The notes under the pieces: generated by a model | What the model saw: only the letters and a program-made list of their open reading frames with translations | Told to the model about the DNA's origin: nothing | The model's database searches: none | Translations under genes and position numbers: made by a program | Assembly (NCBI GenBank): GCA_944390195.1 | Contig: CALXOZ010000010.1 | Coordinates: 1 to 64,000, forward strand | Origin: an uncultured Alphaproteobacteria bacterium | GTDB taxonomy: Bacteria; Pseudomonadota; Alphaproteobacteria; CAAGCB01; CAG-977 | Direction of reading: 5' to 3' | Length of the DNA: 64,000 nucleotides | In this document: in pieces, positions 1 to 64,000 of the stretch | How positions within the stretch are numbered: position 1 is the first letter of the stretch | How the letters are laid out: the number at the start of each line of letters is the position of its first letter

Positions 1-56
1 AAAATGGATAAACCCCCGTTCAGACGTTTAGCCGATGTGTGAGAAGCCCGTAAAGG

Positions 57-86
57 GGAAACCCCCGTTTTTATACGGGGGTTTCC
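57..86. terminator. Hairpin terminator downstream of the Cys-rich gene
   Basis: An 11-bp perfect stem (GGAAACCCCCG paired with CGGGGGTTTCC) closes over an 8-nt AT-only loop. It ends 8 bases past the stop of the minus-strand Cys-rich gene. The T-run after the stem is weak in both directions, so termination efficiency is uncertain, but position and stem strength fit a terminator. Confidence 0.7.
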
Positions 87-93
87 GGTTTGT

Positions 94-1062
94 TTAGTAA
101 TCATAAGCATTAAGATCTGCGTTATTACATCTCGTCCATCCTTTACAACCGCTTCCATTGCGGCAAACAGATCTCAATCCAATGTGATCTGAATAATATC
201 CGGGAATACCATTGCTAGGCCAAACCAATCCGGCATTGTCATCGCAACATCTCGGACGGCACATGCTATCTTTGCCGATTCTATCATCTAAACGGAATTG
301 GCTTTCGCATGAAGTACATTTAACCTCTGTCGTGTTCTCGGAAACAAATTCACATGAAGAACAGCCTGCAGGACAATGTAAGCAAAGATTGCCCTTTTTA
401 ATAAAAGAGGAATTACAGGTGAAATTTTCTGTTCCGTTACATTTTGCATTTTTAGGACATGCGACACATTTTCCGTCTTTCAACAACATATCACTTTTGC
501 ATTTCGTACACTTTGTACTGTTACATTCCGCACAGTTGGAAAAAACCTGTGAACATGTCTTACAGGTACCATCCTTATTAATATAGCCCTTGTTACAAGT
601 GGCTTGCGTACATGATCCGGTTTGAGTACATTGCGTACACGAGCCGTTGGTAACTTTTATCGAAGAACAAGCTAGACATGCTCCACTTTTGTTAAAATAC
701 CCCTTGTTACAAGTGGCTTGCGTACAAGATCCTGTCGCAGAACAATTTGTGCAAATCCCGTTGCTGACGGAAATGCTGGAACAGCTTTTGCATAAACGAC
801 CGCTCAGGAAATAGTAGGTGTTGCATATGGAACATACGCCAGTGCTGTAATTACAGGTTTTACAATTGGAATCATGACATTCAAAACGGTATGATGATGA
901 ACCGTTTGCAGGTGAACTTTCTCCGAAAGAAAAAGGAGCTGAATGCCCTAATTTTCTGGCTTTTGCAATGACAAAAGCGTCATTCATATTAAAAGTGCTT
1001 TCCGCATGGCTTGCGGGGCATGTTATGGAAAGGAAAAAAAGTAAATAAAATAGAACTTTCAT
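94..1062 (-). CDS. Secreted cysteine-rich repeat protein
   Basis: The product is about 322 residues when started at the ATG at 1062, which has AAGGAG nine bases upstream; a longer reading from 1089 lacks a ribosome site. It begins with a clear signal peptide (MKVLFYLLFFLSITCPASHA) and is otherwise built of C-x2-C units spaced 8-15 residues apart, resembling furin-like or growth-factor-receptor cysteine-rich repeats. Two internal repeats share TCNKGY plus a following short block. The N-terminus after the signal (NDAFVIAKARKLG) matches the start of the paralogues at 28383-29546 and 36811-37455 (NDGFVIAKAVKLG). It is probably exported and disulfide-stabilised, or surface exposed; its function is unknown. 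The upstream promoter resembles that of the paralogues but has a shorter G tract. Confidence 0.85.
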   Translation of the reverse strand: MKVLFYLLFFLSITCPASHAESTFNMNDAFVIAKARKLGHSAPFSFGESSPANGSSSYRFECHDSNCKTCNYSTGVCSICNTYYFLSGRLCKSCSSISVSNGICTNCSATGSCTQATCNKGYFNKSGACLACSSIKVTNGSCTQCTQTGSCTQATCNKGYINKDGTCKTCSQVFSNCAECNSTKCTKCKSDMLLKDGKCVACPKNAKCNGTENFTCNSSFIKKGNLCLHCPAGCSSCEFVSENTTEVKCTSCESQFRLDDRIGKDSMCRPRCCDDNAGLVWPSNGIPGYYSDHIGLRSVCRNGSGCKGWTRCNNADLNAYDY

Positions 1063-1135
1063 GACAAAAATCTCCTTACAGATTTTCAAGATAGACCCCT
1101 TAATTTTTAACTTAATTCAAAAGTTTGTCTTCAAG

Positions 1136-1165
1136 TATATGGATAGGGGGGTATATTTGTAATAA
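1136..1165 (-). promoter_or_regulatory. Putative promoter with a G6/C6 tract in the spacer
   Basis: On the coding strand a TTATTA hexamer (1160-1165) is followed after 18 bases by CATATA (1136-1141), and six consecutive C residues lie in the spacer. The element aligns base for base with the promoters at 29622-29652 and 37531-37561, where the C tract is twelve long. It lies about 75 bases upstream of the start codon. The assignment as -35 and -10 is inferred from the alignment; no transcript start is known. Confidence 0.5.
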
Positions 1166-1214
1166 AAATGTAACAATAATGGGCGCTATTTGGAAAAAGT
1201 GGGGCGATAATATT

Positions 1215-2066
1215 TCAAACGTCTTTAAACATAGCAATGGCGTTTTGTTTTTGTATGGGGTCTGAAACAACAATTCCCCCCATGTTGAATCCGTCTTTGT
1301 TAGTATAACGGTGTTGCAATTCTCTCAATCTGTGCCCGTAACGGCTTCGTAACTCCAGAGCGGCGGGTTGAACATGGACATTGTTAATGACCTGCGAACA
1401 ATAGACATAGCTTGCAATCGGAAACAACAAAGCCGAACAAAGAATATCGCATAATTGCAATCCGGCAAGGTTGTTGCTGTGTCCGAAACACGGCATTTCA
1501 ACGATATTTTGATATAATGGATACAGATATCTGAATTTTTGAGTGAAAACCGAATGGGATAAATTAATGTTTTTGATATAATCCCTGCTGTCGGCAATCA
1601 CAATACCGTAGTCGCATTCTTGTTGCAGATAATTGTCAAAATAAGTGTAAATGCTTTGAATCGATGATGTGTAAACGGCTTTCCCGTTAAAGGGTTTTCC
1701 TGGAATTTTTACCCAGATGCGTCCTACAATACGGATATCATATTTATAAAACAAATCAATGATCCTGTCTAGGAAACCAATGGCGTGGCGTTTGATGCGC
1801 CTGCCAGCTCGCATGGCGTTGCGGCGTAAATCGGCTCCTTTTATTTCAGGAATGATACGGTCTAAAAACTTGTCTGTCGGGTAATTCAATCCCGGATAAT
1901 AACGATATTTCAATTTAATGAAGTCATGTGTTAATTCATACAGGCTTTCATGGTCAATGAAAATGCCGCCAATTGCCAAAACAGGCTGATGGTTGCCGTC
2001 CGGATCCGAGCGCAAAGGAAGAGTACCTAAATCACCGGATTCGTCGATATAACAAATCTTGACCAA
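1215..2066 (-). CDS. DUF3800 domain protein
   Basis: The 283-residue protein opens with VKICYIDESGD, the acidic N-terminal motif typical of the DUF3800 family (PF12686), followed by an AIGGIFI strand and, near residue 205, the GLQLCDILC segment that forms the second conserved acidic site. The family has an RNase H-like fold and occurs often in mobile or defence contexts, but no enzymatic role is firmly established. The start is a TTG, supported by a strong GGAGGGG ribosome site five bases upstream. It stands alone between the Cys-rich gene and a divergent plus-strand gene, with an 11-bp inverted repeat just upstream. Confidence 0.8.
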   Translation of the reverse strand: MVKICYIDESGDLGTLPLRSDPDGNHQPVLAIGGIFIDHESLYELTHDFIKLKYRYYPGLNYPTDKFLDRIIPEIKGADLRRNAMRAGRRIKRHAIGFLDRIIDLFYKYDIRIVGRIWVKIPGKPFNGKAVYTSSIQSIYTYFDNYLQQECDYGIVIADSRDYIKNINLSHSVFTQKFRYLYPLYQNIVEMPCFGHSNNLAGLQLCDILCSALLFPIASYVYCSQVINNVHVQPAALELRSRYGHRLRELQHRYTNKDGFNMGGIVVSDPIQKQNAIAMFKDV

Positions 2067-2085
2067 AATATCCCCTCCGATACAG

Positions 2086-2111
2086 CTAAGGTCACCGAAT
2101 GGTGACCTTAG
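2086..2111. promoter_or_regulatory. Perfect 11-bp inverted repeat upstream of the DUF3800 gene
   Basis: CTAAGGTCACC and GGTGACCTTAG flank a GAAT loop. The repeat ends 20 bases before the start codon, directly upstream of its ribosome site. There is no T-run toward the gene. It could be an operator for a dimeric repressor or an mRNA hairpin stabilising the leader; the sequence alone does not decide. Confidence 0.5.
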
Positions 2112-2178
2112 GATTTTACAGCCTTTTTAAGGACAGTTTAAAAATAATACTTGATCATTATATGAAATTAGGGCTTTA

Positions 2179-2574
2179 ATGTCAAGTAAGAGTTCTATTA
2201 ATATAATATTCATTATGTCTATAGCTCCTTTGAACAGGCAATGGAAAGTTGATTTTATTTTGGACGGGGAACGTGACGTCCCGTTGGCGTTGTTACATTT
2301 TGCCAATGACTTTTTTCCTTTAAAGGGAACGGATTTTATCCATCGCCGTCTGGCTATACATGAAGCCGTCAATAATGCTTTGTTTTATGGAAAAAAACCG
2401 ACTTTGACGGCTTGGGGAAAACGAAAATTCCTATATGTCAATATTTGTCAGGAAAATGAAATCAGTTGGCCGAAAAAATTAACTCCGTATCAAGGGATTG
2501 TGTTAATACAACGTTATGCAAAAAAAATAAAATTATCTCCTGATAAAAAAAAATTACATTTATTTTTCTATTAA
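2179..2574 (+). CDS. RsbW-like ATPase-fold protein, degenerate
   Basis: The small protein is 131 residues, or 119 from the ATG at 2215, whose product begins MSIAPLNRQWKV. It carries the sequence IHEAVNNALFYG, which matches the N-box of HATPase_c_2 anti-sigma regulatory kinases, and a C-terminal stretch (YQGIVLIQRYAKKIKL) resembling the segment after the family's glycine box. The DxGxG motif itself is not recognisable, so nucleotide binding may be lost or altered. There is no partner gene (anti-anti-sigma factor or phosphatase) next to it. It may be a divergent regulator or a decaying relic; confidence in the fold is moderate. Confidence 0.5.
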   Translation: MSSKSSINIIFIMSIAPLNRQWKVDFILDGERDVPLALLHFANDFFPLKGTDFIHRRLAIHEAVNNALFYGKKPTLTAWGKRKFLYVNICQENEISWPKKLTPYQGIVLIQRYAKKIKLSPDKKKLHLFFY

Positions 2575-2608
2575 AATATTTTTCAGTTTTTGTTGCTAAT
2601 ATTCCTGC

Positions 2609-3334
2609 ATGGATTCTCATCAGCATTATTTAAAAACTTTTTTTGCAACGAAACCTTTCCCGTGTGATTATTTTCCGGATCGCATGGAATCAAAAACGGC
2701 AGTTGATTTAACGGGAGCTCATGCACAATGGTGGGCGAATATTTTATCCCGATCCGGTTTCAGACGTTCTCATCGTGTCTGCTACATACCGTCTTGTCCT
2801 GATTGCAAAGCTTGCGTTTCCGTGCGTATAAACGTTGATTTCTTTTCCGCCAGCAAAAAAATGAAAAAAATAATGCGCCAAAACCAAGAAATGCATATTA
2901 CCTTTTTGCCTAATATAGCAACAATCGAGCAATATGATTTATTTAAAACATATCTTTGTGTCCGGCATACGAACAGTGAAATGGCAAAAATGTCATTTGA
3001 GGAATATCGCGCCATGATAGAAGATTGCCCGGTAGACAGTTGTTTGTTGGAAATACGGATGCCGCAGACAGCTCGATTGGTTGCAGTGATGTTGGTTGAT
3101 ATTTTGGATGACGGATTGTCTGCCGTATACAGTTTTTTCGATCCCCATATCAAGGGGACAAGTCTTGGTACATATATGATATTGAAATTGATTGAAAAAA
3201 CGAAAGAGCAAAAAAAAGCGTATGTGTATTTAGGGTATTTGATTAAGGAGTTGTCGAATATGTCATACAAGCAACGCTTTTCAGGGCTGGAGTATTATCA
3301 AGAAGGAAAGTGGTGTCGTTCATTCACCGGTTAA
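2609..3334 (+). CDS. bpt: Aspartate/glutamate leucyltransferase (arginyltransferase-like)
   Basis: The enzyme transfers leucine from Leu-tRNA to N-terminal Asp or Glu of proteins, feeding them to ClpS-ClpAP in the bacterial N-degron pathway. The 241-residue product has the N-terminal domain with CDYFPDRMES and the Cys cluster YIPSCPDCKACVSVRI near residues 59-74, then the GNAT-like C-terminal domain (FEEYRAMIEDCPVDS, VYSFFDPHIKGTSLGTYMIL, VYLGYLI). Length and motif order match the alphaproteobacterial Bpt/Ate family. The following gene yjbQ is convergent and overlaps its last 15 bases. Whether the substrate is leucine or arginine cannot be read from sequence with certainty. Confidence 0.9.
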   Translation: MDSHQHYLKTFFATKPFPCDYFPDRMESKTAVDLTGAHAQWWANILSRSGFRRSHRVCYIPSCPDCKACVSVRINVDFFSASKKMKKIMRQNQEMHITFLPNIATIEQYDLFKTYLCVRHTNSEMAKMSFEEYRAMIEDCPVDSCLLEIRMPQTARLVAVMLVDILDDGLSAVYSFFDPHIKGTSLGTYMILKLIEKTKEQKKAYVYLGYLIKELSNMSYKQRFSGLEYYQEGKWCRSFTG

Positions 3335-3739
3335 GTGTAAGACGATATGACGGATATGCGCACGATTGCGATGTTCACATACATAAACGGCTTGCCATGT
3401 TCCTAAACAAGCTTGAGCGTTTGACACGGGGATTGACAGAGACACATTCGTCAGAACAGTTCTGATATGCGCTGGCATATCGTCCTTGCCTTCATAAGAA
3501 TGAGCGTAAAGAGAGCTGTCCTGAGGCGCGATTTTTTCAAAAAAATTTATCAAATCCGTCAAAACATCAGGATCTGTATTTTCCTGTATGGTCAGGCTGG
3601 CGGAAGTGTGTTTAATGAAAACCGTCAACAATCCGGTTTTTATACCCGAATTTTGGACGCAACGTTGAATTGCCGGTGTGATATTCACAAACCCGAAAGC
3701 TGAAGTTTCAACATCCAATGTAAATTGTTTTTGTATCAT
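3320..3739 (-). CDS. yjbQ: YjbQ family protein (UPF0047)
   Basis: The 139-residue protein shows the full YjbQ/UPF0047 pattern: TGLLTVFIKHTSASLTIQEN in the first half, HSYEGKDDMPAHIRTVL in the middle and LGTWQAVYVCEHRN near the end, with the conserved histidines of the putative metal site. Members have been reported to have low-level thiamin phosphate synthase activity when overproduced, but the physiological role is not settled. It overlaps the upstream small gene by four bases, so the two are probably one transcript. It ends convergently with bpt. Confidence 0.9.
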   Translation of the reverse strand: MIQKQFTLDVETSAFGFVNITPAIQRCVQNSGIKTGLLTVFIKHTSASLTIQENTDPDVLTDLINFFEKIAPQDSSLYAHSYEGKDDMPAHIRTVLTNVSLSIPVSNAQACLGTWQAVYVCEHRNRAHIRHIVLHLTGE

Positions 3740-4113
3740 TTGTATAAGTCTCTTTCGTCAAGCGACTGAGCATCTTCTTTATCTAAAAGCGGTTTGATGG
3801 CGGCAGGATCAACAGGAATGCTTTTAACACGTCGGCATACAGCCATATATTCTCTGACGACGGTGTAATTTTGCGCTTCGGCAATCAGAACTTGTTTTGC
3901 TTGTAAAAGGTAGGGGCGGACTTCGGGATGGATGAAGTCTAATAAAACGGAAGATTCAGGGGTTCGGTATAATAAAGCATGTTCTCCACCATCGTAAATT
4001 AAAACGGCGGATGTCGGTTCTGGTTCCCTAGCATGCATGGAAATCATAATATCTCCGTTTTTATTCAGATGGACTTCATAAAATGATTCTTGTTGTACTG
4101 TTTTTTTGGCCAC
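3736..4113 (-). CDS. Conserved hypothetical protein, 125 residues
   Basis: I do not recognise this family. The product has no signal peptide or membrane segment. The first half is predicted beta-rich (FYEVHLNKNGDIMISMHAREP, TSAVLIYDGGEHALLYR) and the second half helical, ending in a charged tail. Coupling to yjbQ is tight (four-base overlap of stop and start). The start ATG at 4113 is preceded by AAAGGAGATTATAACGTG, a good ribosome site. The real coding case is supported by overlap and spacing, not by homology. Confidence 0.7.
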   Translation of the reverse strand: MAKKTVQQESFYEVHLNKNGDIMISMHAREPEPTSAVLIYDGGEHALLYRTPESSVLLDFIHPEVRPYLLQAKQVLIAEAQNYTVVREYMAVCRRVKSIPVDPAAIKPLLDKEDAQSLDERDLYK

Positions 4114-4198
4114 GTTATAATCTCCTTTAAATTTTTAAAGTATAACTTTTTTAAGATTTTACTGCAAGACAACTTCACCTTTTCTTTGGAGGTTTGAA

Positions 4199-4750
4199 AT
4201 GCATCCATGGCATGATGTCGAGTTGGCCGGAAATGTACCGCAGCTTGTTCCGGCCGTAATTGAGGTTCCGAAAGGATCGAAATATAAATATGAATTAGAT
4301 AAACCGAGTGGTTTGATCCGTGTGGATCGTGTTTTGTTTTCAAGTGTCCATTATCCGGCGAATTATGGTTTGATCCCCAGAACATACTGTGAGGATCACG
4401 ATCCGTTGGATATTCTTGTGTTAGGACAGGAATCCGTTTATCCTTTAACAATCATGACCGCCCGTCCGATCGGTGTGATGAAAATGATCGATCAAGGTGA
4501 AGCTGACGATAAAATCATAGCTGTTCATGCTGATGATCCGGAGTATGCTCATTATTCGTCCATTGATGAGTTGCCACCTCATCGCATGGTTGAGGTTCAG
4601 CGTTTTTTTGAAGATTACAAGAAACTGGAAAATAAGACGGTTGTTGTTGAAGGCTTTTTAGGTCAAGACGAGGCTTTTAAGATCATTATGGCAGCCGTTG
4701 CCGAATATGAAAAAGTCAAAGAAACTTTGACCGGTTATATAAGGCGTTGA
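4199..4750 (+). CDS. ppa: Inorganic pyrophosphatase, family I
   Basis: It hydrolyses pyrophosphate to phosphate in the cytoplasm, pulling biosynthetic reactions forward. The 183-residue product has the family I signature [11 protein letters not shown] at residues 65-75 with the metal-binding aspartates, [16 protein letters not shown] at 31-46, [10 protein letters not shown] at 51-60 and [14 protein letters not shown] near 96-109. Length matches bacterial PPases. A strong GGAGG lies six bases before the ATG. It is transcribed alone, divergently from the yjbQ pair. Confidence 0.96.
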
Positions 4751-5351
4751 CATTTCAAATATTGGTATCTTTTCAATGAGATTACCGTACAAAAATGTCT
4801 GATGTTTTTGATCGGTCGTTATTTGGATCGCCTCGGATTAAGGCTTATGGCGTTTAAGTGCCTTTCGTATATATAGTTTTTTTGTGTCCTTGTACGGAAA
4901 AACGGGATACGAAAAAAATATTGGCGCATGAGTGATTTTTTTTAATGGAGGTGTATGATCTTGATTAAAAAAAACGGGAAAGTTTTATAGAGAATTTTTT
5001 GCTGTTTATATGCAAAACAAATAGGGCTTGAATTTTACCGATATATAAAAAAAGCGTTTGAAAAGCATAGCGCATTGATTCCGTATGATAAGGACATTTA
5101 GATTTTTTGGCAAATTGAGCGTTATCGTTTGTATCGCTGATGTCGTAACTTATATCCGCTTAAAACCGGCATACTGGATGCGGCAAGTTGCTATTACAAA
5201 TAAAGTTTGTCGTTTTTCATTACGAAAATATATAAAAATTTCCTGAAAGTTCAAATCGGAATAGGCGTTGGAAAAGTCGTTTTTTTAATCATTAATAGAA
5301 GGATGAAACAAAAGATGTCTTTTGTATGGAACTGGATCAGGTGTGATTTTT
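4751..5351. other. Gene-free interval of about 600 bases
   Basis: This AT-rich stretch lies between ppa and the convergent GH114-like gene. I see no open frame with a plausible protein, no tRNA, and no clear hairpin followed by a T-run. It contains several short A- and T-runs only. Confidence 0.6.
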
Positions 5352-6455
5352 TCAATTGATGGGAATAAGATTTTCATACGTTTTATATGTATCAACTCCC
5401 GTTAAAATAATTCCGTCAAATCCTAAATCCATAATGCTTTTAAAATAGATTCCAACGATGCGTTGCCAATTGTCGTTCCAATAATCGACCGTAATGGTAT
5501 CAGGATGAGTGTCCGAAGGGAACCTGAGCCATTCCGGTGGAGAAGATTCCCATTTTTTTTCAAAATACAATCTTGTTTTTTCGGCGCCCCCTACATTTAA
5601 AACGGCAAAGACTAATCGGACGGCTCCGGTCTTTTTCGTTTTAAGCTTTCGGATTTCCTCCGCAGTCAAAGGAATGTTAGATTTAAAAAAAGGATCGATT
5701 ATCAACAAATCGAAATTTGTATCACTTAAAGTTTTCAACCATGAATCCTTATTTGTAAAAAGGGTCGTATCGGTTATAAACAATCCATTTTTCACCTTTT
5801 GAAGGGAAATGATGTTTTCGGAATTTTCCGCATAAGGGATGGTTGTCGCCAAAACGGCATTGAATTTTTGTGCGGGATCCATATCGAAGTAAGCCGAAGT
5901 CTGTTTTTCTTCCAGAACGGGAGAGGTCTTTTGTTGTCCGGAGTCATTTAAACACTGTTTAATTTCGATTAACGATAATTTGCGTCCTTTAACTGATTTT
6001 TCCGTACTCCGGAACAATTTCCCCGATGCGCCGGAACAAATCAGATGATCAATCATCAGGCCGTCAATGGCATTGATGTATTCCGTCATGACGGTGCCAG
6101 TAGGAACCGGAGGATGTGCAACGAACAAATGCAAAGGGGGTTTTCCGTTTTCATTTCCGGCTTTTTTCATTTCTGCGCGATGCAAATCGTCCAAATCGTT
6201 TTCCCATTGTCCGCGTGTTAAAAGTTCTTGTCCGTTTTGAACAACCAAGTGAAAATCAGGGCGGTATTTTTTTGCGAAGCTGCTTAAAGTAATGATCATT
6301 TCCCGCATTAAATCCCGATAATTCGGGATATAGGCGTTTTCAACGATAAGGCGTTCTTTCAAAAGCGAAGGTGTTTGATCGGATACAGCGGTTGTTACGG
6401 ATAATAATAAGGTCAAAATTCCGCCGAAGATATAAAAATGCGCTTTTTTGACCAT
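5352..6455 (-). CDS. GH114-like (TM1410 family) exported protein
   Basis: The 367-residue protein begins with a signal peptide or N-terminal anchor (MVKKAHFYIFGGILTLLLSVTTAVS). The body resembles the endo-alpha-1,4-polygalactosaminidase / TM1410 family (GH114): VVQNGQELL near residue 70, DGLMIDHLICSG near 130, FDLLIIDPFF near 250 and the terminal GFDGIILTGVDTYKTYE block with the conserved aspartates. Such proteins adopt a TIM barrel and act on galactosaminoglycans or as exported barrels of unknown substrate. It sits alone, divergent from the ELM1 operon. The family call is fairly good; the substrate is not deducible. Confidence 0.7.
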   Translation of the reverse strand: MVKKAHFYIFGGILTLLLSVTTAVSDQTPSLLKERLIVENAYIPNYRDLMREMIITLSSFAKKYRPDFHLVVQNGQELLTRGQWENDLDDLHRAEMKKAGNENGKPPLHLFVAHPPVPTGTVMTEYINAIDGLMIDHLICSGASGKLFRSTEKSVKGRKLSLIEIKQCLNDSGQQKTSPVLEEKQTSAYFDMDPAQKFNAVLATTIPYAENSENIISLQKVKNGLFITDTTLFTNKDSWLKTLSDTNFDLLIIDPFFKSNIPLTAEEIRKLKTKKTGAVRLVFAVLNVGGAEKTRLYFEKKWESSPPEWLRFPSDTHPDTITVDYWNDNWQRIVGIYFKSIMDLGFDGIILTGVDTYKTYENLIPIN

Positions 6456-6543
6456 GAAATAACTTTCTTGATGTTTTTTTAAAAAGATTTTAGGTATTCT
6501 ATAAAAAATTCATTTGAAATTTATTAAGATAAAGAAGGAAAAA

Positions 6544-7524
6544 GTGACAAATAAAACAGTTTGGGTTCTGGCAGACAATCGAGCCGGAAATACCGCTCAG
6601 GCTTTAGGCGTGGCAGAAGCTTTGGGGGCGACGATAGAAACAAAAAAAGTCAATTATACAAAAGCGGTGGTTTTGCCCAATATATTAAGGGGGGCGTCAA
6701 CACTTGGAATAACGGAACAGACGCTACAGGAAATAAAAGAACCGTTTCCGGATGTGGCTATTGCAGCAGGCAGACGGGCGGCTCCCTTGTTGCGTTATAT
6801 AAAGAAACAGTCGGGAGGGAAGACGAAGATCGTGCAGATTATGTTTCCCGGCTATTTCGGGTTATCCGACTTTGATCTGGTTGTTTTGCCAAATCATGAC
6901 GGTTGCCGGTTGGTGCGACCGAATATCATGCGTATTACAGGGGCGCCACACAGGATTACAACGCAACGTTTGGCTGCCGAAAAGGAAAAATGGGAAAAAG
7001 TTTTTGAAGGTATGCCATCTGCGCGTATAGCCGTTATTGTCGGCGGAGCGACAAAAGACAAGCCTTTCACCGCGGAAATGGCAAAAGATCTGGCGCAACG
7101 CTGTATCGCTTTGCAACGTAATGCCGGCGGCGGTTCTTTTTTAGTAACAACGTCCAGACGCACAGGGGAACAGCAAGAAAAAATCATTCGGGAAGCTTTG
7201 CCGGAACCGAAGTTCTTTTACGGTTGGGGTAACAAGGAAATAGAAAATCCCTACTTTGGTTTTTTGGCGTTGGCGGATTATATTGTTGTAACAGGTGATT
7301 CCGTGTCAATGTGTTCTGAAGCCTGTGCCGCGGAAGCTCCGGTGTACATATACGCTCCACAAGGCACGGTCGGTAAGAAACACGCCTTGTTACATCAGGA
7401 GTTATATCAGAAAGGATATGCTTGCTCGCTGGATGAAAATCCGGTTGTAATGCAAAAAACGGAACATAAGAAATTAAATCCGGCTTGGGATATCGCTGAA
7501 AAAATTAAAGAGATGATAAAATAA
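6544..7524 (+). CDS. ELM1 family protein (glycosyltransferase-B-like fold)
   Basis: This family, named for a plant mitochondrial fission factor, is common in Alphaproteobacteria; the bacterial role is unknown but the fold is like GT-B glycosyltransferases. Diagnostic sequence includes VWVLADNRAGNTAQALGVAE at the N-terminus, AAGRRAAPLL, LVVLPNHD, ITGAPHRI and, near residue 250, DYIVVTGDSVSMCSEACA. I start it at GTG 6544, which has GAAGGAA four bases upstream; an in-frame TTG at 6514 has none. It opens a plus-strand operon through fliN: the next gene starts two bases after this stop. Confidence 0.85.
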   Translation: MTNKTVWVLADNRAGNTAQALGVAEALGATIETKKVNYTKAVVLPNILRGASTLGITEQTLQEIKEPFPDVAIAAGRRAAPLLRYIKKQSGGKTKIVQIMFPGYFGLSDFDLVVLPNHDGCRLVRPNIMRITGAPHRITTQRLAAEKEKWEKVFEGMPSARIAVIVGGATKDKPFTAEMAKDLAQRCIALQRNAGGGSFLVTTSRRTGEQQEKIIREALPEPKFFYGWGNKEIENPYFGFLALADYIVVTGDSVSMCSEACAAEAPVYIYAPQGTVGKKHALLHQELYQKGYACSLDENPVVMQKTEHKKLNPAWDIAEKIKEMIK

Positions 7525-7525
7525 A

Positions 7526-8287
7526 ATGGTTTCATTTTGCGCAGATATAGATCGTTTGTTTACGGAAGCCCCTTTTTTGCAACGTTTCCGCTTGGCGCGC
7601 GAAAACGGGTTTTCTTCAGTTGAATTTTCTTATCCTGAAAATGTCGATTTGGGATGCTTGGGCGATGCCGCGGCGTATAAAGGATTGAAGGTTTCTTTGA
7701 TTTCAATGCCTTTAAATCAAGCGGCTTTGGCTTTCGAAAAAAAAGAAAAACAAAATTTTTTAAACGCCTTTGACGTGTTGCTGGAACGAGCAGACTTTTT
7801 GGAATGTAAAAAGATTTTCATTCCCGGAAAAATCGTTTTGCAAAAGGATTTTGATGCATTGCGCCTTTCTTTCGTATCCGCTTTGCACGCGATCGCGCCC
7901 CGAGCCCGTCAATCGGGTGTCAAGATTTTGTTGGGCTTTAAAAATCCAACGGAAAATCCCGATTTTTATCCTGCTTCGACATTGGAAGTTTTGGAATTGT
8001 TGGACGAATTAAACGATGATCGGGTTTTTGCTTATTTGTTTGAAGTATATCATGCGCAAATGTGCGAAGGCGGCATCAGTAATACGATAGAAGCTTTGAT
8101 TTCTTTAATCGCCCATGTCCGTATTGCCGGAGTTCCTAACGCGGCGGAACCAGATAGCGGTGAAATAGATTATAGTTATGTGTTGTCTTTGTTGGAAACG
8201 CAGGGATATCAAGGGCATGTCAGCTGTTCTTATACGCCGCGCCTTGAAACGCTCCAAGGCTTGAAGTGGATGACAAGGTATGTATGA
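7526..8287 (+). CDS. Hydroxypyruvate isomerase family protein
   Basis: The 253-residue protein belongs to the Hyi/xylose-isomerase-like TIM-barrel family: RLARENGFSSVEFSYPENVD near the N-terminus, the helix-strand repeats KIFIPG and KILLGFKNP, VYHAQMCEGGI near residue 180 and HVRIAGVPNAAEPDSGEIDY near 195-215, the typical C-terminal metal-site region. Members isomerise hydroxypyruvate and tartronate semialdehyde or act on related sugars. Its stop overlaps the next gene by eight bases, so translational coupling is likely. The exact substrate is not clear. Confidence 0.8.
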   Translation: MVSFCADIDRLFTEAPFLQRFRLARENGFSSVEFSYPENVDLGCLGDAAAYKGLKVSLISMPLNQAALAFEKKEKQNFLNAFDVLLERADFLECKKIFIPGKIVLQKDFDALRLSFVSALHAIAPRARQSGVKILLGFKNPTENPDFYPASTLEVLELLDELNDDRVFAYLFEVYHAQMCEGGISNTIEALISLIAHVRIAGVPNAAEPDSGEIDYSYVLSLLETQGYQGHVSCSYTPRLETLQGLKWMTRYV

Positions 8288-9056
8288 AGCCCGAAAAAAA
8301 TTTGCGCATCATTTGGCGGATATTGCCGGAAGTTTGGTTTTAAAATACTTTCGCCAACCCCTTTCAGTTCAAGAAAAAGAGGATTCAACGCCTGTTACCG
8401 TTGCCGACAGAACGTGTGAGCAATTGATTCGGGACGAATTGAGGCATCATTTCCCTGATGATGGTGTCGTCGGAGAGGAATTTGGTAAAGAAAACGAACA
8501 TGCCGAATTTGTTTGGGTCATTGACCCTATCGACGGAACAAAGTCTTTTATTGCGGGATTGCCGTTGTTTGGCGTTTTGATTGCTCTGTTACATCAAGGA
8601 AAACCATTGTTGGGGATAATAGATCAACCCTATTTGAAAGAACGTTGGTTCGGATTTTGCGGAGAAGCGACTTTGTATAACGGTTTTGTTGTAAAAACCC
8701 GTTGTTGTAAAGCGCTTTCAAACGCCGTTTTGTTTTCTTCAGCCGATGAAACGATGTTTGCAGACCATGATGATAAACGGCGTTTCAACAATTTATGCAA
8801 ACAAATAAAAACAACCCGATTCAGTACGGATTGCTACGGCTATGCCATGTTGTCTTCAGGATACGGTGATATCGTTTGTGAAGCCGATATGAAATTATAT
8901 GACTACGCGGCATTATTTCCGATCGTATGCGGGGCGGGAGGCGTTATGACAGACTGGGACGCAAACGCTTTGTTTCAAGAAAAGGATTCAGGACACGTCT
9001 TGGCTTTGGGGGATCCGAGTATGTTGGAAACGGTTAAGGATATTCTAAAAAAATGA
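8280..9056 (+). CDS. hisN: Inositol-monophosphatase-type histidinol-phosphatase
   Basis: The protein carries the FIG superfamily metal sites: DSTPVTVADR near residue 35, VGEEFG near 64, WVIDPIDGTKSFIAG near 78-92 and LYDYAALFPIV near 205. The combination DPIDGTKSFIAGLPLFG is characteristic of the HisN branch that dephosphorylates histidinol phosphate, rather than SuhB. No other his genes are nearby, so substrate assignment is by subfamily only. Start and stop overlap neighbours by eight and four bases, inside the yej operon. Confidence 0.8.
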   Translation: MYEARKKFAHHLADIAGSLVLKYFRQPLSVQEKEDSTPVTVADRTCEQLIRDELRHHFPDDGVVGEEFGKENEHAEFVWVIDPIDGTKSFIAGLPLFGVLIALLHQGKPLLGIIDQPYLKERWFGFCGEATLYNGFVVKTRCCKALSNAVLFSSADETMFADHDDKRRFNNLCKQIKTTRFSTDCYGYAMLSSGYGDIVCEADMKLYDYAALFPIVCGAGGVMTDWDANALFQEKDSGHVLALGDPSMLETVKDILKK

Positions 9057-10939
9057 AAAAGATCGTCCTGCTTTTTTCTTTTCTTTTGTTTTCTTTTCCA
9101 TCTTATTCCCGACAATATCAAGCGACACCTGAAACAGGGGTCGCTATGCATGGCAAACCGCGTTATCACGGTGATTTTATTTCTTTTGATTATGCTAATC
9201 CAGATGCGCCGAAAGGCGGTACTTTGAAAATGTCGGCTTTTGGTAATTTCGACACCTTTAATCCTTATACGATTAAAGGTGTTTCTGCTGCGGGATCGGC
9301 AATGATGTTTGATACATTGATGGTTGAATCCGCTGACGAACCGTTTTCTTTGTATGGCTTGATTGCTCAAACGGTTGAAATGCCGGACGATCGTTCTTGG
9401 GTTGCTTTCAATATCAATCCGAAGGCGAAGTTTTCGGACGGAAGCCCGATTACAGCGGAAGATGTCGTTTTTTCTTTTGACATTCTTCGAACCAAGGGAT
9501 TGCCTATGTTTCGTTATTACTATGGAAATGTCGACAAGGTTACGGCTGAAGGGCTGAGAAGGGTTTTGTTCGTATTCAAGCCGGGTGATAATCGAGAGTT
9601 ACCGTTGATCTTGGGGCAGATGCCCGTTTTTTCCAAAAAATATTGGCAGGACAAAGACTTTGGCGCAACGACATTAACCCCTCCGTTGGGGAGCGGACCC
9701 TATAAGGTTGCCGGATTTGAAACGGGACGCTATGTTGTTTATGAGCGCAATGAAGATTATTGGGCGAAGGACATCCCGTCGGTTAAAGGATTTTATAACT
9801 TTGACAGGATCCGTTACGATTATTATCGTGATGCCACAGTTGCTTTGGAAGCGTTTAAAACGGGGGCTTTTGATTTACGCGTTGAAACTGAAGCTAAGAA
9901 ATGGGTGTCCGCTTATCAAGGGTTTTCAGATAAAAACGGCTTGATAAAAAAAGAGTTTTATCATTCTTTGCCTTCAGGAATGCAAGGGTTTGTTTTTAAT
10001 ACAAGGCGGGCTTTGTTTTCCGACAGGAAAGTGCGTCAAGCTTTAGGGGTGGTCTTTGATTTTGAATGGTCGAACAAAAATTTGTTTTACGGTCTGTATA
10101 ACCGGACGCAAAGTTATTTTGACAATTCGGAAATGGCGGCGAAAGGCTTGCCCGAAGGTAAAGAGCTGGAAATATTGAATGCTTATAAAGACCGCCTGCC
10201 TGCTGAGGTTTTTGAACGTCCTTTTTCTTTGGAAAAAACAGGCGGTGATGGTAATATACGTCCTCAATTGGAAAAGGCGTTCGCCTTGCTGGAAAGCGCG
10301 GGGTGGAGTGTTCAAGACGGTGTTTTGAAAAATAAAAACAAAGAGCCTTTCCACTTTGAAATCTTGATCGATTCAGCCTCTTCTTCGGCATGGGAACGTA
10401 TCATTTTGCCTTATATACGGAACTTGAAACGCTTGGGGATAGACGCTGTTTTACGTTCTGTCGATTCAACGCAATATAAAAACCGTTTGGATAATTATGA
10501 TTATGATATGATCGTTAATGTTTGGGGACAATCGACATCTCCCGGCAATGAACAAAGGTATTTTTGGGGATCTGCCAGTGCCGACGTAAACGGTGCGCAA
10601 AATTATGCGGGGATTAAAAATCCGGTCGTTGATGAACTGATTGAAAAAGTGGTGGAAGCCGGCGATCGCGAGGAACTGGTCGCAGCCGTTAAAGCTTTGG
10701 ATCGTGTTTTATTATGGGAATACTATGTTGTGCCTCATTGGTTCATTCCGTCAATCCGGCTGGTTTATTGGGATAAGTTCGGTATGCGTGATACACCTGT
10801 TATGAAAGGTGTTCAATTGATGAGTTGGTGGATCGATCCCGAAAAACAGGAAAGACTGCAAGTTCTGAAAGAAAAAGAGGAAAAACGTGAAAAAACGCAC
10901 GGAAAAACGTTGTTTCAACGTCTTAAGGAGTGGTTTTGA
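9053..10939 (+). CDS. yejA: Peptide ABC transporter substrate-binding protein YejA
   Basis: A 628-residue family 5 solute-binding protein. It has a cleavable signal peptide (MKKIVLLFSFLLFSFPSYS) and then the YejA-typical opening HGKPRYHGDFISFDYANPDAPKG split over residues 30-52, followed by DTFNPYTIKG and the SBP_bac_5 core (KFSDGSPITAEDVVFSFDIL). It would bind oligopeptides in the periplasm and deliver them to YejBEF; the E. coli counterpart imports microcin C and peptides. The C-terminal 30 residues are lysine- and glutamate-rich. It overlaps hisN by four bases and yejB by one. Confidence 0.93.
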   Translation: MKKIVLLFSFLLFSFPSYSRQYQATPETGVAMHGKPRYHGDFISFDYANPDAPKGGTLKMSAFGNFDTFNPYTIKGVSAAGSAMMFDTLMVESADEPFSLYGLIAQTVEMPDDRSWVAFNINPKAKFSDGSPITAEDVVFSFDILRTKGLPMFRYYYGNVDKVTAEGLRRVLFVFKPGDNRELPLILGQMPVFSKKYWQDKDFGATTLTPPLGSGPYKVAGFETGRYVVYERNEDYWAKDIPSVKGFYNFDRIRYDYYRDATVALEAFKTGAFDLRVETEAKKWVSAYQGFSDKNGLIKKEFYHSLPSGMQGFVFNTRRALFSDRKVRQALGVVFDFEWSNKNLFYGLYNRTQSYFDNSEMAAKGLPEGKELEILNAYKDRLPAEVFERPFSLEKTGGDGNIRPQLEKAFALLESAGWSVQDGVLKNKNKEPFHFEILIDSASSSAWERIILPYIRNLKRLGIDAVLRSVDSTQYKNRLDNYDYDMIVNVWGQSTSPGNEQRYFWGSASADVNGAQNYAGIKNPVVDELIEKVVEAGDREELVAAVKALDRVLLWEYYVVPHWFIPSIRLVYWDKFGMRDTPVMKGVQLMSWWIDPEKQERLQVLKEKEEKREKTHGKTLFQRLKEWF

Positions 10940-12051
10940 TGTTCGTGTATTTTTTACGCCGGCTGGCATTAATTCCTTTAACATTATTCGGCATAATGGC
11001 TGTGAATTTTTTGTTTGTCCAATTAGCTCCCGGAGGTCCGGTTGAACAGGTGATCTCAAAATTGCAAAGCGGTGCGGGAAATTCTTTGGGGCGCATCTCT
11101 GCGACGGGATCGGGAGAAGGCGGAATGCAAATGGCAAGCTTGAATAAACAGGATTATGCCGTCCGTTCAAAATATCGTGGGGCTCAGGGGTTGGATCCGG
11201 CTTTGATCAAAGAATTGGAGGTTCAATTCGGATTTGACAAACCTCTTTATGTGCGCTTTTTTTCCATGATGAAAAATTATTTGTGCCTTGATTTTGGTAA
11301 CAGCTTTTATCGTGATGTGCCAGTGATACGATTAATTCGGGAAAAAATGTCCGTATCTGTTTCTTTGGGGGTTTGGACAACTTTGATTATCTATTTGATA
11401 TCGATCCCTTTAGGCATATTCAAAGCCGTTCACGACGGGTCAAAGTTCGATGTTTTTTCAAGCTGGGTGATTGTTGTCGGATATGCGATACCGTCTTTTT
11501 TATTCGCGATGTTATTGATTGTTTTGTTTTGCGGCGGTCGTTATTTTGATTGGTTCCCGTTAAGAGGGTTGTTTTCGGAAAATTGGGATCAGTTGAATAC
11601 GTTGGATAAAATCAAAGATTATTTTTGGCATTTGGCAATGCCCGTATCTGCGATGGTGATCGGAGGGTTTGCCGGATTGACAATGCTGACCAAAAATTCG
11701 TTCATGGAAGAAATTTCAAAGCAGTATGTTTTAACGGCGAAAGCCAAAGGTTTGGATCGTATGTCCGTTTTATACGCCCATGTGTTCAGGAATGCCATGT
11801 TGATTGTTCTAGCAGGATTTCCGGCTGTTTTGGTCAGCATGCTGTTTACGGGTTCCGTATTGATAGAGGTCATATTTTCTCTTGACGGGTTGGGGCTTTT
11901 AGGGTTTGAAGCCGTCATGACAAGAGATTATCCCGTTATTTTCGGGACATTGTACATATTCGGTTTGATCGGACTTGTTTTGAATTTGCTCAGTGATATG
12001 ACGTACCACTGGGTTGATCCGCGGATTGATTTCGGAGCCAGACATGAATAA
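10939..12051 (+). CDS. yejB: Peptide ABC transporter permease YejB
   Basis: The inner-membrane permease has six predicted membrane segments and the BPD_transp_1 loop (AKAKGLDRMSVLYAHVFRNA) near the C-terminus that docks the ATPase. The opening YFLRRLALIPLTLFGIMAVN plus the insertion around residues 40-75 is typical of YejB. The start is taken at ATG 10939, overlapping the yejA stop (TGATG-type junction) and preceded eight bases upstream by AAGGAG. Confidence 0.93.
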   Translation: MFVYFLRRLALIPLTLFGIMAVNFLFVQLAPGGPVEQVISKLQSGAGNSLGRISATGSGEGGMQMASLNKQDYAVRSKYRGAQGLDPALIKELEVQFGFDKPLYVRFFSMMKNYLCLDFGNSFYRDVPVIRLIREKMSVSVSLGVWTTLIIYLISIPLGIFKAVHDGSKFDVFSSWVIVVGYAIPSFLFAMLLIVLFCGGRYFDWFPLRGLFSENWDQLNTLDKIKDYFWHLAMPVSAMVIGGFAGLTMLTKNSFMEEISKQYVLTAKAKGLDRMSVLYAHVFRNAMLIVLAGFPAVLVSMLFTGSVLIEVIFSLDGLGLLGFEAVMTRDYPVIFGTLYIFGLIGLVLNLLSDMTYHWVDPRIDFGARHE

Positions 12052-13060
12052 ACGGATAAAACAGCGTTGGGAAAAGTTTAAATCCAACAAGCGGGGTTTT
12101 TGGGCTTTTATTTTATTTTGCGTCCTTTTTTTTGTTTCCATGGGGGCGGATTTCATAGCCAATGACAAACCGTTGATTGTCCGTTATGATGGACAATGGT
12201 ATTTTCCGATTTTTAAAGAGTATCCTGAAACGGTGTTTGGCGGGGTGTTTAAAACGGCGGCGGACTATAGAGATCCTTTCTTGCAGGAAAAAATTAATGA
12301 AAAAGGCTTTTTCATTATGCCTGTCATACCGTACAGTTATGATACGATCAATTATGATCTGCCAGAGCCGGCACCTTGTGCGCCGACAAGACAAAACTGG
12401 CTTGGAACAGACGATCTGGGACGTGATGTTTTGGCACGTTTGATTTATGGATTGCGTTATTCTTTGTTGTTTGGTTTTGCTTTAACGATTGTTTCTTCGG
12501 CAATCGGGATATTTGCCGGAGCGGTTCAAGGGTATTTCGGTGGAAAAACGGATTTGTTCGCTCAGCGTTTTTTGGAAATCTGGGCGTCGTTGCCGCAGTT
12601 GTTTGTCTTGATAATCGTTTCCAGTATCATTGCTCCGGGATTTTGGACACTTTTGTTTGTTTTGCTGTTATTTTCATGGACGGCGTTAGTCCCCGTTGTG
12701 CGTGCGGAGTTTTTACGAGCCAGAAATTTCGATTATGTCAAAGCTGCGTACGCTTTAGGTGTTCCCGACTTTTTGATTATCTTCAAACATATTTTTCCGA
12801 ATGCCATGGTTGCGACTTTGACGTATATTCCGTTTATTTTGTCCGGAGCCGTCGTGTCTTTGACAGCATTGGACTTTTTAGGATTCGGTTTGCCGCCGGG
12901 ATCTCCGTCTTTAGGGGATCTTGTGCGGCAGGGAAAGGAAAATTTACAAGCACCGTGGTTGGGAATATCGGCTTTTTTCATACTGGCTTTTTTATTAACG
13001 GCTCTTGTTTTTATCGGTGAAGCCGTCCGTGATGCTTTTGATCCGAGGAAAAACAAATGA
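12044..13060 (+). CDS. yejE: Peptide ABC transporter permease YejE
   Basis: The second permease of the Yej system. Translation from ATG 12044 gives MNKRIKQRWEKFKSNKRGFW, the usual OppC-type N-terminus, then a first membrane helix, a long periplasmic loop (residues 40-130, with LGTDDLGRDVLARLIYG) and five more helices. The EAA-type loop (AAYALGVPDFLIIFKHIFPN) is near residue 245. It overlaps yejB by eight bases and yejF by four, so the four yej genes are clearly one unit. Confidence 0.93.
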   Translation: MNKRIKQRWEKFKSNKRGFWAFILFCVLFFVSMGADFIANDKPLIVRYDGQWYFPIFKEYPETVFGGVFKTAADYRDPFLQEKINEKGFFIMPVIPYSYDTINYDLPEPAPCAPTRQNWLGTDDLGRDVLARLIYGLRYSLLFGFALTIVSSAIGIFAGAVQGYFGGKTDLFAQRFLEIWASLPQLFVLIIVSSIIAPGFWTLLFVLLLFSWTALVPVVRAEFLRARNFDYVKAAYALGVPDFLIIFKHIFPNAMVATLTYIPFILSGAVVSLTALDFLGFGLPPGSPSLGDLVRQGKENLQAPWLGISAFFILAFLLTALVFIGEAVRDAFDPRKNK

Positions 13061-14649
13061 CATTATTGTCGGTCGAAAATTTAAGTGTGCGCTTTTCAAA
13101 CAATCCGCCTGTCGTGGATCAAGTGTCCTTTCAAATTGACAAAGGCGAGATTTTGGCTTTGGTTGGAGAGAGCGGTTCGGGAAAATCCGTAACGGCTTTA
13201 TCAGTGATGCAATTGCTGGATTACCCGTATGCCTCTCATCCTTGCGGATCGATCTTGTTCAACGGGCAGGAATTGATCGGGGCGGATGAGCGGGTGTTGC
13301 GTGATTTTCGCGGAAACCGCGCCGCAATGATTTTTCAAGAGCCGATGACGTCTTTGAATCCGTTGCACACGATAGAAAAACAAATCGCGGAAACAATGCT
13401 TTTGCACACGGACTTATCTAAGGCAAAGATCAAAGAACGTGTTTTGGAATTGTTGGAAACAGTCGGTTTGCGTAATCCCGTTCAACGCTTGAACGCTTTG
13501 CCGCACCAATTGTCCGGTGGAGAACGTCAGCGTGTCATGATTGCCATGGCTTTGGCAAATAATCCGGATTTATTAATTGCAGATGAACCGACAACGGCTT
13601 TGGATGTTACTGTTCAGGCTCAGATTTTAAGCTTGTTGAAAAGTTTGCAAAAACAGTTGGGATTAGCCGTTTTGTTTATTTCCCATGATTTGGACGTCGT
13701 TTCTCGGGTTGCTTCCCGTGTCTGTGTCATGAATAAAGGGCGCATCGTTGAAACGGGGGATACTAAAAAGATTTTAACGGATCCTTCCGATCCATATACA
13801 AAAAAACTGATTGCGTCCAAGCCTTCCGGTTCTCCTGTCCGTTGTCCGGAAGACGCGGTCGAACTTCTTTCATGCCAGAATTTGAATGTTTCTTTCGTTT
13901 TGAAAAAAAACTTGCTGGGAAAGCCTTTGGTAAAGTTGAATGCGGTTGATGATGTGTCTTTGGTGATAAAGGAAGGGGAATCTGTCGGGCTGGTCGGGGA
14001 AAGCGGCTCGGGAAAGTCGACACTGGGGTTTTCTTTGTTGAAATTGCAACATTCAACGGGAAAAATCATCTTTGACGGTAAAGATATATCCGGATTAAAA
14101 GGTAGCTCTTTGAGGCGATTGAGACCGCAAATGCAAATTGTTTTTCAAGATCCGTACTCTTCGTTGAGCCCCCGTTTGACGGTTGAGCAAATTGTTGCGG
14201 AAGGGCTGGATATTCACCGGCGGGATTTGTCCAGACAAGAGCGCAAGGAAATCATTGAACAGGCGTTGCAAGATGTCGGTTTGCCTGTGGAAATGATGGA
14301 TCGTTATCCGAATATGTTTTCAGGCGGGCAACGTCAAAGAATTGCCATAGCGCGTACTTTGGTTTTGCATCCGCGACTGATTGTTTTGGACGAACCGACA
14401 AGCGCTTTAGATGTTACTGTGCAGGCTCAAATAATAGAACTTTTGAAAAAATTACAAAAACAATATAAAATGGCTTATCTGTTTATCAGTCATGATATGC
14501 GTGTTGTAAAGTCATTGGCTGAACGGATTTATGTTATGAAAAACGGCAAGATTGTTGAAGAGGGGAATAATCCGGACTTGTTCGAGAAACAAAAACAAGA
14601 TTACACGCGTAATTTGATGTCGGCAGCCTTTAATTTCTTAGATGCGTAA
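13057..14649 (+). CDS. yejF: Peptide ABC transporter ATP-binding protein YejF (tandem ATPase)
   Basis: The 530-residue protein has two complete ABC ATPase modules. The first has Walker A GESGSGKS at residues 37-44, signature LSGGERQRV and Walker B LLIADEPTT; the second has GESGSGKST near residue 312, signature FSGGQRQRIAIAR and LIVLDEPTSALD. Each module has its switch histidine in SHD. It powers import through YejB/YejE. The single-chain double ATPase is the normal YejF arrangement. Confidence 0.95.
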   Translation: MTLLSVENLSVRFSNNPPVVDQVSFQIDKGEILALVGESGSGKSVTALSVMQLLDYPYASHPCGSILFNGQELIGADERVLRDFRGNRAAMIFQEPMTSLNPLHTIEKQIAETMLLHTDLSKAKIKERVLELLETVGLRNPVQRLNALPHQLSGGERQRVMIAMALANNPDLLIADEPTTALDVTVQAQILSLLKSLQKQLGLAVLFISHDLDVVSRVASRVCVMNKGRIVETGDTKKILTDPSDPYTKKLIASKPSGSPVRCPEDAVELLSCQNLNVSFVLKKNLLGKPLVKLNAVDDVSLVIKEGESVGLVGESGSGKSTLGFSLLKLQHSTGKIIFDGKDISGLKGSSLRRLRPQMQIVFQDPYSSLSPRLTVEQIVAEGLDIHRRDLSRQERKEIIEQALQDVGLPVEMMDRYPNMFSGGQRQRIAIARTLVLHPRLIVLDEPTSALDVTVQAQIIELLKKLQKQYKMAYLFISHDMRVVKSLAERIYVMKNGKIVEEGNNPDLFEKQKQDYTRNLMSAAFNFLDA

Positions 14650-14657
14650 GAGGGGAT

Positions 14658-14966
14658 ATGGAACACCAAAGTGAAGATGATATGAAAAAGACAGTCCTTC
14701 AACGTGTTTTCAACAATGATGCGTTAATGGAAGTCAATGTTGATCTATCGGTTGTGTTGGGGCGTACTTCACTACGGGTTTATCAGCTTTTAAAACTGGG
14801 GAGGGGGGCTGTTGTCGAACTGAACCGGTCAATAAACGAACCGGTTGAAATTTTAGCTAACGACATCCCTGTTGCCAAAGGAGAAATCATTGTTACTGAC
14901 GAGGGGTATGTCGCAATAAAGATAACAGAGCTGACGGTTTCACGGAAAGGGCGGGAACATCTTTGA
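14658..14966 (+). CDS. fliN: FliN/SpoA-domain flagellar switch-like protein
   Basis: The 102-residue product is a complete SpoA (surface presentation of antigens) domain: NVDLSVVLGRTSLRVYQLLKL, then GRGAVVELNRSINEPVEILA and AKGEIIVTDEGYVAIKITEL, matching the C-terminal domain of FliN. In flagellated cells this domain builds the C-ring that sets rotation direction. No other flagellar or type III secretion gene occurs in the window, and the gene trails the yej operon by eight bases. It could be a relic of a lost flagellum, a distant part of a scattered set, or a reused domain. Confidence 0.82.
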   Translation: MEHQSEDDMKKTVLQRVFNNDALMEVNVDLSVVLGRTSLRVYQLLKLGRGAVVELNRSINEPVEILANDIPVAKGEIIVTDEGYVAIKITELTVSRKGREHL

Positions 14967-15697
14967 TCGGCAACTTTGATCGGCAAGTCTGTAATTGGCG
15001 CTTTCAGAAAATAAAGACTGCCTCTTTTCGTTATAATTTTTGCCGAACGTTTATATAAGTGTAGAATGTAGTAAGTTTTTGCCAGTACTTTCAAAAAATA
15101 GGAAGAGTTTCTTCAATGCCGTTTGACCGGTGTTATGTAGCTTTGGTTTAAAGCGGTTTGATCGTTAAATAATTCGTCAAAAAAATTATAAAACCTTTTT
15201 TACGGCAACGATGATTAATGTAATCTGTCTCAATTGATTGAAAAAGTGAGGATATTGTCCGGCGGATCATGAAAATGAGAGAATACAAACGGTTGTTTGA
15301 AATCATAAGGATTGTTTCAAAGGCTTTTTTATTTTCAGTCGGAATGTCAAGTGGATGATCCGTTAAGTTTAAAAAAATTTGAAAGAAGAGGATGTCTTCA
15401 TTTGTTTTTATTAATGAAGTTTATTCCGATCAGGGTCTTAACGGGAAGTCTTTTTTATAAACAGAATGTCAAGTGGATGATCCGTTAAGTTTAAAAAAAT
15501 TTGAAAGAAGAGGATGTCTTCATTTGTTTTTATTAATGAAGTTTATTCCGATCAAGGTCTTAACGGGAAGTCTTTTTTATAAACAGAGTATTATTGGTTA
15601 TACATTTAACGCTATGTTTCGAAAAGCTGTATTTGATCTTTTTACAAAAAAGTCAGTTTTAATTCCCGGAAAACGAACTGATCTTTTTTATGAAAAT
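14967..15697. other. Gene-free interval with direct repeats
   Basis: Between fliN and the cNMP-binding gene there is no convincing coding region. A 12-base direct repeat (TTTGATCGGCAA twice) straddles the end of fliN, and a 122-base tandem duplication occupies 15343-15587. The rest is AT-rich without visible hairpins. Confidence 0.6.
15343..15587. repeat. Tandem duplication, two 122-base units
   Basis: The unit starting AATGTCAAGTGGATGATCCG at 15343 is repeated from 15465, differing at one visible base (CAGGGTC versus CAAGGTC). The second copy ends near 15587. The near-identity shows a recent duplication. An open frame of 89 codons runs through the second copy but has no recognisable product. 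Confidence 0.9.
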
Positions 15698-15752
15698 AAA
15701 AGCCCCTTTACAGGAAGAAGTAAGGTTTTTAATGTTTCGTAGGGGCTTTTTG
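15698..15752 (-). terminator. Probable terminator of the mtaB-ftsY operon
   Basis: On the minus strand, AAAGCCCCT and AGGGGCTTTT pair across a loop of about 33 bases and are followed by a T-rich stretch. It lies just past the stop of the cNMP-binding gene. The long loop lowers confidence. Confidence 0.5.
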
Positions 15753-15766
15753 ATAAAAAAGTTTTT

Positions 15767-16198
15767 TTATTTTTTTTCAAACAATTGTGTCCGCATAGAT
15801 CTGATCCGCCGGCACAATGTTTGAATGATACTTCTTTCTAATGCTTTATGTTCATTCATTAAACGGTAAAGAGCCGATCCCGGAATTTTATACAAAGTCG
15901 TGTCTTCTAAAGCCGTTACGGTGATTTCGGACGGAGCGGCATCCAAGGCGGCCAACTCGCCGAAGACATCTAAGGCGTTGTATTCTTTGATCGTTTTTCC
16001 GTCTTTATGCAAGCGGACTTGTCCTTGCAAAATGATATATAAATCATTCCACAATTCCCCTTGTTTTACGATATCCGTTCCGATCATGGCGGCGGTTTCC
16101 TCACTTGCCGAAATAATATCCGACAAAGCGGCTTCCGGAATGCCGGCGAATAAAGCGACATCTTTTAAAATTAAAACTTTTTCCAATGTTAAGCGCAT
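15767..16198 (-). CDS. Cyclic-nucleotide-binding domain protein
   Basis: The 143-residue protein consists of one Crp-type cNMP-binding beta-roll: LKDVALFAGIPEAALSDII, then DIVKQGELWNDLYIILQGQV near residues 43-62, FGELAALDAAPSEITVTAL near 80-98 and a terminal helix. There is no DNA-binding domain. It starts 12 bases after the HEAT-repeat membrane protein gene on the same transcript. In related bacterial proteins this domain is fused to the end of a nucleotide-carrier/HEAT protein; here it is a separate chain that probably works with its neighbour. The ligand is not predictable. Confidence 0.85.
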   Translation of the reverse strand: MRLTLEKVLILKDVALFAGIPEAALSDIISASEETAAMIGTDIVKQGELWNDLYIILQGQVRLHKDGKTIKEYNALDVFGELAALDAAPSEITVTALEDTTLYKIPGSALYRLMNEHKALERSIIQTLCRRIRSMRTQLFEKK

Positions 16199-16210
16199 AA
16201 GTGATACTCC

Positions 16211-19039
16211 TTAAAAAACAGTTTTTCCCGCGCCGCTGATAATAAACCGTGTCATTCGAGCGACAGGAGCACAAGGATCGGATAAACAGCTGATGATCAA
16301 ACGGGCGATTTCATCTTGAGGCATAATTTTCCCTAAAGCCCAAACAGAAGTTTCCCGGACGACGGGATCGGGGTCGGACAGCAAGGAAACAAGACTGTCG
16401 ATGAAGCAAATATCTTTGATATATCCTGCCGTATAAGCGGCACAAGCTTTCGTCCAGCTGGTGAATTCACCTTCCGGAGCATTCATTATATCGCGAACAT
16501 AGCCCTGAATTGATAATACGGGAGGATAAAAATGAGGACGCAATAAAGCCAATTGTTGTTGAACGGTTTTGTCTTCAAACAACGGAAGGCATAATGTCCT
16601 TAATTCTCCGGACAGGATTTTATCAATGATCTTTATTGTGTCCGTATTATTCAGTCGGGCGGAATCATAATTGCTTAACAATGTCCGGATCGTTTCCAAC
16701 GGTTGAATTAAAGCTAACAACAATAAGATGCGTTCTTTAACATAATCGATTTCGCTTTTTAAGGCAGAGGCAAGAATATTTAATGCTTTTTTTGCATCTT
16801 TGTTGTCGTTCTTTTCAAAAGCGTCAAGGGCGGCGAGAATGCCGGTCGCGGTTTCTATTTCATCATATAAACACAAACGGACAGTGCTGATGTTTTTTCC
16901 GCTTGCCTTATATCCAGACAGGATTAAAGATTTCATAATGGTAAAGCGGATTTGACGTTCTTCGATTTGAATATGGTCGAACAGGAATTTATCAGACTGA
17001 GGCGTATAAAGACGTCCGACCGTTTTTGCGAGCAAGATGCGGAATTGTATCGGATATTCTTTTGAATGTAATACGCGGTCGATTTGATCAAAGGCTTCTT
17101 CACGGAATTGAAGTAAAACGTCGACAGCGTCTTCGCGCAAATCGGGATAGCGGAATATATCCATGACAGCCGGTAAAAGATGCGGACTGAGTATTTTCCC
17201 GCAGGCGATTAAAGCCGCTTGACAAACAGAAAAGTCTTCATCATTGAGTAAAGCGATCAAAGGATGATAAAAAGCCTTGTTTCCAGCGTCGCCCAAAACG
17301 GTGGCTGCCAACTTTCTTTCTTGGACAACGGGGGAAGAGGCAAGGGCGGCGACCTGTTCAATGGCGACAAAGACACCTTCATGTCCTGCTGCCAGCAATC
17401 CGGTTAAAGCGCCTTGACGGACTTCGGGGTTTCCAATTTGTTCGACAGCTTTTTCGCGTTCTGTGTTGGTACCCAGCCGGCAAACGACCCGCCATGCGGT
17501 TTGGCGAACGTCAAAGCAGTTATCTTTGTCGGCAATCGTCTGTATTTCATCTATGGCGCCTGAAAATTTCAAAGCCTCCATCTTTGATAGGGCATATAGG
17601 CGAACGTCGGCGTTTTTATGTTTTAGCGCTTTTTTCAACCAGTTGAAAAACAACGGGTATAAAGATTCTTCCATGACGCGTAAAGCATAGATGGATTCTT
17701 GACTGTTCGTACTGTTCAAACATCTTGCCAAATATCTTTTGACACGCTTTCCGGTTAATAACAATCTGCCGCCGCGCCATAAGTGAGTTTTTAAGATATT
17801 AAGAATGATTTGCAAATAATACTGTCGAACGGCGATAATAACGACGAAAAGGACAATGGAAAAACCGATTGTAAATCCGGTGAGGAAAGTTTGTGTCAAA
17901 TGACTTTCCGCCCACCATAACATTATTGCACAAACAAGCAAAGAAAGGGGTTCTATGATTGACTTGCGAAGTATTGTCGCTCTGAAACCTGTGCGTAAGG
18001 AAATAGCCAAGGGGATTGTTTGCAATGTTGTTTCTTTGCCTTCCGTTTGTGTCAAAGTGAGCACCGCTTTCGCGGTTATGATTAAAGGAAGAAAAGAAAG
18101 ACTGCTGCCGAAAACCAGTATCAGTAAGGATGCGGGTATGAGATACAACATTGAAAAAACTGTGATCCGCCCTTTTAAGGTGAGGAACAAAAAGCCGAAA
18201 ATTAAAAGAGATGATAAGGCATAGGACAGACAATAAGCGGAGATGAAAACGGAAACGGAATTATGGGCATTATTGACAGCTGTGCTTGTCAAAGAGGTTA
18301 AAAAGTTGTAATTGAACAATCCTGTTGCAAAAAAGAGCAATCCGGACAGGACGTAAAAATACACATAGAGCTTTTTTTGTCTGGAATCTGTTCCGCTTCG
18401 TTTTGTTTTTTGTTTGCTGAAAGCCAGCTTTTGAGCAATCGGGGCGGATCCGTTCGCTACGAAAATTTTTAACAAAACCGCATATATGCCGGCGAAAACG
18501 GTTGCGCACAAAATAAATTGTTCAACATCATTCGCGGCGATCAATCCCGTTATAAAAGAGGAAAACAGAATTCCCAAGGCTTGGGCGAATAACACACCGA
18601 TCAAAGTTTTCGTTTTTCCGTTAAAAAGGTCGAAGCGGAAAGCGACAACCCAGAAAGCTGTTTCCAATAAAATAAAAAAGCTTTCTTTCCAGACCATTGC
18701 TCCTGCGTATAGTAAGGGGGATTTTGAAAAAAGAAAAGACAGATAAAGCACGAATGAAACCGCTACGGTGCAGATGACAACATGAGCGGGGGCTTGTTCG
18801 TCTTTTTCCTTTAAAGAGGATAAAGCCGGCCAAATTAAAAAAATAAGTAATGCCGTCGCAGTTAAAATTTGAGGAATGTATTTTCCTTGATAAGCGGATA
18901 AAAAGAGAATGCTTGCTCCCGTGTCCAAAGCGGTTACGGAAAACGATTTTAAAAAAGAACAGGCAATCAATAAAAATACGGGTATGGCTTCTTGTGCTGA
19001 AAAATAAATGCCGGCTCCCAGTTTTTCTGCGCGCTTCAT
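16211..19039 (-). CDS. Nucleotide-carrier-like membrane protein with C-terminal HEAT repeats
   Basis: A 942-residue protein in two parts. Residues 1-430 contain about 12 hydrophobic segments arranged as in major-facilitator-type or ATP/ADP translocase (NTT, Npt1/Npt2) carriers, with no strongly diagnostic motif that I can name. Residues 450-940 are helical repeats of the HEAT or PBS-lyase type, for example RLYALSKMEALKFSGAIDEI and DPDPVVRETSVWALGKIM. Membrane carrier plus HEAT plus cNMP domain is a known bacterial architecture; the cNMP part is the next gene here. It overlaps ftsY by one base. Transport of nucleotides is an inference, not shown by the sequence. Confidence 0.6.
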   Translation of the reverse strand: MKRAEKLGAGIYFSAQEAIPVFLLIACSFLKSFSVTALDTGASILFLSAYQGKYIPQILTATALLIFLIWPALSSLKEKDEQAPAHVVICTVAVSFVLYLSFLFSKSPLLYAGAMVWKESFFILLETAFWVVAFRFDLFNGKTKTLIGVLFAQALGILFSSFITGLIAANDVEQFILCATVFAGIYAVLLKIFVANGSAPIAQKLAFSKQKTKRSGTDSRQKKLYVYFYVLSGLLFFATGLFNYNFLTSLTSTAVNNAHNSVSVFISAYCLSYALSSLLIFGFLFLTLKGRITVFSMLYLIPASLLILVFGSSLSFLPLIITAKAVLTLTQTEGKETTLQTIPLAISLRTGFRATILRKSIIEPLSLLVCAIMLWWAESHLTQTFLTGFTIGFSIVLFVVIIAVRQYYLQIILNILKTHLWRGGRLLLTGKRVKRYLARCLNSTNSQESIYALRVMEESLYPLFFNWLKKALKHKNADVRLYALSKMEALKFSGAIDEIQTIADKDNCFDVRQTAWRVVCRLGTNTEREKAVEQIGNPEVRQGALTGLLAAGHEGVFVAIEQVAALASSPVVQERKLAATVLGDAGNKAFYHPLIALLNDEDFSVCQAALIACGKILSPHLLPAVMDIFRYPDLREDAVDVLLQFREEAFDQIDRVLHSKEYPIQFRILLAKTVGRLYTPQSDKFLFDHIQIEERQIRFTIMKSLILSGYKASGKNISTVRLCLYDEIETATGILAALDAFEKNDNKDAKKALNILASALKSEIDYVKERILLLLALIQPLETIRTLLSNYDSARLNNTDTIKIIDKILSGELRTLCLPLFEDKTVQQQLALLRPHFYPPVLSIQGYVRDIMNAPEGEFTSWTKACAAYTAGYIKDICFIDSLVSLLSDPDPVVRETSVWALGKIMPQDEIARLIISCLSDPCAPVARMTRFIISGAGKTVF

Positions 19040-19968
19040 TATGCCTCCTTTGCCGCCAATCCCATTAAAGAACGGGCGTAATCTTGAGCCTTAAAGGGTT
19101 GTAAATCCATAATTTGTTCTCCAATGCCGATCAGATGAATCGGTAATTTAAACTCATCTGTCAATGCCACGATGACTCCGCCTTTTGCCGTACCGTCCAA
19201 TTTTGTTAGCACCAATCCTGTAACGGGGATCATTTCTGAAAAGATTTTCACTTGGGAATGGGCATTTTGTCCCACGGTTGCGTCTAATACCTGCAAACAG
19301 GCGTGCGGAGCGTCCGGAATTTGCTTTTTGATGATGCGGATGATTTTTTGCAATTCATCCATTAATTCGGATTTGTTTTGCAAACGTCCCGCAGTGTCTA
19401 TGAACAAAACATCGTCATTGTTTTTTCGTGCTTCACAAATGGCGTCGAAAACCAATCCAGCCGCATCCGCTCCTGTCGGTCTGGATACCACAGGACAGTT
19501 CGTGCGTTCTCCCCAAACTTTCAACTGTTCGACGGCGGCTGCTCTGAATGTATCGGCGGCGGCAAAACGCACTTTCAATCCTTTTTCTTTTAATTGATAG
19601 GCCAATTTGCCAATGGTTGTCGTCTTTCCGGCGCCGTTGACACCGGCCATCAAGATCACAAACGGCTTTTTGGAGGAGTCTATTTTTAACTCTTGCGTGT
19701 AAGGAGCCAGTTTTTCGGCAATTTTGTCTGCAAAAAAAGAACGAACTTCTTGGGCGTCAACCTCTTTATTGAACTTTTCTTTTGCAAGTTCGGCAGTCAA
19801 ACTCGAAGCTGTTTTCGTCCCCACATCCGCCATAATTAACAAGTCTTCAATTTCATCTAAAGTTTCTTGATCAAGCTTTTTTTTGTTCAGCAGACTGCCA
19901 ATGCCGGAAACAAAAGGCGCCGCAGTGCGTGATAATCCTTTCTTTATGCGTTCAAACCAGCTTAACAT
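19039..19968 (-). CDS. ftsY: Signal recognition particle receptor FtsY
   Basis: This SRP GTPase docks ribosome-nascent-chain complexes to the SecYEG translocon. The 309-residue product has a short N-terminal helix without the acidic A domain of E. coli, an N domain, then the G domain: GVNGAGKT at residues 109-116, DTAGRLQNKSELMDEL near 200 and TKLDGTAKGG near 260. It overlaps mtaB by seven bases, an order common in Alphaproteobacteria. Its partner ffh starts 2 kb away in the opposite direction. Confidence 0.97.
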   Translation of the reverse strand: MLSWFERIKKGLSRTAAPFVSGIGSLLNKKKLDQETLDEIEDLLIMADVGTKTASSLTAELAKEKFNKEVDAQEVRSFFADKIAEKLAPYTQELKIDSSKKPFVILMAGVNGAGKTTTIGKLAYQLKEKGLKVRFAAADTFRAAAVEQLKVWGERTNCPVVSRPTGADAAGLVFDAICEARKNNDDVLFIDTAGRLQNKSELMDELQKIIRIIKKQIPDAPHACLQVLDATVGQNAHSQVKIFSEMIPVTGLVLTKLDGTAKGGVIVALTDEFKLPIHLIGIGEQIMDLQPFKAQDYARSLMGLAAKEA

Positions 19969-21182
19969 TTTTCAAGAACTCTCCCTTCAAAAATACCTGT
20001 TTGTGTGATGCCCGTCAGTCGGACGGAGATGAAGTCGCCGGCTTTGAAATCGCCGTCGACATGCACGTTGATATAGTGTTCGCACAATCCTTTTTGATCT
20101 GTTTCATATAAGATAACGGCTGTTTGCCCTATTTTGCCTTGCATATATTCAAAAAGCAAGTGTTCCGCCTTGGATCTTAAGAGTTTTGCCCGTTCTTTGC
20201 GGACGGAAACGGGTACTTGTGGCATCTTTGCCGCCGGTGTGCCGGGACGTATGGAATAAGGAAAAACATGCAGATGGGTTATGCCCGCTTTTTGAACCAA
20301 ATCAAGCGTGTTATTGAACATTTCTTCCGTTTCTGTCGGAAAACCTGTAATGAAATCCGCGCCGAATACGATATCGGATCGGGATTCGCGTAACTTCCGG
20401 CATAAATCTAAAATGTCCTCCCGTGTATGCCGTCGTGCCATGCGCTTTAAAATCATGTTGTCTCCGGATTGAGCAGACAAATGGACATGCGGTTGTAAAA
20501 CATCAGATTGCCCGAACAAAGCGATTAACCGGTCGTCGACACAAGCCGGATCCAGTGACCCCAAACGCAAACGTTTTAATCCGTCGACTTTTGTCAAAGA
20601 AAGAACCAGTTGTGAAAAATCAGGATAATCCGTAATGTCGACGCCGGTCAAACCGATTTCCGCGTATCCTTGTTCAACCAGTTTGTTTGCGTAACGGATG
20701 ATTTTTTGTGCTGATAAACAGGAACTTTTTCCTCTGGCTTGAGGGACTATGCAAAAAGTGCAACGGTGATTGCAACCTTGTTGAATTTGAATGAACGCTC
20801 GACATCTTCCTTCAAAGAAAACGGGTTCGGGAGGATCGAAATCAATGGCGGCATTGATATCGGAAACTATAATGTCAGGTCTTTGTGAAGTGAAATTTTC
20901 AGCATTGAATTTTTCATGATTTCCTAAAACACGGTCGACTTCAGGCATTTGAGCGTAAAGTTCCGGATGAATTTGAGCGGCACATCCTGTAACGACTAAA
21001 AATGCGTCGGGATGTTCTCTGCGTAATTTCCGTATTGTTTGGCGGCATTGACGTTCGGCTTCACCGGTTACGGCACAAGTGTTGACAATGATGACATTGT
21101 CCGGCAATCCTTGAAGTTCTTGCAGTGCGGCGGATTCATAGGCGTTGAGGCGACAACCGAAGGTAACGACATGTGCGGGCAT
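19962..21182 (-). CDS. mtaB: tRNA t6A37 methylthiotransferase MtaB
   Basis: A radical SAM enzyme that adds a methylthio group to t6A at tRNA position 37. Starting at ATG 21182, preceded by AGGAA, the 406-residue product has the three N-terminal UPF0004 cysteines (C10, C36, C67), the radical SAM motif CNHRCTFC with C137, C141 and C144, and a C-terminal TRAM-like domain. The N-terminal TFGCRLNAYES is diagnostic of the MtaB branch (MiaB has CQMN). A longer reading from 21293 lacks a ribosome site. It heads the operon with ftsY. Confidence 0.93.
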   Translation of the reverse strand: MPAHVVTFGCRLNAYESAALQELQGLPDNVIIVNTCAVTGEAERQCRQTIRKLRREHPDAFLVVTGCAAQIHPELYAQMPEVDRVLGNHEKFNAENFTSQRPDIIVSDINAAIDFDPPEPVFFEGRCRAFIQIQQGCNHRCTFCIVPQARGKSSCLSAQKIIRYANKLVEQGYAEIGLTGVDITDYPDFSQLVLSLTKVDGLKRLRLGSLDPACVDDRLIALFGQSDVLQPHVHLSAQSGDNMILKRMARRHTREDILDLCRKLRESRSDIVFGADFITGFPTETEEMFNNTLDLVQKAGITHLHVFPYSIRPGTPAAKMPQVPVSVRKERAKLLRSKAEHLLFEYMQGKIGQTAVILYETDQKGLCEHYINVHVDGDFKAGDFISVRLTGITQTGIFEGRVLEKC

Positions 21183-22024
21183 ATTTATTCCTGAAAACAA
21201 CATATTAAACCTTTTTACATTAACAAAAACAACAGCATAAAGTAAAGAACAAGAAAACAAATTCGGTTCTTGTATGTAATACAACCGGTTCAAATCATGT
21301 GGCGGAGCCTGTTATATGTCTGGTATGGGTTCTTCTGCGTTTTTACGTTCGTGAGATCGGAAAGTTACGATAGCTTGTTTGAGGCAAGATTTTCAGTTGG
21401 GTTAAGCTTGGTTGGAATAGGTTTGACAAATACTGCGGCTGTTGCGACCAATATGAAATTAAAGCGGCGATGAAGAAACTTTATTTAGGGGGTGATTCTG
21501 GGGGAGGATATGGCGGCAAGATTGGAAAAAACGGTGGGAAAGATATAAATCTTAATAAAAAATTTTTTGATTTGTTTGGGTGATGGATAGGATTTTTTGT
21601 TTTTTTATTGTGTTGCGTGTTGTTTTTTTAGTTTGTGATTTCGTTTCTTGATGCTTTTTTTTGTTGGAGCAGTTTCTGGTTATATCAGGCAATTGGAAAA
21701 TATGAGATGGAAATTAGTAAAAAATAGGGAGAAGAGAGGGCGATATTCAATTTTAGATGTATAAAGTTAAAGAGTTTTTTATAGTTAAGTTTTTGATTTA
21801 CAGATATCTCTTTTGATTTTTTAATGCAAAAAAAATCGGTAATCCTTCTGTTGTGCTTTATGATCCGGTTGTGCATGTGTTTTTACTTGACTTTATGAAG
21901 GAAAATAAGTATAAGATATCGTTTTCATAAAGGTTTTAAGCCTTATGCCTCCAAGGAGGTCCGTCTGTCGGTGAAGGTACGCTCACAGGCGCTCTTTTTT
22001 TGTATAAGGAAATGAAGAGGGAAC
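21183..22024. other. Intergenic region between mtaB and ffh
   Basis: About 840 bases separate these divergent genes. I find no coding region or known RNA. The central part (21540-21930) is very AT-rich. The last 90 bases before ffh hold a possible structured leader, listed separately. Confidence 0.6.
21938..22008 (+). promoter_or_regulatory. Possible structured leader of ffh
   Basis: CCTTAT near 21940 can pair with ATAAGG near 22003, enclosing a perfect CCTCC-AA-GGAGG hairpin and a second stem containing GTGA...TCAC, followed by a seven-T run. The enclosed domain looks like a multi-branched leader or an attenuator. It lacks the conserved core of SRP RNA. No known riboswitch consensus was recognised. 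Confidence 0.35.
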
Positions 22025-23413
22025 ATGTTTGACAGTTTGGCTGAAAAATTAGGTGGTGTTTTCGACCGTTTGGCGCATAGGGGGGCTTTGACGCAATCGG
22101 ACGTCGACAGTGCCATGCGTGAAATTCGTATCGCTTTGTTGGAAGCCGATGTCGCTTTGCCTGTTGTTAAAGACTTTATAGCCAATATTCGCGAAAAAGC
22201 CGTCGGGCAAGCTGTTATCAAATCCGTTACGCCTTCTCAGATGGTGGTGAAAATCGTCAATGACGCTTTGATCGACGTTTTGGGAAAGGAAAACGAAGCG
22301 CTTGATCTTTCAGCCGTTCCTCCTGTGCCTGTCTTGATGGTCGGTTTGCAGGGCTCCGGTAAAACGACGACCAGTGCGAAGCTGGCGTTACGTTTGAAAA
22401 AGGATAAAAAGAAAGTTTTATTGGCTTCTTTGGATATATACCGTCCTGCGGCGCAAGAGCAGTTGGCTTTGTTAGGTAAACAAATATCGGTTGATACGTT
22501 GCCCATTATTGTTGGGGAAAAACCGAAGGCTATTGCCGCCCGCGCCATGACGGAAGCCCGTAAGGGGGGGTATGATGTCGTTATTTTGGATACGGCGGGT
22601 CGTTTGCATGTTGATTTGAACATGATGGCGGAAGTCGCTGAAGTCCGGACATTGGTGCAACCGAAAGAAACATTGTTGGTTGTTGATTCTTTGGCGGGTC
22701 AGGATGCTGTTAACATAGCGCGGGAATTTAATGAAAAAATAGGTGTAACCGGAATCGTTTTGACCCGTATAGACGGTGATTCCCGCGGTGGGGCGGCATT
22801 ATCAATGCGTGCCGTTACGGGTTGCCCGATCAAGTTTTTAGGTGCCGGAGAAAAAGTGGAGGCGTTGGAGCCGTTTCATCCGGATCGTTTGGCTGGTCGC
22901 ATATTAGGGATGGGCGATGTTGTTTCTTTGGTGGAAACAGCCGCCGAAAAAATGGACAAGGCTGAAGCGGAACGTGTGGCAAAACGCATGGTTGACGGTC
23001 GTTTTGATTTAAACGATATGTTATCGCAGTTCCGTCAGATGCAAAAAATGGGTGATTTGAAGGGATTGCTCGGGTTGCTTCCGGGAATGGGGAAATTCAA
23101 GGCTCAGTTGGAAGCGGCGAAAATAGATGAAAAAATTTTAAAAAGGCAGGAAGCGATCATTCTTTCCATGACGCTTCAGGAACGCCGGAATCCGGACATC
23201 ATAAAGGCGGCGCGTAAAAGACGCATTGCCGCCGGATGCGGTCTTTCTGTGCAAGATGTCAATAAATTGTTGAAGCAGTATGAACAGATCGCCGATATGA
23301 TGAAAAAGATGAAAAAAATGGGAAAGCGGGGCTTGCTCGGGGGTCTGCCGGGCGGTTTCGGCGGCGGAGGGTCGATGGGGGGATTTCCTCCGTTCGGCGG
23401 TTTTCCGTCATAA
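22025..23413 (+). CDS. ffh: Signal recognition particle protein Ffh
   Basis: The GTPase binds signal peptides emerging from the ribosome together with SRP RNA. The 462-residue product has the N domain, G domain with GLQGSGKT at residues 107-114, DTAGRLH near 193 and TRIDGDSRGG near 248, and the methionine-rich M domain (SQFRQMQKMGDLKGLLGLLPGMGKF split around residues 335-360). The tail is glycine- and phenylalanine-rich. It leads the block ffh-rpsP-rimM-trmD-rplS. Confidence 0.97.
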   Translation: MFDSLAEKLGGVFDRLAHRGALTQSDVDSAMREIRIALLEADVALPVVKDFIANIREKAVGQAVIKSVTPSQMVVKIVNDALIDVLGKENEALDLSAVPPVPVLMVGLQGSGKTTTSAKLALRLKKDKKKVLLASLDIYRPAAQEQLALLGKQISVDTLPIIVGEKPKAIAARAMTEARKGGYDVVILDTAGRLHVDLNMMAEVAEVRTLVQPKETLLVVDSLAGQDAVNIAREFNEKIGVTGIVLTRIDGDSRGGAALSMRAVTGCPIKFLGAGEKVEALEPFHPDRLAGRILGMGDVVSLVETAAEKMDKAEAERVAKRMVDGRFDLNDMLSQFRQMQKMGDLKGLLGLLPGMGKFKAQLEAAKIDEKILKRQEAIILSMTLQERRNPDIIKAARKRRIAAGCGLSVQDVNKLLKQYEQIADMMKKMKKMGKRGLLGGLPGGFGGGGSMGGFPPFGGFPS

Positions 23414-23452
23414 AGCAGACAATATTTTTTGATTTTAGTGAGGTAACTAAAT

Positions 23453-23809
23453 ATGTCAGTTCGTATCAGACTTGCTCGCGGCGGATCGAAAGGGGCTCCT
23501 TTTCATAAGATCGTTATTGCGGATCAGCGGGCTCCACGTGACGGTCGTTTTATTGAACGTGTCGGATCATATAATCCGTTATTGCCGGCAGATCATGCAG
23601 AACGGGTCGTTGTAAAAGCCGAACGGGTTAAATATTGGCTTGGTGTCGGAGCTCAACCGACGGAACGCGTTGCAAAGTTGTTGTCCAAATTGGGATTATG
23701 TGAGGCTCCTGTAATTAACGAACGCCCGCATAAGTCTGCACCGAAAGCAAAAGCGCAAGAACGGGCGAAGGCAAAAGCCGAAGCGGCAGCGCAAAAAGCT
23801 GAAGCTTGA
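23453..23809 (+). CDS. rpsP: Ribosomal protein bS16
   Basis: Small-subunit protein. The first 80 residues are canonical ([56 protein letters not shown]). The remaining 38 are an alanine- and lysine-rich tail, as often seen in Alphaproteobacteria. It begins 40 bases after ffh with a GAGGTAA ribosome site. Confidence 0.97.
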
Positions 23810-23830
23810 TTTTTGAGAAAAGAAAACGGC

Positions 23831-24364
23831 ATGACAATTTCCAATGAAAACAAAAAACTGGTTTGTGTGGCTGTCATTACGACGGTGCACGGCGTTCATG
23901 GAAATGTCAAAGTGAAAAGCTTTACACGGAATCCGGAAGATTTTGCAAAGTTCGGTTCGTTATGTGATTCTTGCGCAAAACATTTTTTCAATCTCCGTAT
24001 TGTCGGAGAAAACAAAGGTGTTTTCATTGTGCGCATAGAGGGGGTAACAGACAGAACACAAGCGGAAAAGCTTCGCGGGTTGGAGTTGTTCGTTGATCGG
24101 GATAAATTGCCTGAAACGTCGGCAGACGAGTTTTATTATACGGACTTGATCGGTATGACGGCGAAAACGCCAGAAGGCAAGATATTAGGGAAAGTAAAAG
24201 CTGTGTATAATTTCGGAGCGGGAGATATGCTCGAAATTGATTCAGTGGAAGACTTTATTTCTTTTTCAAAAAGAAACATTCCCGATGTTGATTTGAAAAA
24301 TCGAGTCATTACGGTCAATCTGCCCGAAAGTGTCAAAGCTGAACCGGAAATGGCGGAGTCGTAA
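23831..24364 (+). CDS. rimM: Ribosome maturation factor RimM
   Basis: It assists 30S head assembly by binding uS19. From ATG 23831 the product is 177 residues: a RimM N-terminal barrel ([20 protein letters not shown], then [11 protein letters not shown]) and a PRC-barrel ([27 protein letters not shown]). A TTG at 23813 extends the frame by six codons without a better ribosome site. It sits between rpsP and trmD as usual. Confidence 0.94.
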
Positions 24365-24365
24365 G

Positions 24366-25073
24366 ATGTCTTTTTTTACGGCGAATGTTTTGACGGTGTT
24401 TCCTGAAATGTTTCCTGGATATCTTGGGTGTTCTTTGGCGGGAAAAGCCTTGGATGAAGGGATATGGACATTAAAGGTGACGAATATCCGCGATTTTGCG
24501 CAGGATCGGCATAAAACCGTCGATGATACGCCGTTTGGCGGCGGAGCCGGAATGATTATGCGTCCCGATGTTTTGGGAAAGGCGATTGATGCTGTTCATC
24601 ATGACGGAGCTCGTTTAATCTATTTTTCTCCCAGAGGGAAACAGGTTACTCAAACGTTGATCCAAGATTTGGTCGATGCGGGGAAGGCAACTTTTCTTTG
24701 CGGTCGTTTCGAAGGGGTGGATGAACGTGTGTTGCAAGCTTATCCTTTTGAAGAAATCAGTTTGGGGGATTTCATCTTGTCGGGGGGAGAACCAGCGGCT
24801 TTGGCTGTGTTGGACGCGGTCGTGCGTTTGTTACCCGGTGTCATGGGCAGCCGTGATTCTTTGGTTGAAGAAAGTTTCAGTAATGGTTTGTTGGAATATC
24901 CGCAATATACCCGTCCAGCACAATGGAACGGACGGAATGTTCCGGACGTCTTGTGTTCCGGACATCACGGGCGGATTGCCGAGTGGCGTTTGTCACAGGC
25001 GGAAGAATTAACAAAACAGCGGAGACCGGATCTGTGGGAAGCTTATCTGGCAACCGCTAAAGCGAGAGGATAA
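24366..25073 (+). CDS. trmD: tRNA (guanine-37-N1) methyltransferase TrmD
   Basis: A SPOUT methyltransferase that makes m1G37 and prevents frameshifting. The 235-residue product starts at ATG 24366, one base after the rimM stop. It shows the active-site motifs [16 protein letters not shown] near residues 56-71, [11 protein letters not shown] near 112 and the trefoil-knot loop [20 protein letters not shown] near 132-151. An upstream in-frame start (24330) lies inside rimM and is unlikely. Confidence 0.96.
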
Positions 25074-25077
25074 AAAT

Positions 25078-25449
25078 ATGAATTTAATTAAAACGCTCGA
25101 AAAAGAGCAAATGGAAAAGCTGGCAAAAAAAGACGGTTTTCCTGAATTTAAGGCGGGAGACACTTTGCGTGTCCATGCAAAGGTGGTTGAAGGGGAACGT
25201 GAACGTATTCAGATTTTTGAAGGCGTATGCATTGCACGCAAAAACGCCGGTCTGAATTCGACATTCACAGTCCGTAAGATTTCTTTCGGTGAAGGTGTCG
25301 AACGTGTTTTTCCCGTTTATTCTCCGAATGTCGCAAAAGTGGAAGTTTCCAGACGCGGTAAAGTTCGCCGCGCTAAGTTGTATTACCTCCGCAACCTGCG
25401 CGGAAAAGCGGCGCGTATTGCCGAAGTTGCTGATACAGCGGCTAAATAA
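25078..25449 (+). CDS. rplS: Ribosomal protein bL19
   Basis: Large-subunit protein at the subunit interface. The 123-residue product has the canonical [20 protein letters not shown], the bL19 signature [20 protein letters not shown] and [15 protein letters not shown]. It starts four bases after trmD. A strong terminator follows, ending the ffh operon. Confidence 0.97.
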
Positions 25450-25471
25450 TTTCTTTATGCCTCTGGCTTTG

Positions 25472-25507
25472 GAAAGGAAGGCGGTTTATCTTTACCGCTT
25501 TCCTTTC
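25472..25507 (+). terminator. Terminator of the ffh-rplS operon
   Basis: A 14-bp stem with a single G-T pair (GAAAGGAAGGCGGT with ACCGCTTTCCTTTC) encloses an 8-base loop and is followed by a T-rich stretch. It lies 22 bases past the rplS stop. Confidence 0.85.
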
Positions 25508-25562
25508 AAGTTGTCTTTCTTTGAAGTGGAGGCTTTTTATCATTTTTTATGGAGAAAACATA

Positions 25563-26582
25563 ATGGTTAAGGTTGCTGTTGTCGGAGCGACTGGAAATGT
25601 CGGACGCGAGATGTTACAAACTCTGGCACAAAGGGAATTCCCCGCAGAGGAGGTTTTTGCCGTGGCTTCTGCGAAATCCGCCGGTAAAGAGGTTTCTTTC
25701 GGTGAAGACACTGTTTTAAAAGTGCATGATCTTGACAAGTTCGATTTTTCGGGAATTGACATTGCTCTTATGTCCGCCGGCGGATCCGTTTCTGAAAAGT
25801 ATGCGCCGAAAATTGCGGCAGCCGGTTGCGTTGTCATTGACAATTCGTCACAATGGCGTATGGATCCCGATGTTCCGTTGGTCGTACCTGAAGTCAATCC
25901 GCAAGCCATAGCAGATTACAAAAAGAAAAATATTATTGCCAATCCGAACTGTTCAACAATTCAAATGGTTGTTCCTTTGGCGGCTTTACATCGGGCTTTT
26001 CATGTCAAGCGGGTTGTTGTAACAACCTATCAATCCGTTTCCGGAGCGGGAAAAGCGGCTATGGACGAACTGTTCGACCAGACGAAGGGAATTTATTGGG
26101 GCGAAGATTTATCCAAAACGCAAAATAAGTTTCCAAAACAGATAGCATTTAATGTCATTCCTCATATTGATGTTTTCTTGGATGATGGTTCGACAAAAGA
26201 GGAATGGAAAATGACGGCGGAGACAAAAAAGATTTTGGATCCGAAAATCAAAGTTCATGCGAATTGCGCTCGCGTTCCTGTTTTTGTCGGTCATGCCGAA
26301 TATGTGAACATTGAAACGGAAAAGGAAATTTCGGATAAGGATGCGACATTCATTTTAAAGAAAACGCCGGGCGTAACAGTTTTGGATACGCGTGAACCCG
26401 CGGGGTATCCGACACAAGTGGAAGTCGCTGGAGAAGACGATGTTTTTGTTTCACGCATTCGTTCGGATTCAACGGTTGACAACGGCTTGAGCTTTTGGTG
26501 TGTTGCTGACAATTTGCGCAAAGGTGCCGCTTTAAACGCCGTTCAAATTGCCGAAGTATTGGTCAAAGATTATTTAAAGTGA
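25563..26582 (+). CDS. asd: Aspartate-semialdehyde dehydrogenase
   Basis: It reduces aspartyl phosphate to aspartate semialdehyde, the branch point to lysine, diaminopimelate, threonine and methionine. From ATG 25563, with GGAGAA upstream, the product is 339 residues: NADP-binding GATGNVGREML at 8-18, NSSQWRMDPDVPLVVPEVN near 94-112, catalytic Cys130 in NPNCSTIQMV and HANCARVPVFVGH near 232. The longer frame from 25521 has no ribosome site and runs into the rplS terminator zone. Confidence 0.96.
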   Translation: MVKVAVVGATGNVGREMLQTLAQREFPAEEVFAVASAKSAGKEVSFGEDTVLKVHDLDKFDFSGIDIALMSAGGSVSEKYAPKIAAAGCVVIDNSSQWRMDPDVPLVVPEVNPQAIADYKKKNIIANPNCSTIQMVVPLAALHRAFHVKRVVVTTYQSVSGAGKAAMDELFDQTKGIYWGEDLSKTQNKFPKQIAFNVIPHIDVFLDDGSTKEEWKMTAETKKILDPKIKVHANCARVPVFVGHAEYVNIETEKEISDKDATFILKKTPGVTVLDTREPAGYPTQVEVAGEDDVFVSRIRSDSTVDNGLSFWCVADNLRKGAALNAVQIAEVLVKDYLK

Positions 26583-26600
26583 TTTTTTTATTTTTAATTA

Positions 26601-26632
26601 AAAGCCTTACAGAACCCTGTAAGGCTTTTTTT
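26601..26632 (+). terminator. Terminator of asd
   Basis: AAAGCCTTACAG and CTGTAAGGCTTT form a near-perfect stem over a short loop (AACC), followed by a run of seven T. It starts 19 bases after the asd stop. Confidence 0.92.
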
Positions 26633-26689
26633 GTAGCGGGATAGCCTGAACCTGAACCAGTTGCATAGTTTGAGCAAGCTTATATTGAT

Positions 26690-27070
26690 GTGCAAAAAAA
26701 ACGATAAAAGTTAGTTTTTGAAGTCAAAACAAAGTATTATATACGACAAGAAACGGAAAATATCAGATTGTTTTTGAATGATATTGTAAAGTGTTTTGTG
26801 ATTAGACCGTATTAAATCGGTAAAATGCCAGTGAAATCATATAAAAAGCGGTAACAAGCAGGAGATTGAAGCGTGTGTGGATAACGTACGTTTATGGGGT
26901 ATTGAGTGCCGCCGGAGATGAGGCCGGCGTGATTTTTACAAGACAAGAGCGTTTTTTTATCTACGGACAAAGGAGATAAATCAAATAGGAATGACGTAAT
27001 AAAATGGTGTGAATGGAGGTAGTTATAAAAACACAAAGAAAATAGCGGATATATCCGTCTTTAACGGGAC
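26690..27070. repeat. Diverged dispersed intergenic repeat, copy A
   Basis: This stretch aligns over its whole length, with many substitutions and small indels, with 47210-47600. Conserved blocks include AATATCAGATTGTTTTT, TGCCAGTGAAAT and AATAGGAATG followed by CGTAATAAA. No protein family is recognisable in either copy, though short matching peptides occur on the minus strand (FLYDFTGI versus FLYNFTGI). It may be the remnant of a mobile element or an old duplicated gene. Confidence 0.65.
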
Positions 27071-27408
27071 AAGGATTATTGGGAGATCATCTGATAATGC
27101 ACCGGTAATGAGGGGTATATCTGTAAACGAAGATTTCTGAGTTTTTATATAGAGACTTTTTGTTATTTATTTTTTGCTTGAATTATTTCAGAAGCGAGGA
27201 AACGTTTCTTTAATTATTTGATCAGACTTTTAAAGCAGTATTAAATCCATTGAAAAAACATCAATGTCAATGATTTCAATCTCTTTTCAATTGCGTTCGG
27301 TATATGAAAATTTTAAACGCAATGAGAAGGAGATTGGTGAATTGTTTGTTTTTTTGATGCCGGATTTGAAAAAGATTTAATGATCAGGATAAGTGAGAAT
27401 AAAATTTC
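27071..27408. other. Gene-free AT-rich stretch
   Basis: Between the dispersed repeat and the terminator of the silent Cys-rich copy I see no coding region, RNA gene or hairpin. Confidence 0.5.
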
Positions 27409-27429
27409 GGGCGTAGAGTGTCTACGCCC
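27409..27429 (-). terminator. Hairpin after the silent Cys-rich copy
   Basis: GGGCGTAGA and TCTACGCCC form a perfect 9-bp stem with a three-base loop, followed on the minus strand by GAAATTTTATT. It lies 36 bases past the apparent original stop of the Cys-rich pseudogene. Confidence 0.7.
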
Positions 27430-27464
27430 TTAAAAAAATGTTATGTAATGGAAAAATGAGTTTT

Positions 27465-28330
27465 TTAATTCCATTTATAGGTGCAAGGTTTTTGTTTACA
27501 TGGAAAATCAGTTCTATTCCCGTACAATTCGTGTCTAAATGAAGTATAATCATATTCAGGAAGATGACTTGAACATCTTACTTGATCATTTACATTCTGT
27601 TGTTGCATATTGTGGTATCACTGAATCTATCATAAGTGCACTTGTTGCATCCGTTACCACAAGGTCTGCACATTCCAGTACTACCTACACTAATAAATGC
27701 TGCACTATCTATACATGATGTACATTGCATAACACCGGAACCTATGCAGGTTTTACAGTTAACATAACAAGCCAAGCAACTGTTTCCATTTTGATAGAAA
27801 CCGGAATTACATGAAAAGCTTCTATTTTCGCAAGTGGCATTGGCAGGGCATGGTGTGCAACTGGAGGCTCCGTTTACGTTGGAATAAGTTCCCGCCGGAC
27901 AAACGGACAACTGGCAGCTCCGCTCGATGAATAAGATCCCGGTCGACATGGTATACATGCGACAGCATTGCTTTGAGCTGGTTTGGGGTTAAATGTCCCT
28001 TGTGGACAAGGAACGCATTTTCCGCTGCTAGTGTAATATCCTGCCGGACAAACAGAACAAGAGTTGGCGTTTTTTATAATATCCCGCTTTGCAAGCTAAA
28101 GAGACGCCGTTACAGGTGGCATTTGCCGGACAGCTCATGCAGACATTGTTACTTGAATTGTTATTTAAGAACATACCGTTTTTGCAACTAAGGCAGGTTT
28201 CGGTTGATGTATCGCAATTTTCACAATTTTGGTCACAGTTTTTAATCAGTTCGTTTTTTCCTGTGTTGATGTTTGTCAAGCCTTTTAAGCTGTTTTCCAA
28301 AAAGGTTTTAAGCTGATAAAAAAATATATA
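27465..28330 (-). pseudogene. Silent, frameshifted Cys-rich protein copy
   Basis: The region encodes a Cys-rich repeat protein in three shifting frames. It lacks the signal peptide, start and promoter of its neighbour at 28383-29546 and begins directly after that gene's terminator with a sequence encoding NTGKNELIKNCDQNCENC. Its first 200 bases are almost identical to the neighbour's. One frameshift is a T6 versus T5 run at 28070-28075, a second a missing base near 27907, a third near 27600; after it the frame reads to YKWN and a stop at 27465. It may be a decaying duplicate or a promoterless donor cassette. Confidence 0.85.
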
Positions 28331-28345
28331 TAAATAAACAAAGAT

Positions 28346-28368
28346 GGCGGGAAAAAACTTTTCCCGCC
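28346..28368 (-). terminator. Terminator of the Cys-rich gene 28383-29546
   Basis: GGCGGGAAAA and TTTTCCCGCC form a 10-bp stem over a three-base loop, followed on the minus strand by an AT-rich, T-rich tail. It lies 15 bases past the stop codon. Confidence 0.85.
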
Positions 28369-28382
28369 GTTCTTTTACTATT

Positions 28383-29546
28383 TTAATATGAGATACATCC
28401 TGTAGCTTGAGCATTTACATGTGTTCCCGCTGGGCAGGAAGAACATCCGACAGATCCGGGGGTGGAATAATATCCGTTCCGACAAGGGGTACATCCCATT
28501 ATTAAGGTTCCGACTCTTACCGGTGTTGCCGCGATAGCTCCTGGTGAATTAAAGTAAGTTCCTGCTGGACAAGGTTTGCAGCTGGATGAGCCTATTTGAT
28601 CGGCATAATATCCTGCTGGACACAAAGTACAATTTTTATCACCGGATTTGGCATAATATCCTTTTATACAAGCGGAGCATTTCCCGTTACTAAGGATATA
28701 TCCTCCTTTACAAGTTTTACATCCTCCCGTTGATGAACATGAAGTACAGTTTTCTGGACAAGGGAGACAACTTGTTCCTTGAAGATAAAAACCTGATTTA
28801 CAAACATGGCATGTTGTAGATGATGAGCATACATTACAATTATCGGGACATTTTAAACAACTGTTTCCGTCTTTGACATAGCCTGTTTTACATGAAACTT
28901 TGCCATTGCTGCAGGTAGCATTGGCAGGGCAGGTTGTACAACTGGCGGATCCGGCTGAGGAAGTGGATCCTGTAGGACATTTTGAACAAGCTGAGGCTCC
29001 TACACCAGAATAATATTCCGCTGGACAAGAAGAACAGGAAGTTGCCCCTGCATTGGAGTAATATCCCGCCGGACATTTCGAACAGGCTGAGGCTCCCGTA
29101 TTTGAATAAGATCCCGCTGGACAAGAAGAACAGGAAGTTGCTCCCGCGTTGGAATAAGACCCCGCCGGACAAGCGGAACAAGAGTTGGCGTTTTTATAAT
29201 ATCCCGCTTTGCAAGCTAAAGAGACGCCGTTACAGGTGGCATTTGCCGGACAGCTCATGCAGACATTGTTACTTGAATTGTTATTTAAGAACATACCGTT
29301 TTTACAACTAAGGCAGGTTCCGGTTGATGTATCGCAATTTTTACAATTTTGGTCACAGTTTTTAATCAGTTCGTTTTTTCCTGTATTGACGTTTGTCCAA
29401 TCAGTGTTTTGGTTGACGGCTTTTCTTCCGAGTTTAACGGCTTTAGCGATGACGAAGCCGTCGTTGGAAAGAAGCGTATTTTCCGCCCGAGTTGGAGTGG
29501 CGAGTGCGCAATAAAAGAAGAGAAGCGAACAGAACAGTTTAAACAT
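28383..29546 (-). CDS. Secreted cysteine-rich repeat protein, long form
   Basis: The 387-residue product has a signal peptide (MFKLFCSLLFFYCALATPTRA), the family-specific NDGFVIAKAVKLGRKAV and then a long series of Cys-rich units. The most regular unit is C-x2-CPAG-x-YSN-x-GA-x-SC, repeated about five times from residue 120 on, reminiscent of the ephrin-receptor-like GCC2/GCC3 repeats of eukaryotes and of trypanosomatid or ciliate surface proteins. AGGAGG precedes the ATG. The first 55 codons and the promoter are nearly identical to the paralogue at 36811-37455, while the rest differs. It is likely exported and surface exposed; function unknown. Confidence 0.88.
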   Translation of the reverse strand: MFKLFCSLLFFYCALATPTRAENTLLSNDGFVIAKAVKLGRKAVNQNTDWTNVNTGKNELIKNCDQNCKNCDTSTGTCLSCKNGMFLNNNSSNNVCMSCPANATCNGVSLACKAGYYKNANSCSACPAGSYSNAGATSCSSCPAGSYSNTGASACSKCPAGYYSNAGATSCSSCPAEYYSGVGASACSKCPTGSTSSAGSASCTTCPANATCSNGKVSCKTGYVKDGNSCLKCPDNCNVCSSSTTCHVCKSGFYLQGTSCLPCPENCTSCSSTGGCKTCKGGYILSNGKCSACIKGYYAKSGDKNCTLCPAGYYADQIGSSSCKPCPAGTYFNSPGAIAATPVRVGTLIMGCTPCRNGYYSTPGSVGCSSCPAGTHVNAQATGCISY

Positions 29547-29815
29547 AAGATCCTCCTGATGAAATGTTACAGATATATTTCATTTTCTATTTTTGAGAGA
29601 AAGGAGTGGATGTTCCATCAAAATATGGGGGGGGGGGGCATATTTATAACAAAACTGTAACAATTCAAAATATGAGTGAGGCGGGAAAGCCAGCACTTGA
29701 AAAAGTGTTACGTTTAAACGGGTTGTATTTTTTTTATGAAAAGAATGGATATGATCTGAAAAGCAGAGATTTAAAGAAAAAGAGTTTTTTTAAAAAAAAG
29801 TATATACTCGTGAAA
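29368..29815 (-). repeat. Duplicated 5' block, copy 1
   Basis: About 448 bases covering the first 60 codons of the Cys-rich gene, its promoter and 180 bases further upstream are nearly identical to 37277-37725; the only length difference I see is in an A-run (8 versus 9). The two copies are direct repeats 7.9 kb apart. Identity stops abruptly at both ends. Confidence 0.92.
29622..29652 (-). promoter_or_regulatory. Putative phase-variable promoter with C12 spacer tract
   Basis: On the coding strand TTGTTA (29647-29652) and CATATT (29622-29627) are 19 bases apart, and the spacer contains a run of C (the plus-strand G tract is 29627-29638, 12 bases). Gain or loss of one or two bases would bring the spacing to the favourable 17-18. 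It lies about 80 bases before the start codon. Confidence 0.55.
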
Positions 29816-30100
29816 CGAGAATTTTATGTGATTATATGTAAAATAATTTCTAAATCGAATTTTAATGGATAAATCCGTTCTTTTAGAATTATTCTATTAT
29901 GATTGAATTGAAAAAAGTTCTTTTTACAAAAAACAACAGAAAGATGTTTTTTGTTGAAAACGTATGTGTTTTCTATACAGATTATATGTTTGCGGTATCA
30001 GATGAAAGTATGAATATATTTTCTTTTTTATTTAAATTCCTGTGGAAAAAAAACTTATCCGGTGTTTATATGAACAAGGTATCCTGAAAAAAAGAGTGGA

Positions 30101-30448
30101 ATGAATATGAACGAAGAAGAAAAATCCGTATTGGAATCAGATCAAAAGGAAGAAAAGCCGGATTTTTCCAAAGAGGCATATGAAAAAATAAAGCAGCTTT
30201 ATGATGAATTCAACCGTGCCGGATTGTTGGAATACATAGAGCTGGTTAAAAGTCCGAAAAGGTTGTTTTGGTTGAATTTTTTTTCAGGATTGGCAAAAGG
30301 TCTCGGTCTGACAATCGGGACGGCTATCGTTTTAACGGTACTGTTTAAAATAACGCAACATATTATTGCTTTGAATATTCCTTATATTACGGTTTGGGTT
30401 TCCGAATGGATTACAGAGATATCGGATTTACTGCATTCGGCGAAATAG
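30101..30448 (+). CDS. DUF5665 family membrane protein
   Basis: The 115-residue protein has a charged N-terminal third and then the family core: LLEYIELVKSPKRLFWLNFF, a glycine-rich first membrane helix (GLAKGLGLTIGTAIVLTVLF) and a second hydrophobic stretch near the end. Members are small inner-membrane proteins of unknown role found in Firmicutes and Alphaproteobacteria. ATGs at 30101 and 30107 are both possible starts. It converges on the rRNA methyltransferase with a shared terminator. Confidence 0.75.
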   Translation: MNMNEEEKSVLESDQKEEKPDFSKEAYEKIKQLYDEFNRAGLLEYIELVKSPKRLFWLNFFSGLAKGLGLTIGTAIVLTVLFKITQHIIALNIPYITVWVSEWITEISDLLHSAK

Positions 30449-30538
30449 ATTTCAAGAGTATATCTAAGGTCGGATCCGGTGAAATAGAAGGGGACTTCAC
30501 TTTAACCCGTTTGTCTTAAAACGATTTTTAAAATTGAA

Positions 30539-30571
30539 GAAAGCCTCCTTGTCTGAAACAAAGAGGCTTTG
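30539..30571. terminator. Bidirectional terminator
   Basis: AAAGCCTC pairs with GAGGCTTT, with an additional inner TTGT/ACAA pairing. The hairpin lies between the converging DUF5665 gene and the methyltransferase gene. Confidence 0.75.
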
Positions 30572-30576
30572 ATAAA

Positions 30577-31770
30577 TCAGTCAAGCTGGCAGACAATCAT
30601 TTTTAAATACATTGTTTCGGGTAAATGGGGATGGACTGGATGGTCAGCTCCGGCTCCCGCCTGCAAAATGACACGTCCGGATTTTCCGGCTTCGGTAATA
30701 CCGCGCATACATTGTGTGAAAAATTCATCTGTCTTGACATGATGGGAACATGACCCTAAAGCCAATATGCCATTTTTTTCAACCAGTCCGGCGGCTAAAC
30801 GAGCCATCTTTTTATATCCGCGCAATCCGGCGGCGACGTCTTTTTTCACTTTTGCAAAAGCAGGGGGATCGCAAACGACAATACCGAATTTTTCTTTGTC
30901 TTTATTCATATTTTCCAATACGTCGAAAGCATTGTCTTTGATCCATGAGCATTTGTCGGACACTTCGTTTTTTTCAGACGCTTTTTTCGCTAAATTCAAA
31001 GCCGGTTCGGAACGATCCACACCGACAACTTCTTTGGCATGACCGATCGCCATATGTAAGGCAAACCCACCGGCATAAGTGTAGAAATCAATACATCTTT
31101 TACCGCTTGCCATCCGTCCGACAAAAGAACGGTTTTCTCTTTGATCGTAAAACCAGCCTGTTTTTTGCCCTTCTTTCAAATCCGCAAAAAAGTAAATGCC
31201 ATTTTCACGAACGCTGACGATATCCGGTAAATTTCCTTTTACGACTTCGTATAACGGTGGCAGACCTTCAAGACTTCTGGCGCTGTTTTCCGAACGCAAT
31301 ACGATACAAGACGGATTTAAAACCTCGTCCAAAGCGTCGACAATTTCCTGTTTAAGGAGATCTGTTCCGGCTGTGTTAAGCTGGCAAGCGACAATATCGT
31401 CAAAGCGGTCGATGATCAGTCCCGGCAATCCGTCGCCTTCGGAATGAATTAAACGATAAAAAGGGGAATTAATCAAAGTGTTCCTTAATTCCAGACTTTG
31501 CCGAAATCTTTTTGCGAAAAAACGGGCGTCTATTTCCGTTTTCGGGTCTGTTGACATTTTCCGAAAAGAAATTAACGAATGCGGATTGAATGAACCGACT
31601 CCGATAAAAGAACCATTGGCGTCATGCAAACGCACTAAAGTTCCAGAAGGAATGCTTTTCGTTTGTTCGGTCATATCTATTTCATTTGAAAAAACCCACG
31701 GGCTGCCCGATTTAACGCGTTTGGAACAGCCGGGTTTCGTTGTTACAATGGGACGATTTGTGTTTTTCAT
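30577..31770 (-). CDS. rlmI: Class I SAM-dependent rRNA methyltransferase (RlmI-like)
   Basis: The roughly 397-residue enzyme resembles RlmI, which makes m5C1962 in 23S rRNA. The N-terminal PUA domain (SKRVKSGSPWVFSNEID, GVGSFNPHSLISFR) is followed by a middle domain with the signature KTGWFYDQRENR near residue 205 and a Rossmann methyltransferase fold (CIDFYTYAGGFALHMAIGHA, VVCDPPAFAK near 305). ATG 31770 is chosen; a TTG at 31785 is also in frame. The target base is inferred from family. Confidence 0.85.
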   Translation of the reverse strand: MKNTNRPIVTTKPGCSKRVKSGSPWVFSNEIDMTEQTKSIPSGTLVRLHDANGSFIGVGSFNPHSLISFRKMSTDPKTEIDARFFAKRFRQSLELRNTLINSPFYRLIHSEGDGLPGLIIDRFDDIVACQLNTAGTDLLKQEIVDALDEVLNPSCIVLRSENSARSLEGLPPLYEVVKGNLPDIVSVRENGIYFFADLKEGQKTGWFYDQRENRSFVGRMASGKRCIDFYTYAGGFALHMAIGHAKEVVGVDRSEPALNLAKKASEKNEVSDKCSWIKDNAFDVLENMNKDKEKFGIVVCDPPAFAKVKKDVAAGLRGYKKMARLAAGLVEKNGILALGSCSHHVKTDEFFTQCMRGITEAGKSGRVILQAGAGADHPVHPHLPETMYLKMIVCQLD

Positions 31771-31816
31771 GGCATTTATTTTCAACCTCTTTTAAACTGC
31801 ACAGGACGGTTTTACC

Positions 31817-33802
31817 ATGACAGGACTGCAAATGCCAAAGAAAGAAAAAACTTTTTCCGCCGGAGAATTATTATATAAACAAGGTCAACCCTGTTCTTTC
31901 GTTTTTACAGTCGTATCCGGAACCGCCGAATTGTTTTACGAGGAAAACGGAAAAAAACATGTTTTGGGACGTAAAGGAAAAAACGGACTGTTGGGGGAAA
32001 AAAATGTTTTGGACGGGACGTATGATTGTAATGCGCGCGCTTTGACGGATCTGGTCGTTACAGTGCAAAGCGCTGAAGAATACATTGAATTTTTGCAACG
32101 TTCCGGTGAATTGACCCCTCATGTTTTTCAGAAAAAGGTGGATTTTGCGCAACAAGATGATGTCGCGTTCGATTTCAGTTTCGATGATGAAGTTGAAAAG
32201 CAGCAACCTGAAAAAACAGTGTTGAAAGCCCAAAAGGAACGTAAATCGAAATTAGTTCCCCTTCAAAGTGATAAATCCGGTTTTAATTCCCAAGCGCTAC
32301 CGGATGAAATGTCATCGGCTCTTGTACGGGTTGAAAAACGGGCGCGTGATTTGACGGTAAGGGAACCGTCTGTTTTGCCGGCTGAAATAAAACGGCACAA
32401 GATTAAAAAATGGCTGTATGGTTTTACAGATGGAAAAAATACAGCGGAGCCGGTAATTTTATTGGCATCTGTTTCAAGTGATGAAAAAAACCGGATCAGA
32501 AATGAGCTTTATATGGTTTTATCGGAAATATCCGGTTTGCGGGTGAAAGTGGTGGATAAAGCCGTTGATGACAGAGATTTGAAACGGGGGACTTTGCAAA
32601 TCCGGTCATGGCTGGATCAACATGATGCTGATACAGGGATATACGCTTTTTTGAATGACACGGGCGGGACTTTGGAAATTCGTAGTGTGGGGGCTCTTTC
32701 GGGTTCGGACACAGGCGTAGCAATGTCGGGGTTTCGTTTTTTTCTGCCGGTGGAAATGAATGATGAGCAAAAAGCTTTACTGAAAATTTTTGCCGTTTGT
32801 GCACTGACACCGCAGTGTTCGGAACAAGAAAAGCTGTTACATTTATTGCTGCCGTCATTATTAAATGAGGTGGCGGATTATGCAAGCAAACCGATGAGCG
32901 GACTTTCAAAAGAGGAACAAGCTGTCAATTTAATAGCTTTTGGAAATGTTCTGACATGGACCGGTTTGATGAATTACGCGCAAAACCGCCAAGATCAAGC
33001 GAGGGAAGTTTATGAACGGGCTTTGATGTTGTTGCCGGCGCACGCGTCGGAGTATGTTTTTGTCAGCCGGCAAGTTGGTTTTTTGCGTCAAATTCAAGGA
33101 GAACGCAATGAAAGCCTTGAAGCTTTTAAAATCGCCGAAGAAACTTTTCAAAAAGGGTTGCGTGCCGTTTCCGAAGAAAACCAACCTGAAATTTACGGTG
33201 ATTTGAATTTGCGCATCGGGAATGTGCGTCAACGGATCGCTTTACAAACGGGAAAGGGACGGGATTTTGTTTTAGCTATGACATCTTACCGGAATGCTTT
33301 GAAAACGCTGACACCGCAAAGCCATATACAATATTGGGCGGATGCGATGAACGGATTGGCGCGAACGATGCAGTTGTTTTCTTCATACGGTTCCAAGACG
33401 GTTTTGTTAAAAAAAGCTGTCGGTTTATATGAAAAGGAACTTTGTTTTTTAGATGAAAAGTCCCATCCTTTATTATGGGCGCGTGCTTGCAATAACATGG
33501 CTTCCGCTTTGTTTTGGCTGGCAGACCGTCAAGGGACGGATTCAGGGTTGTTGCGTCGTGCCGTTGAAGTTTTTTCTGATGCTTTGCGGGTGTATCGTCA
33601 AACAGGGGCGATCCGGATGGCTAATGTCGCTGGCGATAACTTAAAGTATGTCGAAGACGTATTGGCGCAGATGGAAAATGCGACAAGTTCTTTTGACAAA
33701 GTGCCGGACGGAAACGGGAACGCCAAAGACAATGCTGGACGGGAAACGTCTTTGACTTTTGAAAAAATTCATCTTTTGGAAGACTTAGAGGAAGGGGATT
33801 AA
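31817..33802 (+). CDS. cNMP-binding domain protein with TPR-like C-terminus
   Basis: The 661-residue soluble protein starts with a Crp-type cyclic-nucleotide-binding roll (residues 10-105: FSAGELLYKQGQPCSFVFTV, FLQRSGEL), followed by a charged linker of about 90 residues and a large helical region with tetratricopeptide-like repeats (LMNYAQNRQDQAREVYERAL near 390, LWARACNNMASALFWLADRQ near 555). ATG 31832 has a better-placed AGGA than 31817. There is no DNA-binding or catalytic domain. It is probably a signalling scaffold responding to a small ligand. It converges on the prepilin-peptidase-like gene with an 18-base overlap. Confidence 0.75.
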   Translation: MTGLQMPKKEKTFSAGELLYKQGQPCSFVFTVVSGTAELFYEENGKKHVLGRKGKNGLLGEKNVLDGTYDCNARALTDLVVTVQSAEEYIEFLQRSGELTPHVFQKKVDFAQQDDVAFDFSFDDEVEKQQPEKTVLKAQKERKSKLVPLQSDKSGFNSQALPDEMSSALVRVEKRARDLTVREPSVLPAEIKRHKIKKWLYGFTDGKNTAEPVILLASVSSDEKNRIRNELYMVLSEISGLRVKVVDKAVDDRDLKRGTLQIRSWLDQHDADTGIYAFLNDTGGTLEIRSVGALSGSDTGVAMSGFRFFLPVEMNDEQKALLKIFAVCALTPQCSEQEKLLHLLLPSLLNEVADYASKPMSGLSKEEQAVNLIAFGNVLTWTGLMNYAQNRQDQAREVYERALMLLPAHASEYVFVSRQVGFLRQIQGERNESLEAFKIAEETFQKGLRAVSEENQPEIYGDLNLRIGNVRQRIALQTGKGRDFVLAMTSYRNALKTLTPQSHIQYWADAMNGLARTMQLFSSYGSKTVLLKKAVGLYEKELCFLDEKSHPLLWARACNNMASALFWLADRQGTDSGLLRRAVEVFSDALRVYRQTGAIRMANVAGDNLKYVEDVLAQMENATSSFDKVPDGNGNAKDNAGRETSLTFEKIHLLEDLEEGD

Positions 33803-34510
33803 GTAATCCGTCAAACCGAAATGGCGTAAAACGAGTACTGTAATTACACTGATAAACAAGGAAAAACCGTAAGGACCGGTCTTTTTTTTGCGTATAACGG
33901 CAAAAACGGCAAAGTAGATGACGGAAAAGCAGATGACGACGAATAAATCTAAAAATCCCAACCAACTGCCGAGCGCTGTCAGCATTTTAAAATCTCCGCC
34001 TCCAAGGGATCTTGGGAAAAAAGGGGTCATAAGGGCGCTGGTCAGTGTCGGCAATAAAAAGCCGAATATAGCGCCGCCGGCGGAAGCCGCAGGAGAAAGG
34101 GTGCTAAAGAATGAGGTTGAAAAATAAAAACCAAAGATTAAAAGAGGAAGGGTTAAAATATCCGGCAAAAGATGTAATTTTTCATCGACACAAGCAGCCA
34201 AAGCGCAAAACCATAATAAAATGAACATTGTCAATGGACAGTTGAGAACAATTAATAAATTTAAAAGAACAGATCCTGAAATTGCCCAAAATAAAGCGGC
34301 AAGAAGCAACCTTATCCATAGCTTTTTGCGTCTTTTTGACAATAAGGGGGAACGTGTTTTTGCAAAACGGGGAATGTGGAAAGAACGGACTAAAGCCGTT
34401 CCGGCATCAGCGGGTAAAAACTTTCCAAAGCGTCTGGCTAAAAAAGGAATTGAAAAAAAAGAAATGAAAGCAAAAATTTCAATTATGAACAAGAAACCGA
34501 ATATTGTCAT
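33785..34510 (-). CDS. A24-type prepilin peptidase-like protein
   Basis: An inner-membrane aspartic peptidase of the type IV prepilin/preflagellin family. The 241-residue product has two catalytic aspartates in the expected contexts: D109 in AACVDEKLHLLPD and D173 in GGGDFKML, on adjacent membrane helices. The N-terminal methylase region of classical PilD is replaced by a short basic segment without the zinc-binding CxxC pairs, so it probably cleaves but may not methylate. No pilin gene is in the window. Confidence 0.82.
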   Translation of the reverse strand: MTIFGFLFIIEIFAFISFFSIPFLARRFGKFLPADAGTALVRSFHIPRFAKTRSPLLSKRRKKLWIRLLLAALFWAISGSVLLNLLIVLNCPLTMFILLWFCALAACVDEKLHLLPDILTLPLLIFGFYFSTSFFSTLSPAASAGGAIFGFLLPTLTSALMTPFFPRSLGGGDFKMLTALGSWLGFLDLFVVICFSVIYFAVFAVIRKKKTGPYGFSLFISVITVLVLRHFGLTDYLIPFL

Positions 34511-34607
34511 AAAATACCTCTTGCAAATATATTTTTTGTAGATTAACTCAAAAATTTATTTCAGAAAGTATATTTCTTATATAATAAAAAAAAATTCGGG
34601 AGTCGGT

Positions 34608-35528
34608 ATGACAGTTCATTTCAAAAAGGCGGCAATCGTCGGGATCGGTTTGATCGGATCGTCTTTGGCGCGAATGCTGAAAGAATACAATGTTGCAGAC
34701 TGTATTTCAGCTTGTGCGCGTTCTGAAAAAAGCAGAAAAACAGTCTTGGAATTAAATATTGCGGACGCTGTTTTTGAAAAACCGCAAGAAGCGGTTCACG
34801 ATGCCGATATTGTTTTTGTTTGCACTCCTGTCGGAAGCATTCCGGCGGTGATAAAAGAATTTATGCCTTTTTTGAAAACAAAGGCGATTATATCGGATGT
34901 CGGTTCTGTAAAGGCGGAAATCATAAAAAAAGTTTTTCCCGAACTTCGTGAGGACGTTTTTTTTGTTCCCGCTCATCCTGTTGCAGGGACGGAAAAATCT
35001 GGTCCTGAAAACGGTTTCAGCGAATTGTTTCAAGGGCGCTGGTGTATTTTAACGCCAACTCCGCAAACCGACAGAACGGCTTTGTCCGTTGTGCGTGCCG
35101 TTTGGGAAACGGCAGGAATGAAAGTCGACGAAATGACAGCAAAACGTCATGATACGGCTATGGCTTTGATGTCGCATTTGCCTCATTTGATTGCTTATAC
35201 GATTGTGGGAACGGCGGCCGATCTTGAAACTGAAACGCGTCAGGACATCATAAAATACGCTGCCGGAGGTTTTCGCGATTTCACCAGAATAGCAGGATCG
35301 GATCCGGTTATGTGGCGTGATATCTTTTTGAATAACACGGAAGCGGTCTTAGACGGTTTGCAACGTTTTTGCGAAGACTTGACGGTTTTGCAAAAAGCGA
35401 TCCGTCAAAAAGACGCAGCGACACTGCAAAATTGGTTCGAGCGTACGCGGCGGATCAGAAACGAGGTTGTGGAAGCGCGTCAGGATCAACCGGAAAATGA
35501 AAAACTGTTGTTAAAAAATAAAGGATAA
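34608..35528 (+). CDS. tyrC: Prephenate/arogenate dehydrogenase
   Basis: It oxidatively decarboxylates prephenate (or arogenate) toward tyrosine. The 306-residue product has the NAD(P)-binding motif VGIGLIGSSLARML near residues 11-24, VFVCTPVGSIPAVI, ISDVGSVKAEI near 98 and the catalytic-region HPVAGTEKSGPENGF near 122-136, then the helical dimerisation domain. GGAG lies six bases before the ATG. pheA follows after four bases, so Tyr and Phe branches are co-transcribed. Confidence 0.93.
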   Translation: MTVHFKKAAIVGIGLIGSSLARMLKEYNVADCISACARSEKSRKTVLELNIADAVFEKPQEAVHDADIVFVCTPVGSIPAVIKEFMPFLKTKAIISDVGSVKAEIIKKVFPELREDVFFVPAHPVAGTEKSGPENGFSELFQGRWCILTPTPQTDRTALSVVRAVWETAGMKVDEMTAKRHDTAMALMSHLPHLIAYTIVGTAADLETETRQDIIKYAAGGFRDFTRIAGSDPVMWRDIFLNNTEAVLDGLQRFCEDLTVLQKAIRQKDAATLQNWFERTRRIRNEVVEARQDQPENEKLLLKNKG

Positions 35529-35532
35529 GAAA

Positions 35533-36480
35533 ATGACAAAAGTAACGTATCAAGGGGTTATCGGTTGTTTTTCATCAATGACGTGCGAACATTGTTTCCC
35601 TGATGCCATTCATAGAAGTTGCCTGTCTTTCGGAGACGCTATGCAATCCGTTTTAAACGATGAAGCCGATATAGCCGTTATTCCGGTTGAAAATTCGACA
35701 GCCGGTCGTGTAACAGAGGTTTACGGCATTTTACCGGAGTCTTCATTATCCATTATCGGAGAATATTTTTTACCGATTCATCATTGTTTGATGATGCCGA
35801 CAAAGTTTGTTCGTGGTATGCCGCCTCAGAACGTTACCGAAGAAGAGCTGTTGCAATGGAAACGTTCGTCTCCGACGGAAAAAGAAATAAACCGCGCTAT
35901 TACATATATTTCCGAAATCCGTTCACATCCTCAAGGATTGGCGCAATGTCAAAAGTTTTTGTTGCATCATTTACCGAACGCACGTTTGCGTGAATCTTGG
36001 GATACGGCGGGGGCGGCGCGTGATCTGGCGCAAGAGATGACACCGAATGTCGCCGTTATTGCACCGGCGGGGGCGGCGCGTTACGGTATGACAATCCTAA
36101 AAGAAAACATTGAAGACGACACTTGCAACACGACACGCTTTTTGTTTTTGCGCAAGACCCCTTTGAGCGCCGGAGAAATACATGGTCATCCTTTGACGAC
36201 ATTGGTTTTTCGCACGCGTCATGTCGCCGGAGCTTTGGTTGAAGCCTTGAAAGTTTTTCAAGCGCATAATATCAATATGACGAAGCTGGAAACATATATG
36301 ACCGGAGTTCATCATTCGGAACCGGTTTTTTATGTGGATTTGGCAATGAATCAATTTGATCCCGTCGGAATGAAGACTTTGGACGAACTTAAAAAGGCGA
36401 CTTTGAGTGTGCAGGTTTTAGGGACTTACGAAGCTTCCGCCGCTAGATCGGACAAGTTCGGTTTCGTTCCTGTGGAATAA
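35533..36480 (+). CDS. pheA: Prephenate dehydratase
   Basis: It converts prephenate to phenylpyruvate for phenylalanine. The 315-residue protein has the PDT domain (ADIAVIPVENSTAGRVTEVY near 47-66, HPQGLAQCQKFL near 138, RESWDTAGAARDLA near 155 and ARYGMTILKENIEDD near 183-197) and a C-terminal ACT domain for phenylalanine feedback (HNINMTKLETYMTG near 244). A stretch of about 20 residues before the HPQ motif (residues 90-120) looks longer than in many homologues. There is no chorismate mutase domain. Confidence 0.95.
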   Translation: MTKVTYQGVIGCFSSMTCEHCFPDAIHRSCLSFGDAMQSVLNDEADIAVIPVENSTAGRVTEVYGILPESSLSIIGEYFLPIHHCLMMPTKFVRGMPPQNVTEEELLQWKRSSPTEKEINRAITYISEIRSHPQGLAQCQKFLLHHLPNARLRESWDTAGAARDLAQEMTPNVAVIAPAGAARYGMTILKENIEDDTCNTTRFLFLRKTPLSAGEIHGHPLTTLVFRTRHVAGALVEALKVFQAHNINMTKLETYMTGVHHSEPVFYVDLAMNQFDPVGMKTLDELKKATLSVQVLGTYEASAARSDKFGFVPVE

Positions 36481-36718
36481 AAGACAGTTACTTGGAAACA
36501 CGTTTTTTTTAGGCACAGACTGTTTTTTACCGCTTTTAAACTGATAGACGATTGATGTCGTACACGGTTCAGGGCAATAAAATGTAAGATAATAAGAAGA
36601 CTTGAATGCTTTCAAATTTTTTACGGAGCGGTCTTTGACGAAACATTTTATGTCAGGTTATATGAATATCGGATGGATTTTTTCGTGTGGATATAACGGA
36701 ATATATGACGCTTTTTAT
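36481..36718. other. Short intergenic stretch after pheA
   Basis: About 240 bases without a recognisable gene or RNA, ending at the terminator of the following minus-strand gene. Confidence 0.5.
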
Positions 36719-36744
36719 AAAACCCCTCGTTTCAGAGGGGTTTT
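36719..36744. terminator. Terminator of the short Cys-rich gene
   Basis: AAAACCCCTC and GAGGGGTTTT form a 10-bp stem with a six-base loop and flanking A/T runs in both directions. It lies about 65 bases past the Cys-rich stop on the minus strand and may also stop pheA transcription. Confidence 0.85.
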
Positions 36745-36810
36745 TGTATAAAAACAGAATTTTGAAAAATAACAGTCCTGCTGGTTCAAACAACAACTGT
36801 CAAAAACACA

Positions 36811-37455
36811 TTATTGACACATTAATTCTCCAAATTGGTAACGGCAGGATATACAGTTATCGGGACATCTTACACATCCGGTTGCTGCCGCTCCAAGTCC
36901 GCGGATAAAATATGGATTGCATTTAAAATTGGTTCCATCGCATGTCGCGTTTTCCGGACAGGTTGTGCATCTGCCATATGAAAGATATTTACCGATGACA
37001 CACTTTGTGCACTGTGAAGCGTTACATTCAGTGCAACCGGCATATATTTGCGCGCATGTTTTACAAGAATTATCCTTTTTTATATATCCTTGCTCACAGG
37101 TTACATCCTGACAAGAACCATCGGAAGAACATTGAATGCAACTTCCGTTGTTGATTTTAATATTTGAACAACTTTGGCATAATTTATTGTTTAAATAATA
37201 TCCGGAGTTGCAAACCATGCATATACCGGTACTGTTATCGCATTTAGAACATTTGGGGTCGTTACAATCTTTAAAAAGTTCGTTTTTTCCTGTATTGACG
37301 TTTGTCCAATCAGTGTTTTGGTTGACGGCTTTTCTTCCGAGTTTAACGGCTTTAGCGATGACGAAGCCGTCGTTGGAAAGAAGCGTATTTTCCGCCCGAG
37401 TTGGAGTGGCGAGTGCGCAATAAAAGAAGAGAAGCGAACAGAACAGTTTAAACAT
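36811..37455 (-). CDS. Secreted cysteine-rich repeat protein, short form
   Basis: The 214-residue product has the same signal peptide and first 55-60 residues as the gene at 28383-29546 (MFKLFCSLLFFYCALATPTRA, NDGFVIAKAVKLG, TDWTNVNTGKNEL) and then diverges. The remainder has the C-x2-C units of the gene at 94-1062, for example QDVTCEQGYIKKDNSCKTCAQ against the TCNKGYINKDGTCKTCS of that gene. It is therefore a mosaic: the 5' end of one paralogue and the body type of another. AGGAGG precedes the ATG. It is presumably exported; function unknown. Confidence 0.88.
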   Translation of the reverse strand: MFKLFCSLLFFYCALATPTRAENTLLSNDGFVIAKAVKLGRKAVNQNTDWTNVNTGKNELFKDCNDPKCSKCDNSTGICMVCNSGYYLNNKLCQSCSNIKINNGSCIQCSSDGSCQDVTCEQGYIKKDNSCKTCAQIYAGCTECNASQCTKCVIGKYLSYGRCTTCPENATCDGTNFKCNPYFIRGLGAAATGCVRCPDNCISCRYQFGELMCQ

Positions 37456-37725
37456 AAGATCCTCCTGATGAAATGTTACAGATATATTTCATTTTCTATT
37501 TTTGAGAGAAAGGAGTGGATGTTCCATCAAAATATGGGGGGGGGGGGCATATTTATAACAAAACTGTAACAATTCAAAATATGAGTGAGGCGGGAAAGCC
37601 AGCACTTGAAAAAGTGTTACGTTTAAACGGGTTGTATTTTTTTTATGAAAAGAATGGATATGATCTGAAAAGCAGAGATTTAAAGAAAAAGAGTTTTTTT
37701 AAAAAAAAAGTATATACTCGTGAAA
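37277..37725 (-). repeat. Duplicated 5' block, copy 2
   Basis: Nearly identical to 29368-29815: the first 60 codons of the Cys-rich gene, its promoter with the G12 tract, and the sequence upstream. An A-run is one base longer here. Same orientation as the other copy. Confidence 0.92.
37531..37561 (-). promoter_or_regulatory. Putative phase-variable promoter with C12 spacer tract
   Basis: Same element as at 29622-29652: TTGTTA at 37556-37561 and CATATT at 37531-37536 on the coding strand, 19 bases apart, with a 12-base homopolymer (plus-strand G at 37536-37547). Confidence 0.55.
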
Positions 37726-39204
37726 ATAGAGATGTGTTATTAAAATGGATAGATTGTGTAAGTTGAAGAAATCTCCCGATTTATTAACTAAACGACTGAA
37801 AAGGTGATTTTCATTTAAAGACCTGTAATCTTACTATTTTATTGTTTATAATTTTAATCTTATAAGATGAGTATTTACTTTTTAGAAATTTCATGAATGA
37901 CATTTTTTCTGTAAACTAAGTATTCGGGAAAGCCACAACCGTTGTCCGCATATTGCAAACCCATCATGGAACCAATTTATCAGGGATCAATATAAATCGG
38001 TATTGTTATATCGTCTTAGGAATGAAGAGGGAGAGAGAAATAGTAATTTTGTGATTTTGATAAATGGTTGAAAATAGCTATTTTAGATTTGTTACTTTTT
38101 TATATCATAATGGAAATATGAATTGTCTTTTCATCAAAAAAAAACGCTGTTTTTGAAAAATTTATCTTATTTCACTCTTAAATTTTTTCTTTTTTATAAA
38201 ATCGGCGTCTGTTGTTTCCAAATAAACAAAGATTGAAAAAAAAGCGTTTTTGAAGTGAACTTCTCAGCTTTTGTTTGATCAACAGGATTGATGATATGCC
38301 GTTATATGGACACTTTCTTTTCCTGTTTGTTTTGAAAAATAGGCTTTTGATTCATCAGACTTTTTTTAATAAAGACGATTGTTGTACTTAGTTGACATTC
38401 CGACAGATCCGTTGACGGATTATCCTGTAATATTTTTTGAATAAATTAAAAGATGCGTTTAGAGGATCAGGTAAAACGCGTTGTTCGAAAGTGGTTACCG
38501 GATTGTATTGTTGTTATAATAAAACCGGTTCCGTGTTACCGCGACTTTTACAGTTCAGTGTCCTATCTTTCGTTTTCAAACATATCGACCGTTAATACTA
38601 TTTTCTTGAACTTGTATAAAATTAATTTTTTTTAATATCTTACGGTTTAATAGTGAATGGCTGTTTTTTGTTTGATATGAAAAACGATTTTTTGATCTTT
38701 GACGCATTATGAAAACGTAATTTCAGTTTCAGATGTCATATTATTTTGCTATAATGTTCACGCCAATCCGCAAACTTTGTTGAAGAAACACGGATAAAAA
38801 GGTTTTTGAGTGAAAAAATTATTTTAAAGTATCTTTGACCTGATTTTATCATTTATTAAATAAAAAATATCTTTACGCTTTGTTACAAATTGTTTTTACA
38901 AATACCAATAAAAAGGTTGCTGAAAAGAAAAGTAAGCTGAGTTCAATCAACATACTATGAAAACAGAAAATTCTGTTCAAATGTTGTTGAATTTTTTAAT
39001 ATAACGGATTTCGTTGCTAACGGATCCGTCAGAGCTTGTCGAAGAATTCAATACAATCTATTGAAAAGATAAAAAATTTATTATTTAAAAAAATGTTTTT
39101 CATGGAAAAATATATGCCCTTTTATAATAAGGCAAATTGTTATATTACAAATAATTAAAATATGATATAGTAAAAAAATCAGGATGATTTGTTTAAGAAA
39201 TCTA
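37726..39204. other. Gene-free AT-rich gap of about 1.5 kb
   Basis: I find no open frame with a believable product, no tRNA and no strong hairpin. The only longer frame (38453-38635) resembles nothing. The segment TTGACATTCCGAC near 38392 also occurs inverted near 15336-15348. The region may hold decayed genes beyond recognition or unrecognised small RNAs. Confidence 0.6.
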
Positions 39205-39731
39205 ATGGATCAAGAAACTTATTTGAAAAATTCTATACGGACGTTCCCTGATTTTCCAAGAAAAGGCGTTAATTTTTATGATATAACGGGTTTATTTAAA
39301 ACAGGAGAGGTTTTTTCCTTGACTGTACAAAAGATGACCCGCTTGGTTGATCAATATATGCCGGATCGTTTGTTTGCTGTTGATGCAAAAGGTTTTATTT
39401 TTGCGGCACCTGTCGCGGCAAATTTAGGGATTGGGTTGTCGCTATTGCGCAAAGCTTCAAAATTGCCGGGCAAGGTTGTCCGGTATACATACGCTTTAGA
39501 ATATGGAACCGATGAAATGGAATGTCGTACGGATGATTTTTCCCCTTCGGAGCGTTTAGTTGTTATTGATGACGTATTAGCAACCGGCGCACATTATCCG
39601 CCGCTGTAGCTTTATTGCAACAACTTGGCGGGAATGTTGCCGGAGCAGTGACGGCTATTGAAATCGGAAACCTGCTGGGTCGTGAAAAAATGAAAGTCCC
39701 GTATTCATCAATGCTTTACTTTCCCCGATAA
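39205..39731 (+). pseudogene. apt: Adenine phosphoribosyltransferase, frameshifted
   Basis: Apt salvages adenine to AMP. The first frame encodes a normal N-terminus (MDQETYLKNSIRTFPDFPRK, FYDITGLF, FAVDAKGFIFAAPVAANLG) and the start of the PRPP motif VVIDDVLATG, then hits a stop at 39609. Inserting one G near 39588 restores the family sequence LATGGTLSAAVALLQQLGG and the frame continues to IEIGNLLGREK and a natural stop at 39731. The gene is intact apart from this single missing base, so it is either a very recent pseudogene or a sequencing error. An upstream ATG at 39184 is also in frame. Confidence 0.88.
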
Positions 39732-40115
39732 TCAAGAGGGATCTGCATTGATTCCGTTAGTTAAAGGGTTTTTTAATGTTTTTGCTTTTTGTGCAATAAC
39801 GTCTCCCAACATGGTAACATAACGGGCGCCTTCCACAGTTCGGAACAGATTGACACTACGCCGGTCGTTTTCATCGGTTTGGCGCTTGATCAATCCGAGG
39901 ACGCTAAGTTTGTCAATGGCGCGGGAAACCGCGGGCTTGGAAATGTTTAAGTCGGCAGCCAACGCCCTGACGGTATGAGGTTCAGGTGTCAAGTAAATGC
40001 TGAGTAAAACAGCCGTTTGGCGAACTGATAAGTCCGATGCGTTATCGTTTTGACGTACGATTTCAAACATCGTTTGGCGCCAAAGTTCCAATCCTGTAAA
40101 ACAGTCTAAAATCAT
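39732..40115 (-). CDS. MarR family transcriptional regulator
   Basis: A winged-helix regulator of about 127 residues starting at ATG 40115. The core LSVRQTAVLLSIYLTPEPHT, VRALAADLNISKPAVSRAID (recognition helix) and LGLIKRQTDENDRRSVNLF (wing) is typical of MarR. The dimerisation helices at both ends are short. It overlaps the pmbA stop by a few bases, so both may be co-transcribed; a common alphaproteobacterial relative sits in similar company. Ligand unknown. Confidence 0.85.
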   Translation of the reverse strand: MILDCFTGLELWRQTMFEIVRQNDNASDLSVRQTAVLLSIYLTPEPHTVRALAADLNISKPAVSRAIDKLSVLGLIKRQTDENDRRSVNLFRTVEGARYVTMLGDVIAQKAKTLKNPLTNGINADPS

Positions 40116-40116
40116 T

Positions 40117-41463
40117 TTATTTCCCCGCAACAGATAAATTGAACAATCGAAGTGTCGGCACGTTCATTGAATAGTGATCGTCAAGATCATTTGCCGCCAT
40201 CATATTTTTAAACATATCTTTCAAATTACCGGCAATTGTTATTTCGCTGACGGGTATGGTGATTTCGCCGTTTTCAATCAGAAAACCACAAGCGCCACGA
40301 CTGTAATTCCCTGTAATCATATCGACCCCCTGTCCGAACAGTTGGGTAAGGTATAAACCGTATTTGATGTCTTTAATCAGTTCTTGAGGTGAAGAGGATC
40401 CTCCGGTTAAAGAAATATTGGAAGCGCGGGCGCAAGGATGAGCTCCTAAACTTCTGGCGGCGTGTCCGTTTGCAGCCAGATTTAACTTTCTGGCGGAATG
40501 CAAGTCCAACAACCAAGAAGTCAGGACACCATTATCAATCAGATTGCATTCTTTGCAAGGCAAACCTTCGGCATCGCAAGGGCGTGATGCCAAGCCTCTT
40601 TTTTTAGCCGGGTTTTCATGGATATTGATTTCTTTGGGAAAGATTTCTTGTTCCATGCAATCTTTTAAAAAAGAAGTTCCTCTGGCAATGCTGGCACCAT
40701 TGATTGCCCCCAAAAAAGTTCCGATCAACCCTCTTGCCAGTCTGGGTTCAAAGACAACATCCATCGTTGCGGAGTTTATTTTTTTCGGTTTTAATCGCTT
40801 AATTGCACGTTGTGCGGCTGTTTTTCCGATCTCATTGGCGTTTTTTAAATCCGAAAGGTAGACAGCGGAAGAATAATCGTAATCCGTTTCTTTGTTTCCG
40901 TTTTCGTCGGCAGCAATGACGGACACACCGATATAAGAGGAAGAACGGTTGTATTCACGTCTGAAACCTGTCGTTGATGCCATGATGATACGGGATTTTT
41001 CGACACTGGCACTTGCGCCGTCGGATTGTGAGACCCCTTTTTCGCATAAGGCGGCATCTTCCGTTTTTAAGGCAAGATCCAACAATTCGGCTGTCGTATG
41101 TTCACAAGGATCGTATAGATCCAGATCTGAAAAAGTTTTGATCTGTTCTTTGGGATCCGCCAATCCGCAACAAGGATCGGACGGGACGGTTTTTGCCAAC
41201 TGTACAGCTGTTTGCGCCAACTCGTCCAAGGTATCTTTTTCCAAGATCGAAGAAGAAACGACAGCCTGTTTTTTTTGATAAAAAACACGCAAATCAACAC
41301 CGGCTGTTCGTGCGTATTCCAAATTTTCGGTTTTTCGGGAACGGCATTCGGCACTGATTGCCAAAGTGTCGACCCCGAAGGATTCCACTTCATCCGCACC
41401 GTATTTGCGTGCGCGTTCTATTAAATAATCGACAGCGTTTGAAAGGCTGAGCACTTCAGTCAT
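40117..41463 (-). CDS. pmbA: TldD/PmbA family metalloprotease-like protein
   Basis: PmbA (TldE) with TldD forms a protease that processes peptides such as microcin B17 precursor and CcdA. The 448-residue product shows the family N-terminal domain (ADEVESFGVDTLAISAECRS, RTAGVDLRVFY) and the C-terminal domain with FEPRLARGLIGTFLGAINGA near 235, HENPAKKRGLASRPCDAEGL near 283 and QLFGQGVDMITGNYSRGACG near 375. The metal-binding HExxxH belongs to TldD and is absent here as expected. tldD is not in the window. It overlaps its upstream neighbour by eight bases. Confidence 0.92.
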   Translation of the reverse strand: MTEVLSLSNAVDYLIERARKYGADEVESFGVDTLAISAECRSRKTENLEYARTAGVDLRVFYQKKQAVVSSSILEKDTLDELAQTAVQLAKTVPSDPCCGLADPKEQIKTFSDLDLYDPCEHTTAELLDLALKTEDAALCEKGVSQSDGASASVEKSRIIMASTTGFRREYNRSSSYIGVSVIAADENGNKETDYDYSSAVYLSDLKNANEIGKTAAQRAIKRLKPKKINSATMDVVFEPRLARGLIGTFLGAINGASIARGTSFLKDCMEQEIFPKEINIHENPAKKRGLASRPCDAEGLPCKECNLIDNGVLTSWLLDLHSARKLNLAANGHAARSLGAHPCARASNISLTGGSSSPQELIKDIKYGLYLTQLFGQGVDMITGNYSRGACGFLIENGEITIPVSEITIAGNLKDMFKNMMAANDLDDHYSMNVPTLRLFNLSVAGK

Positions 41464-42229
41464 TATTGTCCTCTTTCCGGTTAAACGGAGAAAAAACAGA
41501 TTGTTCCATCAAAGTGTTTTTTTGGGGGACAATGATGATTTTCCCGTTCGGTTTGTTGGTTTGCGTATTAAATCCGGCTAAAATATAATTGTTTTTTTGC
41601 GCGCTGGCGAGTGTAAAAGCTTCTCCGTTGATAAAAGTGATACTTTTTCGGGTGATTTTTGTTAAAGCTATGCCGCTGTAAAAAGCGGTAATCACTAAAA
41701 TCAAGATGAAAGCCCCTGTTGTGAACATATGCGCCAAAGAGCTTTTTCCCGATTTCAAATGGACGGCGAGCACACATAAATATAAAAAAATCAAATAAAA
41801 GCTTTCGGAAAGAAACAGTCCCGTTTTAAAGACGTGCACGACTACAGCGCAAAGATAAGCTGTAAGACTTAACGTTGTCAGTAATGAAAAGAAATAGCTG
41901 ATCTTTTGAGACCTGCTTAAGATATTCTTGGCGGAATCGGCGGTGTTTAAAGTTTTTTGCAAAACAAGACCGGACAAAACGGCTAAAAATAAAAAACAAG
42001 CGATTCCACATATGATGCCCGTCGGAAAGTCCATTAAAAACAAAGGGATCCCGTATTCAATAAAGCGTCCGGCCGTTAAGGTGACGGCTAAAATACAAGA
42101 AAGGCATAATCCGAAAATAAAAATTAAAAAAGCAATATAATTAAACGAAAGCGGAATTTCCGAAGCTGTTTGCGTATTGTTTTCAGTAAAGGAATTTTTT
42201 TTATCATAAAACAAAACCATTCTTTTCAT
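41456..42229 (-). CDS. Hypothetical membrane protein, about six helices
   Basis: I do not recognise this 257-residue protein. It has hydrophobic segments around residues 30-52, 62-88, 110-132, 140-158 and 168-190, with a soluble C-terminal tail of about 65 residues containing NGEAFTLASAQKNNYILAGF. ATG 42220 has a better-spaced GGAG than 42229. It overlaps pmbA and is probably co-expressed with it. Confidence 0.6.
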   Translation of the reverse strand: MKRMVLFYDKKNSFTENNTQTASEIPLSFNYIAFLIFIFGLCLSCILAVTLTAGRFIEYGIPLFLMDFPTGIICGIACFLFLAVLSGLVLQKTLNTADSAKNILSRSQKISYFFSLLTTLSLTAYLCAVVVHVFKTGLFLSESFYLIFLYLCVLAVHLKSGKSSLAHMFTTGAFILILVITAFYSGIALTKITRKSITFINGEAFTLASAQKNNYILAGFNTQTNKPNGKIIIVPQKNTLMEQSVFSPFNRKEDNND

Positions 42230-42422
42230 CTCCGACTTTTTTAGCTTTGATATTGCCCGAACACAATTATAAAATTATATGAAAAAAAAGTTTCCCTTCT
42301 GTTAAATTTCAATTACACCCGTTTTAACTGTTTGTTTTATCTGTATAAACGGAACAGCATAAGCTTTTGACTTTATTGCAGTGAGATGAGATAATACCCG
42401 CGAATGAAAAACGAGGTTGATC

Positions 42423-44174
42423 ATGGTGATTGAAAACACAGTGGGGGAGGCTGTTTCTTTATCGGCAGAAGAACTTGATCGCTTATTTAACATAGGGATT
42501 GCTTTGTCCGCCGAACAGGATATCAATGTCCTGCTTGAAAACATTCTGACAACTGCAAAAGAATTTTGTAACGCCGAAGGCGGGACACTGTATTTAATGG
42601 ATTCCGAACAAAATCAGTTGATTTTTTCGATCCTGCATAATGACAAATTGGGAATAAAAATGGGAGGAACTTCGGAAAAAAAAGAAATTCCCTTTCCTCC
42701 ATTGTATTTATACGATCCTGTAACAAACGCTCCCAATTATTCGAATATTTCGACGTATGCCGCTTTAAAGGAAGAAATCGTCAATGTTCCGGATGCTTAT
42801 GATTCTACGCAGTTCGATTTTTCCGGCACGCACAAGTTCGATAAAAAGTCCGGATACAGATCGAAATCTTTTTTGACTTTGCCTTTGAAAACCAGAACGG
42901 GGCAGGTCGTCGCCGTACTGCAATTAATCAACGCCCGCGCCCCTTCGGGAGAAACAATCGGTTTTTCAAGATCCATGCAAAGACTGGTCGAAGCTTTGGC
43001 TTCTCATGCGGCGGTTGCCATCGACAATCAACTTTTGCTCATTTCGCAAAAAAAAGTTCTCGAAGCCTTTCTGGAAGTCATTGCGCGCGCCATTGATGAC
43101 AAGTCCCCTCATACCGGAGCCCATTGCCAACGTGTCCCCGTTATCGCCCGCATGACAGCGCTTGCCGCCGTTATGGCTCAGGACGGACCGTTTAAGGATT
43201 TTGAAATGTCCGACGATCAATGGTATGCTTTTCATCTGGCTTCATGGTTGCATGATTGCGGAAAAGTAACCACTCCGGAATATATCTCGGACAAGGCGAC
43301 AAAACTTGAAACCGTTTGTAACCGTATTCATGAAATCCGCGCCAGATTTGAAATTCTGCGAAGAGACGCTTATATCGAATATTTGGAAAAACGGTCGCAA
43401 GGAAAAGAACCTGAAGAAAAATTGCTTGATGCTTTCAATGCCCGCGTTAAACAGTTGGAAGATGATTTCGCTTTTCTGGCTTGGTCAAATTCGGCGCAGC
43501 GTCCTTTAAATAAAAGTGAAATCGAACGTATTCATAAAATTGCCCGTCAAACGTATCATCGCCATTTTGATAAAACGTTGGGATTGTCCAAACTTGAATT
43601 GATGCGTTTTAAGGGGAAACAACCACCCAAAACGAATCCTTCCGAACATTTGCTGGAAGATCGGGCGGATCATCTGTTCGACGGTTATAATCGCGGGGAA
43701 ATTTATAATTTATGTATTCCTCAAGGCGTTTTATCGCCAGAAGAAACTAAAAAAGTCAACAACCATATTAATATGACGATTGAAATGTTGAACGCTATTC
43801 CTTTCCCCCCACACATAAAAGAAGTCGTCGAATATGCGGGCGGGCATCATGAACATATGGACGGATCTGGGTTCCCCAATCATTTAAAACGTTTTGAAAT
43901 GTCCGTTCCCGCCCGTATTTTAGGACTGGCGGATGTTTTTGAAATATTGTCTTCCACCGACAGGGCGGATGAAAAAGTCAAAAAGCTTTCTGAAATCATT
44001 ACCATCATGGCGGATATGGCAAAAAATGGAAAGATCGATCCGGATCTGTTTAATTTGTTTTTAACTGCCGGAGTGTATCGAGAATATGCGGAACAGTATA
44101 TGTTGGAAGAACAAATTGATGAAATAGACATTAATCAATTTTTAATCCCTTCTGATTTTGTTCAAGAGGTATGA
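42423..44174 (+). CDS. GAF and HD-GYP domain phosphodiesterase
   Basis: A cytoplasmic signalling protein of 583 residues. Residues 14-205 form a GAF sensor domain (LLENILTTAKEFCNAEGGTL, LTLPLKTRTGQVVAVLQLIN). The HD-GYP domain begins at DDKSPHTGAHCQRVPVIARM, with the HD pair in WLHDCGKVTTPEY near 280 and HHEHMDGSGFPNHLKRFEMS near 480; the GYP triplet reads GFP, a common functional variant. A long insertion of about 130 residues splits the HD part. Such proteins degrade cyclic di-GMP. Start ATG 42423 has GAGG six bases upstream. rsmE begins immediately after its stop. Confidence 0.88.
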   Translation: MVIENTVGEAVSLSAEELDRLFNIGIALSAEQDINVLLENILTTAKEFCNAEGGTLYLMDSEQNQLIFSILHNDKLGIKMGGTSEKKEIPFPPLYLYDPVTNAPNYSNISTYAALKEEIVNVPDAYDSTQFDFSGTHKFDKKSGYRSKSFLTLPLKTRTGQVVAVLQLINARAPSGETIGFSRSMQRLVEALASHAAVAIDNQLLLISQKKVLEAFLEVIARAIDDKSPHTGAHCQRVPVIARMTALAAVMAQDGPFKDFEMSDDQWYAFHLASWLHDCGKVTTPEYISDKATKLETVCNRIHEIRARFEILRRDAYIEYLEKRSQGKEPEEKLLDAFNARVKQLEDDFAFLAWSNSAQRPLNKSEIERIHKIARQTYHRHFDKTLGLSKLELMRFKGKQPPKTNPSEHLLEDRADHLFDGYNRGEIYNLCIPQGVLSPEETKKVNNHINMTIEMLNAIPFPPHIKEVVEYAGGHHEHMDGSGFPNHLKRFEMSVPARILGLADVFEILSSTDRADEKVKKLSEIITIMADMAKNGKIDPDLFNLFLTAGVYREYAEQYMLEEQIDEIDINQFLIPSDFVQEV

Positions 44175-44879
44175 ATGCAAATCCGGTTGTTTATTGATGC
44201 TCCGTTGGCTTCTGGGGTAACAGTTTCTTTGAAAGAAGGTCAGATCCATTATTTAAAAAATGTTTTAAGGGCTGAAGTCGGATGCGAACTGTTCGTTTTT
44301 AACGGAATTGACGGCGAATTTTCGGCTGTCTTGTCCGTTCTGGATAAAAAAGCGGCACAAATACAAATATGCCGGTTATTGCGGGATCAGCCTGAAAAGC
44401 AAAATGTACATTTGTTTTTCGCTCCTTTGAAAAGGAATTTGACGGAGTTGGTCGTTGAAAAAGCGACTGAATTAGGCGTTACAAAAATCGTTCCGGTTAT
44501 AACGCAATACACTTGTGTAAAACGTGTTAATATGGATCGTTTACGTGCCGTCGCCATTGAAGCCTGTGAACAATGCAGGCGTCTGGATTTGCCTGAAATC
44601 GACCCCCCGATAGCTTTGGAAGATTTGCTTGAAAAACAGGATGCTTCCAAACCGTTGTTGGTTCATTTGGATGAAACGGGAAAAGGGACGAAAGCTGAAA
44701 ATATTTTTAAAAATATAACTTCGGCGGCTTTTTTAACCGGTCCGGAAGGCGGTTTTTCTGATCGGGAACGATTGATGATTGCCAAAACGCCTCATTGTGC
44801 CGGATTGGATCTGGGGCAACGCATTCTAAGGGCGGAAACGGCTTCGATTGCGGCTCTGTCTTTGTTTATGTGCCGTTAA
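44175..44879 (+). CDS. rsmE: 16S rRNA m3U1498 methyltransferase RsmE
   Basis: A SPOUT-class enzyme. The 234-residue product has the N-terminal PUA-like domain (HYLKNVLRAEVGCELFVFNG) and knotted domain: ELVVEKATELGVTKIVPVIT near 94-113, EACEQCRRLDLPEI near 127 and the SAM loop FLTGPEGGFSDRE with LGQRILRAETASIAAL near 214-229. Spacing to the previous gene is zero bases, so the two are coupled. Confidence 0.95.
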   Translation: MQIRLFIDAPLASGVTVSLKEGQIHYLKNVLRAEVGCELFVFNGIDGEFSAVLSVLDKKAAQIQICRLLRDQPEKQNVHLFFAPLKRNLTELVVEKATELGVTKIVPVITQYTCVKRVNMDRLRAVAIEACEQCRRLDLPEIDPPIALEDLLEKQDASKPLLVHLDETGKGTKAENIFKNITSAAFLTGPEGGFSDRERLMIAKTPHCAGLDLGQRILRAETASIAALSLFMCR

Positions 44880-44895
44880 AAAGGAATGTTGTGTA

Positions 44896-45225
44896 ATGAA
44901 AGAAAAGCATCTTTGTTGTGATCATCATACCCATGACTGTTCTTGTCAAAAAGACGATTGTTGTATAGATCCTTCGGAAAATAAAGACGACGATTGTTCT
45001 TTGATGTATGGGATGTTCGGATTGGATGATAATGTTCCTGATGATGTCCTGTCTTTGTTGCAATTGGAAATCAATGAATGTGATACCTTGAGCGAATTGC
45101 TGGGGGTTGGAAAAAATCCGGATGTTGATGACATTTTGCAGGAAGCTATTGAAGGGTTGTCTGAAAAAAAGAAAAAAACATTAATGAATCTGGCGATTAT
45201 TCTGCACGATTATTTACCAGAATAA
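44896..45225 (+). CDS. Small Cys/His-rich N-terminal protein
   Basis: A 109-residue acidic protein, started at ATG 44896 with AAGGAA nine bases upstream. Its first 25 residues are rich in metal-ligand types (CCDHHTHDCSCQKDDCC), while the rest is a helical acidic domain (DDVLSLLQLEINECDTLSEL, KTLMNLAIILHDYLPE). It resembles no family I know. A metal-binding tail on a small regulatory or chaperone domain is possible. It follows rsmE by 16 bases. Confidence 0.65.
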   Translation: MKEKHLCCDHHTHDCSCQKDDCCIDPSENKDDDCSLMYGMFGLDDNVPDDVLSLLQLEINECDTLSELLGVGKNPDVDDILQEAIEGLSEKKKKTLMNLAIILHDYLPE

Positions 45226-45379
45226 TTTTTATGTCTTTTAATGTGTGACGTTTGTCCGTTCTTTGCTGGTACGGTAAGATCTCTTTTTTTATTACAAACT
45301 CCGGTTTGCTAAACCGAAAGACTGTCTTTGAAAATCAGGGAAAGCCGTTTATATTTTCTACAGCAAAAAGGAGACGGTC

Positions 45380-46516
45380 GTGTTTGATTTGCATTTATCG
45401 CCGGAATTGACGGATTTAGTCGTCATTGGTTCGATTTTTTTTGTTTCTTTGATTTCTCCGAAATTGAGTCTGCCCGTTGTCGTTATGGAAACGTTATGCG
45501 GTGTTGTTTTGTCTTTTTTCGGTGTCAAAGCCCAAGATTGGATGGTTTTCTTTGCTTCTTTGGGCGGTGTGATGATTACGTTTCTGGCGGGAACGGAAAT
45601 GAACGTCCGTTCTTTCCGTAAAAATGTCATTCCCAGCTTGATGATCGGTCTTTCTTCTTTTTTCGTGCCGTTCATATGTATTTCTTCGTATACCTTTTTT
45701 CTTGAAAAATGGAATTTGAATGCCGCTTTAATTGCCGGAGTGGCTTTGTCGACAACTTCTTTGGGCGTTATTTATTCCATTTTAGTGGAAACGGGTATGA
45801 ATAAAACAAAATTGGGAACCATTTTACTTTCGGCGACTTTTGTAACGGATATTACTACAGTCTTGGTTCTTAGCGTTCTATTTGTCAAGCCGACAATGTA
45901 TACATTTATCTTTTATGCCGTGTCCGCCATAGTCATTTTTATTGCAAGCCGGTATTCGGAAAAATTGTTCAACAGCCCGTTTTATAAAAACAATCTGGCG
46001 GAAACAGAAGTCAAATATATTTTATTTCTGCTGTTTGTTTTTATTTATTTCGCAGAACTGGGAAACGGGCATGCGGTCTTGCCGGCATTCATTCTCGGAT
46101 TTTTAATGTCAAAATCGGATTCGGAGGAAGGAGAAGCTTCCGTAAGCGATAAACTCCGTAGCGGAGCCTATTCATTCATTACGCCTGTTTTCTTTATTGT
46201 AGGGGGATTGAAAATGTCGCTTCCCTTGCTGATAAGTGCGGTTGGTGTTTTTTGCGTATTAATACTTGTTCAAATTTCATCAAAGATGTTCGCCGTTTAT
46301 TTTCTGGCAAAAAAGTATTTAAAAAAAGCGCCTTTGTATTCAACGCTATTGATGACAACGGGATTGACATTCGGAACGATTGCCGCTTATTTCGGACTGG
46401 ACTCTGATATGATAGATGTCCGTCAATATTCGGTTTTGATCGGAGTAATTGTTTTTTCCGCTGTTGTCCCGACGATTATAGCGCAGATTTTTTTCAAACC
46501 TGATATGAATGATTAA
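45380..46516 (+). CDS. CPA2-type cation/proton antiporter
   Basis: A 378-residue membrane protein with about 11-12 helices, from the KefB/NapA-like monovalent cation:proton antiporter family. Supporting sequence: LAGTEMNVRSFRKN near 72, AGVALSTTSLGVIYSILVET near 116-135 and SATFVTDITTVLVLSVLF near 147-164, the last with the conserved acidic residue in the ion path. The C-terminal TrkA-N domain of Kef proteins is absent. The start is a GTG preceded by AAAAGGAG six bases upstream. It is a single-gene unit. Confidence 0.85.
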   Translation: MFDLHLSPELTDLVVIGSIFFVSLISPKLSLPVVVMETLCGVVLSFFGVKAQDWMVFFASLGGVMITFLAGTEMNVRSFRKNVIPSLMIGLSSFFVPFICISSYTFFLEKWNLNAALIAGVALSTTSLGVIYSILVETGMNKTKLGTILLSATFVTDITTVLVLSVLFVKPTMYTFIFYAVSAIVIFIASRYSEKLFNSPFYKNNLAETEVKYILFLLFVFIYFAELGNGHAVLPAFILGFLMSKSDSEEGEASVSDKLRSGAYSFITPVFFIVGGLKMSLPLLISAVGVFCVLILVQISSKMFAVYFLAKKYLKKAPLYSTLLMTTGLTFGTIAAYFGLDSDMIDVRQYSVLIGVIVFSAVVPTIIAQIFFKPDMND

Positions 46517-47209
46517 CAGATCAGTTTGATGGAGCTTAGATTTTTATGTTCAGGACTTTTGCATGAAGACTGGGGGGATCGGAACATCGGCGGGAAAGGG
46601 GACGCAAACCGTGGAAGTCAGATGATGTTTGTTGCGACGAAAATATTTAAAACGTCATTATCATAAAAAAGTCCGACAGGCTGAGTTTTTTTAGAGGTTA
46701 TATATTGTGCCAACCGGTACGGGAATTATTTTTACTATGGTGAAAAGGCACTTGAAATTGAACTGCCATTTTTTGAAAAAGTATTTGCCGGTTTATAACA
46801 ATAGGAATACCGGTGATGTATTATCGGCTCTTTCTTATAAAGTCGGTTTGGAAAATGTAAAAAGAAGGGATCTTTAAAAATGGTTCAAATCGGTCTTTTC
46901 TGCTCATTGAAAATGAACAAGCTGACAGATCAGATAACAAAATGTATCTGTTAGAGAAGTTGTGGAAAACGGAATTTTTTTTCTGCAATGCTTGAGCAAA
47001 ATTCCGAGTGTCATATAAGGGAGCTGTTACCTGTATGACGGTCGTTACGGCAGAGGTCTTTATTATAAGTTGTCTTCATAATATTGTAACGTTGCTACAG
47101 ATCTTATAATCTGTCTGATCGTTTCTCTATGCAAGAATCAACATTGTTTCAGTATCGTCGTTGTGGGAATGTTTTTTCTGACACTTGCCTAGTTTCGGTA
47201 AGTTTATGG
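46517..47209. other. Gene-free interval, first part
   Basis: About 690 bases after the antiporter gene without a coding region, RNA gene or strong hairpin that I can recognise. Confidence 0.5.
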
Positions 47210-47600
47210 TTATGCGCAAAAAAAGAATGAAAGTCGGTCTTTGAAGCCAAGACAAGGTTTAGATACGATATCGAACGGCAAATATCAGATTGTTTTTATG
47301 CTGAAGTGACACCGTAAAGTGTTTGGTGATGAGAAACTGTATTAAGCCGTTGAAATGCCAGTGAAATTATATAAAAAGCAGTAAACGGTCGGAAAACTGA
47401 AGCGTGTGCGGATCATGTTTATGGGTTTTTCCGAACACGAGTTCGGCGGGGCTGGATTTATGAGATTTCTGAAAGATGAAAACAATCTTTGTAATTTATT
47501 GGCAATGGAGCGGAATCGAATAGGAATGGCGTAATAAAGAAATCCGGTGTAAGGGGAGTGCGTGGATACGGATCGTGAAGATATAAGGAAGAAAGCAGAT
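47210..47600. repeat. Diverged dispersed intergenic repeat, copy B
   Basis: Aligns with 26690-27070 along its length (shared blocks AATATCAGATTGTTTTT, GTAAAGTGTTT, TGCCAGTGAAAT, TGAAGCGTGTG, AATAGGAATG). It carries a 129-codon minus-strand frame (47342-47731) that is not conserved as a frame in copy A. Function unknown. Confidence 0.65.
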
Positions 47601-47838
47601 ATATTCAATATGAACCGAAAAGGATGTATCAGATCAACAAATGTCAGAGCCCTTGTATTGTGGAACGCGAAAACATAAGGCAGAGAACGGATATATCTGC
47701 GGGGGAAAAGCGGCATCAGGTCATCTGACATAAGAGTCTTAATTCATTTGTGTGTGAATAAAACAAATTGATCTACCACAGCAAATAAAATGTCGTTCAG
47801 ATGTTGCCGGCGGTATGAGAGCTGTACTCGTAAAGTAG

Positions 47839-47863
47839 AAGCCCCCGTTTCACACGGGGGTTC
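47839..47863 (-). terminator. Terminator of the molybdenum hydroxylase genes
   Basis: ACCCCCGTG and ACGGGGGCT form a strong GC stem on the minus strand just after the stop of the large subunit. Confidence 0.85.
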
Positions 47864-47866
47864 TTT

Positions 47867-50737
47867 TTAAATTTTTCCTAAAGCTTTAAGTATCTTTTCC
47901 GGACTGAAAGGCCAATCGCGTATCCATATTCCGCAGGCGTCATGAATGGCTATGGCCAAAGCCGGAGCGGCACCGTTTGTTGCCAATTCTGAAATTGATT
48001 TTCCGCCATAAGGACCGTCCGGATCATTTGTAAAGACCAAAGGAGCTTGAAAATCTTTCGGCAGGTCATAGATTGTCGGCGGATTGTAGTCTTGTAAATT
48101 GTCATTTAAAGGTGTTCCGTCTTTATCCAGTATAATGCCTTCGTATAAAGAGTGACCGATGGATTTCAGAACGCCGCCGAAAACCTGTCCTTGAGCCAAT
48201 TCCGGATTAATTGGCGTTCCGCAATCCAATAAGGCATAGAATTTCTGGATTTCAATTTCTCCGGTGCGCGTGTTGACAGCGACTTGGGCGAAATTGGCTC
48301 CGTAAGGAATGGCATGATTTTCTGTAACGAAAGATCCCGTTCCCTGCAACTGTCCGGAACCGTGTCCTGTTGTCGTATTGTAAGCTATCTGAGCATAAGT
48401 GATTTCCCCTTTTTTACCTTTGACTTTTGCCGGATATTCCAAAGTACAGTCTTCAACGGGTTCGTCAAGGTATTCAGCCGCTTTTTCAAGTATTTTTTTC
48501 TTCATGTCTTCGGCGGCAAGACGAGCGGCGTTACCGGAAAAGAAAGTACCTGAAGAAGCGTAAGCTCCCGTATCAAAAGGCGTATGATCCGTGTCTCCGG
48601 ACATTACGGTTACTTGGGACAAGGGAACATTCAAGACTTCGGCGACGACTTTCGCCATAACGGTATCAAGCCCCGTTCCGATGTCCGCCGCTCCGGAATG
48701 AACGGAAAAGCCTCCGTCCGCCAGCATTAAAATATGGGCGTTGGAATGATCCAATCCAGGCAAGCCCGAGCCTTGTTGACTGATGGAGACGCCTTTGCCG
48801 ATTTTTATATCCGGATTGTTGGAGACTTCCTTTTTCCCCCAATCGATCATTTTAGCCCCGATTTCCAAAGCTTTGTCCAGTCCGCAGCTTTGAACTAAAG
48901 CGGGAGTTCCTTCCCGACCTTCTCCAAGACAGCGCAAAATTTCCAAAACGGCGCCTTCGTGAACCATGTTTTTACGCATCAGTTCGATTTGATCAATTCC
49001 CAGTTTTTCCGCCAGTTCCGCCACCGCGCTGATTAACGCGAAAGCTCCTTTCGGAGCGCCATATCCCTGATACGCTCCTGTCGGCATGATATTTGAATAA
49101 TAAATCCGTACGGTAAAATACATATTCGGACACAAGAACAACGGCAGGTTTTTGGAACAGGCGTTCATCGGAACCGTTAATGCGTGCGCACCGAACGGCC
49201 CCGTGTTGGCTTCGTTGTCCATTTGAATAGCTGTAAAGGTACCGTCTTTTTTAGCTCCGATTTTAACATGAACACGCATGGGTTTGCGTGTGGAGCAGGT
49301 GTTGAATTCCTGATTGCGCGTGTAACGATAGTAAACAGGGCGTCCCGTAGAATAAGTTGCATAAGCGGCGACATCTTCCAAAATCACATCCTGTTTCGAT
49401 CCGAAACCGCCGCCGACACGTTCTTTGATAACATGCACTTTCGTTTCAGGGATACCAAGGATTTTAGCGACGACACGGCGCAGGTGAAACGGCACTTGCG
49501 TCGATGCGTGAATGACCAAACGGTCGCCTTGCATTTTTGTGAAAACGACGTGCGGTTCCGTCGGTGTGCATTGGATTTGAGATGTTGTATAAGTGCGTTC
49601 GACAATGACATCGGCTTCTTTAAAACCTTGTTCAACATCTCCGATACCGCCTTTGACACTTGCGGCTAGGTTGTGATGCGGGTCGGCGCGCAAAGGGAAA
49701 GGATAGTGGATTTTTCCATCTCGGGGATCCGCGTTTTTATTGTATTCGTCCAGATCTTCAGGAGCTCCGACGCCGTAAGTAACAAATGACTTGTGAATGA
49801 CCGGAGCATCTAAAGCTTGTGCTTCGTCCCAAGTGAAAACGGGTTTTAAAACTTCGTAATCGACTTTTATTTTCTTTAAAGCCTCATCTGCCGCTTCTTC
49901 CGTTTCCGCAACGACGGCGGCGACGCGATCACCGACATAACAGACTTTTTGATTGAAAAGCTTTCTGTCATGGGGAGAGGGTTCCGGAGCTCCTTGACCC
50001 GCGTTCGTATAATAAACGTCAGGGCAATTTTTATAGGTGATGATACTGACGACACCGGAGATTTTTTCCGCCTCTTGCGTATCAATGGATCTGATATACG
50101 CGTGGGCATAGGGACTTTGGAGCATTTTTAAAATACAAGTTCCCGGTTCCACCATGTCTTCGACGAAGGCTTTTTGACCCGCAACCAGCTGATGACCGTC
50201 GATTTTTCTGCGGACTTTTCCGACTTCGCGCAAGTCTTCGCGAAATTCTTCAAACCCTTCCGTTTTATAAAGAGGATCTTTCATCCTTTTCTTTGCCAGT
50301 TCCACCGCTTTGAAAAAAGGCTGGTATCCGGCGGAACGGCTGAACAAAGGGGACAGGGCATCCATCACATCGTCTTTTGTCGGGTCTGCCACACGTTCAA
50401 ATAAATTTGTCAACATCAAGGCCGCCGCCGGAGAATTGTAACCCGATTGAACCAGACCGCAATCCACCAATGCAGATTGAACGGGGGACAACTTGCCGTC
50501 TTTCATGACGGATTCAATCGTCTTTATGTCTGATCCGTCAGTTTGTCCGGCAATAAGCAAGCCTGCATTGACCGTCTTGCCATTTAAAATGATTGTGTCC
50601 GATCCGCAAAAACCTTGATGGTCGTCACTATCGCGAACCGAAAAGATGCCCAAACGTTGTAACAAGGACTGAACATTTTCTCCCGCTTCCGTGTAAACGT
50701 TTTTTTTAAGTCCGTTAAGGGTAAATGAAACTTTCAT
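47867..50737 (-). CDS. Xanthine-dehydrogenase-like molybdopterin subunit with degenerate [2Fe-2S] domain
   Basis: A 956-residue molybdenum hydroxylase, started at ATG 50737. Residues 1-155 keep the fold of the two-cluster [2Fe-2S] domain (LNGKTVNAGLLIAGQTDG, LVQSGYNSP, SAGYQPFFKAVELA), but of the eight cluster cysteines only C44 remains; the others read D39, D47, G59, S98, N101, S133 and S135. The rest is a complete Ald_Xan_dh_C / molybdopterin-binding part (ERVGGGFGSKQDVILEDVAA, GAYQGYGAPKGAF, and near the end GGKSISELATNGAAPALA with the catalytic glutamate position). It resembles the fused Fe-S plus Mo proteins of anaerobe purine metabolism. The electron path is unclear. The FAD subunit gene is immediately upstream. 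Confidence 0.88.
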   Translation of the reverse strand: MKVSFTLNGLKKNVYTEAGENVQSLLQRLGIFSVRDSDDHQGFCGSDTIILNGKTVNAGLLIAGQTDGSDIKTIESVMKDGKLSPVQSALVDCGLVQSGYNSPAAALMLTNLFERVADPTKDDVMDALSPLFSRSAGYQPFFKAVELAKKRMKDPLYKTEGFEEFREDLREVGKVRRKIDGHQLVAGQKAFVEDMVEPGTCILKMLQSPYAHAYIRSIDTQEAEKISGVVSIITYKNCPDVYYTNAGQGAPEPSPHDRKLFNQKVCYVGDRVAAVVAETEEAADEALKKIKVDYEVLKPVFTWDEAQALDAPVIHKSFVTYGVGAPEDLDEYNKNADPRDGKIHYPFPLRADPHHNLAASVKGGIGDVEQGFKEADVIVERTYTTSQIQCTPTEPHVVFTKMQGDRLVIHASTQVPFHLRRVVAKILGIPETKVHVIKERVGGGFGSKQDVILEDVAAYATYSTGRPVYYRYTRNQEFNTCSTRKPMRVHVKIGAKKDGTFTAIQMDNEANTGPFGAHALTVPMNACSKNLPLFLCPNMYFTVRIYYSNIMPTGAYQGYGAPKGAFALISAVAELAEKLGIDQIELMRKNMVHEGAVLEILRCLGEGREGTPALVQSCGLDKALEIGAKMIDWGKKEVSNNPDIKIGKGVSISQQGSGLPGLDHSNAHILMLADGGFSVHSGAADIGTGLDTVMAKVVAEVLNVPLSQVTVMSGDTDHTPFDTGAYASSGTFFSGNAARLAAEDMKKKILEKAAEYLDEPVEDCTLEYPAKVKGKKGEITYAQIAYNTTTGHGSGQLQGTGSFVTENHAIPYGANFAQVAVNTRTGEIEIQKFYALLDCGTPINPELAQGQVFGGVLKSIGHSLYEGIILDKDGTPLNDNLQDYNPPTIYDLPKDFQAPLVFTNDPDGPYGGKSISELATNGAAPALAIAIHDACGIWIRDWPFSPEKILKALGKI

Positions 50738-50738
50738 T

Positions 50739-51509
50739 CTAAACTCCTTCAGCCGCTTGAATAAGGCAATCCGCCAACATGACGCCGGCAATATATTTTT
50801 TGAACGCTCCGGATGTTCTGTAATCGTCGAAAGAAACAACCGCATTTTTGATTTGATTACTCAAGTTGTCGCGATCTTTGGGCATGGAAGCGTCGAATTT
50901 TTTCTCAAAATCTTTTAAACGCTCGATTTTTCCGCCGTCTTGAGCCACAACCAGCCGGATCCCCTGATCCGAAAAACCGGCGGCGACGGAAACCAAAGAA
51001 ACACCGCGTGCTGTAACGGAATGTTTGCGTGCGCACACCCTGGGGTTTAGCGGTATCAGGATGGTTGATATCAAACCGTCTTGAGGCGTTGTTATATAAT
51101 CTTCAACCGTAATCTTTTGCGATGGTGTTTCCACTTCCGCGTTTGCGGCGATTAATGCCGTTAAAGAAGAAAATGCGGGGTTTTTCGTCGCGATCATGCC
51201 TGCTAAAGTGGCTTGATTCCGGATATTCCGGTTGCGAAATTGCTTCAAGCAAGTACGCAAAAAATCAGGTGTCAAACTGTGATCGGCGATGTCTTGTAAA
51301 GTGGTTGTTGCTCCGATTGAAAGGAAAGCGCCTTCTTGGTGGATAAAATTCAATCCCAGTCCGCTTAAACTGATGACGACTTCAGGATCTGTCGCAGAAC
51401 GTGACGAATTTATCCACGATCCTCCCGCCATATACAAAGCTTCCGGATAAGTTGATTTCAGTTGCAAAGCTTCTTCAATCGTTGCCGGTTTAAAAAATTC
51501 TGTAATCAT
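50739..51509 (-). CDS. FAD-binding subunit of a molybdenum hydroxylase
   Basis: A 256-residue protein of the XdhB/CoxM family, started at ATG 51509 with AGAGG upstream. The N-terminal FAD-binding segment has FFKPATIEEALQL and YMAGGSWINSSRS; the second signature IRNQATLAGMIATKNPAF differs from the usual TIGGN-x4-SP pattern, so flavin binding may be modified. The C-terminal CO_deh_flav_C part follows from residue 155. Its stop lies one base before the start of the large subunit, so the two form one enzyme. The substrate may be a purine or an aldehyde. Confidence 0.83.
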   Translation of the reverse strand: MITEFFKPATIEEALQLKSTYPEALYMAGGSWINSSRSATDPEVVISLSGLGLNFIHQEGAFLSIGATTTLQDIADHSLTPDFLRTCLKQFRNRNIRNQATLAGMIATKNPAFSSLTALIAANAEVETPSQKITVEDYITTPQDGLISTILIPLNPRVCARKHSVTARGVSLVSVAAGFSDQGIRLVVAQDGGKIERLKDFEKKFDASMPKDRDNLSNQIKNAVVSFDDYRTSGAFKKYIAGVMLADCLIQAAEGV

Positions 51510-51622
51510 TTTAACCTCTGAAAAATAATTTGAATTATTATACAAGAGATTATTTTTTTGCCAAAATGAAAAATGTTTTTAAAACAAAGAACGGATTATG
51601 TTCAATTCAATGGATCTGCCAT

Positions 51623-51650
51623 AAAAAAAACCCGCCGTTACCAGCGGATT
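51623..51650 (-). terminator. Probable lon terminator
   Basis: On the minus strand CCGC and GCGG pair over an 8-base loop and are followed by a run of eight T. It lies about 50 bases past the lon stop and upstream of the hydroxylase genes. Confidence 0.65.
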
Positions 51651-51696
51651 TTATCAGGTTTATAGAAAGAAACGTTATAAGAAAAGGCGAGTGGTA

Positions 51697-54108
51697 TTAA
51701 TGACAGCGGATTTGTTCGTCATTATTGTCGTCTTGCTGTAACAACTCTTCTTTTGATTTTTTTTCTTCCTCTTCATTCCATTCAATCGGGATCAGGGGAC
51801 GCACCAAGGCGTGTTTTAAAACTTCTTCCGCCATTGAAACAGGAATGATCGTCAATCCTTTTTTGACATTTTCAGGAATTTCTTCAAGGTCTTTTTGATT
51901 GTCATGAGGAATTAGAACAGTTTCTATTCCCGCCCGTAAAGCGGCTAAAAGTTTTTCTTTCAATCCTCCGATCGGCAAAACTTTTCCCAATAAGGTGATT
52001 TCTCCGGTCATGGCAATGTTTTTTGAAACAGGAATGCCAGTCATGGCAGAAACCAAAGAGGTACACATGGCAATTCCAGCCGAAGGCCCGTCTTTCGGTG
52101 TCGCTCCTTCGGGGACATGAATATGGATATCGCGTTTATCGAACAAATCGGGACGGATACCGAAAGAAATGGCATGAGATCTGACAAAAGACCGTGCTGC
52201 CGCAATGGATTCTTTCATGACATCGCCCAGCTGTCCTGTTTGTGTAACGCGACCGTGTCCTGGCATCATAACGGCTTCGATTGATAATATTTCTCCGCCG
52301 ACTTCCGTCCAAGCCAGTCCTGTTGTTACACCGACCTGATCCTGCTTTTCCGCAACTCCGTAGGTATAGATTGGGATGCCGGCATATTTCTTCAAGTTGC
52401 GTTCCGTAACAGTAACAGCTTTCTTTTTGCCGGTCATGATTTCTTTTGTCGCTTTTCTTGCCAATCCGGCTAGAGCCCTATCCAAATTGCGGACACCGGA
52501 TTCTCGTGTGTACAACCGGATTAAAGAACGAATGGCTTCATCGCTGACCGTCCATTCTTCCTCGTTCAATCCGGCGGCTTTGCGTTGTTTTTTTATTAAA
52601 TGACGCTTGGCTATTTCGACTTTTTCATCTTCCGTGTAACCCGCAATGCGAATGATTTCCATTCTATCCAATAAAGGACGAGGCATTTTTAACGAATTTG
52701 CCGTCGTAATGAACATAACGTCCGATAAATCGTAATCAACTTCCAAATAGTGGTCGTTAAACGTTGAATTTTGAGCCGGATCCAAGACTTCCAATAAAGC
52801 TGAAGAGGGATCCCCGCGCCAATCGGCTCCGAGTTTGTCGATTTCATCAAGTAAGAATAACGGATTTCTTGTTTTCGCCTTTTTCATTCCTTGAATGATT
52901 TTCCCCGGCATGGATCCGACATAAGTACGCCTATGACCGCGAATTTCAGCTTCATCACGCATTCCTCCCAAGGATGCGCGTATGAATTTGCGTCCCGTCG
53001 CTCTGGCAATAGATTCACCTAAAGACGTTTTTCCCACCCCCGGAGGACCGACCAGACATAATATAGGACCGTTGACCGATTTTGTCTTCTTTTGAACGGC
53101 CAAATACTCCAAAATGCGTTCTTTAACTTTTTCCAAACCATAATGATCGTTGTTCAAAATTTCTTCGGCTTTTTTCAGATCCGTTTGAATCGCAGACTTT
53201 TTACCCCAAGGGATATCCAGCAACCAATCCAGATAATTGCGAATAACCGTCGCTTCCGAAGACATGGGACTCATGTGGCGCAATTTTTTCAGTTCAGCTT
53301 TCGCTTTGCTTGTCGCTTCCGCTGACATTCTGGCTTTGCGGATTTTGGCTTCCAATTCGTCCAATTCCGCAGATCCATCTTCATCTCCCAATTCTTTTTG
53401 GATTGCCTTCATTTGTTCGTTCAGATAGTAATCGCGTTGCGATTTTTCCATTTGCTTTTTGACACGTCGGCGGATCTTTTTTTCGACTTGCAAAACGCCC
53501 ATTTCAGTTTCCATATATCCGAACAGCAATTCCAAGCGTGTAAAAACGCTTTGCGTTTCAAGCAGGTTTTGACGGTCTGCCAATTTTAAAGATAAATGGG
53601 AAGCAATAACGTCAGCTAATTTTGAAGGATCTTCGATTTGACCGATGGATAAAAGGATTTCCGGTGGGATTTTTTTATTCAGGCGAACATATTCTTCAAA
53701 TTGGGTCATCAAAGAACGCATAAAAGCATTAATGTCGTCTTTGGCATTAAGTTTGTCAGCAAATTCTTCGACTTGAGCTTCAAAATAATCGGCATTGTCT
53801 GAAAACTGTTTCACTTTCACCCGTTGTTGCCCTTCGACAAGCGCTTTTACAGTGCCGTCGGGTAAACGCAACAGTTGGACAACAGTCCCCAGTGTCCCGA
53901 CCGTATGCATTTCTTCCGTTTTCGGATTGTCCACCGCCGGATCTTTTTGAGTCAATAAAATGATTTGGCGATCTTCGTTCATAGCTTTATCCAAAGCCTT
54001 GACGGATTTTTCCCTGCCGACAAACAAAGGCACGATCATATGAGGAAAAATGACGATATCCCTTAAGGGTAACAAAGGATAAACTTTTTCTGAAACAGGA
54101 GCATTCAT
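51697..54108 (-). CDS. lon: ATP-dependent protease Lon
   Basis: A cytoplasmic AAA+ serine protease that removes misfolded and regulatory proteins. The 803-residue product has the Lon N-terminal domain (LPLRDIVIFPHMIVPLFVGR), a coiled middle, Walker A GPPGVGKT at 354-361, Walker B FLLDEIDKLG and the protease domain with the Ser676-Lys719 dyad in PKDGPSAGIAM and GGLKEKLLAA. Length matches E. coli Lon. It is last in the tig-clpP-clpX-lon series. Confidence 0.98.
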   Translation of the reverse strand: MNAPVSEKVYPLLPLRDIVIFPHMIVPLFVGREKSVKALDKAMNEDRQIILLTQKDPAVDNPKTEEMHTVGTLGTVVQLLRLPDGTVKALVEGQQRVKVKQFSDNADYFEAQVEEFADKLNAKDDINAFMRSLMTQFEEYVRLNKKIPPEILLSIGQIEDPSKLADVIASHLSLKLADRQNLLETQSVFTRLELLFGYMETEMGVLQVEKKIRRRVKKQMEKSQRDYYLNEQMKAIQKELGDEDGSAELDELEAKIRKARMSAEATSKAKAELKKLRHMSPMSSEATVIRNYLDWLLDIPWGKKSAIQTDLKKAEEILNNDHYGLEKVKERILEYLAVQKKTKSVNGPILCLVGPPGVGKTSLGESIARATGRKFIRASLGGMRDEAEIRGHRRTYVGSMPGKIIQGMKKAKTRNPLFLLDEIDKLGADWRGDPSSALLEVLDPAQNSTFNDHYLEVDYDLSDVMFITTANSLKMPRPLLDRMEIIRIAGYTEDEKVEIAKRHLIKKQRKAAGLNEEEWTVSDEAIRSLIRLYTRESGVRNLDRALAGLARKATKEIMTGKKKAVTVTERNLKKYAGIPIYTYGVAEKQDQVGVTTGLAWTEVGGEILSIEAVMMPGHGRVTQTGQLGDVMKESIAAARSFVRSHAISFGIRPDLFDKRDIHIHVPEGATPKDGPSAGIAMCTSLVSAMTGIPVSKNIAMTGEITLLGKVLPIGGLKEKLLAALRAGIETVLIPHDNQKDLEEIPENVKKGLTIIPVSMAEEVLKHALVRPLIPIEWNEEEEKKSKEELLQQDDNNDEQIRCH

Positions 54109-54196
54109 CGTAATTACCTTTTTTATTTCGGGTTGTTTTGATCTTTCTTATAAATAGGGACTGCAAGGATAAAGTACAAGGGCAAAACGGAAAAAA

Positions 54197-55465
54197 CTAA
54201 GCGTTATTCACTTTTTTATCATTTTCCTTATTAACCAAAAGAGGAGCTTCTTGGTTTAAAACGACTTTATCATTGATGATGATTTCTTTGACATTTTCCA
54301 TTGAGGGAAGTTCAAACATGGTTTCCAACAGCAAGCGTTCTATGATGGCTCGCAACCCTCTTGCCCCTGTTTTACGTTCTACAGCTTTTTTGGCAATTTC
54401 CTTTAAAGCTTCCGGCGTGAAGGTCAATTGTACGTTTTCCATTGAAAATAAAGCTTGATATTGCTTTATCAAAGCGTTTTTCGGTTCTGTCAAAATACTG
54501 ATCAAAGCTTTTTCATCAAGGTCTTGCAAGGTGGTCAAAACGGGGACACGTCCGATAAATTCGGGGATCAATCCGAATTTCAACAAGTCTTCAGGTTCGA
54601 CATCTTGAATGATTTCGCCGGTTTTGCGATCATCGGGACCTGAAACATTCGCTCCGAAACCGATTGAGGATTTGCTTGTCCTTTGAGCTATGATCTTTTC
54701 CAATCCGGCAAAAGCTCCACCGCAAATGAACAAGATGTTGGTTGTATCCACTTGAACAAATTCCTGCTGAGGATGTTTGCGTCCGCCTTGCGGGGGGACA
54801 GAAGCGATCGTTCCTTCCATGATTTTCAATAAAGCTTGTTGAACGCCTTCCCCGGAAACATCCCGCGTAATTGACGGGTTTTCGGATTTACGTGAAATCT
54901 TGTCGATTTCATCAATATAGATGATGCCGCGTTGTGTTTTTTCAACATCATAATCGGCTGCTTGCAACAACTTTAAAATGATATTTTCAACATCTTCCCC
55001 GACATAACCGGCTTCAGTCAATGTCGTCGCGTCCGCCATGCAAAAGGGAACGTCCAAAATACGCGCCAGTGTCTGAGCCATTAATGTCTTTCCGGATCCT
55101 GTCGGACCGATCAGAAGGATATTCGATTTTGAAATTTCAACATCATTTTTTTTGTTTTCTTTACTCGACAAGCGTTTGTAATGGTTGTAAACGCTGACGG
55201 ACAGAACTTTTTTCGCTATATCCTGTCCGATCACATAGTCGTCCAAAACCTTTTTAATTTGCTTTGGAGAAGGCGTCTTGCCAGTTTCTTTTGATGCATG
55301 TTCCTGTTGTTCTTCTTGAATGATATCCGTACATAAATTAATACATTCATCGCAGATGAAAACATTCGGACCTGCAATTAATTTTTTTACTTCATGTTGG
55401 CTTTTACCGCAAAAAGAACAGTATAACGTTTCTTTTTTTTCATCTTTTGACGGGGTTTTGGTCAT
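54197..55465 (-). CDS. clpX: ClpX unfoldase
   Basis: The ATPase unfolds substrates and feeds them to ClpP. From ATG 55465 the product is 422 residues with a zinc-binding domain (C16, C19, C38, C41), Walker A GPTGSGKT at 120-127, [27 protein letters not shown] and the ClpP-docking IGF loop (SSIGFGANV). A TTG at 55474 is a poorer start. It follows clpP by about 50 bases. Confidence 0.97.
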
Positions 55466-55518
55466 GGTTATCAAAATCCTTTTTCATCTGTGAATTTAAA
55501 GAACAATCAGGAAACTTT

Positions 55519-56157
55519 TTAAACGTTTTCAGGTGCTTTCTTAGGACGGGCGGAAACGACCTCGTCAACCAGACCGAAGTTTTTAGCTTCTTCGGCGCTC
55601 ATGAAGTTGTCTCGTTCCATTGCCTTTTCTATTGTTTCCAATGTTTGTCCCGTCCGTTCAACATAAATGTTATTCAAACGGGAGCGCAAAGTTAATATTT
55701 CGCGAGCGTGAATTTCTATGTCTGTCGCCTGTCCTCTGAATCCGCCTGAAGGTTGATGGATCATAACGCGGGCGTTAGGCAGGCAAAAACGCTTTCCTTT
55801 TGCGCCGGCGCACAATAACAAAGAACCCATAGAAGCGGCTTGACCGATGCATAAAGTCGATACATCGCAATGAATGTAATTCATTGTATCAAAAATTGCC
55901 ATACCTGAGGTAACAACTCCACCGGGTGAATTAATATAAAAGGAAATATCTTTATTAGGATTTTCCGATTCTAAAAACAATAACTGGGCGCAAATCAAAC
56001 TGGCGACTTCGTCATGGACTTCGCCCGTCAAAAAAACGATACGTTCTTTTAAAAGACGGGAATAAATGTCAAAAGACCTTTCCCCTCGACTGGTTTGTTC
56101 AATGACCATCGGGACTAAAGTATTCATGTAAACGTCCATCGGATCACGTTCGCGCAT
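55519..56157 (-). CDS. clpP: ClpP protease subunit
   Basis: The 212-residue serine protease has the catalytic triad Ser109 (GQAASMGS), His134 (VMIHQPSGG) and Asp183 (ERDNFMS). It forms a 14-mer with ClpX. Standard length and order in the alphaproteobacterial cluster. Confidence 0.98.
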
Positions 56158-56247
56158 ATATAAATCTCCTGTTTTTTTTTGATCAAAAGAAACCGCCGGT
56201 GTAATCCTGCGGTTCCTGTTCGTTTAAATGAAAAAGATTTCTGTTGA

Positions 56248-57624
56248 TTATTCTTCCGATTCTTTTTCAGGCTTTTCTTCCGTAACGTCTTGCTTGGTTT
56301 CTTCGGAATCCGCCTTATACAATTCTTCTGGCGTTACCTTTTTTTCATTCAGTTGAACGGTTTTAAGAATGAAGTCGACAACCTTTTCTTCAAACAACGG
56401 GGCGCGTAATCTTTCAAGCATTTCCGGATGTTTTGAATAAAACTCGTGAACGGCTTTTTCTTGTCCAGGGAATTGACGAGCTTCCATTGCAATAGCGCGG
56501 TTTAAATCCGCGTCGGTAACGGAAATCTTGTTTTTCATACCGACTTCAGCCAATAACAAGCCTAAACGGACACGACGTTCCGCTATTGACATATATTCGG
56601 TACGCAATTCTTCGTCTGATTTGCCAATATCGTCTTCATCCAATTGATTTTTTTCTTTTGCAGCTTGAACCTGTTTCCAAATGGCGTCAAATTCCAGCTT
56701 GAGCATGCTTTCGGGAACCGGAAAATCATGTGTATCCGCCAAAGCGTCAAGCAAGGAACGTTTTAAATTATTCATGGAAACGCCTTCATATTCACGCGAA
56801 ATTTCCAAGCGGATCATGTCTTTTAATTGGTCAAGTGTTTCTTTTCCGAAAAATTTAGCAAAAGCATCATTGATTTCCGGAATTTTCTTTTCACGCAATT
56901 CTTTGACGGTTACTTTGAATACAGCGTCTTTTCCAGCAAGGTCTTTTGCATGGTAATCAACAGGGAAGGGAACATTTACCTCGACCTGTTCTCCAGCTTT
57001 TTTACCGATCAGTTGGTCTTCAAACCCCGGAATGAATGAACCGGAACCAAGCTCTAACGGGTATTTTTCTCCTTTGCCTCCAGGAAATTCCACACCGTCC
57101 ACGCTACCAACGAAATCAATAACGGCGATATCACCTTTTTCAGCGGCACGGTCTTCTTTTATAGCTTCGGAATCACTGCGTGCCGATGCCAAACGTTGCA
57201 AAGCTTTTTCAATTTCTTCCTCGGGAACGTCAGCAACCAGTTTTTCCAATGAAATTGTTGAAAAATCGACAGGAACTATTTCCGGAATGATTTCAACATC
57301 CATTGTGAATTCCAAATCTTTACCTTTGTCGAATGCAGTTACTTCAATTTTCGGACGCATGGCGGGACGTAAAGAGCGTTCAGACAACATTTTGTTGGTT
57401 TCAGATTGGATGGTTTCTTCCAACACCTCACCGATAACGGCTTTTTCATAACGTTGACGCAAAAAATTTTCAGGAACCTTTCCTTTTCGAAACCCTGGTA
57501 TTGTTACATTTTGGCCGATTGATCTGATCTTGTCCGTGACTTTCGCGGCAATAGTCTCTGCGGGAACGGTTACTTTGAAACCGTGCTTCAACCCGTCAAC
57601 TTTTGTTTCTGTTACCTGCATCAT
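56248..57624 (-). CDS. tig: Trigger factor
   Basis: Ribosome-bound chaperone with prolyl isomerase activity. The 458-residue product has the ribosome-binding signature PGFRKGKVP near 43-51, an FKBP domain around 155-245 (AVIDFVGSVDGVEFPGG, GSGSFIPGFEDQLIGKKAGE) and a long helical C-terminus with an acidic tail. tRNA-Leu lies 46 bases upstream on the same strand. Confidence 0.97.
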   Translation of the reverse strand: MMQVTETKVDGLKHGFKVTVPAETIAAKVTDKIRSIGQNVTIPGFRKGKVPENFLRQRYEKAVIGEVLEETIQSETNKMLSERSLRPAMRPKIEVTAFDKGKDLEFTMDVEIIPEIVPVDFSTISLEKLVADVPEEEIEKALQRLASARSDSEAIKEDRAAEKGDIAVIDFVGSVDGVEFPGGKGEKYPLELGSGSFIPGFEDQLIGKKAGEQVEVNVPFPVDYHAKDLAGKDAVFKVTVKELREKKIPEINDAFAKFFGKETLDQLKDMIRLEISREYEGVSMNNLKRSLLDALADTHDFPVPESMLKLEFDAIWKQVQAAKEKNQLDEDDIGKSDEELRTEYMSIAERRVRLGLLLAEVGMKNKISVTDADLNRAIAMEARQFPGQEKAVHEFYSKHPEMLERLRAPLFEEKVVDFILKTVQLNEKKVTPEELYKADSEETKQDVTEEKPEKESEE

Positions 57625-57669
57625 TTCATTCCTAATAGATTAAAACTCAATATGTCCGAAAAACGAAAA

Positions 57670-57754
<85 letters not shown>

Positions 57755-57906
57755 GTTATTTTTGTTTATCGAAATACGCTGATGATCTCTATAGCATAAA
57801 TTTGCGAAACGACAAACATTTTCTTCATTTTTAAAACTTGTTTCATGTTTTAAGGTGGAATATTGTTTCTGTCATACAAAATTTTTGATTTATAAAAATA
57901 TTTTTA

Positions 57907-57936
57907 TTGACAAAATACTTTTTTTTAGAATATAAA
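57907..57936 (+). promoter_or_regulatory. Sigma70-type promoter of tRNA-Thr
   Basis: TTGACA at 57907-57912 and TATAAA at 57931-57936, spaced by 18 bases, end 19 bases before the tRNA-Thr gene. This is the best consensus promoter in the window. Confidence 0.8.
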
Positions 57937-57955
57937 CCATACCCATACGGTAGAT

Positions 57956-58031
<76 letters not shown>

Positions 58032-58033
58032 TA

Positions 58034-58063
58034 AAAAAGCCCTTGATTTTCAAGGGCTTTTTT
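58034..58063 (+). terminator. Terminator of tRNA-Thr
   Basis: AAAAAGCCCTTGA and TCAAGGGCTTTTT form a strong stem with a four-base loop and T-run three bases after the tRNA. Confidence 0.93.
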
Positions 58064-58236
58064 GATTCCTGAGACAAGAATGAAAATCATAAAAATAAAA
58101 GTGTCTAACAAATGTCTAACAAAAAAAGTTTTTTTATGTGTGTCTGACGTAAAAAAATAAGCTCTGAACGCCTCTTTTCAGACTCCGGTAAATCGGAAAA
58201 ATCGGAAATATGGGAAATATTGTTTCAGACAAAAGG

Positions 58237-58264
58237 AAAGGGCGCGTCAAAAAGGACACGCCCT
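58237..58264 (-). terminator. Terminator of the HU gene
   Basis: AAAGGGCGCGT and ACACGCCCTTT pair (one mismatch) over a short loop, 22 bases beyond the HU stop. Flanking A and T residues are limited. Confidence 0.75.
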
Positions 58265-58285
58265 TTAAAGATTCTCAAGCAAAAC

Positions 58286-58558
58286 TCAGTTCAAAGCGTC
58301 TTTTAAAGCTTTACCGGCTTTGAATTTCGGCTGTTTGGAAGCGGGAATGTTGATCTCTGCGCCCGTGCGCGGATTGCGGCCGGTTGTCGCGTTGCGTTTC
58401 GTTACGCCGAACGTCCCGAAGCCTGTCAGGCGAACTTCATCGCCTTTTTTCAATGTCGCGCTCACCGCGTTTAAAAAAGCTTCGACAGCCCGTTCGGAAT
58501 CAACTTTTGTTAAGCCCGTGTTCTTCGCAATTTCCGCAACCAATTCTGTTTTGTTCAT
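58286..58558 (-). CDS. hup: HU family DNA-binding protein
   Basis: Nucleoid protein that bends DNA. The 90-residue product is canonical: [40 protein letters not shown] (DNA-binding arm) and the tail [19 protein letters not shown] is seven bases upstream. It is the last typical chromosomal gene before the CRISPR island. Confidence 0.97.
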
Positions 58559-58809
58559 CGTGCAACTCCATCTTCAAATATGAACCGAGCACAGCTTATC
58601 TTGTTTTAAAGGCGAAGCAAAGCCTTTTCTTGACTGTCAATTTTTTGTCGTCTTTGGGAAGATCGGCAGTTTTATTCACTTTTTGGAATAAAAAACACCT
58701 TTTGGGGGCGAAAGATAGCGCAGGGAAAGATCGTTTCATAAACGCTTGGTCTGAAGTTTTTTCGCTATGTTTGGCGTCTTTTCTTCCGTTGTCCGGAGCT
58801 CTTGTTGTC
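58559..58809. other. Gap between HU and the CRISPR array
   Basis: About 250 bases with the HU promoter region on the minus strand. I see no gene; the plus-strand frame that runs on into the array (58384-58902) is an accident of the repeats. Confidence 0.5.
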
Positions 58810-58827
58810 AATGGCATTGTCTCTAAC
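58810..58827 (-). repeat. Degenerate terminal CRISPR repeat
   Basis: AATGGCATTGTCTCTAAC matches the last 18 bases (plus strand) of the repeat with one change and is followed by exactly 30 bases before the first full repeat, preserving the array period. It marks the trailer (leader-distal) end. Confidence 0.75.
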
Positions 58828-58857
58828 AACAAACCTGTAAAAAGTCATAAGGACGGC

Positions 58858-59222
58858 ATTTTAGTTGCCTTACAAAATGGCATTGTCTCCAACACTGCAT
58901 AACAAGGAGTGCGTCTTGCTGAAGTTTTAGTTGCCTTACAAAATGGCATTGTCTCCAACATATCGCTATTGTAGGAACATTTACTACAGGTTTTAGTTGC
59001 CTTACAAAATGGCATTGTCTCCAACGTTAGCAGAAATATTAGAAGCCAAGCGCAGTTTTAGTTGCCTTACAAAATGGCATTGTCTCCAACATTGAGGATA
59101 GTCCTGACATAGGAGTTACAGTTTTAGTTGCCTTACAAAATGGCATTGTCTCCAACTTATGAACGATTTACTAGCATCTTTACGCAGTTTTAGTTGCCTT
59201 ACAAAATGGCATTGTCTCCAAC
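58858..59222 (-). CRISPR. Type VI-A CRISPR array, six repeats and five spacers
   Basis: Six 36-base repeats lie at 58858, 58924, 58990, 59055, 59121 and 59187; spacers are 30, 30, 29, 30 and 30 bases. All repeats are identical except the first, whose first plus-strand base is A instead of G. In crRNA sense (minus strand) the repeat starts GTTGGAGACAA, then forms TGCC / ATTTTGTAA / GGCA (4-bp stem, 9-base loop) and ends ACTAAAAC before the spacer, exactly the geometry of Cas13a crRNAs. The array lies 77 bases downstream of cas13a on the same strand; the degenerate end is distal, so the leader is on the cas13a side. A sixth, older spacer (58828-58857) precedes the degenerate repeat. Confidence 0.98.
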
Positions 59223-59299
59223 CTATAATCGAAAACGCGTTGTTTTATTTGTATTTTTCTCCTTTTTTCTTAAAAAATTATGATGGCTGCTCTTTGTTC
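59223..59299 (-). promoter_or_regulatory. CRISPR leader between cas13a and the array
   Basis: A 77-base AT-rich stretch with A- and T-runs, directly before the leader-proximal repeat. It may contain the array promoter (a CATAATTTT element lies near 59275 on the minus strand), but read-through from cas13a is equally possible. Confidence 0.5.
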
Positions 59300-62200
59300 T
59301 TATATAAATTTTAAACATAACAACTTTTCTATCATCCTAATATATTCGTCGTCATGTCTGGCTAATGACAAGTATTTCCTATCTTTTAGATGAACAATGT
59401 TTTTTGTTTTAAGTGAAGCTATTTCAAAACAAGCCTTTTGATCCGCTTCGTTAGACAAATGCAAGGGCTTAAATTGAATAATCACACCGTGCCTATCCAA
59501 AATCGTGATCAAAGACTTTGCAACCGCATTCTTAAGTTTTCTGTCATTTTGCACGATTTGCCTGCCCATAGCTATCATATCCAAAATTGAATGCCGTGGC
59601 AATTGGTTATACCCAATATAATTAAAATGAGCAATATAATTGCGGTTCGGATCTTGCGGCGTTCTTTTTTGTTTGTTCTTTTGTGCGTCCTTTTTCTCTT
59701 GTTTGCAAAGAGATGCTTCAATTCTTTCGTGATGTACGGCATAGCCGGCAAAACGCCCTAAAATATCCATCAATAAATGATAGAGCTTTTTAATATGAAT
59801 AAAATTGAGTTTATTATTAAGCCATTCATAGTGATTGATATCTTCACAAATCTTTTTATATTCCTCTTTTTCTTTTTTTTCCAATGTTTTATTCTTTACC
59901 CATTTATCATGAAGTGCTTGTCTGTCTTTCATCCAATCCGCAACTTTTGGCTTCAACTCTTGCCAATCATTAAAGTCTTTTGCTGTTATCTGAGCTTTCG
60001 CTTGCTGTACCACTTGCCGCATAATATGCAGTGCCGAATACTTTTGGATTTGTTCCAAAGCCGCAAAAATTACCGGCGTTTGACCATCACCTTGAAAATA
60101 TTTCTGTCGCACCCAGTCAGCATTCACATCATCAACAAAACTTTTCAGCAGATTTTTGGCTTTTTTCGTATCATTTTGCGGATTATCATATTTTTTGTCA
60201 TTGGTTTGCAGACACAACAATATTATTTTCCGTGCATTTTCTAAATCATTATACTCTTGAGTTCCTGTTTTTCCCATATCTTGACAGGCTTGAGTATATT
60301 TACTGATTTGGTTGCTCAATTCGTTAAGATGAGAAGCATCAAGCATTTTGGAAAAAATCCAAAAACCGACTTGTGATATAGCTTGCGGATTATATTGTTG
60401 AACCATGTTTTCAAAAAGTTTAGCTAAATCTTGGGCTTGGTTTGCTTCATCTAATTTTTGCGATTTAAACTCTATATTTAATTTGTTTGTTAGCGCAAAG
60501 TCATTAAACCCTTTAACAAACAGCAAATCCAAAAATTTCTGATATTTTCCTGTTTCGTTGTCGCTTAAAAAGCCTTCCTTTCTTTTGCTTGTTTCCTCGT
60601 TAAACAATTTTTTTTGTAACTCTTTTAAATAGTCTTGAGGCGCTTCTGAACAGATGACCTCAATTTCAGAAAAAGCGGCTTTTTCACGGTCTTTTTCGTT
60701 TTCTTTTTGATTTTGCGCTTTAACCGCCTTTGCCGCTTGATAAAAAGCATCTTTATCCCCAAGAAATTTGGTTACAAACTGATTATAATAAATTTGCATT
60801 AATGCGTTATAATAAGCCTGTGCATTTTCTTCTAAATCAGGATCATCATAAGCTTGGTAAATTTCCAAATATTCTGAAGTGTTTTTTTGTTTTTTTTGCC
60901 CCATTTTAAAAATTCTCGCGAATCCCGGAATAAAGGCAAGCGGCTTAGAACTCAAACTAAAACCATTAAAGATTTTTTCTAATTCTGCCTGATTATAATA
61001 AGCATACATCACATTATTTTTGACTCTTTGCTCCAAGATCTTCGGAAAATCTTCCAATTCTTGCTTAAATATGGGAGAAAAACGCAAAAGTGACTGCATA
61101 TTTTTATCAGCATACTTTTTATTATCCTTTTCATAAAAATCTAAAAAAGTCGCATTCTCTTTATAGTAGCCGTGTATTGTATTGTTTCTTAAAGCTGCTA
61201 ACGCATTGCGGATTGCATAAACCAAATCTTTATAATTTTGGCAATTGCAACCGTCTACATTAAAAAATTTTTGAAAAGAATCTTTAATGTCCTTATCTGT
61301 GATATTTTTGATTGCCTTATCAAGGAACTTAAATGACAGCGCGTCTGCTTTTATTTTTGAGGTTGGGTTTGCTGAGGTGTTGGCATTGACAATGTTTTTC
61401 AAATTATTACCGGCAAAAGCACAGGCATTTAAGAATTTGATGAGAAAGCTGTCTCGGACTTTGCCAAATTCCAAATCATCTCCACTAAGGTTATTTTTCT
61501 TCGCTTTTATCTTAAACAACGTCAGCGCGTTTGTAATTTTACCCCGCACGATTGTTTTAACCGTTTCCGGATTCATATAAAAATCAAAACTCCGGCGGTC
61601 TATTTGTTTTTTGCTCTTTTTTGTCGGGAAATACAGGTCAAGATATTTACCGACTTCAATCATAAATTGTCTGGTTTCATGAATTTTTTTGTCTTCCGGC
61701 GATAAATTTTTAAAATTTTCCCATTTTAACAAAACCTCTTTGTTGGATCGGATATATCCCCAAAACCAATCTTTATATTTATCTTTTATACGAGAAGTCA
61801 GCTTTGCATTTTTTCTACCGTTTTCTTCAAACAAAGGTTCCGCCTCTTTTTTCAATTCGGTTAAAAAGTCATCCAATTTACTTTCTTTAACTAATTTATG
61901 AAAAAACGTGTCAATATTTTGATTTCCCCAAAATGTTAAAACATTCCCGCGAGGACTTTTAGACGTATTGACGGCATTGTTATGGATTGACGCGGCCAGT
62001 TTATGCGTTTTCTTTTCAAAAAGATCCTTAATCCGTGCGGCATATTCTTTCCAAAAATCGGCATTATTTTCTTTTTTAGGGGTTTTTTCTTTGGCAAAAA
62101 GTTTTTCTTTTGCCCAAATTGTAACCAAATCTACATTCTGCTTACGCTTTATTTTTTCAGACAGTTGAGCCACGCTTTTTACAATTTCATCATAATCGAC

Positions 62201-62491
62201 CGCGTTCCCCTGTAAAACATCGCGAATGAAATTTTTCGTGTTTTTTTCAAATTGTTCTTTAACTTCTCTATCTCTCTTATCTGTGTTCTTAATAAAAGAG
62301 CTGTTATAAAAACTTGATATAAAGTTTTCTAATTTGTGCTGTTTTAAAAAGTTCTGGATTTTATCGGCTGTTTCGAATTGTTGATCCCCGACCTGCAAAC
62401 AGGCGTTTCCCGTCGTTCTGACGATTTTTACATCGAGTTTTTTTTCTTTTTGTTCATCTTGTGTTACAATTCTAACTTTGGTGATGCGCAT
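59300..62491 (-). CDS. cas13a: CRISPR-associated RNA-guided RNase Cas13a
   Basis: A single effector that binds crRNA and, on pairing with target RNA, cuts RNA in cis and in trans. The 1063-residue protein has two HEPN catalytic motifs: R435-N436...H440 (RNNTIH) and R950-N951...H955 (RNYIAH). One HEPN in the middle and one at the C-terminus is the Cas13a layout; Cas13b has them at the two ends. The C-terminal region matches known Cas13a closely: RNYIAHFNYI, DRKLKNAV, then KNIVHLK. Other landmarks are IPGFARIFK near 521-529 after HEPN1 and the LGRFAGYAVHHERIE helix before HEPN2. It is short for the family (commonly about 1,100-1,400). A TATAAT lies 25 bases before the ATG and AGGA nine bases before. 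No cas1, cas2 or accessory gene adjoins. Base composition looks AT-richer than the flanking housekeeping genes. Confidence 0.97.
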   Translation of the reverse strand: MRITKVRIVTQDEQKEKKLDVKIVRTTGNACLQVGDQQFETADKIQNFLKQHKLENFISSFYNSSFIKNTDKRDREVKEQFEKNTKNFIRDVLQGNAVDYDEIVKSVAQLSEKIKRKQNVDLVTIWAKEKLFAKEKTPKKENNADFWKEYAARIKDLFEKKTHKLAASIHNNAVNTSKSPRGNVLTFWGNQNIDTFFHKLVKESKLDDFLTELKKEAEPLFEENGRKNAKLTSRIKDKYKDWFWGYIRSNKEVLLKWENFKNLSPEDKKIHETRQFMIEVGKYLDLYFPTKKSKKQIDRRSFDFYMNPETVKTIVRGKITNALTLFKIKAKKNNLSGDDLEFGKVRDSFLIKFLNACAFAGNNLKNIVNANTSANPTSKIKADALSFKFLDKAIKNITDKDIKDSFQKFFNVDGCNCQNYKDLVYAIRNALAALRNNTIHGYYKENATFLDFYEKDNKKYADKNMQSLLRFSPIFKQELEDFPKILEQRVKNNVMYAYYNQAELEKIFNGFSLSSKPLAFIPGFARIFKMGQKKQKNTSEYLEIYQAYDDPDLEENAQAYYNALMQIYYNQFVTKFLGDKDAFYQAAKAVKAQNQKENEKDREKAAFSEIEVICSEAPQDYLKELQKKLFNEETSKRKEGFLSDNETGKYQKFLDLLFVKGFNDFALTNKLNIEFKSQKLDEANQAQDLAKLFENMVQQYNPQAISQVGFWIFSKMLDASHLNELSNQISKYTQACQDMGKTGTQEYNDLENARKIILLCLQTNDKKYDNPQNDTKKAKNLLKSFVDDVNADWVRQKYFQGDGQTPVIFAALEQIQKYSALHIMRQVVQQAKAQITAKDFNDWQELKPKVADWMKDRQALHDKWVKNKTLEKKEKEEYKKICEDINHYEWLNNKLNFIHIKKLYHLLMDILGRFAGYAVHHERIEASLCKQEKKDAQKNKQKRTPQDPNRNYIAHFNYIGYNQLPRHSILDMIAMGRQIVQNDRKLKNAVAKSLITILDRHGVIIQFKPLHLSNEADQKACFEIASLKTKNIVHLKDRKYLSLARHDDEYIRMIEKLLCLKFI

Positions 62492-62516
62492 GTGTCATTT
62501 TCCTGTTTTGAAACAA

Positions 62517-62547
62517 ATTATAATTCAAAATGTTAAAACAAAAACAA
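62517..62547 (-). promoter_or_regulatory. Putative cas13a promoter
   Basis: On the minus strand TTGTTT (62542-62547) and a perfect TATAAT (62517-62522) are 19 bases apart; the -10 ends 25 bases before the cas13a start. No hairpin operator is visible. Confidence 0.55.
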
Positions 62548-62572
62548 TCTAAAGTATATACCCCTAAAAGGC

Positions 62573-62908
62573 TTATAACATCTTCTTCTTTGTTTTCTGC
62601 TCATCCGTTTCCCGAATGTCCAATATATCGGCAAAAGGCATCTTTGTTTTTATAACGTTCAGTGTCTTTAACTCCAAATCAATGCCGGTGATACATCCGG
62701 ATATTTTTTCGTATCCGTGATGGTTATAGTAGGTGAGCTCTACAATTTTTCCTTTTCGCAGATGTTTTAAAGTGTTGTTAATAAGGGCTGTCTGTTCGTC
62801 AGACAGTTCTTTTTTGGTTTCAAACGTACATTCTTTTGCGGCAATTAAATCGTAATAACCTTGTAAAGCGGAAAAAGGCATAAATTGTTTGGCTCTGTCA
62901 ACCGGCAT
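62573..62908 (-). CDS. YolD-like family protein
   Basis: The 111-residue protein opens with MPVDRAKQFMPFSALQGYYD, the signature of YolD-like proteins (PF08863) of Firmicutes, and continues with KGKIVELTYYNHHGYEKISG and DILDIRETDE. YolD proteins are usually encoded next to a Y-family polymerase (UvrX/YqjW type) on phages and plasmids and are thought to assist or restrain it. Its start overlaps the polymerase stop by 11 bases, as in that arrangement. The family is unusual for an alphaproteobacterium and suggests transfer. Confidence 0.88.
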   Translation of the reverse strand: MPVDRAKQFMPFSALQGYYDLIAAKECTFETKKELSDEQTALINNTLKHLRKGKIVELTYYNHHGYEKISGCITGIDLELKTLNVIKTKMPFADILDIRETDEQKTKKKML

Positions 62909-64000
62909 TATGACCTCCGATCATTTTATTTCGTTCTCTCGCCGTCGCATAAGGTGTGTAACTTATTCCCTTTAAAATAGCGTTTTTGCCGAATTTTTTC
63001 TGAATTGTCAGCATTGCTTTCATAATCGCTCTTTCTTTCATGTCTTTTTCTTTTTCCGTAAACAAATCTTGTTGAATATTCGCAGATGACTGCAAATTGT
63101 TTAAGCTGATCGTAAGTTTCCGAATCGGTTTGTTCCGTTGTGTCGTTTGACAATATAAACGTTTAAATGCCGTAATGATGCGATTGTATGAATTGGTCGG
63201 CGCATTTAAACGGCGAGTTCCTCCCGTTGTCGGAACAATATTCTTGGAATAACAAACTGTTAGCGAAATACTGTCCGTCATTTCATTCTGGCTGAAAATA
63301 TCCAAGACGAGCCGATCAACCATTTCTTTTAAAACAATGAAAGCTTCATCATAATTGTAATCGCGAAATAAAATTTGACTGTTGGATTGTGAATGACTTT
63401 GTGGTCGATAGGCGCGAATTTGCGCTATTGTACAAGGTTCCCGACCGTGCGCATGATCGATCAGAAATTCCGCATTCACGCCGAACTCTTTATATAAAAG
63501 CCGTTCATCGCAATGAGCTATCCCGTAAAGATCGAAAATGCCGTATTTTTCCAATCGGAACGCTATCCCTTTGCCGATGTTCCAAATGTCCGTTATCGGA
63601 CGGTGATGCCATAGTTGCTCTTTAAACAATCGTTCGTCCAAATAACCGATATGATCGGGGACGTGCTTTGCCGTAATGTCCAATGCGACTTTTGCCAAAA
63701 ACAGATTTGTCCCTATTCCCGCCGTTGCGCATATTCCGCTTCGTTCTTTGACGGCGTTCATCAACATGACAGCCATTTCTTTGGGCGTTTTACGGTAAAT
63801 ATGCAGATAGTTGGTCGCGTCAATGAAAACTTCGTCAATCGAGTAGGGGTGTATGTCATCCGGAGCGACAAAATTCAGATAAGTGCCATAAATATCCGCG
63901 GAGACCTCCATATACCGCTTCATACGCGGTAAAGCCGTAATGTATCGGACGTTTTTCGGTATTTCAAAAATGCGGCAGCGATTATGAATCCCCAAATCTT
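62898..64000 (-). CDS. Y-family DNA polymerase, N-terminus beyond the window
   Basis: Translesion polymerase of the Firmicutes UvrX/YqjW-like type. The visible part (about 367 residues) lacks the first catalytic aspartate region, which lies outside the window; the frame is open to the edge. Visible motifs: HPYSIDEVFIDATNYL (palm, catalytic acidic pair), ATAGIGTNLFLAKVALDITA and DIWNIGKGIAFRLEKYGIFD (thumb HhH region), followed by the little-finger domain from about residue 220. The sequence CTIAQIRAYRPQSHSQSNSQ matches the region typical of YolD-associated polymerases. It probably heads the island operon with yolD. Confidence 0.9.
   Translation of the reverse strand, partial: DLGIHNRCRIFEIPKNVRYITALPRMKRYMEVSADIYGTYLNFVAPDDIHPYSIDEVFIDATNYLHIYRKTPKEMAVMLMNAVKERSGICATAGIGTNLFLAKVALDITAKHVPDHIGYLDERLFKEQLWHHRPITDIWNIGKGIAFRLEKYGIFDLYGIAHCDERLLYKEFGVNAEFLIDHAHGREPCTIAQIRAYRPQSHSQSNSQILFRDYNYDEAFIVLKEMVDRLVLDIFSQNEMTDSISLTVCYSKNIVPTTGGTRRLNAPTNSYNRIITAFKRLYCQTTQRNKPIRKLTISLNNLQSSANIQQDLFTEKEKDMKERAIMKAMLTIQKKFGKNAILKGISYTPYATARERNKMIGGHNAG

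Follow-up and report, generated by a model that had tools for sequence, protein, structure and literature searches.

Locus organization

The window (the whole 64,000-nt stretch of DNA analyzed here, from an uncultured member of the Alphaproteobacteria) carries two intact copies and one eroded copy of a promoter cassette containing a poly-C tract, and each copy lies upstream of a gene for a cysteine-rich protein. The relevant features are as follows:

94–1062, minus strand: third secreted Cys-rich family member (~12.4% Cys), behind the eroded cassette
1146–1151, minus strand: eroded third cassette, C6 then TATCC (11 nt in total), with its box at 1153–1174
27590–28290, minus strand: frame-shifted, promoterless fragment of the Cys-rich family
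28383–29546, minus strand: gene for a 387-aa, Cys-rich product (12.4% Cys) whose N-terminus is signal-peptide-like
29368–29799: first copy of a 432-bp block holding promoter and gene 5′ end
29589–29594, minus strand: putative −10-like element AAAAAT, at a 17-bp spacing to the −35-like one
29612–29617, minus strand: putative −35-like element TGGAAC, +10 to +15 after the tract
29627–29638, minus strand: C12 tract (G12 on the plus strand), the putative slippage site
29640–29663, minus strand: upstream box TTGTTACAGTTTTGTTATAAATAT, a putative activator site conserved across 38 sites in four species
36811–37455, minus strand: gene for a Cys-rich (13.1%) protein of 214 aa, its N-terminal part identical to that of the 28383–29546 product and its body different
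37277–37708: second copy of the 432-bp block
37536–37547, minus strand: second C12 tract, in a cassette of the same type
37549–37572, minus strand: second copy of the upstream box

From base composition, 0.0008 G/C runs of at least 12 would be expected in the window, against the two present, which are equal in length. As the earlier note described, the first tract lies, on the minus strand, between TTGTTA (29652–29647) and CATATT (29627–29622), 19 bases apart, the C of the latter being the final base of the tract. The note also took the tract to have been kept at two loci; here it was mistaken, since positions 29368–29799 and 37277–37708 are 100% identical across 432 bp, a block that covers the promoter together with the first ~57 codons. 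Because of this identity the two tracts are not independent evidence, and the sequence marks them as the outcome of one recent duplication or conversion event, which rules out two independent loci within the window. Independent retention is seen in diverged copies, both elsewhere in the same genome and in three congeneric genomes.

Among window ORFs of at least 200 aa, just three exceed 4% Cys, and all three lie behind a cassette. The 387-aa product matches the Pfam Ephrin_rec_like, TNFR_ELAPOR1, and Giardia VSP families, and the 214-aa product, whose N-terminus is also signal-peptide-like, shows a weak VSP match; among solved structures, related chains come from a mastigoneme protein, from ELAPOR1, and from the calcium-sensing receptor. 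Modeled from its single sequence, at low confidence (pLDDT 67), the 387-aa protein shows short beta hairpins along its length. Within the promoterless fragment at 27590–28290, 207 nt are 98% identical to positions 29191–29397, and this fragment is possibly a silent donor for gene conversion.

Distribution of the cassette and its targets

The cassette is recognizable by a 24-bp box, TTGTTACAnTTTTGTTAnAAATAT, with a C-run after it. This combination is present at 38 sites in four of the seven species of the genus, and no sites of this kind were found beyond those four species in two collections. The box contains two GTTACA/GTTATA repeats, 11 bp apart; this arrangement may resemble OmpR-type tandem sites, and the putative activator is perhaps a response regulator of the OmpR type. 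Searches of the congeneric genomes with GTKACABTTTTRTKAHRAAWAT (one mismatch at most) yielded 35 matches, in four of seven genomes, and none in a reversed control; a run of at least five C's follows 34 of the 35. An exact scan of ~85,000 species recovered box plus tract only from three Alphaproteobacteria MAGs, one of them from roe deer rumen. Cassettes number about 6 to 15 per genome, and there are a few further, diverged box-plus-tract sites (C4:120127, C31:12017, L244, and L258). The box was also considered as a general regulator site and rejected as such, having been seen outside cassettes once, near a contig end. Comparison with Rfam gave no match near threshold to a known RNA element. 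Elsewhere in the window's own genome, a broken cassette (L226, C4:120288), with a C6 run and the start of the core promoter lost, has another cassette, with a C18 run, downstream of it; the upstream flank of that C18 copy is degraded, perhaps through assembly errors.

As would be expected of simple-sequence-repeat contingency loci, cassettes are associated with secreted products: 24 of the 26 readable downstream genes encode Cys-rich proteins with a signal-peptide-like N-terminus, the exceptions being a Pro-rich product (G006:C19) and one on G001:C40. At the latter site (L208, G001:C40:112887), a C13 cassette precedes a 199-aa protein that has neither signal peptide nor Cys richness.

Variation in tract length

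In intact cassettes the tract consists of 12 to 16 C's, always on the coding strand. The 27 complete cassettes comprise runs of 12 (five cassettes), 13 (six), 14 (six), 15 (four), and 16 (five), plus one interrupted run of 9 whose total length is 12; all of these homopolymer lengths were assembled from short reads and are to that extent uncertain. Tract length differs even between near-identical paralogues: in G006, copies carry 12, 13, 14, or 16 C's, their cores being identical (35/35 positions) and their 122 flanking bases differing at 10 to 24 places. The two window copies, which do not differ in length, count against slippage. Where runs are interrupted (G006:C19, G005:C58, G005:C83, and position 1146 of the window), the total spacing is still 11 to 16. 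For 16 of the 38 cassettes a contig end is no more than 250 nt away, versus ~0.8 expected; this excess fits unstable tracts but is weak evidence for them, as repeats and homopolymers break assemblies too.

Position of the tract relative to the core promoter

In the cassette alignment, information content is concentrated in three conserved blocks, at −24 to −1, +1 to +13, and +33 to +42 relative to the tract. When the sequence downstream of the tract is scored with general sigma-70 matrices (E. coli-like approximations, which may not represent the organism's own consensus), the top −35-like position is +10 and the top −10-like position is +33, a spacing of exactly 17 bp. Together they score 4.34, versus 0.08 for the next position (column-shuffle P = 0.012), and the same two positions also rank highest when scored separately. 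This P value is modest, recent spread of the cassette can mimic conservation, and the −10-like element is weak (AAAAAT in the window), which counts against a core promoter at this position. Two other placements were set aside: no conserved pair at 16 to 18 bp exists that would put both core elements upstream of the tract, and a sigma-32-like −10 element, CCCCATNT, is formed by the end of the run, with no matching −35 element seen.

Readings in which the promoter spans the tract call for longer spacers. With 12 to 16 C's, the best spanning −35/−10 pair needs 21 to 25 bp and the TTGTTA pair 19 to 23 bp, and no tract length in the 27 complete cassettes gives 17 bp to a good −10 element. Because a spanning promoter needs 19 to 25 bp and a conserved 17-bp pair lies downstream, the sequence makes it more likely that the tract sits between the upstream box and the core promoter than within the −35/−10 spacer, and the earlier note, which had placed it inside that spacer, was probably wrong on this point.

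Alternative explanations

We regard it as unlikely, on balance, that the tract itself forms the spacer of a promoter whose −35 element is TTGTTA, 8 nt upstream of the tract, and whose −10 element is CATATT or TATTTT, just downstream of it, with slippage tuning spacer length as in Neisseria porA. Of the −35-like hexamers ahead of the tract, TTGTTA is indeed the best placed, and a sister genus (G008) has equivalents with the same 8-nt distance, arranged as TTGACA-8-G9-TATCAT (17 bp) and TTGACA-8-G12-TAGGAT (20 bp). In that genus, TTGACAATACCATA precedes a poly-G run before two Cys-rich genes (L280, with G12, and L278, with a longer, ambiguous run) and before a glycosyltransferase-like gene (L279, G008:C26:14189), whose promoter, with G9 giving the 17-bp spacer to TATCAT, is porA-like. 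By analogy, these tracts, placed between −35 and −10 and 8 nt past a TTG hexamer, would count against a tract upstream of the core promoter and keep the spacer reading alive. Against it, the spanning distance is 19 to 25 bp at every intact cassette, and the 8 or 9 C's that would give ~17 bp occur in none; the −10-like hexamer that follows the tract has good scores in G000 and G001 and poor ones in G005 and G006; and the conserved pair at +10 and +33 is left unexplained.

The cassette could also be a sequence-sharing module for gene conversion, in which the poly-C tract is a passive hitchhiker or a recombination aid with no effect on expression. The identical 432-bp block with promoterless partial copies nearby, together with G006 genes that share their 5′ ends and differ in their bodies, fits such a module, which we nevertheless find distinctly improbable: the tract and its flanks are kept across species in diverged copies in which the sequence between the conserved blocks has changed, spacing is maintained where the run is interrupted, and in sister genera, genes of this family have their tracts elsewhere. 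Specifically, members of the family in G007 and G008 have C10 to C11 inside the reading frame, just past the signal peptide, and one of these looks OFF (L262) and three look ON (L266, L267, and L274). Tracts at three positions on related genes support selection for switching. The in-frame tracts also lend something to a translational role, whereby the tract would frame-shift a leader or an N-terminally extended ORF. This is highly improbable for the cassette, in that the start codon of the 387-aa protein is at +81 from the tract end with an in-frame stop between, in-frame stops likewise separate tract and start codon in 16 of the 27 cassettes checked, and the ATG preceding the run, from which a leader peptide might begin, is ATA in G001 and G005. 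That the tract results from erroneous poly-G calls in sequencing or assembly is scarcely credible; some runs elsewhere do sit at contig ends, surrounded by garbage sequence (C4:39, C35:8505, and G006:C10), but the two tracts in the window lie inside the contig and have conserved sequence to either side, and the same cassette is present in MAGs of two other projects.

Relation to known systems

By its layout, the cassette finds its nearest working parallel in the poly(C) tracts of the Bordetella pertussis fim2 and fim3 promoters, in which some 10 to 18 C's precede a surface-protein gene and members of the family switch separately, as we infer for the present family. There, the spacing of the response regulator BvgA relative to RNA polymerase depends on tract length (PMC1891110, PMC10172299), and the loss of one C from the poly(C) of fim3 abolishes expression (PMC10172299). 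The run of 12 to 16 coding-strand C's in intact cassettes falls within the fim range, and the position directly upstream of the run is taken by the conserved box with its 11-bp direct repeats, a putative activator site. The likeness drawn here is one of layout, and there are differences: the fim C-run lies in the −35/−10 region, whereas the −35-like element follows the run here, and the targets are Cys-rich secreted proteins rather than fimbrial subunits. Homopolymer-controlled transcription of surface proteins is shared with Neisseria meningitidis porA and opc, as discussed in PMC7864442 and PMC2791445, although porA needs ~17 bp between −35 and −10, a spacing that is not found across the tract in these cassettes. 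In Neisseria nadA, a repeat upstream of the core promoter shifts the spacing of a distal regulator site (PMC2791445), as proposed here, but that repeat is a tetranucleotide (TAAA), the regulator is the repressor NadR, and a single locus is involved. The poly-G cassettes of sister genus g3 (L279 and L280) belong to the same bacterial family, and in L280 the target is again a Cys-rich secreted protein; they differ in having coding-strand poly-G between a consensus TTGACA and the −10 element, and L279 drives a glycosyltransferase. A limited literature search returned no report of the present cassette. As a separate observation, a C10 run (L032:8258-8267; C2:44257 in the window's own genome) lies ~250 nt upstream of a CcrM-type-like DNA methyltransferase gene.

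Proposed mechanism

These sequences are best read as probable phase variation of a secreted protein family through a slipping poly-C tract. The earlier note had proposed phase variation of a surface protein: comparison gives good support to homopolymer switching, through the conserved cassette, the differences in tract length, and the secreted, Cys-rich targets, whereas "surface" goes further than the signal peptides and Cys-rich repeats that are seen. As to how such a switch might work, we lean toward slippage tuning the geometry between an activator and the polymerase. In 5′ to 3′ order, each cassette consists of the 24-bp box, a run of ~12 to 16 C's, a putative core promoter (+10/+33), and a short leader ahead of the gene. 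Slippage during replication in living cells would add or remove C's, changing both the distance and the helical phase between the bound putative activator and RNA polymerase; the transcription of each gene would be raised or lowered at random and independently, and with about 6 to 15 cassettes per genome each cell might make its own mix of Cys-rich proteins. Counting against the activator is the near confinement of the box to tract sites, with no independent use elsewhere.

Significance

Most of what is known of homopolymer phase variation comes from pathogens. The present sequences point to a probable multilocus version in uncultured, probably commensal, Alphaproteobacteria of the ruminant gut, and the system is larger than a single tract suggests, some 40 cassettes being spread over four related bacteria. 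Its targets form one family of Cys-rich secreted proteins resembling eukaryotic Cys-rich surface domains, and related genes of that family, with tracts at three places (ahead of the putative core promoter, in the −35/−10 spacer, and in the reading frame), lend themselves to a natural comparison. The claim of switching is testable with existing metagenome reads. More tentatively, and short of an even chance in our estimation, a mobile, gene-converting cassette, composed of a putative activator site and a slippery C-run, may have spread before 6 to 15 Cys-rich, VSP/ephrin-receptor-like secreted proteins per genome, giving combinatorial surface variation to uncultured rumen Alphaproteobacteria whose family would repeatedly have evolved tracts at different positions of one gene family.

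Follow-up and report, generated by a model that had tools for sequence, protein, structure and literature searches.

The closest solved relative of the protein described here is the Cas13a of Listeria seeligeri, which we take to be the protein in PDB entries 6vrb, 6vrc and 8zty, and the type VI-A locus of that organism, to our knowledge, likewise lacks cas1 and cas2. Cas13a is already known from Alphaproteobacteria too, clade 1 of Toro et al. being mostly alphaproteobacterial (PMC6753606). The adaptation genes cas1/cas2 are reported in just a subset of VI-A loci (PMC12669027); in Leptotrichia genomes, VI-A loci without them stand beside systems of other types, and shared adaptation genes have been suggested (PMC6914741). 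Such dependence has been shown by deletion in Flavobacterium columnare, where a type VI-B array relies on the Cas1 of a II-C system in trans (PMC8092290). On the effector side, VI-A crRNAs are described as having a repeat-guide form (PMC13187072), and target-activated Cas13a as producing growth arrest (PMC11042736, PMC11089165). With regard to mobility, a 2024 review states, in the part available, that plasmids carry every CRISPR type but type VI (PMC11656645), and in a literature coverage that mostly fell outside subscription journals and preprints we found no published account of Cas13a as the cargo of a mobile island.

Here we describe a Cas13a locus in a 64,000-nucleotide stretch of alphaproteobacterial DNA (‘the window’). 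The family is already known; what is unusual is its mobile setting.

Results

Repeat comparison defines a CRISPR array on the minus strand (58858..59222) of six full 36-nt repeats and five spacers of 29-30 nt; five of the repeats are identical (59187-59222, 59121-59156, 59055-59090, 58990-59025 and 58924-58959), and the sixth, leader-distal one (58858-58893) carries a single mismatch. Beyond it on the same strand lie a further spacer (58828..58857) and a truncated, degenerate distal repeat of 18 nt (58810..58827; 17/18 matching), the end of which is the start coordinate, 58810, given in the original prediction, so that the array totals six full repeats, one truncated repeat and six spacers, all on the strand of cas13a. 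Chance is excluded as the source of the array by its five identical 36-mers, spaced 65-66 nt apart. That it directly follows cas13a, as predicted, is borne out by a first repeat only 77 nt past the stop codon, and this interval (59223..59299, minus strand) may function as a short leader. By eye, the repeat is laid out as a stem followed by ACTAAAAC, and so appears to share the plan of the arrays beside Cas13a in three other genomes (G270, G838 and G843), which have ACTGCACC or ACTACACC. The stem is short (3-4 pairs), and neither the repeat (z -0.49) nor the leader-repeat-spacer-repeat unit (z -0.02) folds better than shuffled sequences; promoter-like sites, 16 in number, are likewise near the shuffle level (mean 13.0, sd 3.0).

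A protospacer was found for none of the six spacers, so the class of target is not indicated. Searches of viral contigs with the core 20-mers of all six gave two single matches, which came to 21/29 or 21/30 over the whole spacer and were taken as chance. Among phage records (blastn, E <= 1), nothing was returned for spacers 1, 2 and 5, and just 18-nt matches for spacers 4 and 6; spacer 3, with one flanking base, matched Brochothrix phage BL3 over 24 query bases (88.9%, E 0.6), which we also took as chance. Across 12 genomes of the order, the best match of the array outside itself, among the matches listed, fell in the AT-rich part of the leader (E 4.8e-4) and was treated in the same way.

The gene itself is an intact open reading frame with an ATG start (59300..62491, minus strand), encoding the 1063 residues originally stated, and all family searches lead to Cas13a: the NCBIfam profile NF038188 (cas13A_C2c2; E 1.8e-107, 360.8 bits with a cut-off of 150), the PADLOC Cas13a profile (E 1.1e-112) and a phmmer search of the PDB, in which the nearest solved structures are those of L. 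seeligeri Cas13a (E 4.4e-58, 200 bits; about 29% identity). Both predicted HEPN pairs, R435/H440 in HEPN1 and R950/H955 in HEPN2, are present and invariant in an alignment of seven Cas13a sequences, and the motif DRKLKNAV occupies residues 983-990. Judged by its sequence, the product is a genuine Cas13a of the RNA-targeting type VI-A, and is likely to be active as an enzyme.

Two overlapping draws of genomes from the class contained Cas13a in six distinct genomes, this one included. The other five proteins, of 1179-1278 aa, score 608-775 bits on NF038188 (vs 361 here) and are 17-18% identical to ours. In an eight-taxon tree, for which long branches and skewed composition were flagged, our protein and two Listeria proteins are split from these five with a support of 100/100, and no grouping with the Rhodobacter-type clade 1 (Toro et al. 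2019) was recovered. By sequence, this Cas13a groups with Listeria, outside the alphaproteobacterial members compared. The accompanying claim, that such a protein would probably be undescribed in this background, survives only in that the protein stands outside the five class members, as Cas13a is already known in Alphaproteobacteria (PMC6753606; six genomes in our draws). Within the order, 1 of 12 genomes carries Cas13a, namely this one; Bacteroides ihuae, a control genome, does match NF038188. Single-sequence scans with a few short peptide patterns, from which absence is not implied, gave no close homologue in genome or viral contigs, and alignment-based scans of the same kind and reach gave Listeria immobilis alone in genome contigs and no homologue in viral contigs. 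A tblastn search (E <= 0.01), which distant Cas13a may escape, found none among plasmids (72,556 records) or phages (50,697 records).

The protein had also been called ‘compact’, which is true in direction but modest in extent (1063 aa, vs 1179-1278 in the five class members and 1120 in L. seeligeri, 8zty). Alignment with six homologues locates a contracted segment at residues 920-951 (59639..59734, minus strand), 32 aa long where the homologues have 85, 83, 70, 93, 80 and 76, such that our protein is 38-61 residues short just before the HEPN2 motif; in the phmmer alignment, L. seeligeri Cas13a has 84 residues before this motif vs 29 here. The contraction accounts for between one quarter and two fifths of the length gap to the five class members, and nearly all of the difference from L. 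seeligeri Cas13a. A full-length structure model was left out (pLDDT 51.2, pTM 0.28); that of the C-terminal region reached pLDDT 73.4 and pTM 0.61, with low confidence in the HEPN2 motif loop (pLDDT about 50). Foldseek (E <= 0.001) matched it to 11 chains, Cas13a by title or earlier match, at an rmsd of 12-15, and a second structural comparison placed Cas13a 8zty best (Z 10.5, rmsd 14.2 over 193 residues), on a scale where unrelated helical chains reach Z 7-8. Entries from Listeria, Leptotrichia and Rhodobacter superpose at an rmsd of 14-15, and those of LbaCas13a at 4.2-4.8 over 147-160 residues.

The type VI-A system has a GC content of 33.8%, vs 41.6% for window positions 1-57700, and DNA-identity breakpoints and gene content place it in an exchangeable cassette (58570..63315, no strand assigned) made up of the array, cas13a, a yolD-like gene (62573..62908, minus strand) and the 3' part of a gene for a umuC-like Y-family polymerase (62898..63998, minus strand, continuing beyond the window at L007:6899-8176), the last two belonging to the core of an island. 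Its flank is the island HU gene (58286..58558, minus strand), 98.9% identical at the amino acid level in a congener (G007). Between the genome of the window (G000, of which C10 is the contig concerned) and this congener, DNA identity is 96.6% over 2801 bp from umuC to ArdC, a presumed anti-restriction factor of the island, and 96.8% over 376 bp at HU; at trigger factor it is 77.5% over 1538 bp. The same slot in G007 holds an 888-aa UvrD-like helicase and a gene of 199 aa, with its own yolD and umuC 3' part; in related islands it holds a related helicase (G003), no cargo (G005, G009) or is deleted (G006). The island is common to G000, G007 and G006, and in the stretches fetched from six further relatives (G002, G003, G004, G005, G008 and G009) HU beside tRNA-Thr had no match in any. 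The presumed attachment site (57984..58041, plus strand) consists of the 3' end of tRNA-Thr (57956-58031) plus 10 nt, and recurs as a 57/58-nt copy on another contig (G000:C9:20688-20745), 4 kb before rluD (C9:24962-25936), the same kind of gene as follows tRNA-Thr in G004. Inward of this copy lie an integrase, a MobC/relaxase stretch that matches the G007 island at 95.3% DNA identity over 1120 bp, and a type III-A system (cas10, csm2-6, cas6, cas1 and cas2).

The element has the features of an integrated mobile island, which may still be mobile: the tRNA end recurs as a copy, genes for mobility are present and relatives either have or lack the island, albeit with the contigs concerned unjoined. 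The array-cas13a-yolD-umuC 3' unit is, on this comparative evidence, a cargo cassette between its HU and umuC. We presume the copy on C9 to be the other end. C9 and C10 are unjoined in the assembly and do not overlap, so that a single island, and with it the carriage of Cas13a and the type III-A system on one element, is what we infer, and tandem islands are possible. No cas1/cas2 lies beside cas13a, and Cas1 and Cas2 family matches in the genome occur on just two contigs, C9 and C30, and C10 has none. The original description of a ‘complete’ system ‘in a chromosome’ therefore needs qualifying: Cas13a does have its own array, and shares its contig with lon, clpX, clpP and trigger factor, but matches to adaptation genes are confined to other contigs, and the system's status as mobile-island cargo was missed.

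Discussion

We propose that the locus encodes a crRNA-guided, target-activated Cas13a without adaptation genes of its own, carried as island cargo, and consider this account, taken as a whole, to be probable. It is built on the gene family, the HEPN residues, the array, the exchange of cassettes, the attachment-site copy and the second CRISPR system on the contig of that copy, from which transcription, processing, target-activated cleavage, dormancy and adaptation in trans would follow by analogy. The array would probably be transcribed toward lower coordinates, with or after cas13a, and its pre-crRNA cut at the repeats by Cas13a, the crRNAs being kept in repeat-guide form. Binding of a matching invader transcript would then allow the two HEPN sites to form one nuclease, which would cut RNA in cis and in trans, such that the cell stalls and spread of the invader is limited. 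Weighing against this account are the failure of all six spacers to match a protospacer, the short repeat stem and promoter-like sites that hardly differ from shuffles, the shortened HEPN2 with its low-confidence model, and the unjoined state of C9 and C10.

It could be argued instead that the system is decaying or altered, its HEPN2 contraction having weakened or abolished cleavage, so that the protein persists either as a relic or as an RNA binder guided by crRNA, beside an array that has stopped growing. The 32 residues at 920-951 (70-93 in six homologues), the poorly modelled HEPN2 loop and a short array with a degenerate distal repeat and no spacer match above chance all point this way; against this, the reading frame is intact, the four HEPN residues and DRKLKN are all kept, five repeats are identical and distal repeats in CRISPR arrays are usually degenerate, and we consider decay unlikely. 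Somewhat better placed, though still doubtful, is the idea that the locus serves the island and not the host, with crRNAs directed mainly against competing mobile elements, which is compatible with our preferred account. Its status as cargo and the presence of ArdC on the same island fit such a role, in which sense CRISPR on mobile elements has been discussed (PMC11656645); however, with no significant spacer match in the 12 genomes of the order or in phage records, neither kind of target is supported.

Two further explanations we regard as highly improbable. An old, vertically inherited alphaproteobacterial system might be expected from the make-up of clade 1 (PMC6753606), but is largely contradicted by the occurrence of Cas13a in a single genome of the order, by its deviating GC content and location in an exchanged cassette, and by the fully supported Listeria grouping, the few taxa and long branches of that tree notwithstanding. 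An error of binning or assembly, by which a foreign contig was placed in the genome, is conceivable for an assembly of 38 contigs, but the same contig carries, by our reading of its open reading frames, lon, clpX, clpP and trigger factor, the last matched in 12/12 genomes across the order, and both the tRNA-Thr/HU junction and the umuC-ArdC block recur in the congener.

A crRNA-guided Cas13a carried as island cargo remains our preferred account, and it invites comparison with described systems. Rhodobacter-type Cas13a (PDB 7os0; clade 1 of PMC6753606) shares the family and the class of host, yet reaches only 37.7 bits by phmmer. As in F. columnare, an RNA-targeting array without its own cas1 occurs here with cas1 elsewhere in the genome (PMC8092290); the subtype, however, is VI-A, dependence in trans is a possibility, and the III-A system, presumably located on the same island, is among the candidate donors. 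The Leptotrichia account, in the part available, does not mention VI-A as mobile-island cargo (PMC6914741), unlike the situation here. Spacer acquisition in trans is plausible for the Cas13a array by analogy with these systems. The fuller proposition, that VI-A is interchangeable cargo of a tRNA-integrating island, that a III-A system in the same element feeds its array through Cas1-Cas2 and that a naturally contracted HEPN2 works, is one that we put forward tentatively, and which as a whole is rather unlikely to hold.

The locus bears on two questions, the spread of type VI-A systems and the acquisition of spacers by those that lack cas1; a Cas13a on an island whose presumed other end carries cas1-cas2 offers a concrete, testable route for both. 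If the enzyme is active, the HEPN2 contraction would also show what Cas13a can dispense with.

Identity of the Cas13a protein and its array

The 1063-residue protein encoded on the minus strand at 59300-62491 of the window is, as the original prediction held, a Cas13a: it scores 360.8 bits against the NCBIfam profile NF038188 (cut-off 150) and matches the PADLOC Cas13a profile at E 1.1e-112, the sole Pfam match being weak, unrelated and under cut-off. Both predicted HEPN motifs (R435/H440 and R950/H955) are unchanged across seven aligned Cas13a sequences, and the DRKLKNAV motif is likewise found, a motif whose R and K have a role in crRNA processing in Leptotrichia. The closest solved structure is that of Listeria Cas13a (200 bits; presumably the L. 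seeligeri protein); the Leptotrichia buccalis protein follows at 47.5 bits and the Rhodobacter capsulatus one at 37.7, these two species being named in the titles of PDB entries 9mvs and 7os0. The molecule field of PDB entries 8ewg/8h4u says Cas9; their sequence and fold match Cas13a, and their titles say riboendonuclease.

The array placed directly after the gene is indeed there, starting 77 nt past the stop codon on the same strand. It has six full-length 36-nt repeats, five of them identical and the sixth differing at one position, plus a truncated copy of 18 nt, and its six spacers are 29-30 nt long. The repeat consists of a short stem followed by the end ACTAAAAC; by eye, repeats of the arrays beside Cas13a in three other genomes (G270, G838 and G843) carry ACTGCACC or ACTACACC at the same place. 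The stem is weak, folding no better than shuffles.

Kinship and the contracted HEPN2 domain

Among the 12 genomes of the order, and among 398 drawn from the phylum, NF038188 matches the source genome alone; two overlapping draws from the class, of 385 and 389 genomes, gave four matching genomes each (six distinct genomes in total). The other five from the class have scores of 608-775 bits. Identity of the window protein is 30% to L. immobilis Cas13a, itself short at the N-terminus, versus 17-18% to these five, with blastp scores of 238 versus 38-79 bits. In a tree of eight sequences, for which the tree tool flagged long branches and skewed composition, it groups with two Listeria proteins at 100/100 support; its closest lineage may lie outside the groups searched. 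The shortened L. immobilis gene (L006:1-3542, in a stretch from that species) sits behind an ORF that by eye resembles a transposase, with no array found in the first 8 kb, and is perhaps a relic.

The interval from a conserved helix to the RNxxxH motif (residues 920-951) spans 32 residues, and the ORF stays open through this segment. The corresponding interval is 85 residues long in L. immobilis, and in the other five class members it measures 83, 70, 93, 80 and 76. The predicted C-terminal model has a pLDDT of 73.4, only ~50 near the HEPN2 motif, and its top structural matches are Cas13a C-termini, mostly with large rmsd.

An island with exchangeable cargo

Beside the same tRNA-Thr, the congener G007 carries an HU gene whose protein is 98.9% identical to that of the source genome (G000), and the umuC-p155-ArdC block is 96.6% identical DNA over 2801 bp, against 77.5% for the trigger-factor stretch. 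The two genomes diverge between breakpoints at ~58570-63315 of the window. In G000 this interval holds the array and cas13a together with yolD and the 3' portion of umuC; in G007 it holds a UvrD-like helicase of 888 aa, a 199-aa protein that has no Pfam match, a yolD (41% identical) and a diverged umuC 3' portion. HU-umuC pairs of this kind occur in at least 6 of the 12 genomes of the order: the slot holds cas13a in G000 and a helicase in G007 and G003, is without cargo in G005 and G009, and is lost in G006 through a deletion that brings HU and umuC together. The helicase (888-901 aa; L047:5825-9193 in G007, L077:2780-5482 in G003), joined in G007 by its 199-aa partner, is a candidate defence module. 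No HU match lies at the tRNA-Thr in any of six further relatives (G002, G003, G004, G005, G008 and G009), a check that covered only 1.7 kb beyond the tRNA in G005 and left out G001 (too short), G010 and G011.

The island also encodes a 155-aa protein that has no Pfam match (L007:8274-8738, L047:3421-3885 and L076:2420-2884) and is 97-99% identical among G000, G007 and G006. Past the window end, an 850-aa SF1 helicase with a C-terminal DUF2726 adjoins ArdC (L007:10172-12724), and matches PADLOC MkoA and MkoC partially, in its helicase part (best E 1.6e-56).

On a second contig of the source genome, C9, a 58-nt stretch repeats the tRNA-Thr end and downstream bases (57 positions matching), followed 4.2 kb on by an rluD-like and a lipoprotein-like gene, a pair that, by our sequence reading, comes after tRNA-Thr in G004. 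The copy marks the presumed other end of the island. Inward lie a TraG-like fragment, a WYL regulator, a type III-A locus, a MobC/relaxase pair, a phage-type integrase and a GmrSD-like gene; the DNA around the MobC/relaxase pair is 95.3% identical to the island of G007. This piece is therefore presumed to be part of the tRNA-Thr island or of a tandem one; C9 and the cas13a contig (C10) have no overlap, the middle being unassembled. The III-A locus (C9:7601-18029; L056, L075) comprises csm6, cas10, csm2-csm5, cas6, a 7-repeat array, cas1 and cas2, with Cas1 and Cas2 best matched by type II profiles.

Adaptation and meaning

A separate type II locus (C30:4769-11064; L055) has cas9 (1069 aa), cas1, cas2 and 28 repeats, and is taken as II-C because neither csn2 nor cas4 is among its listed ORFs of at least 150 aa. 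The three arrays observed in the genome have repeats of 36-37 nt, spaced at 65-67 nt in two and 61-68 nt in the III-A one, a similarity compatible with shared adaptation. Adaptation of a VI-B array in trans via II-C Cas1 is a tested precedent in one account (PMC8092290), and another suggests trans adaptation for VI-A in Leptotrichia (PMC6914741).

Target-activated RNA cleavage, collateral damage and growth arrest are reported for Cas13a of Leptotrichia, Listeria and R. capsulatus (PMC11042736, PMC11089165). By family, the window protein would most likely act in the same way, as a crRNA-guided RNase that is switched on by its target, causes collateral damage and halts growth. Type VI is the sole CRISPR type named as absent from plasmids in one review (PMC11656645), and we found no report of Cas13a as mobile-island cargo in the open-access literature on Cas13a and mobile elements. 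The VI-A system of the window belongs to a known kind. Three features set it apart: a kinship with Listeria that is unusual for this host, the contraction of HEPN2, and its position as exchangeable cargo of an island that presumably carries a second CRISPR system as well.
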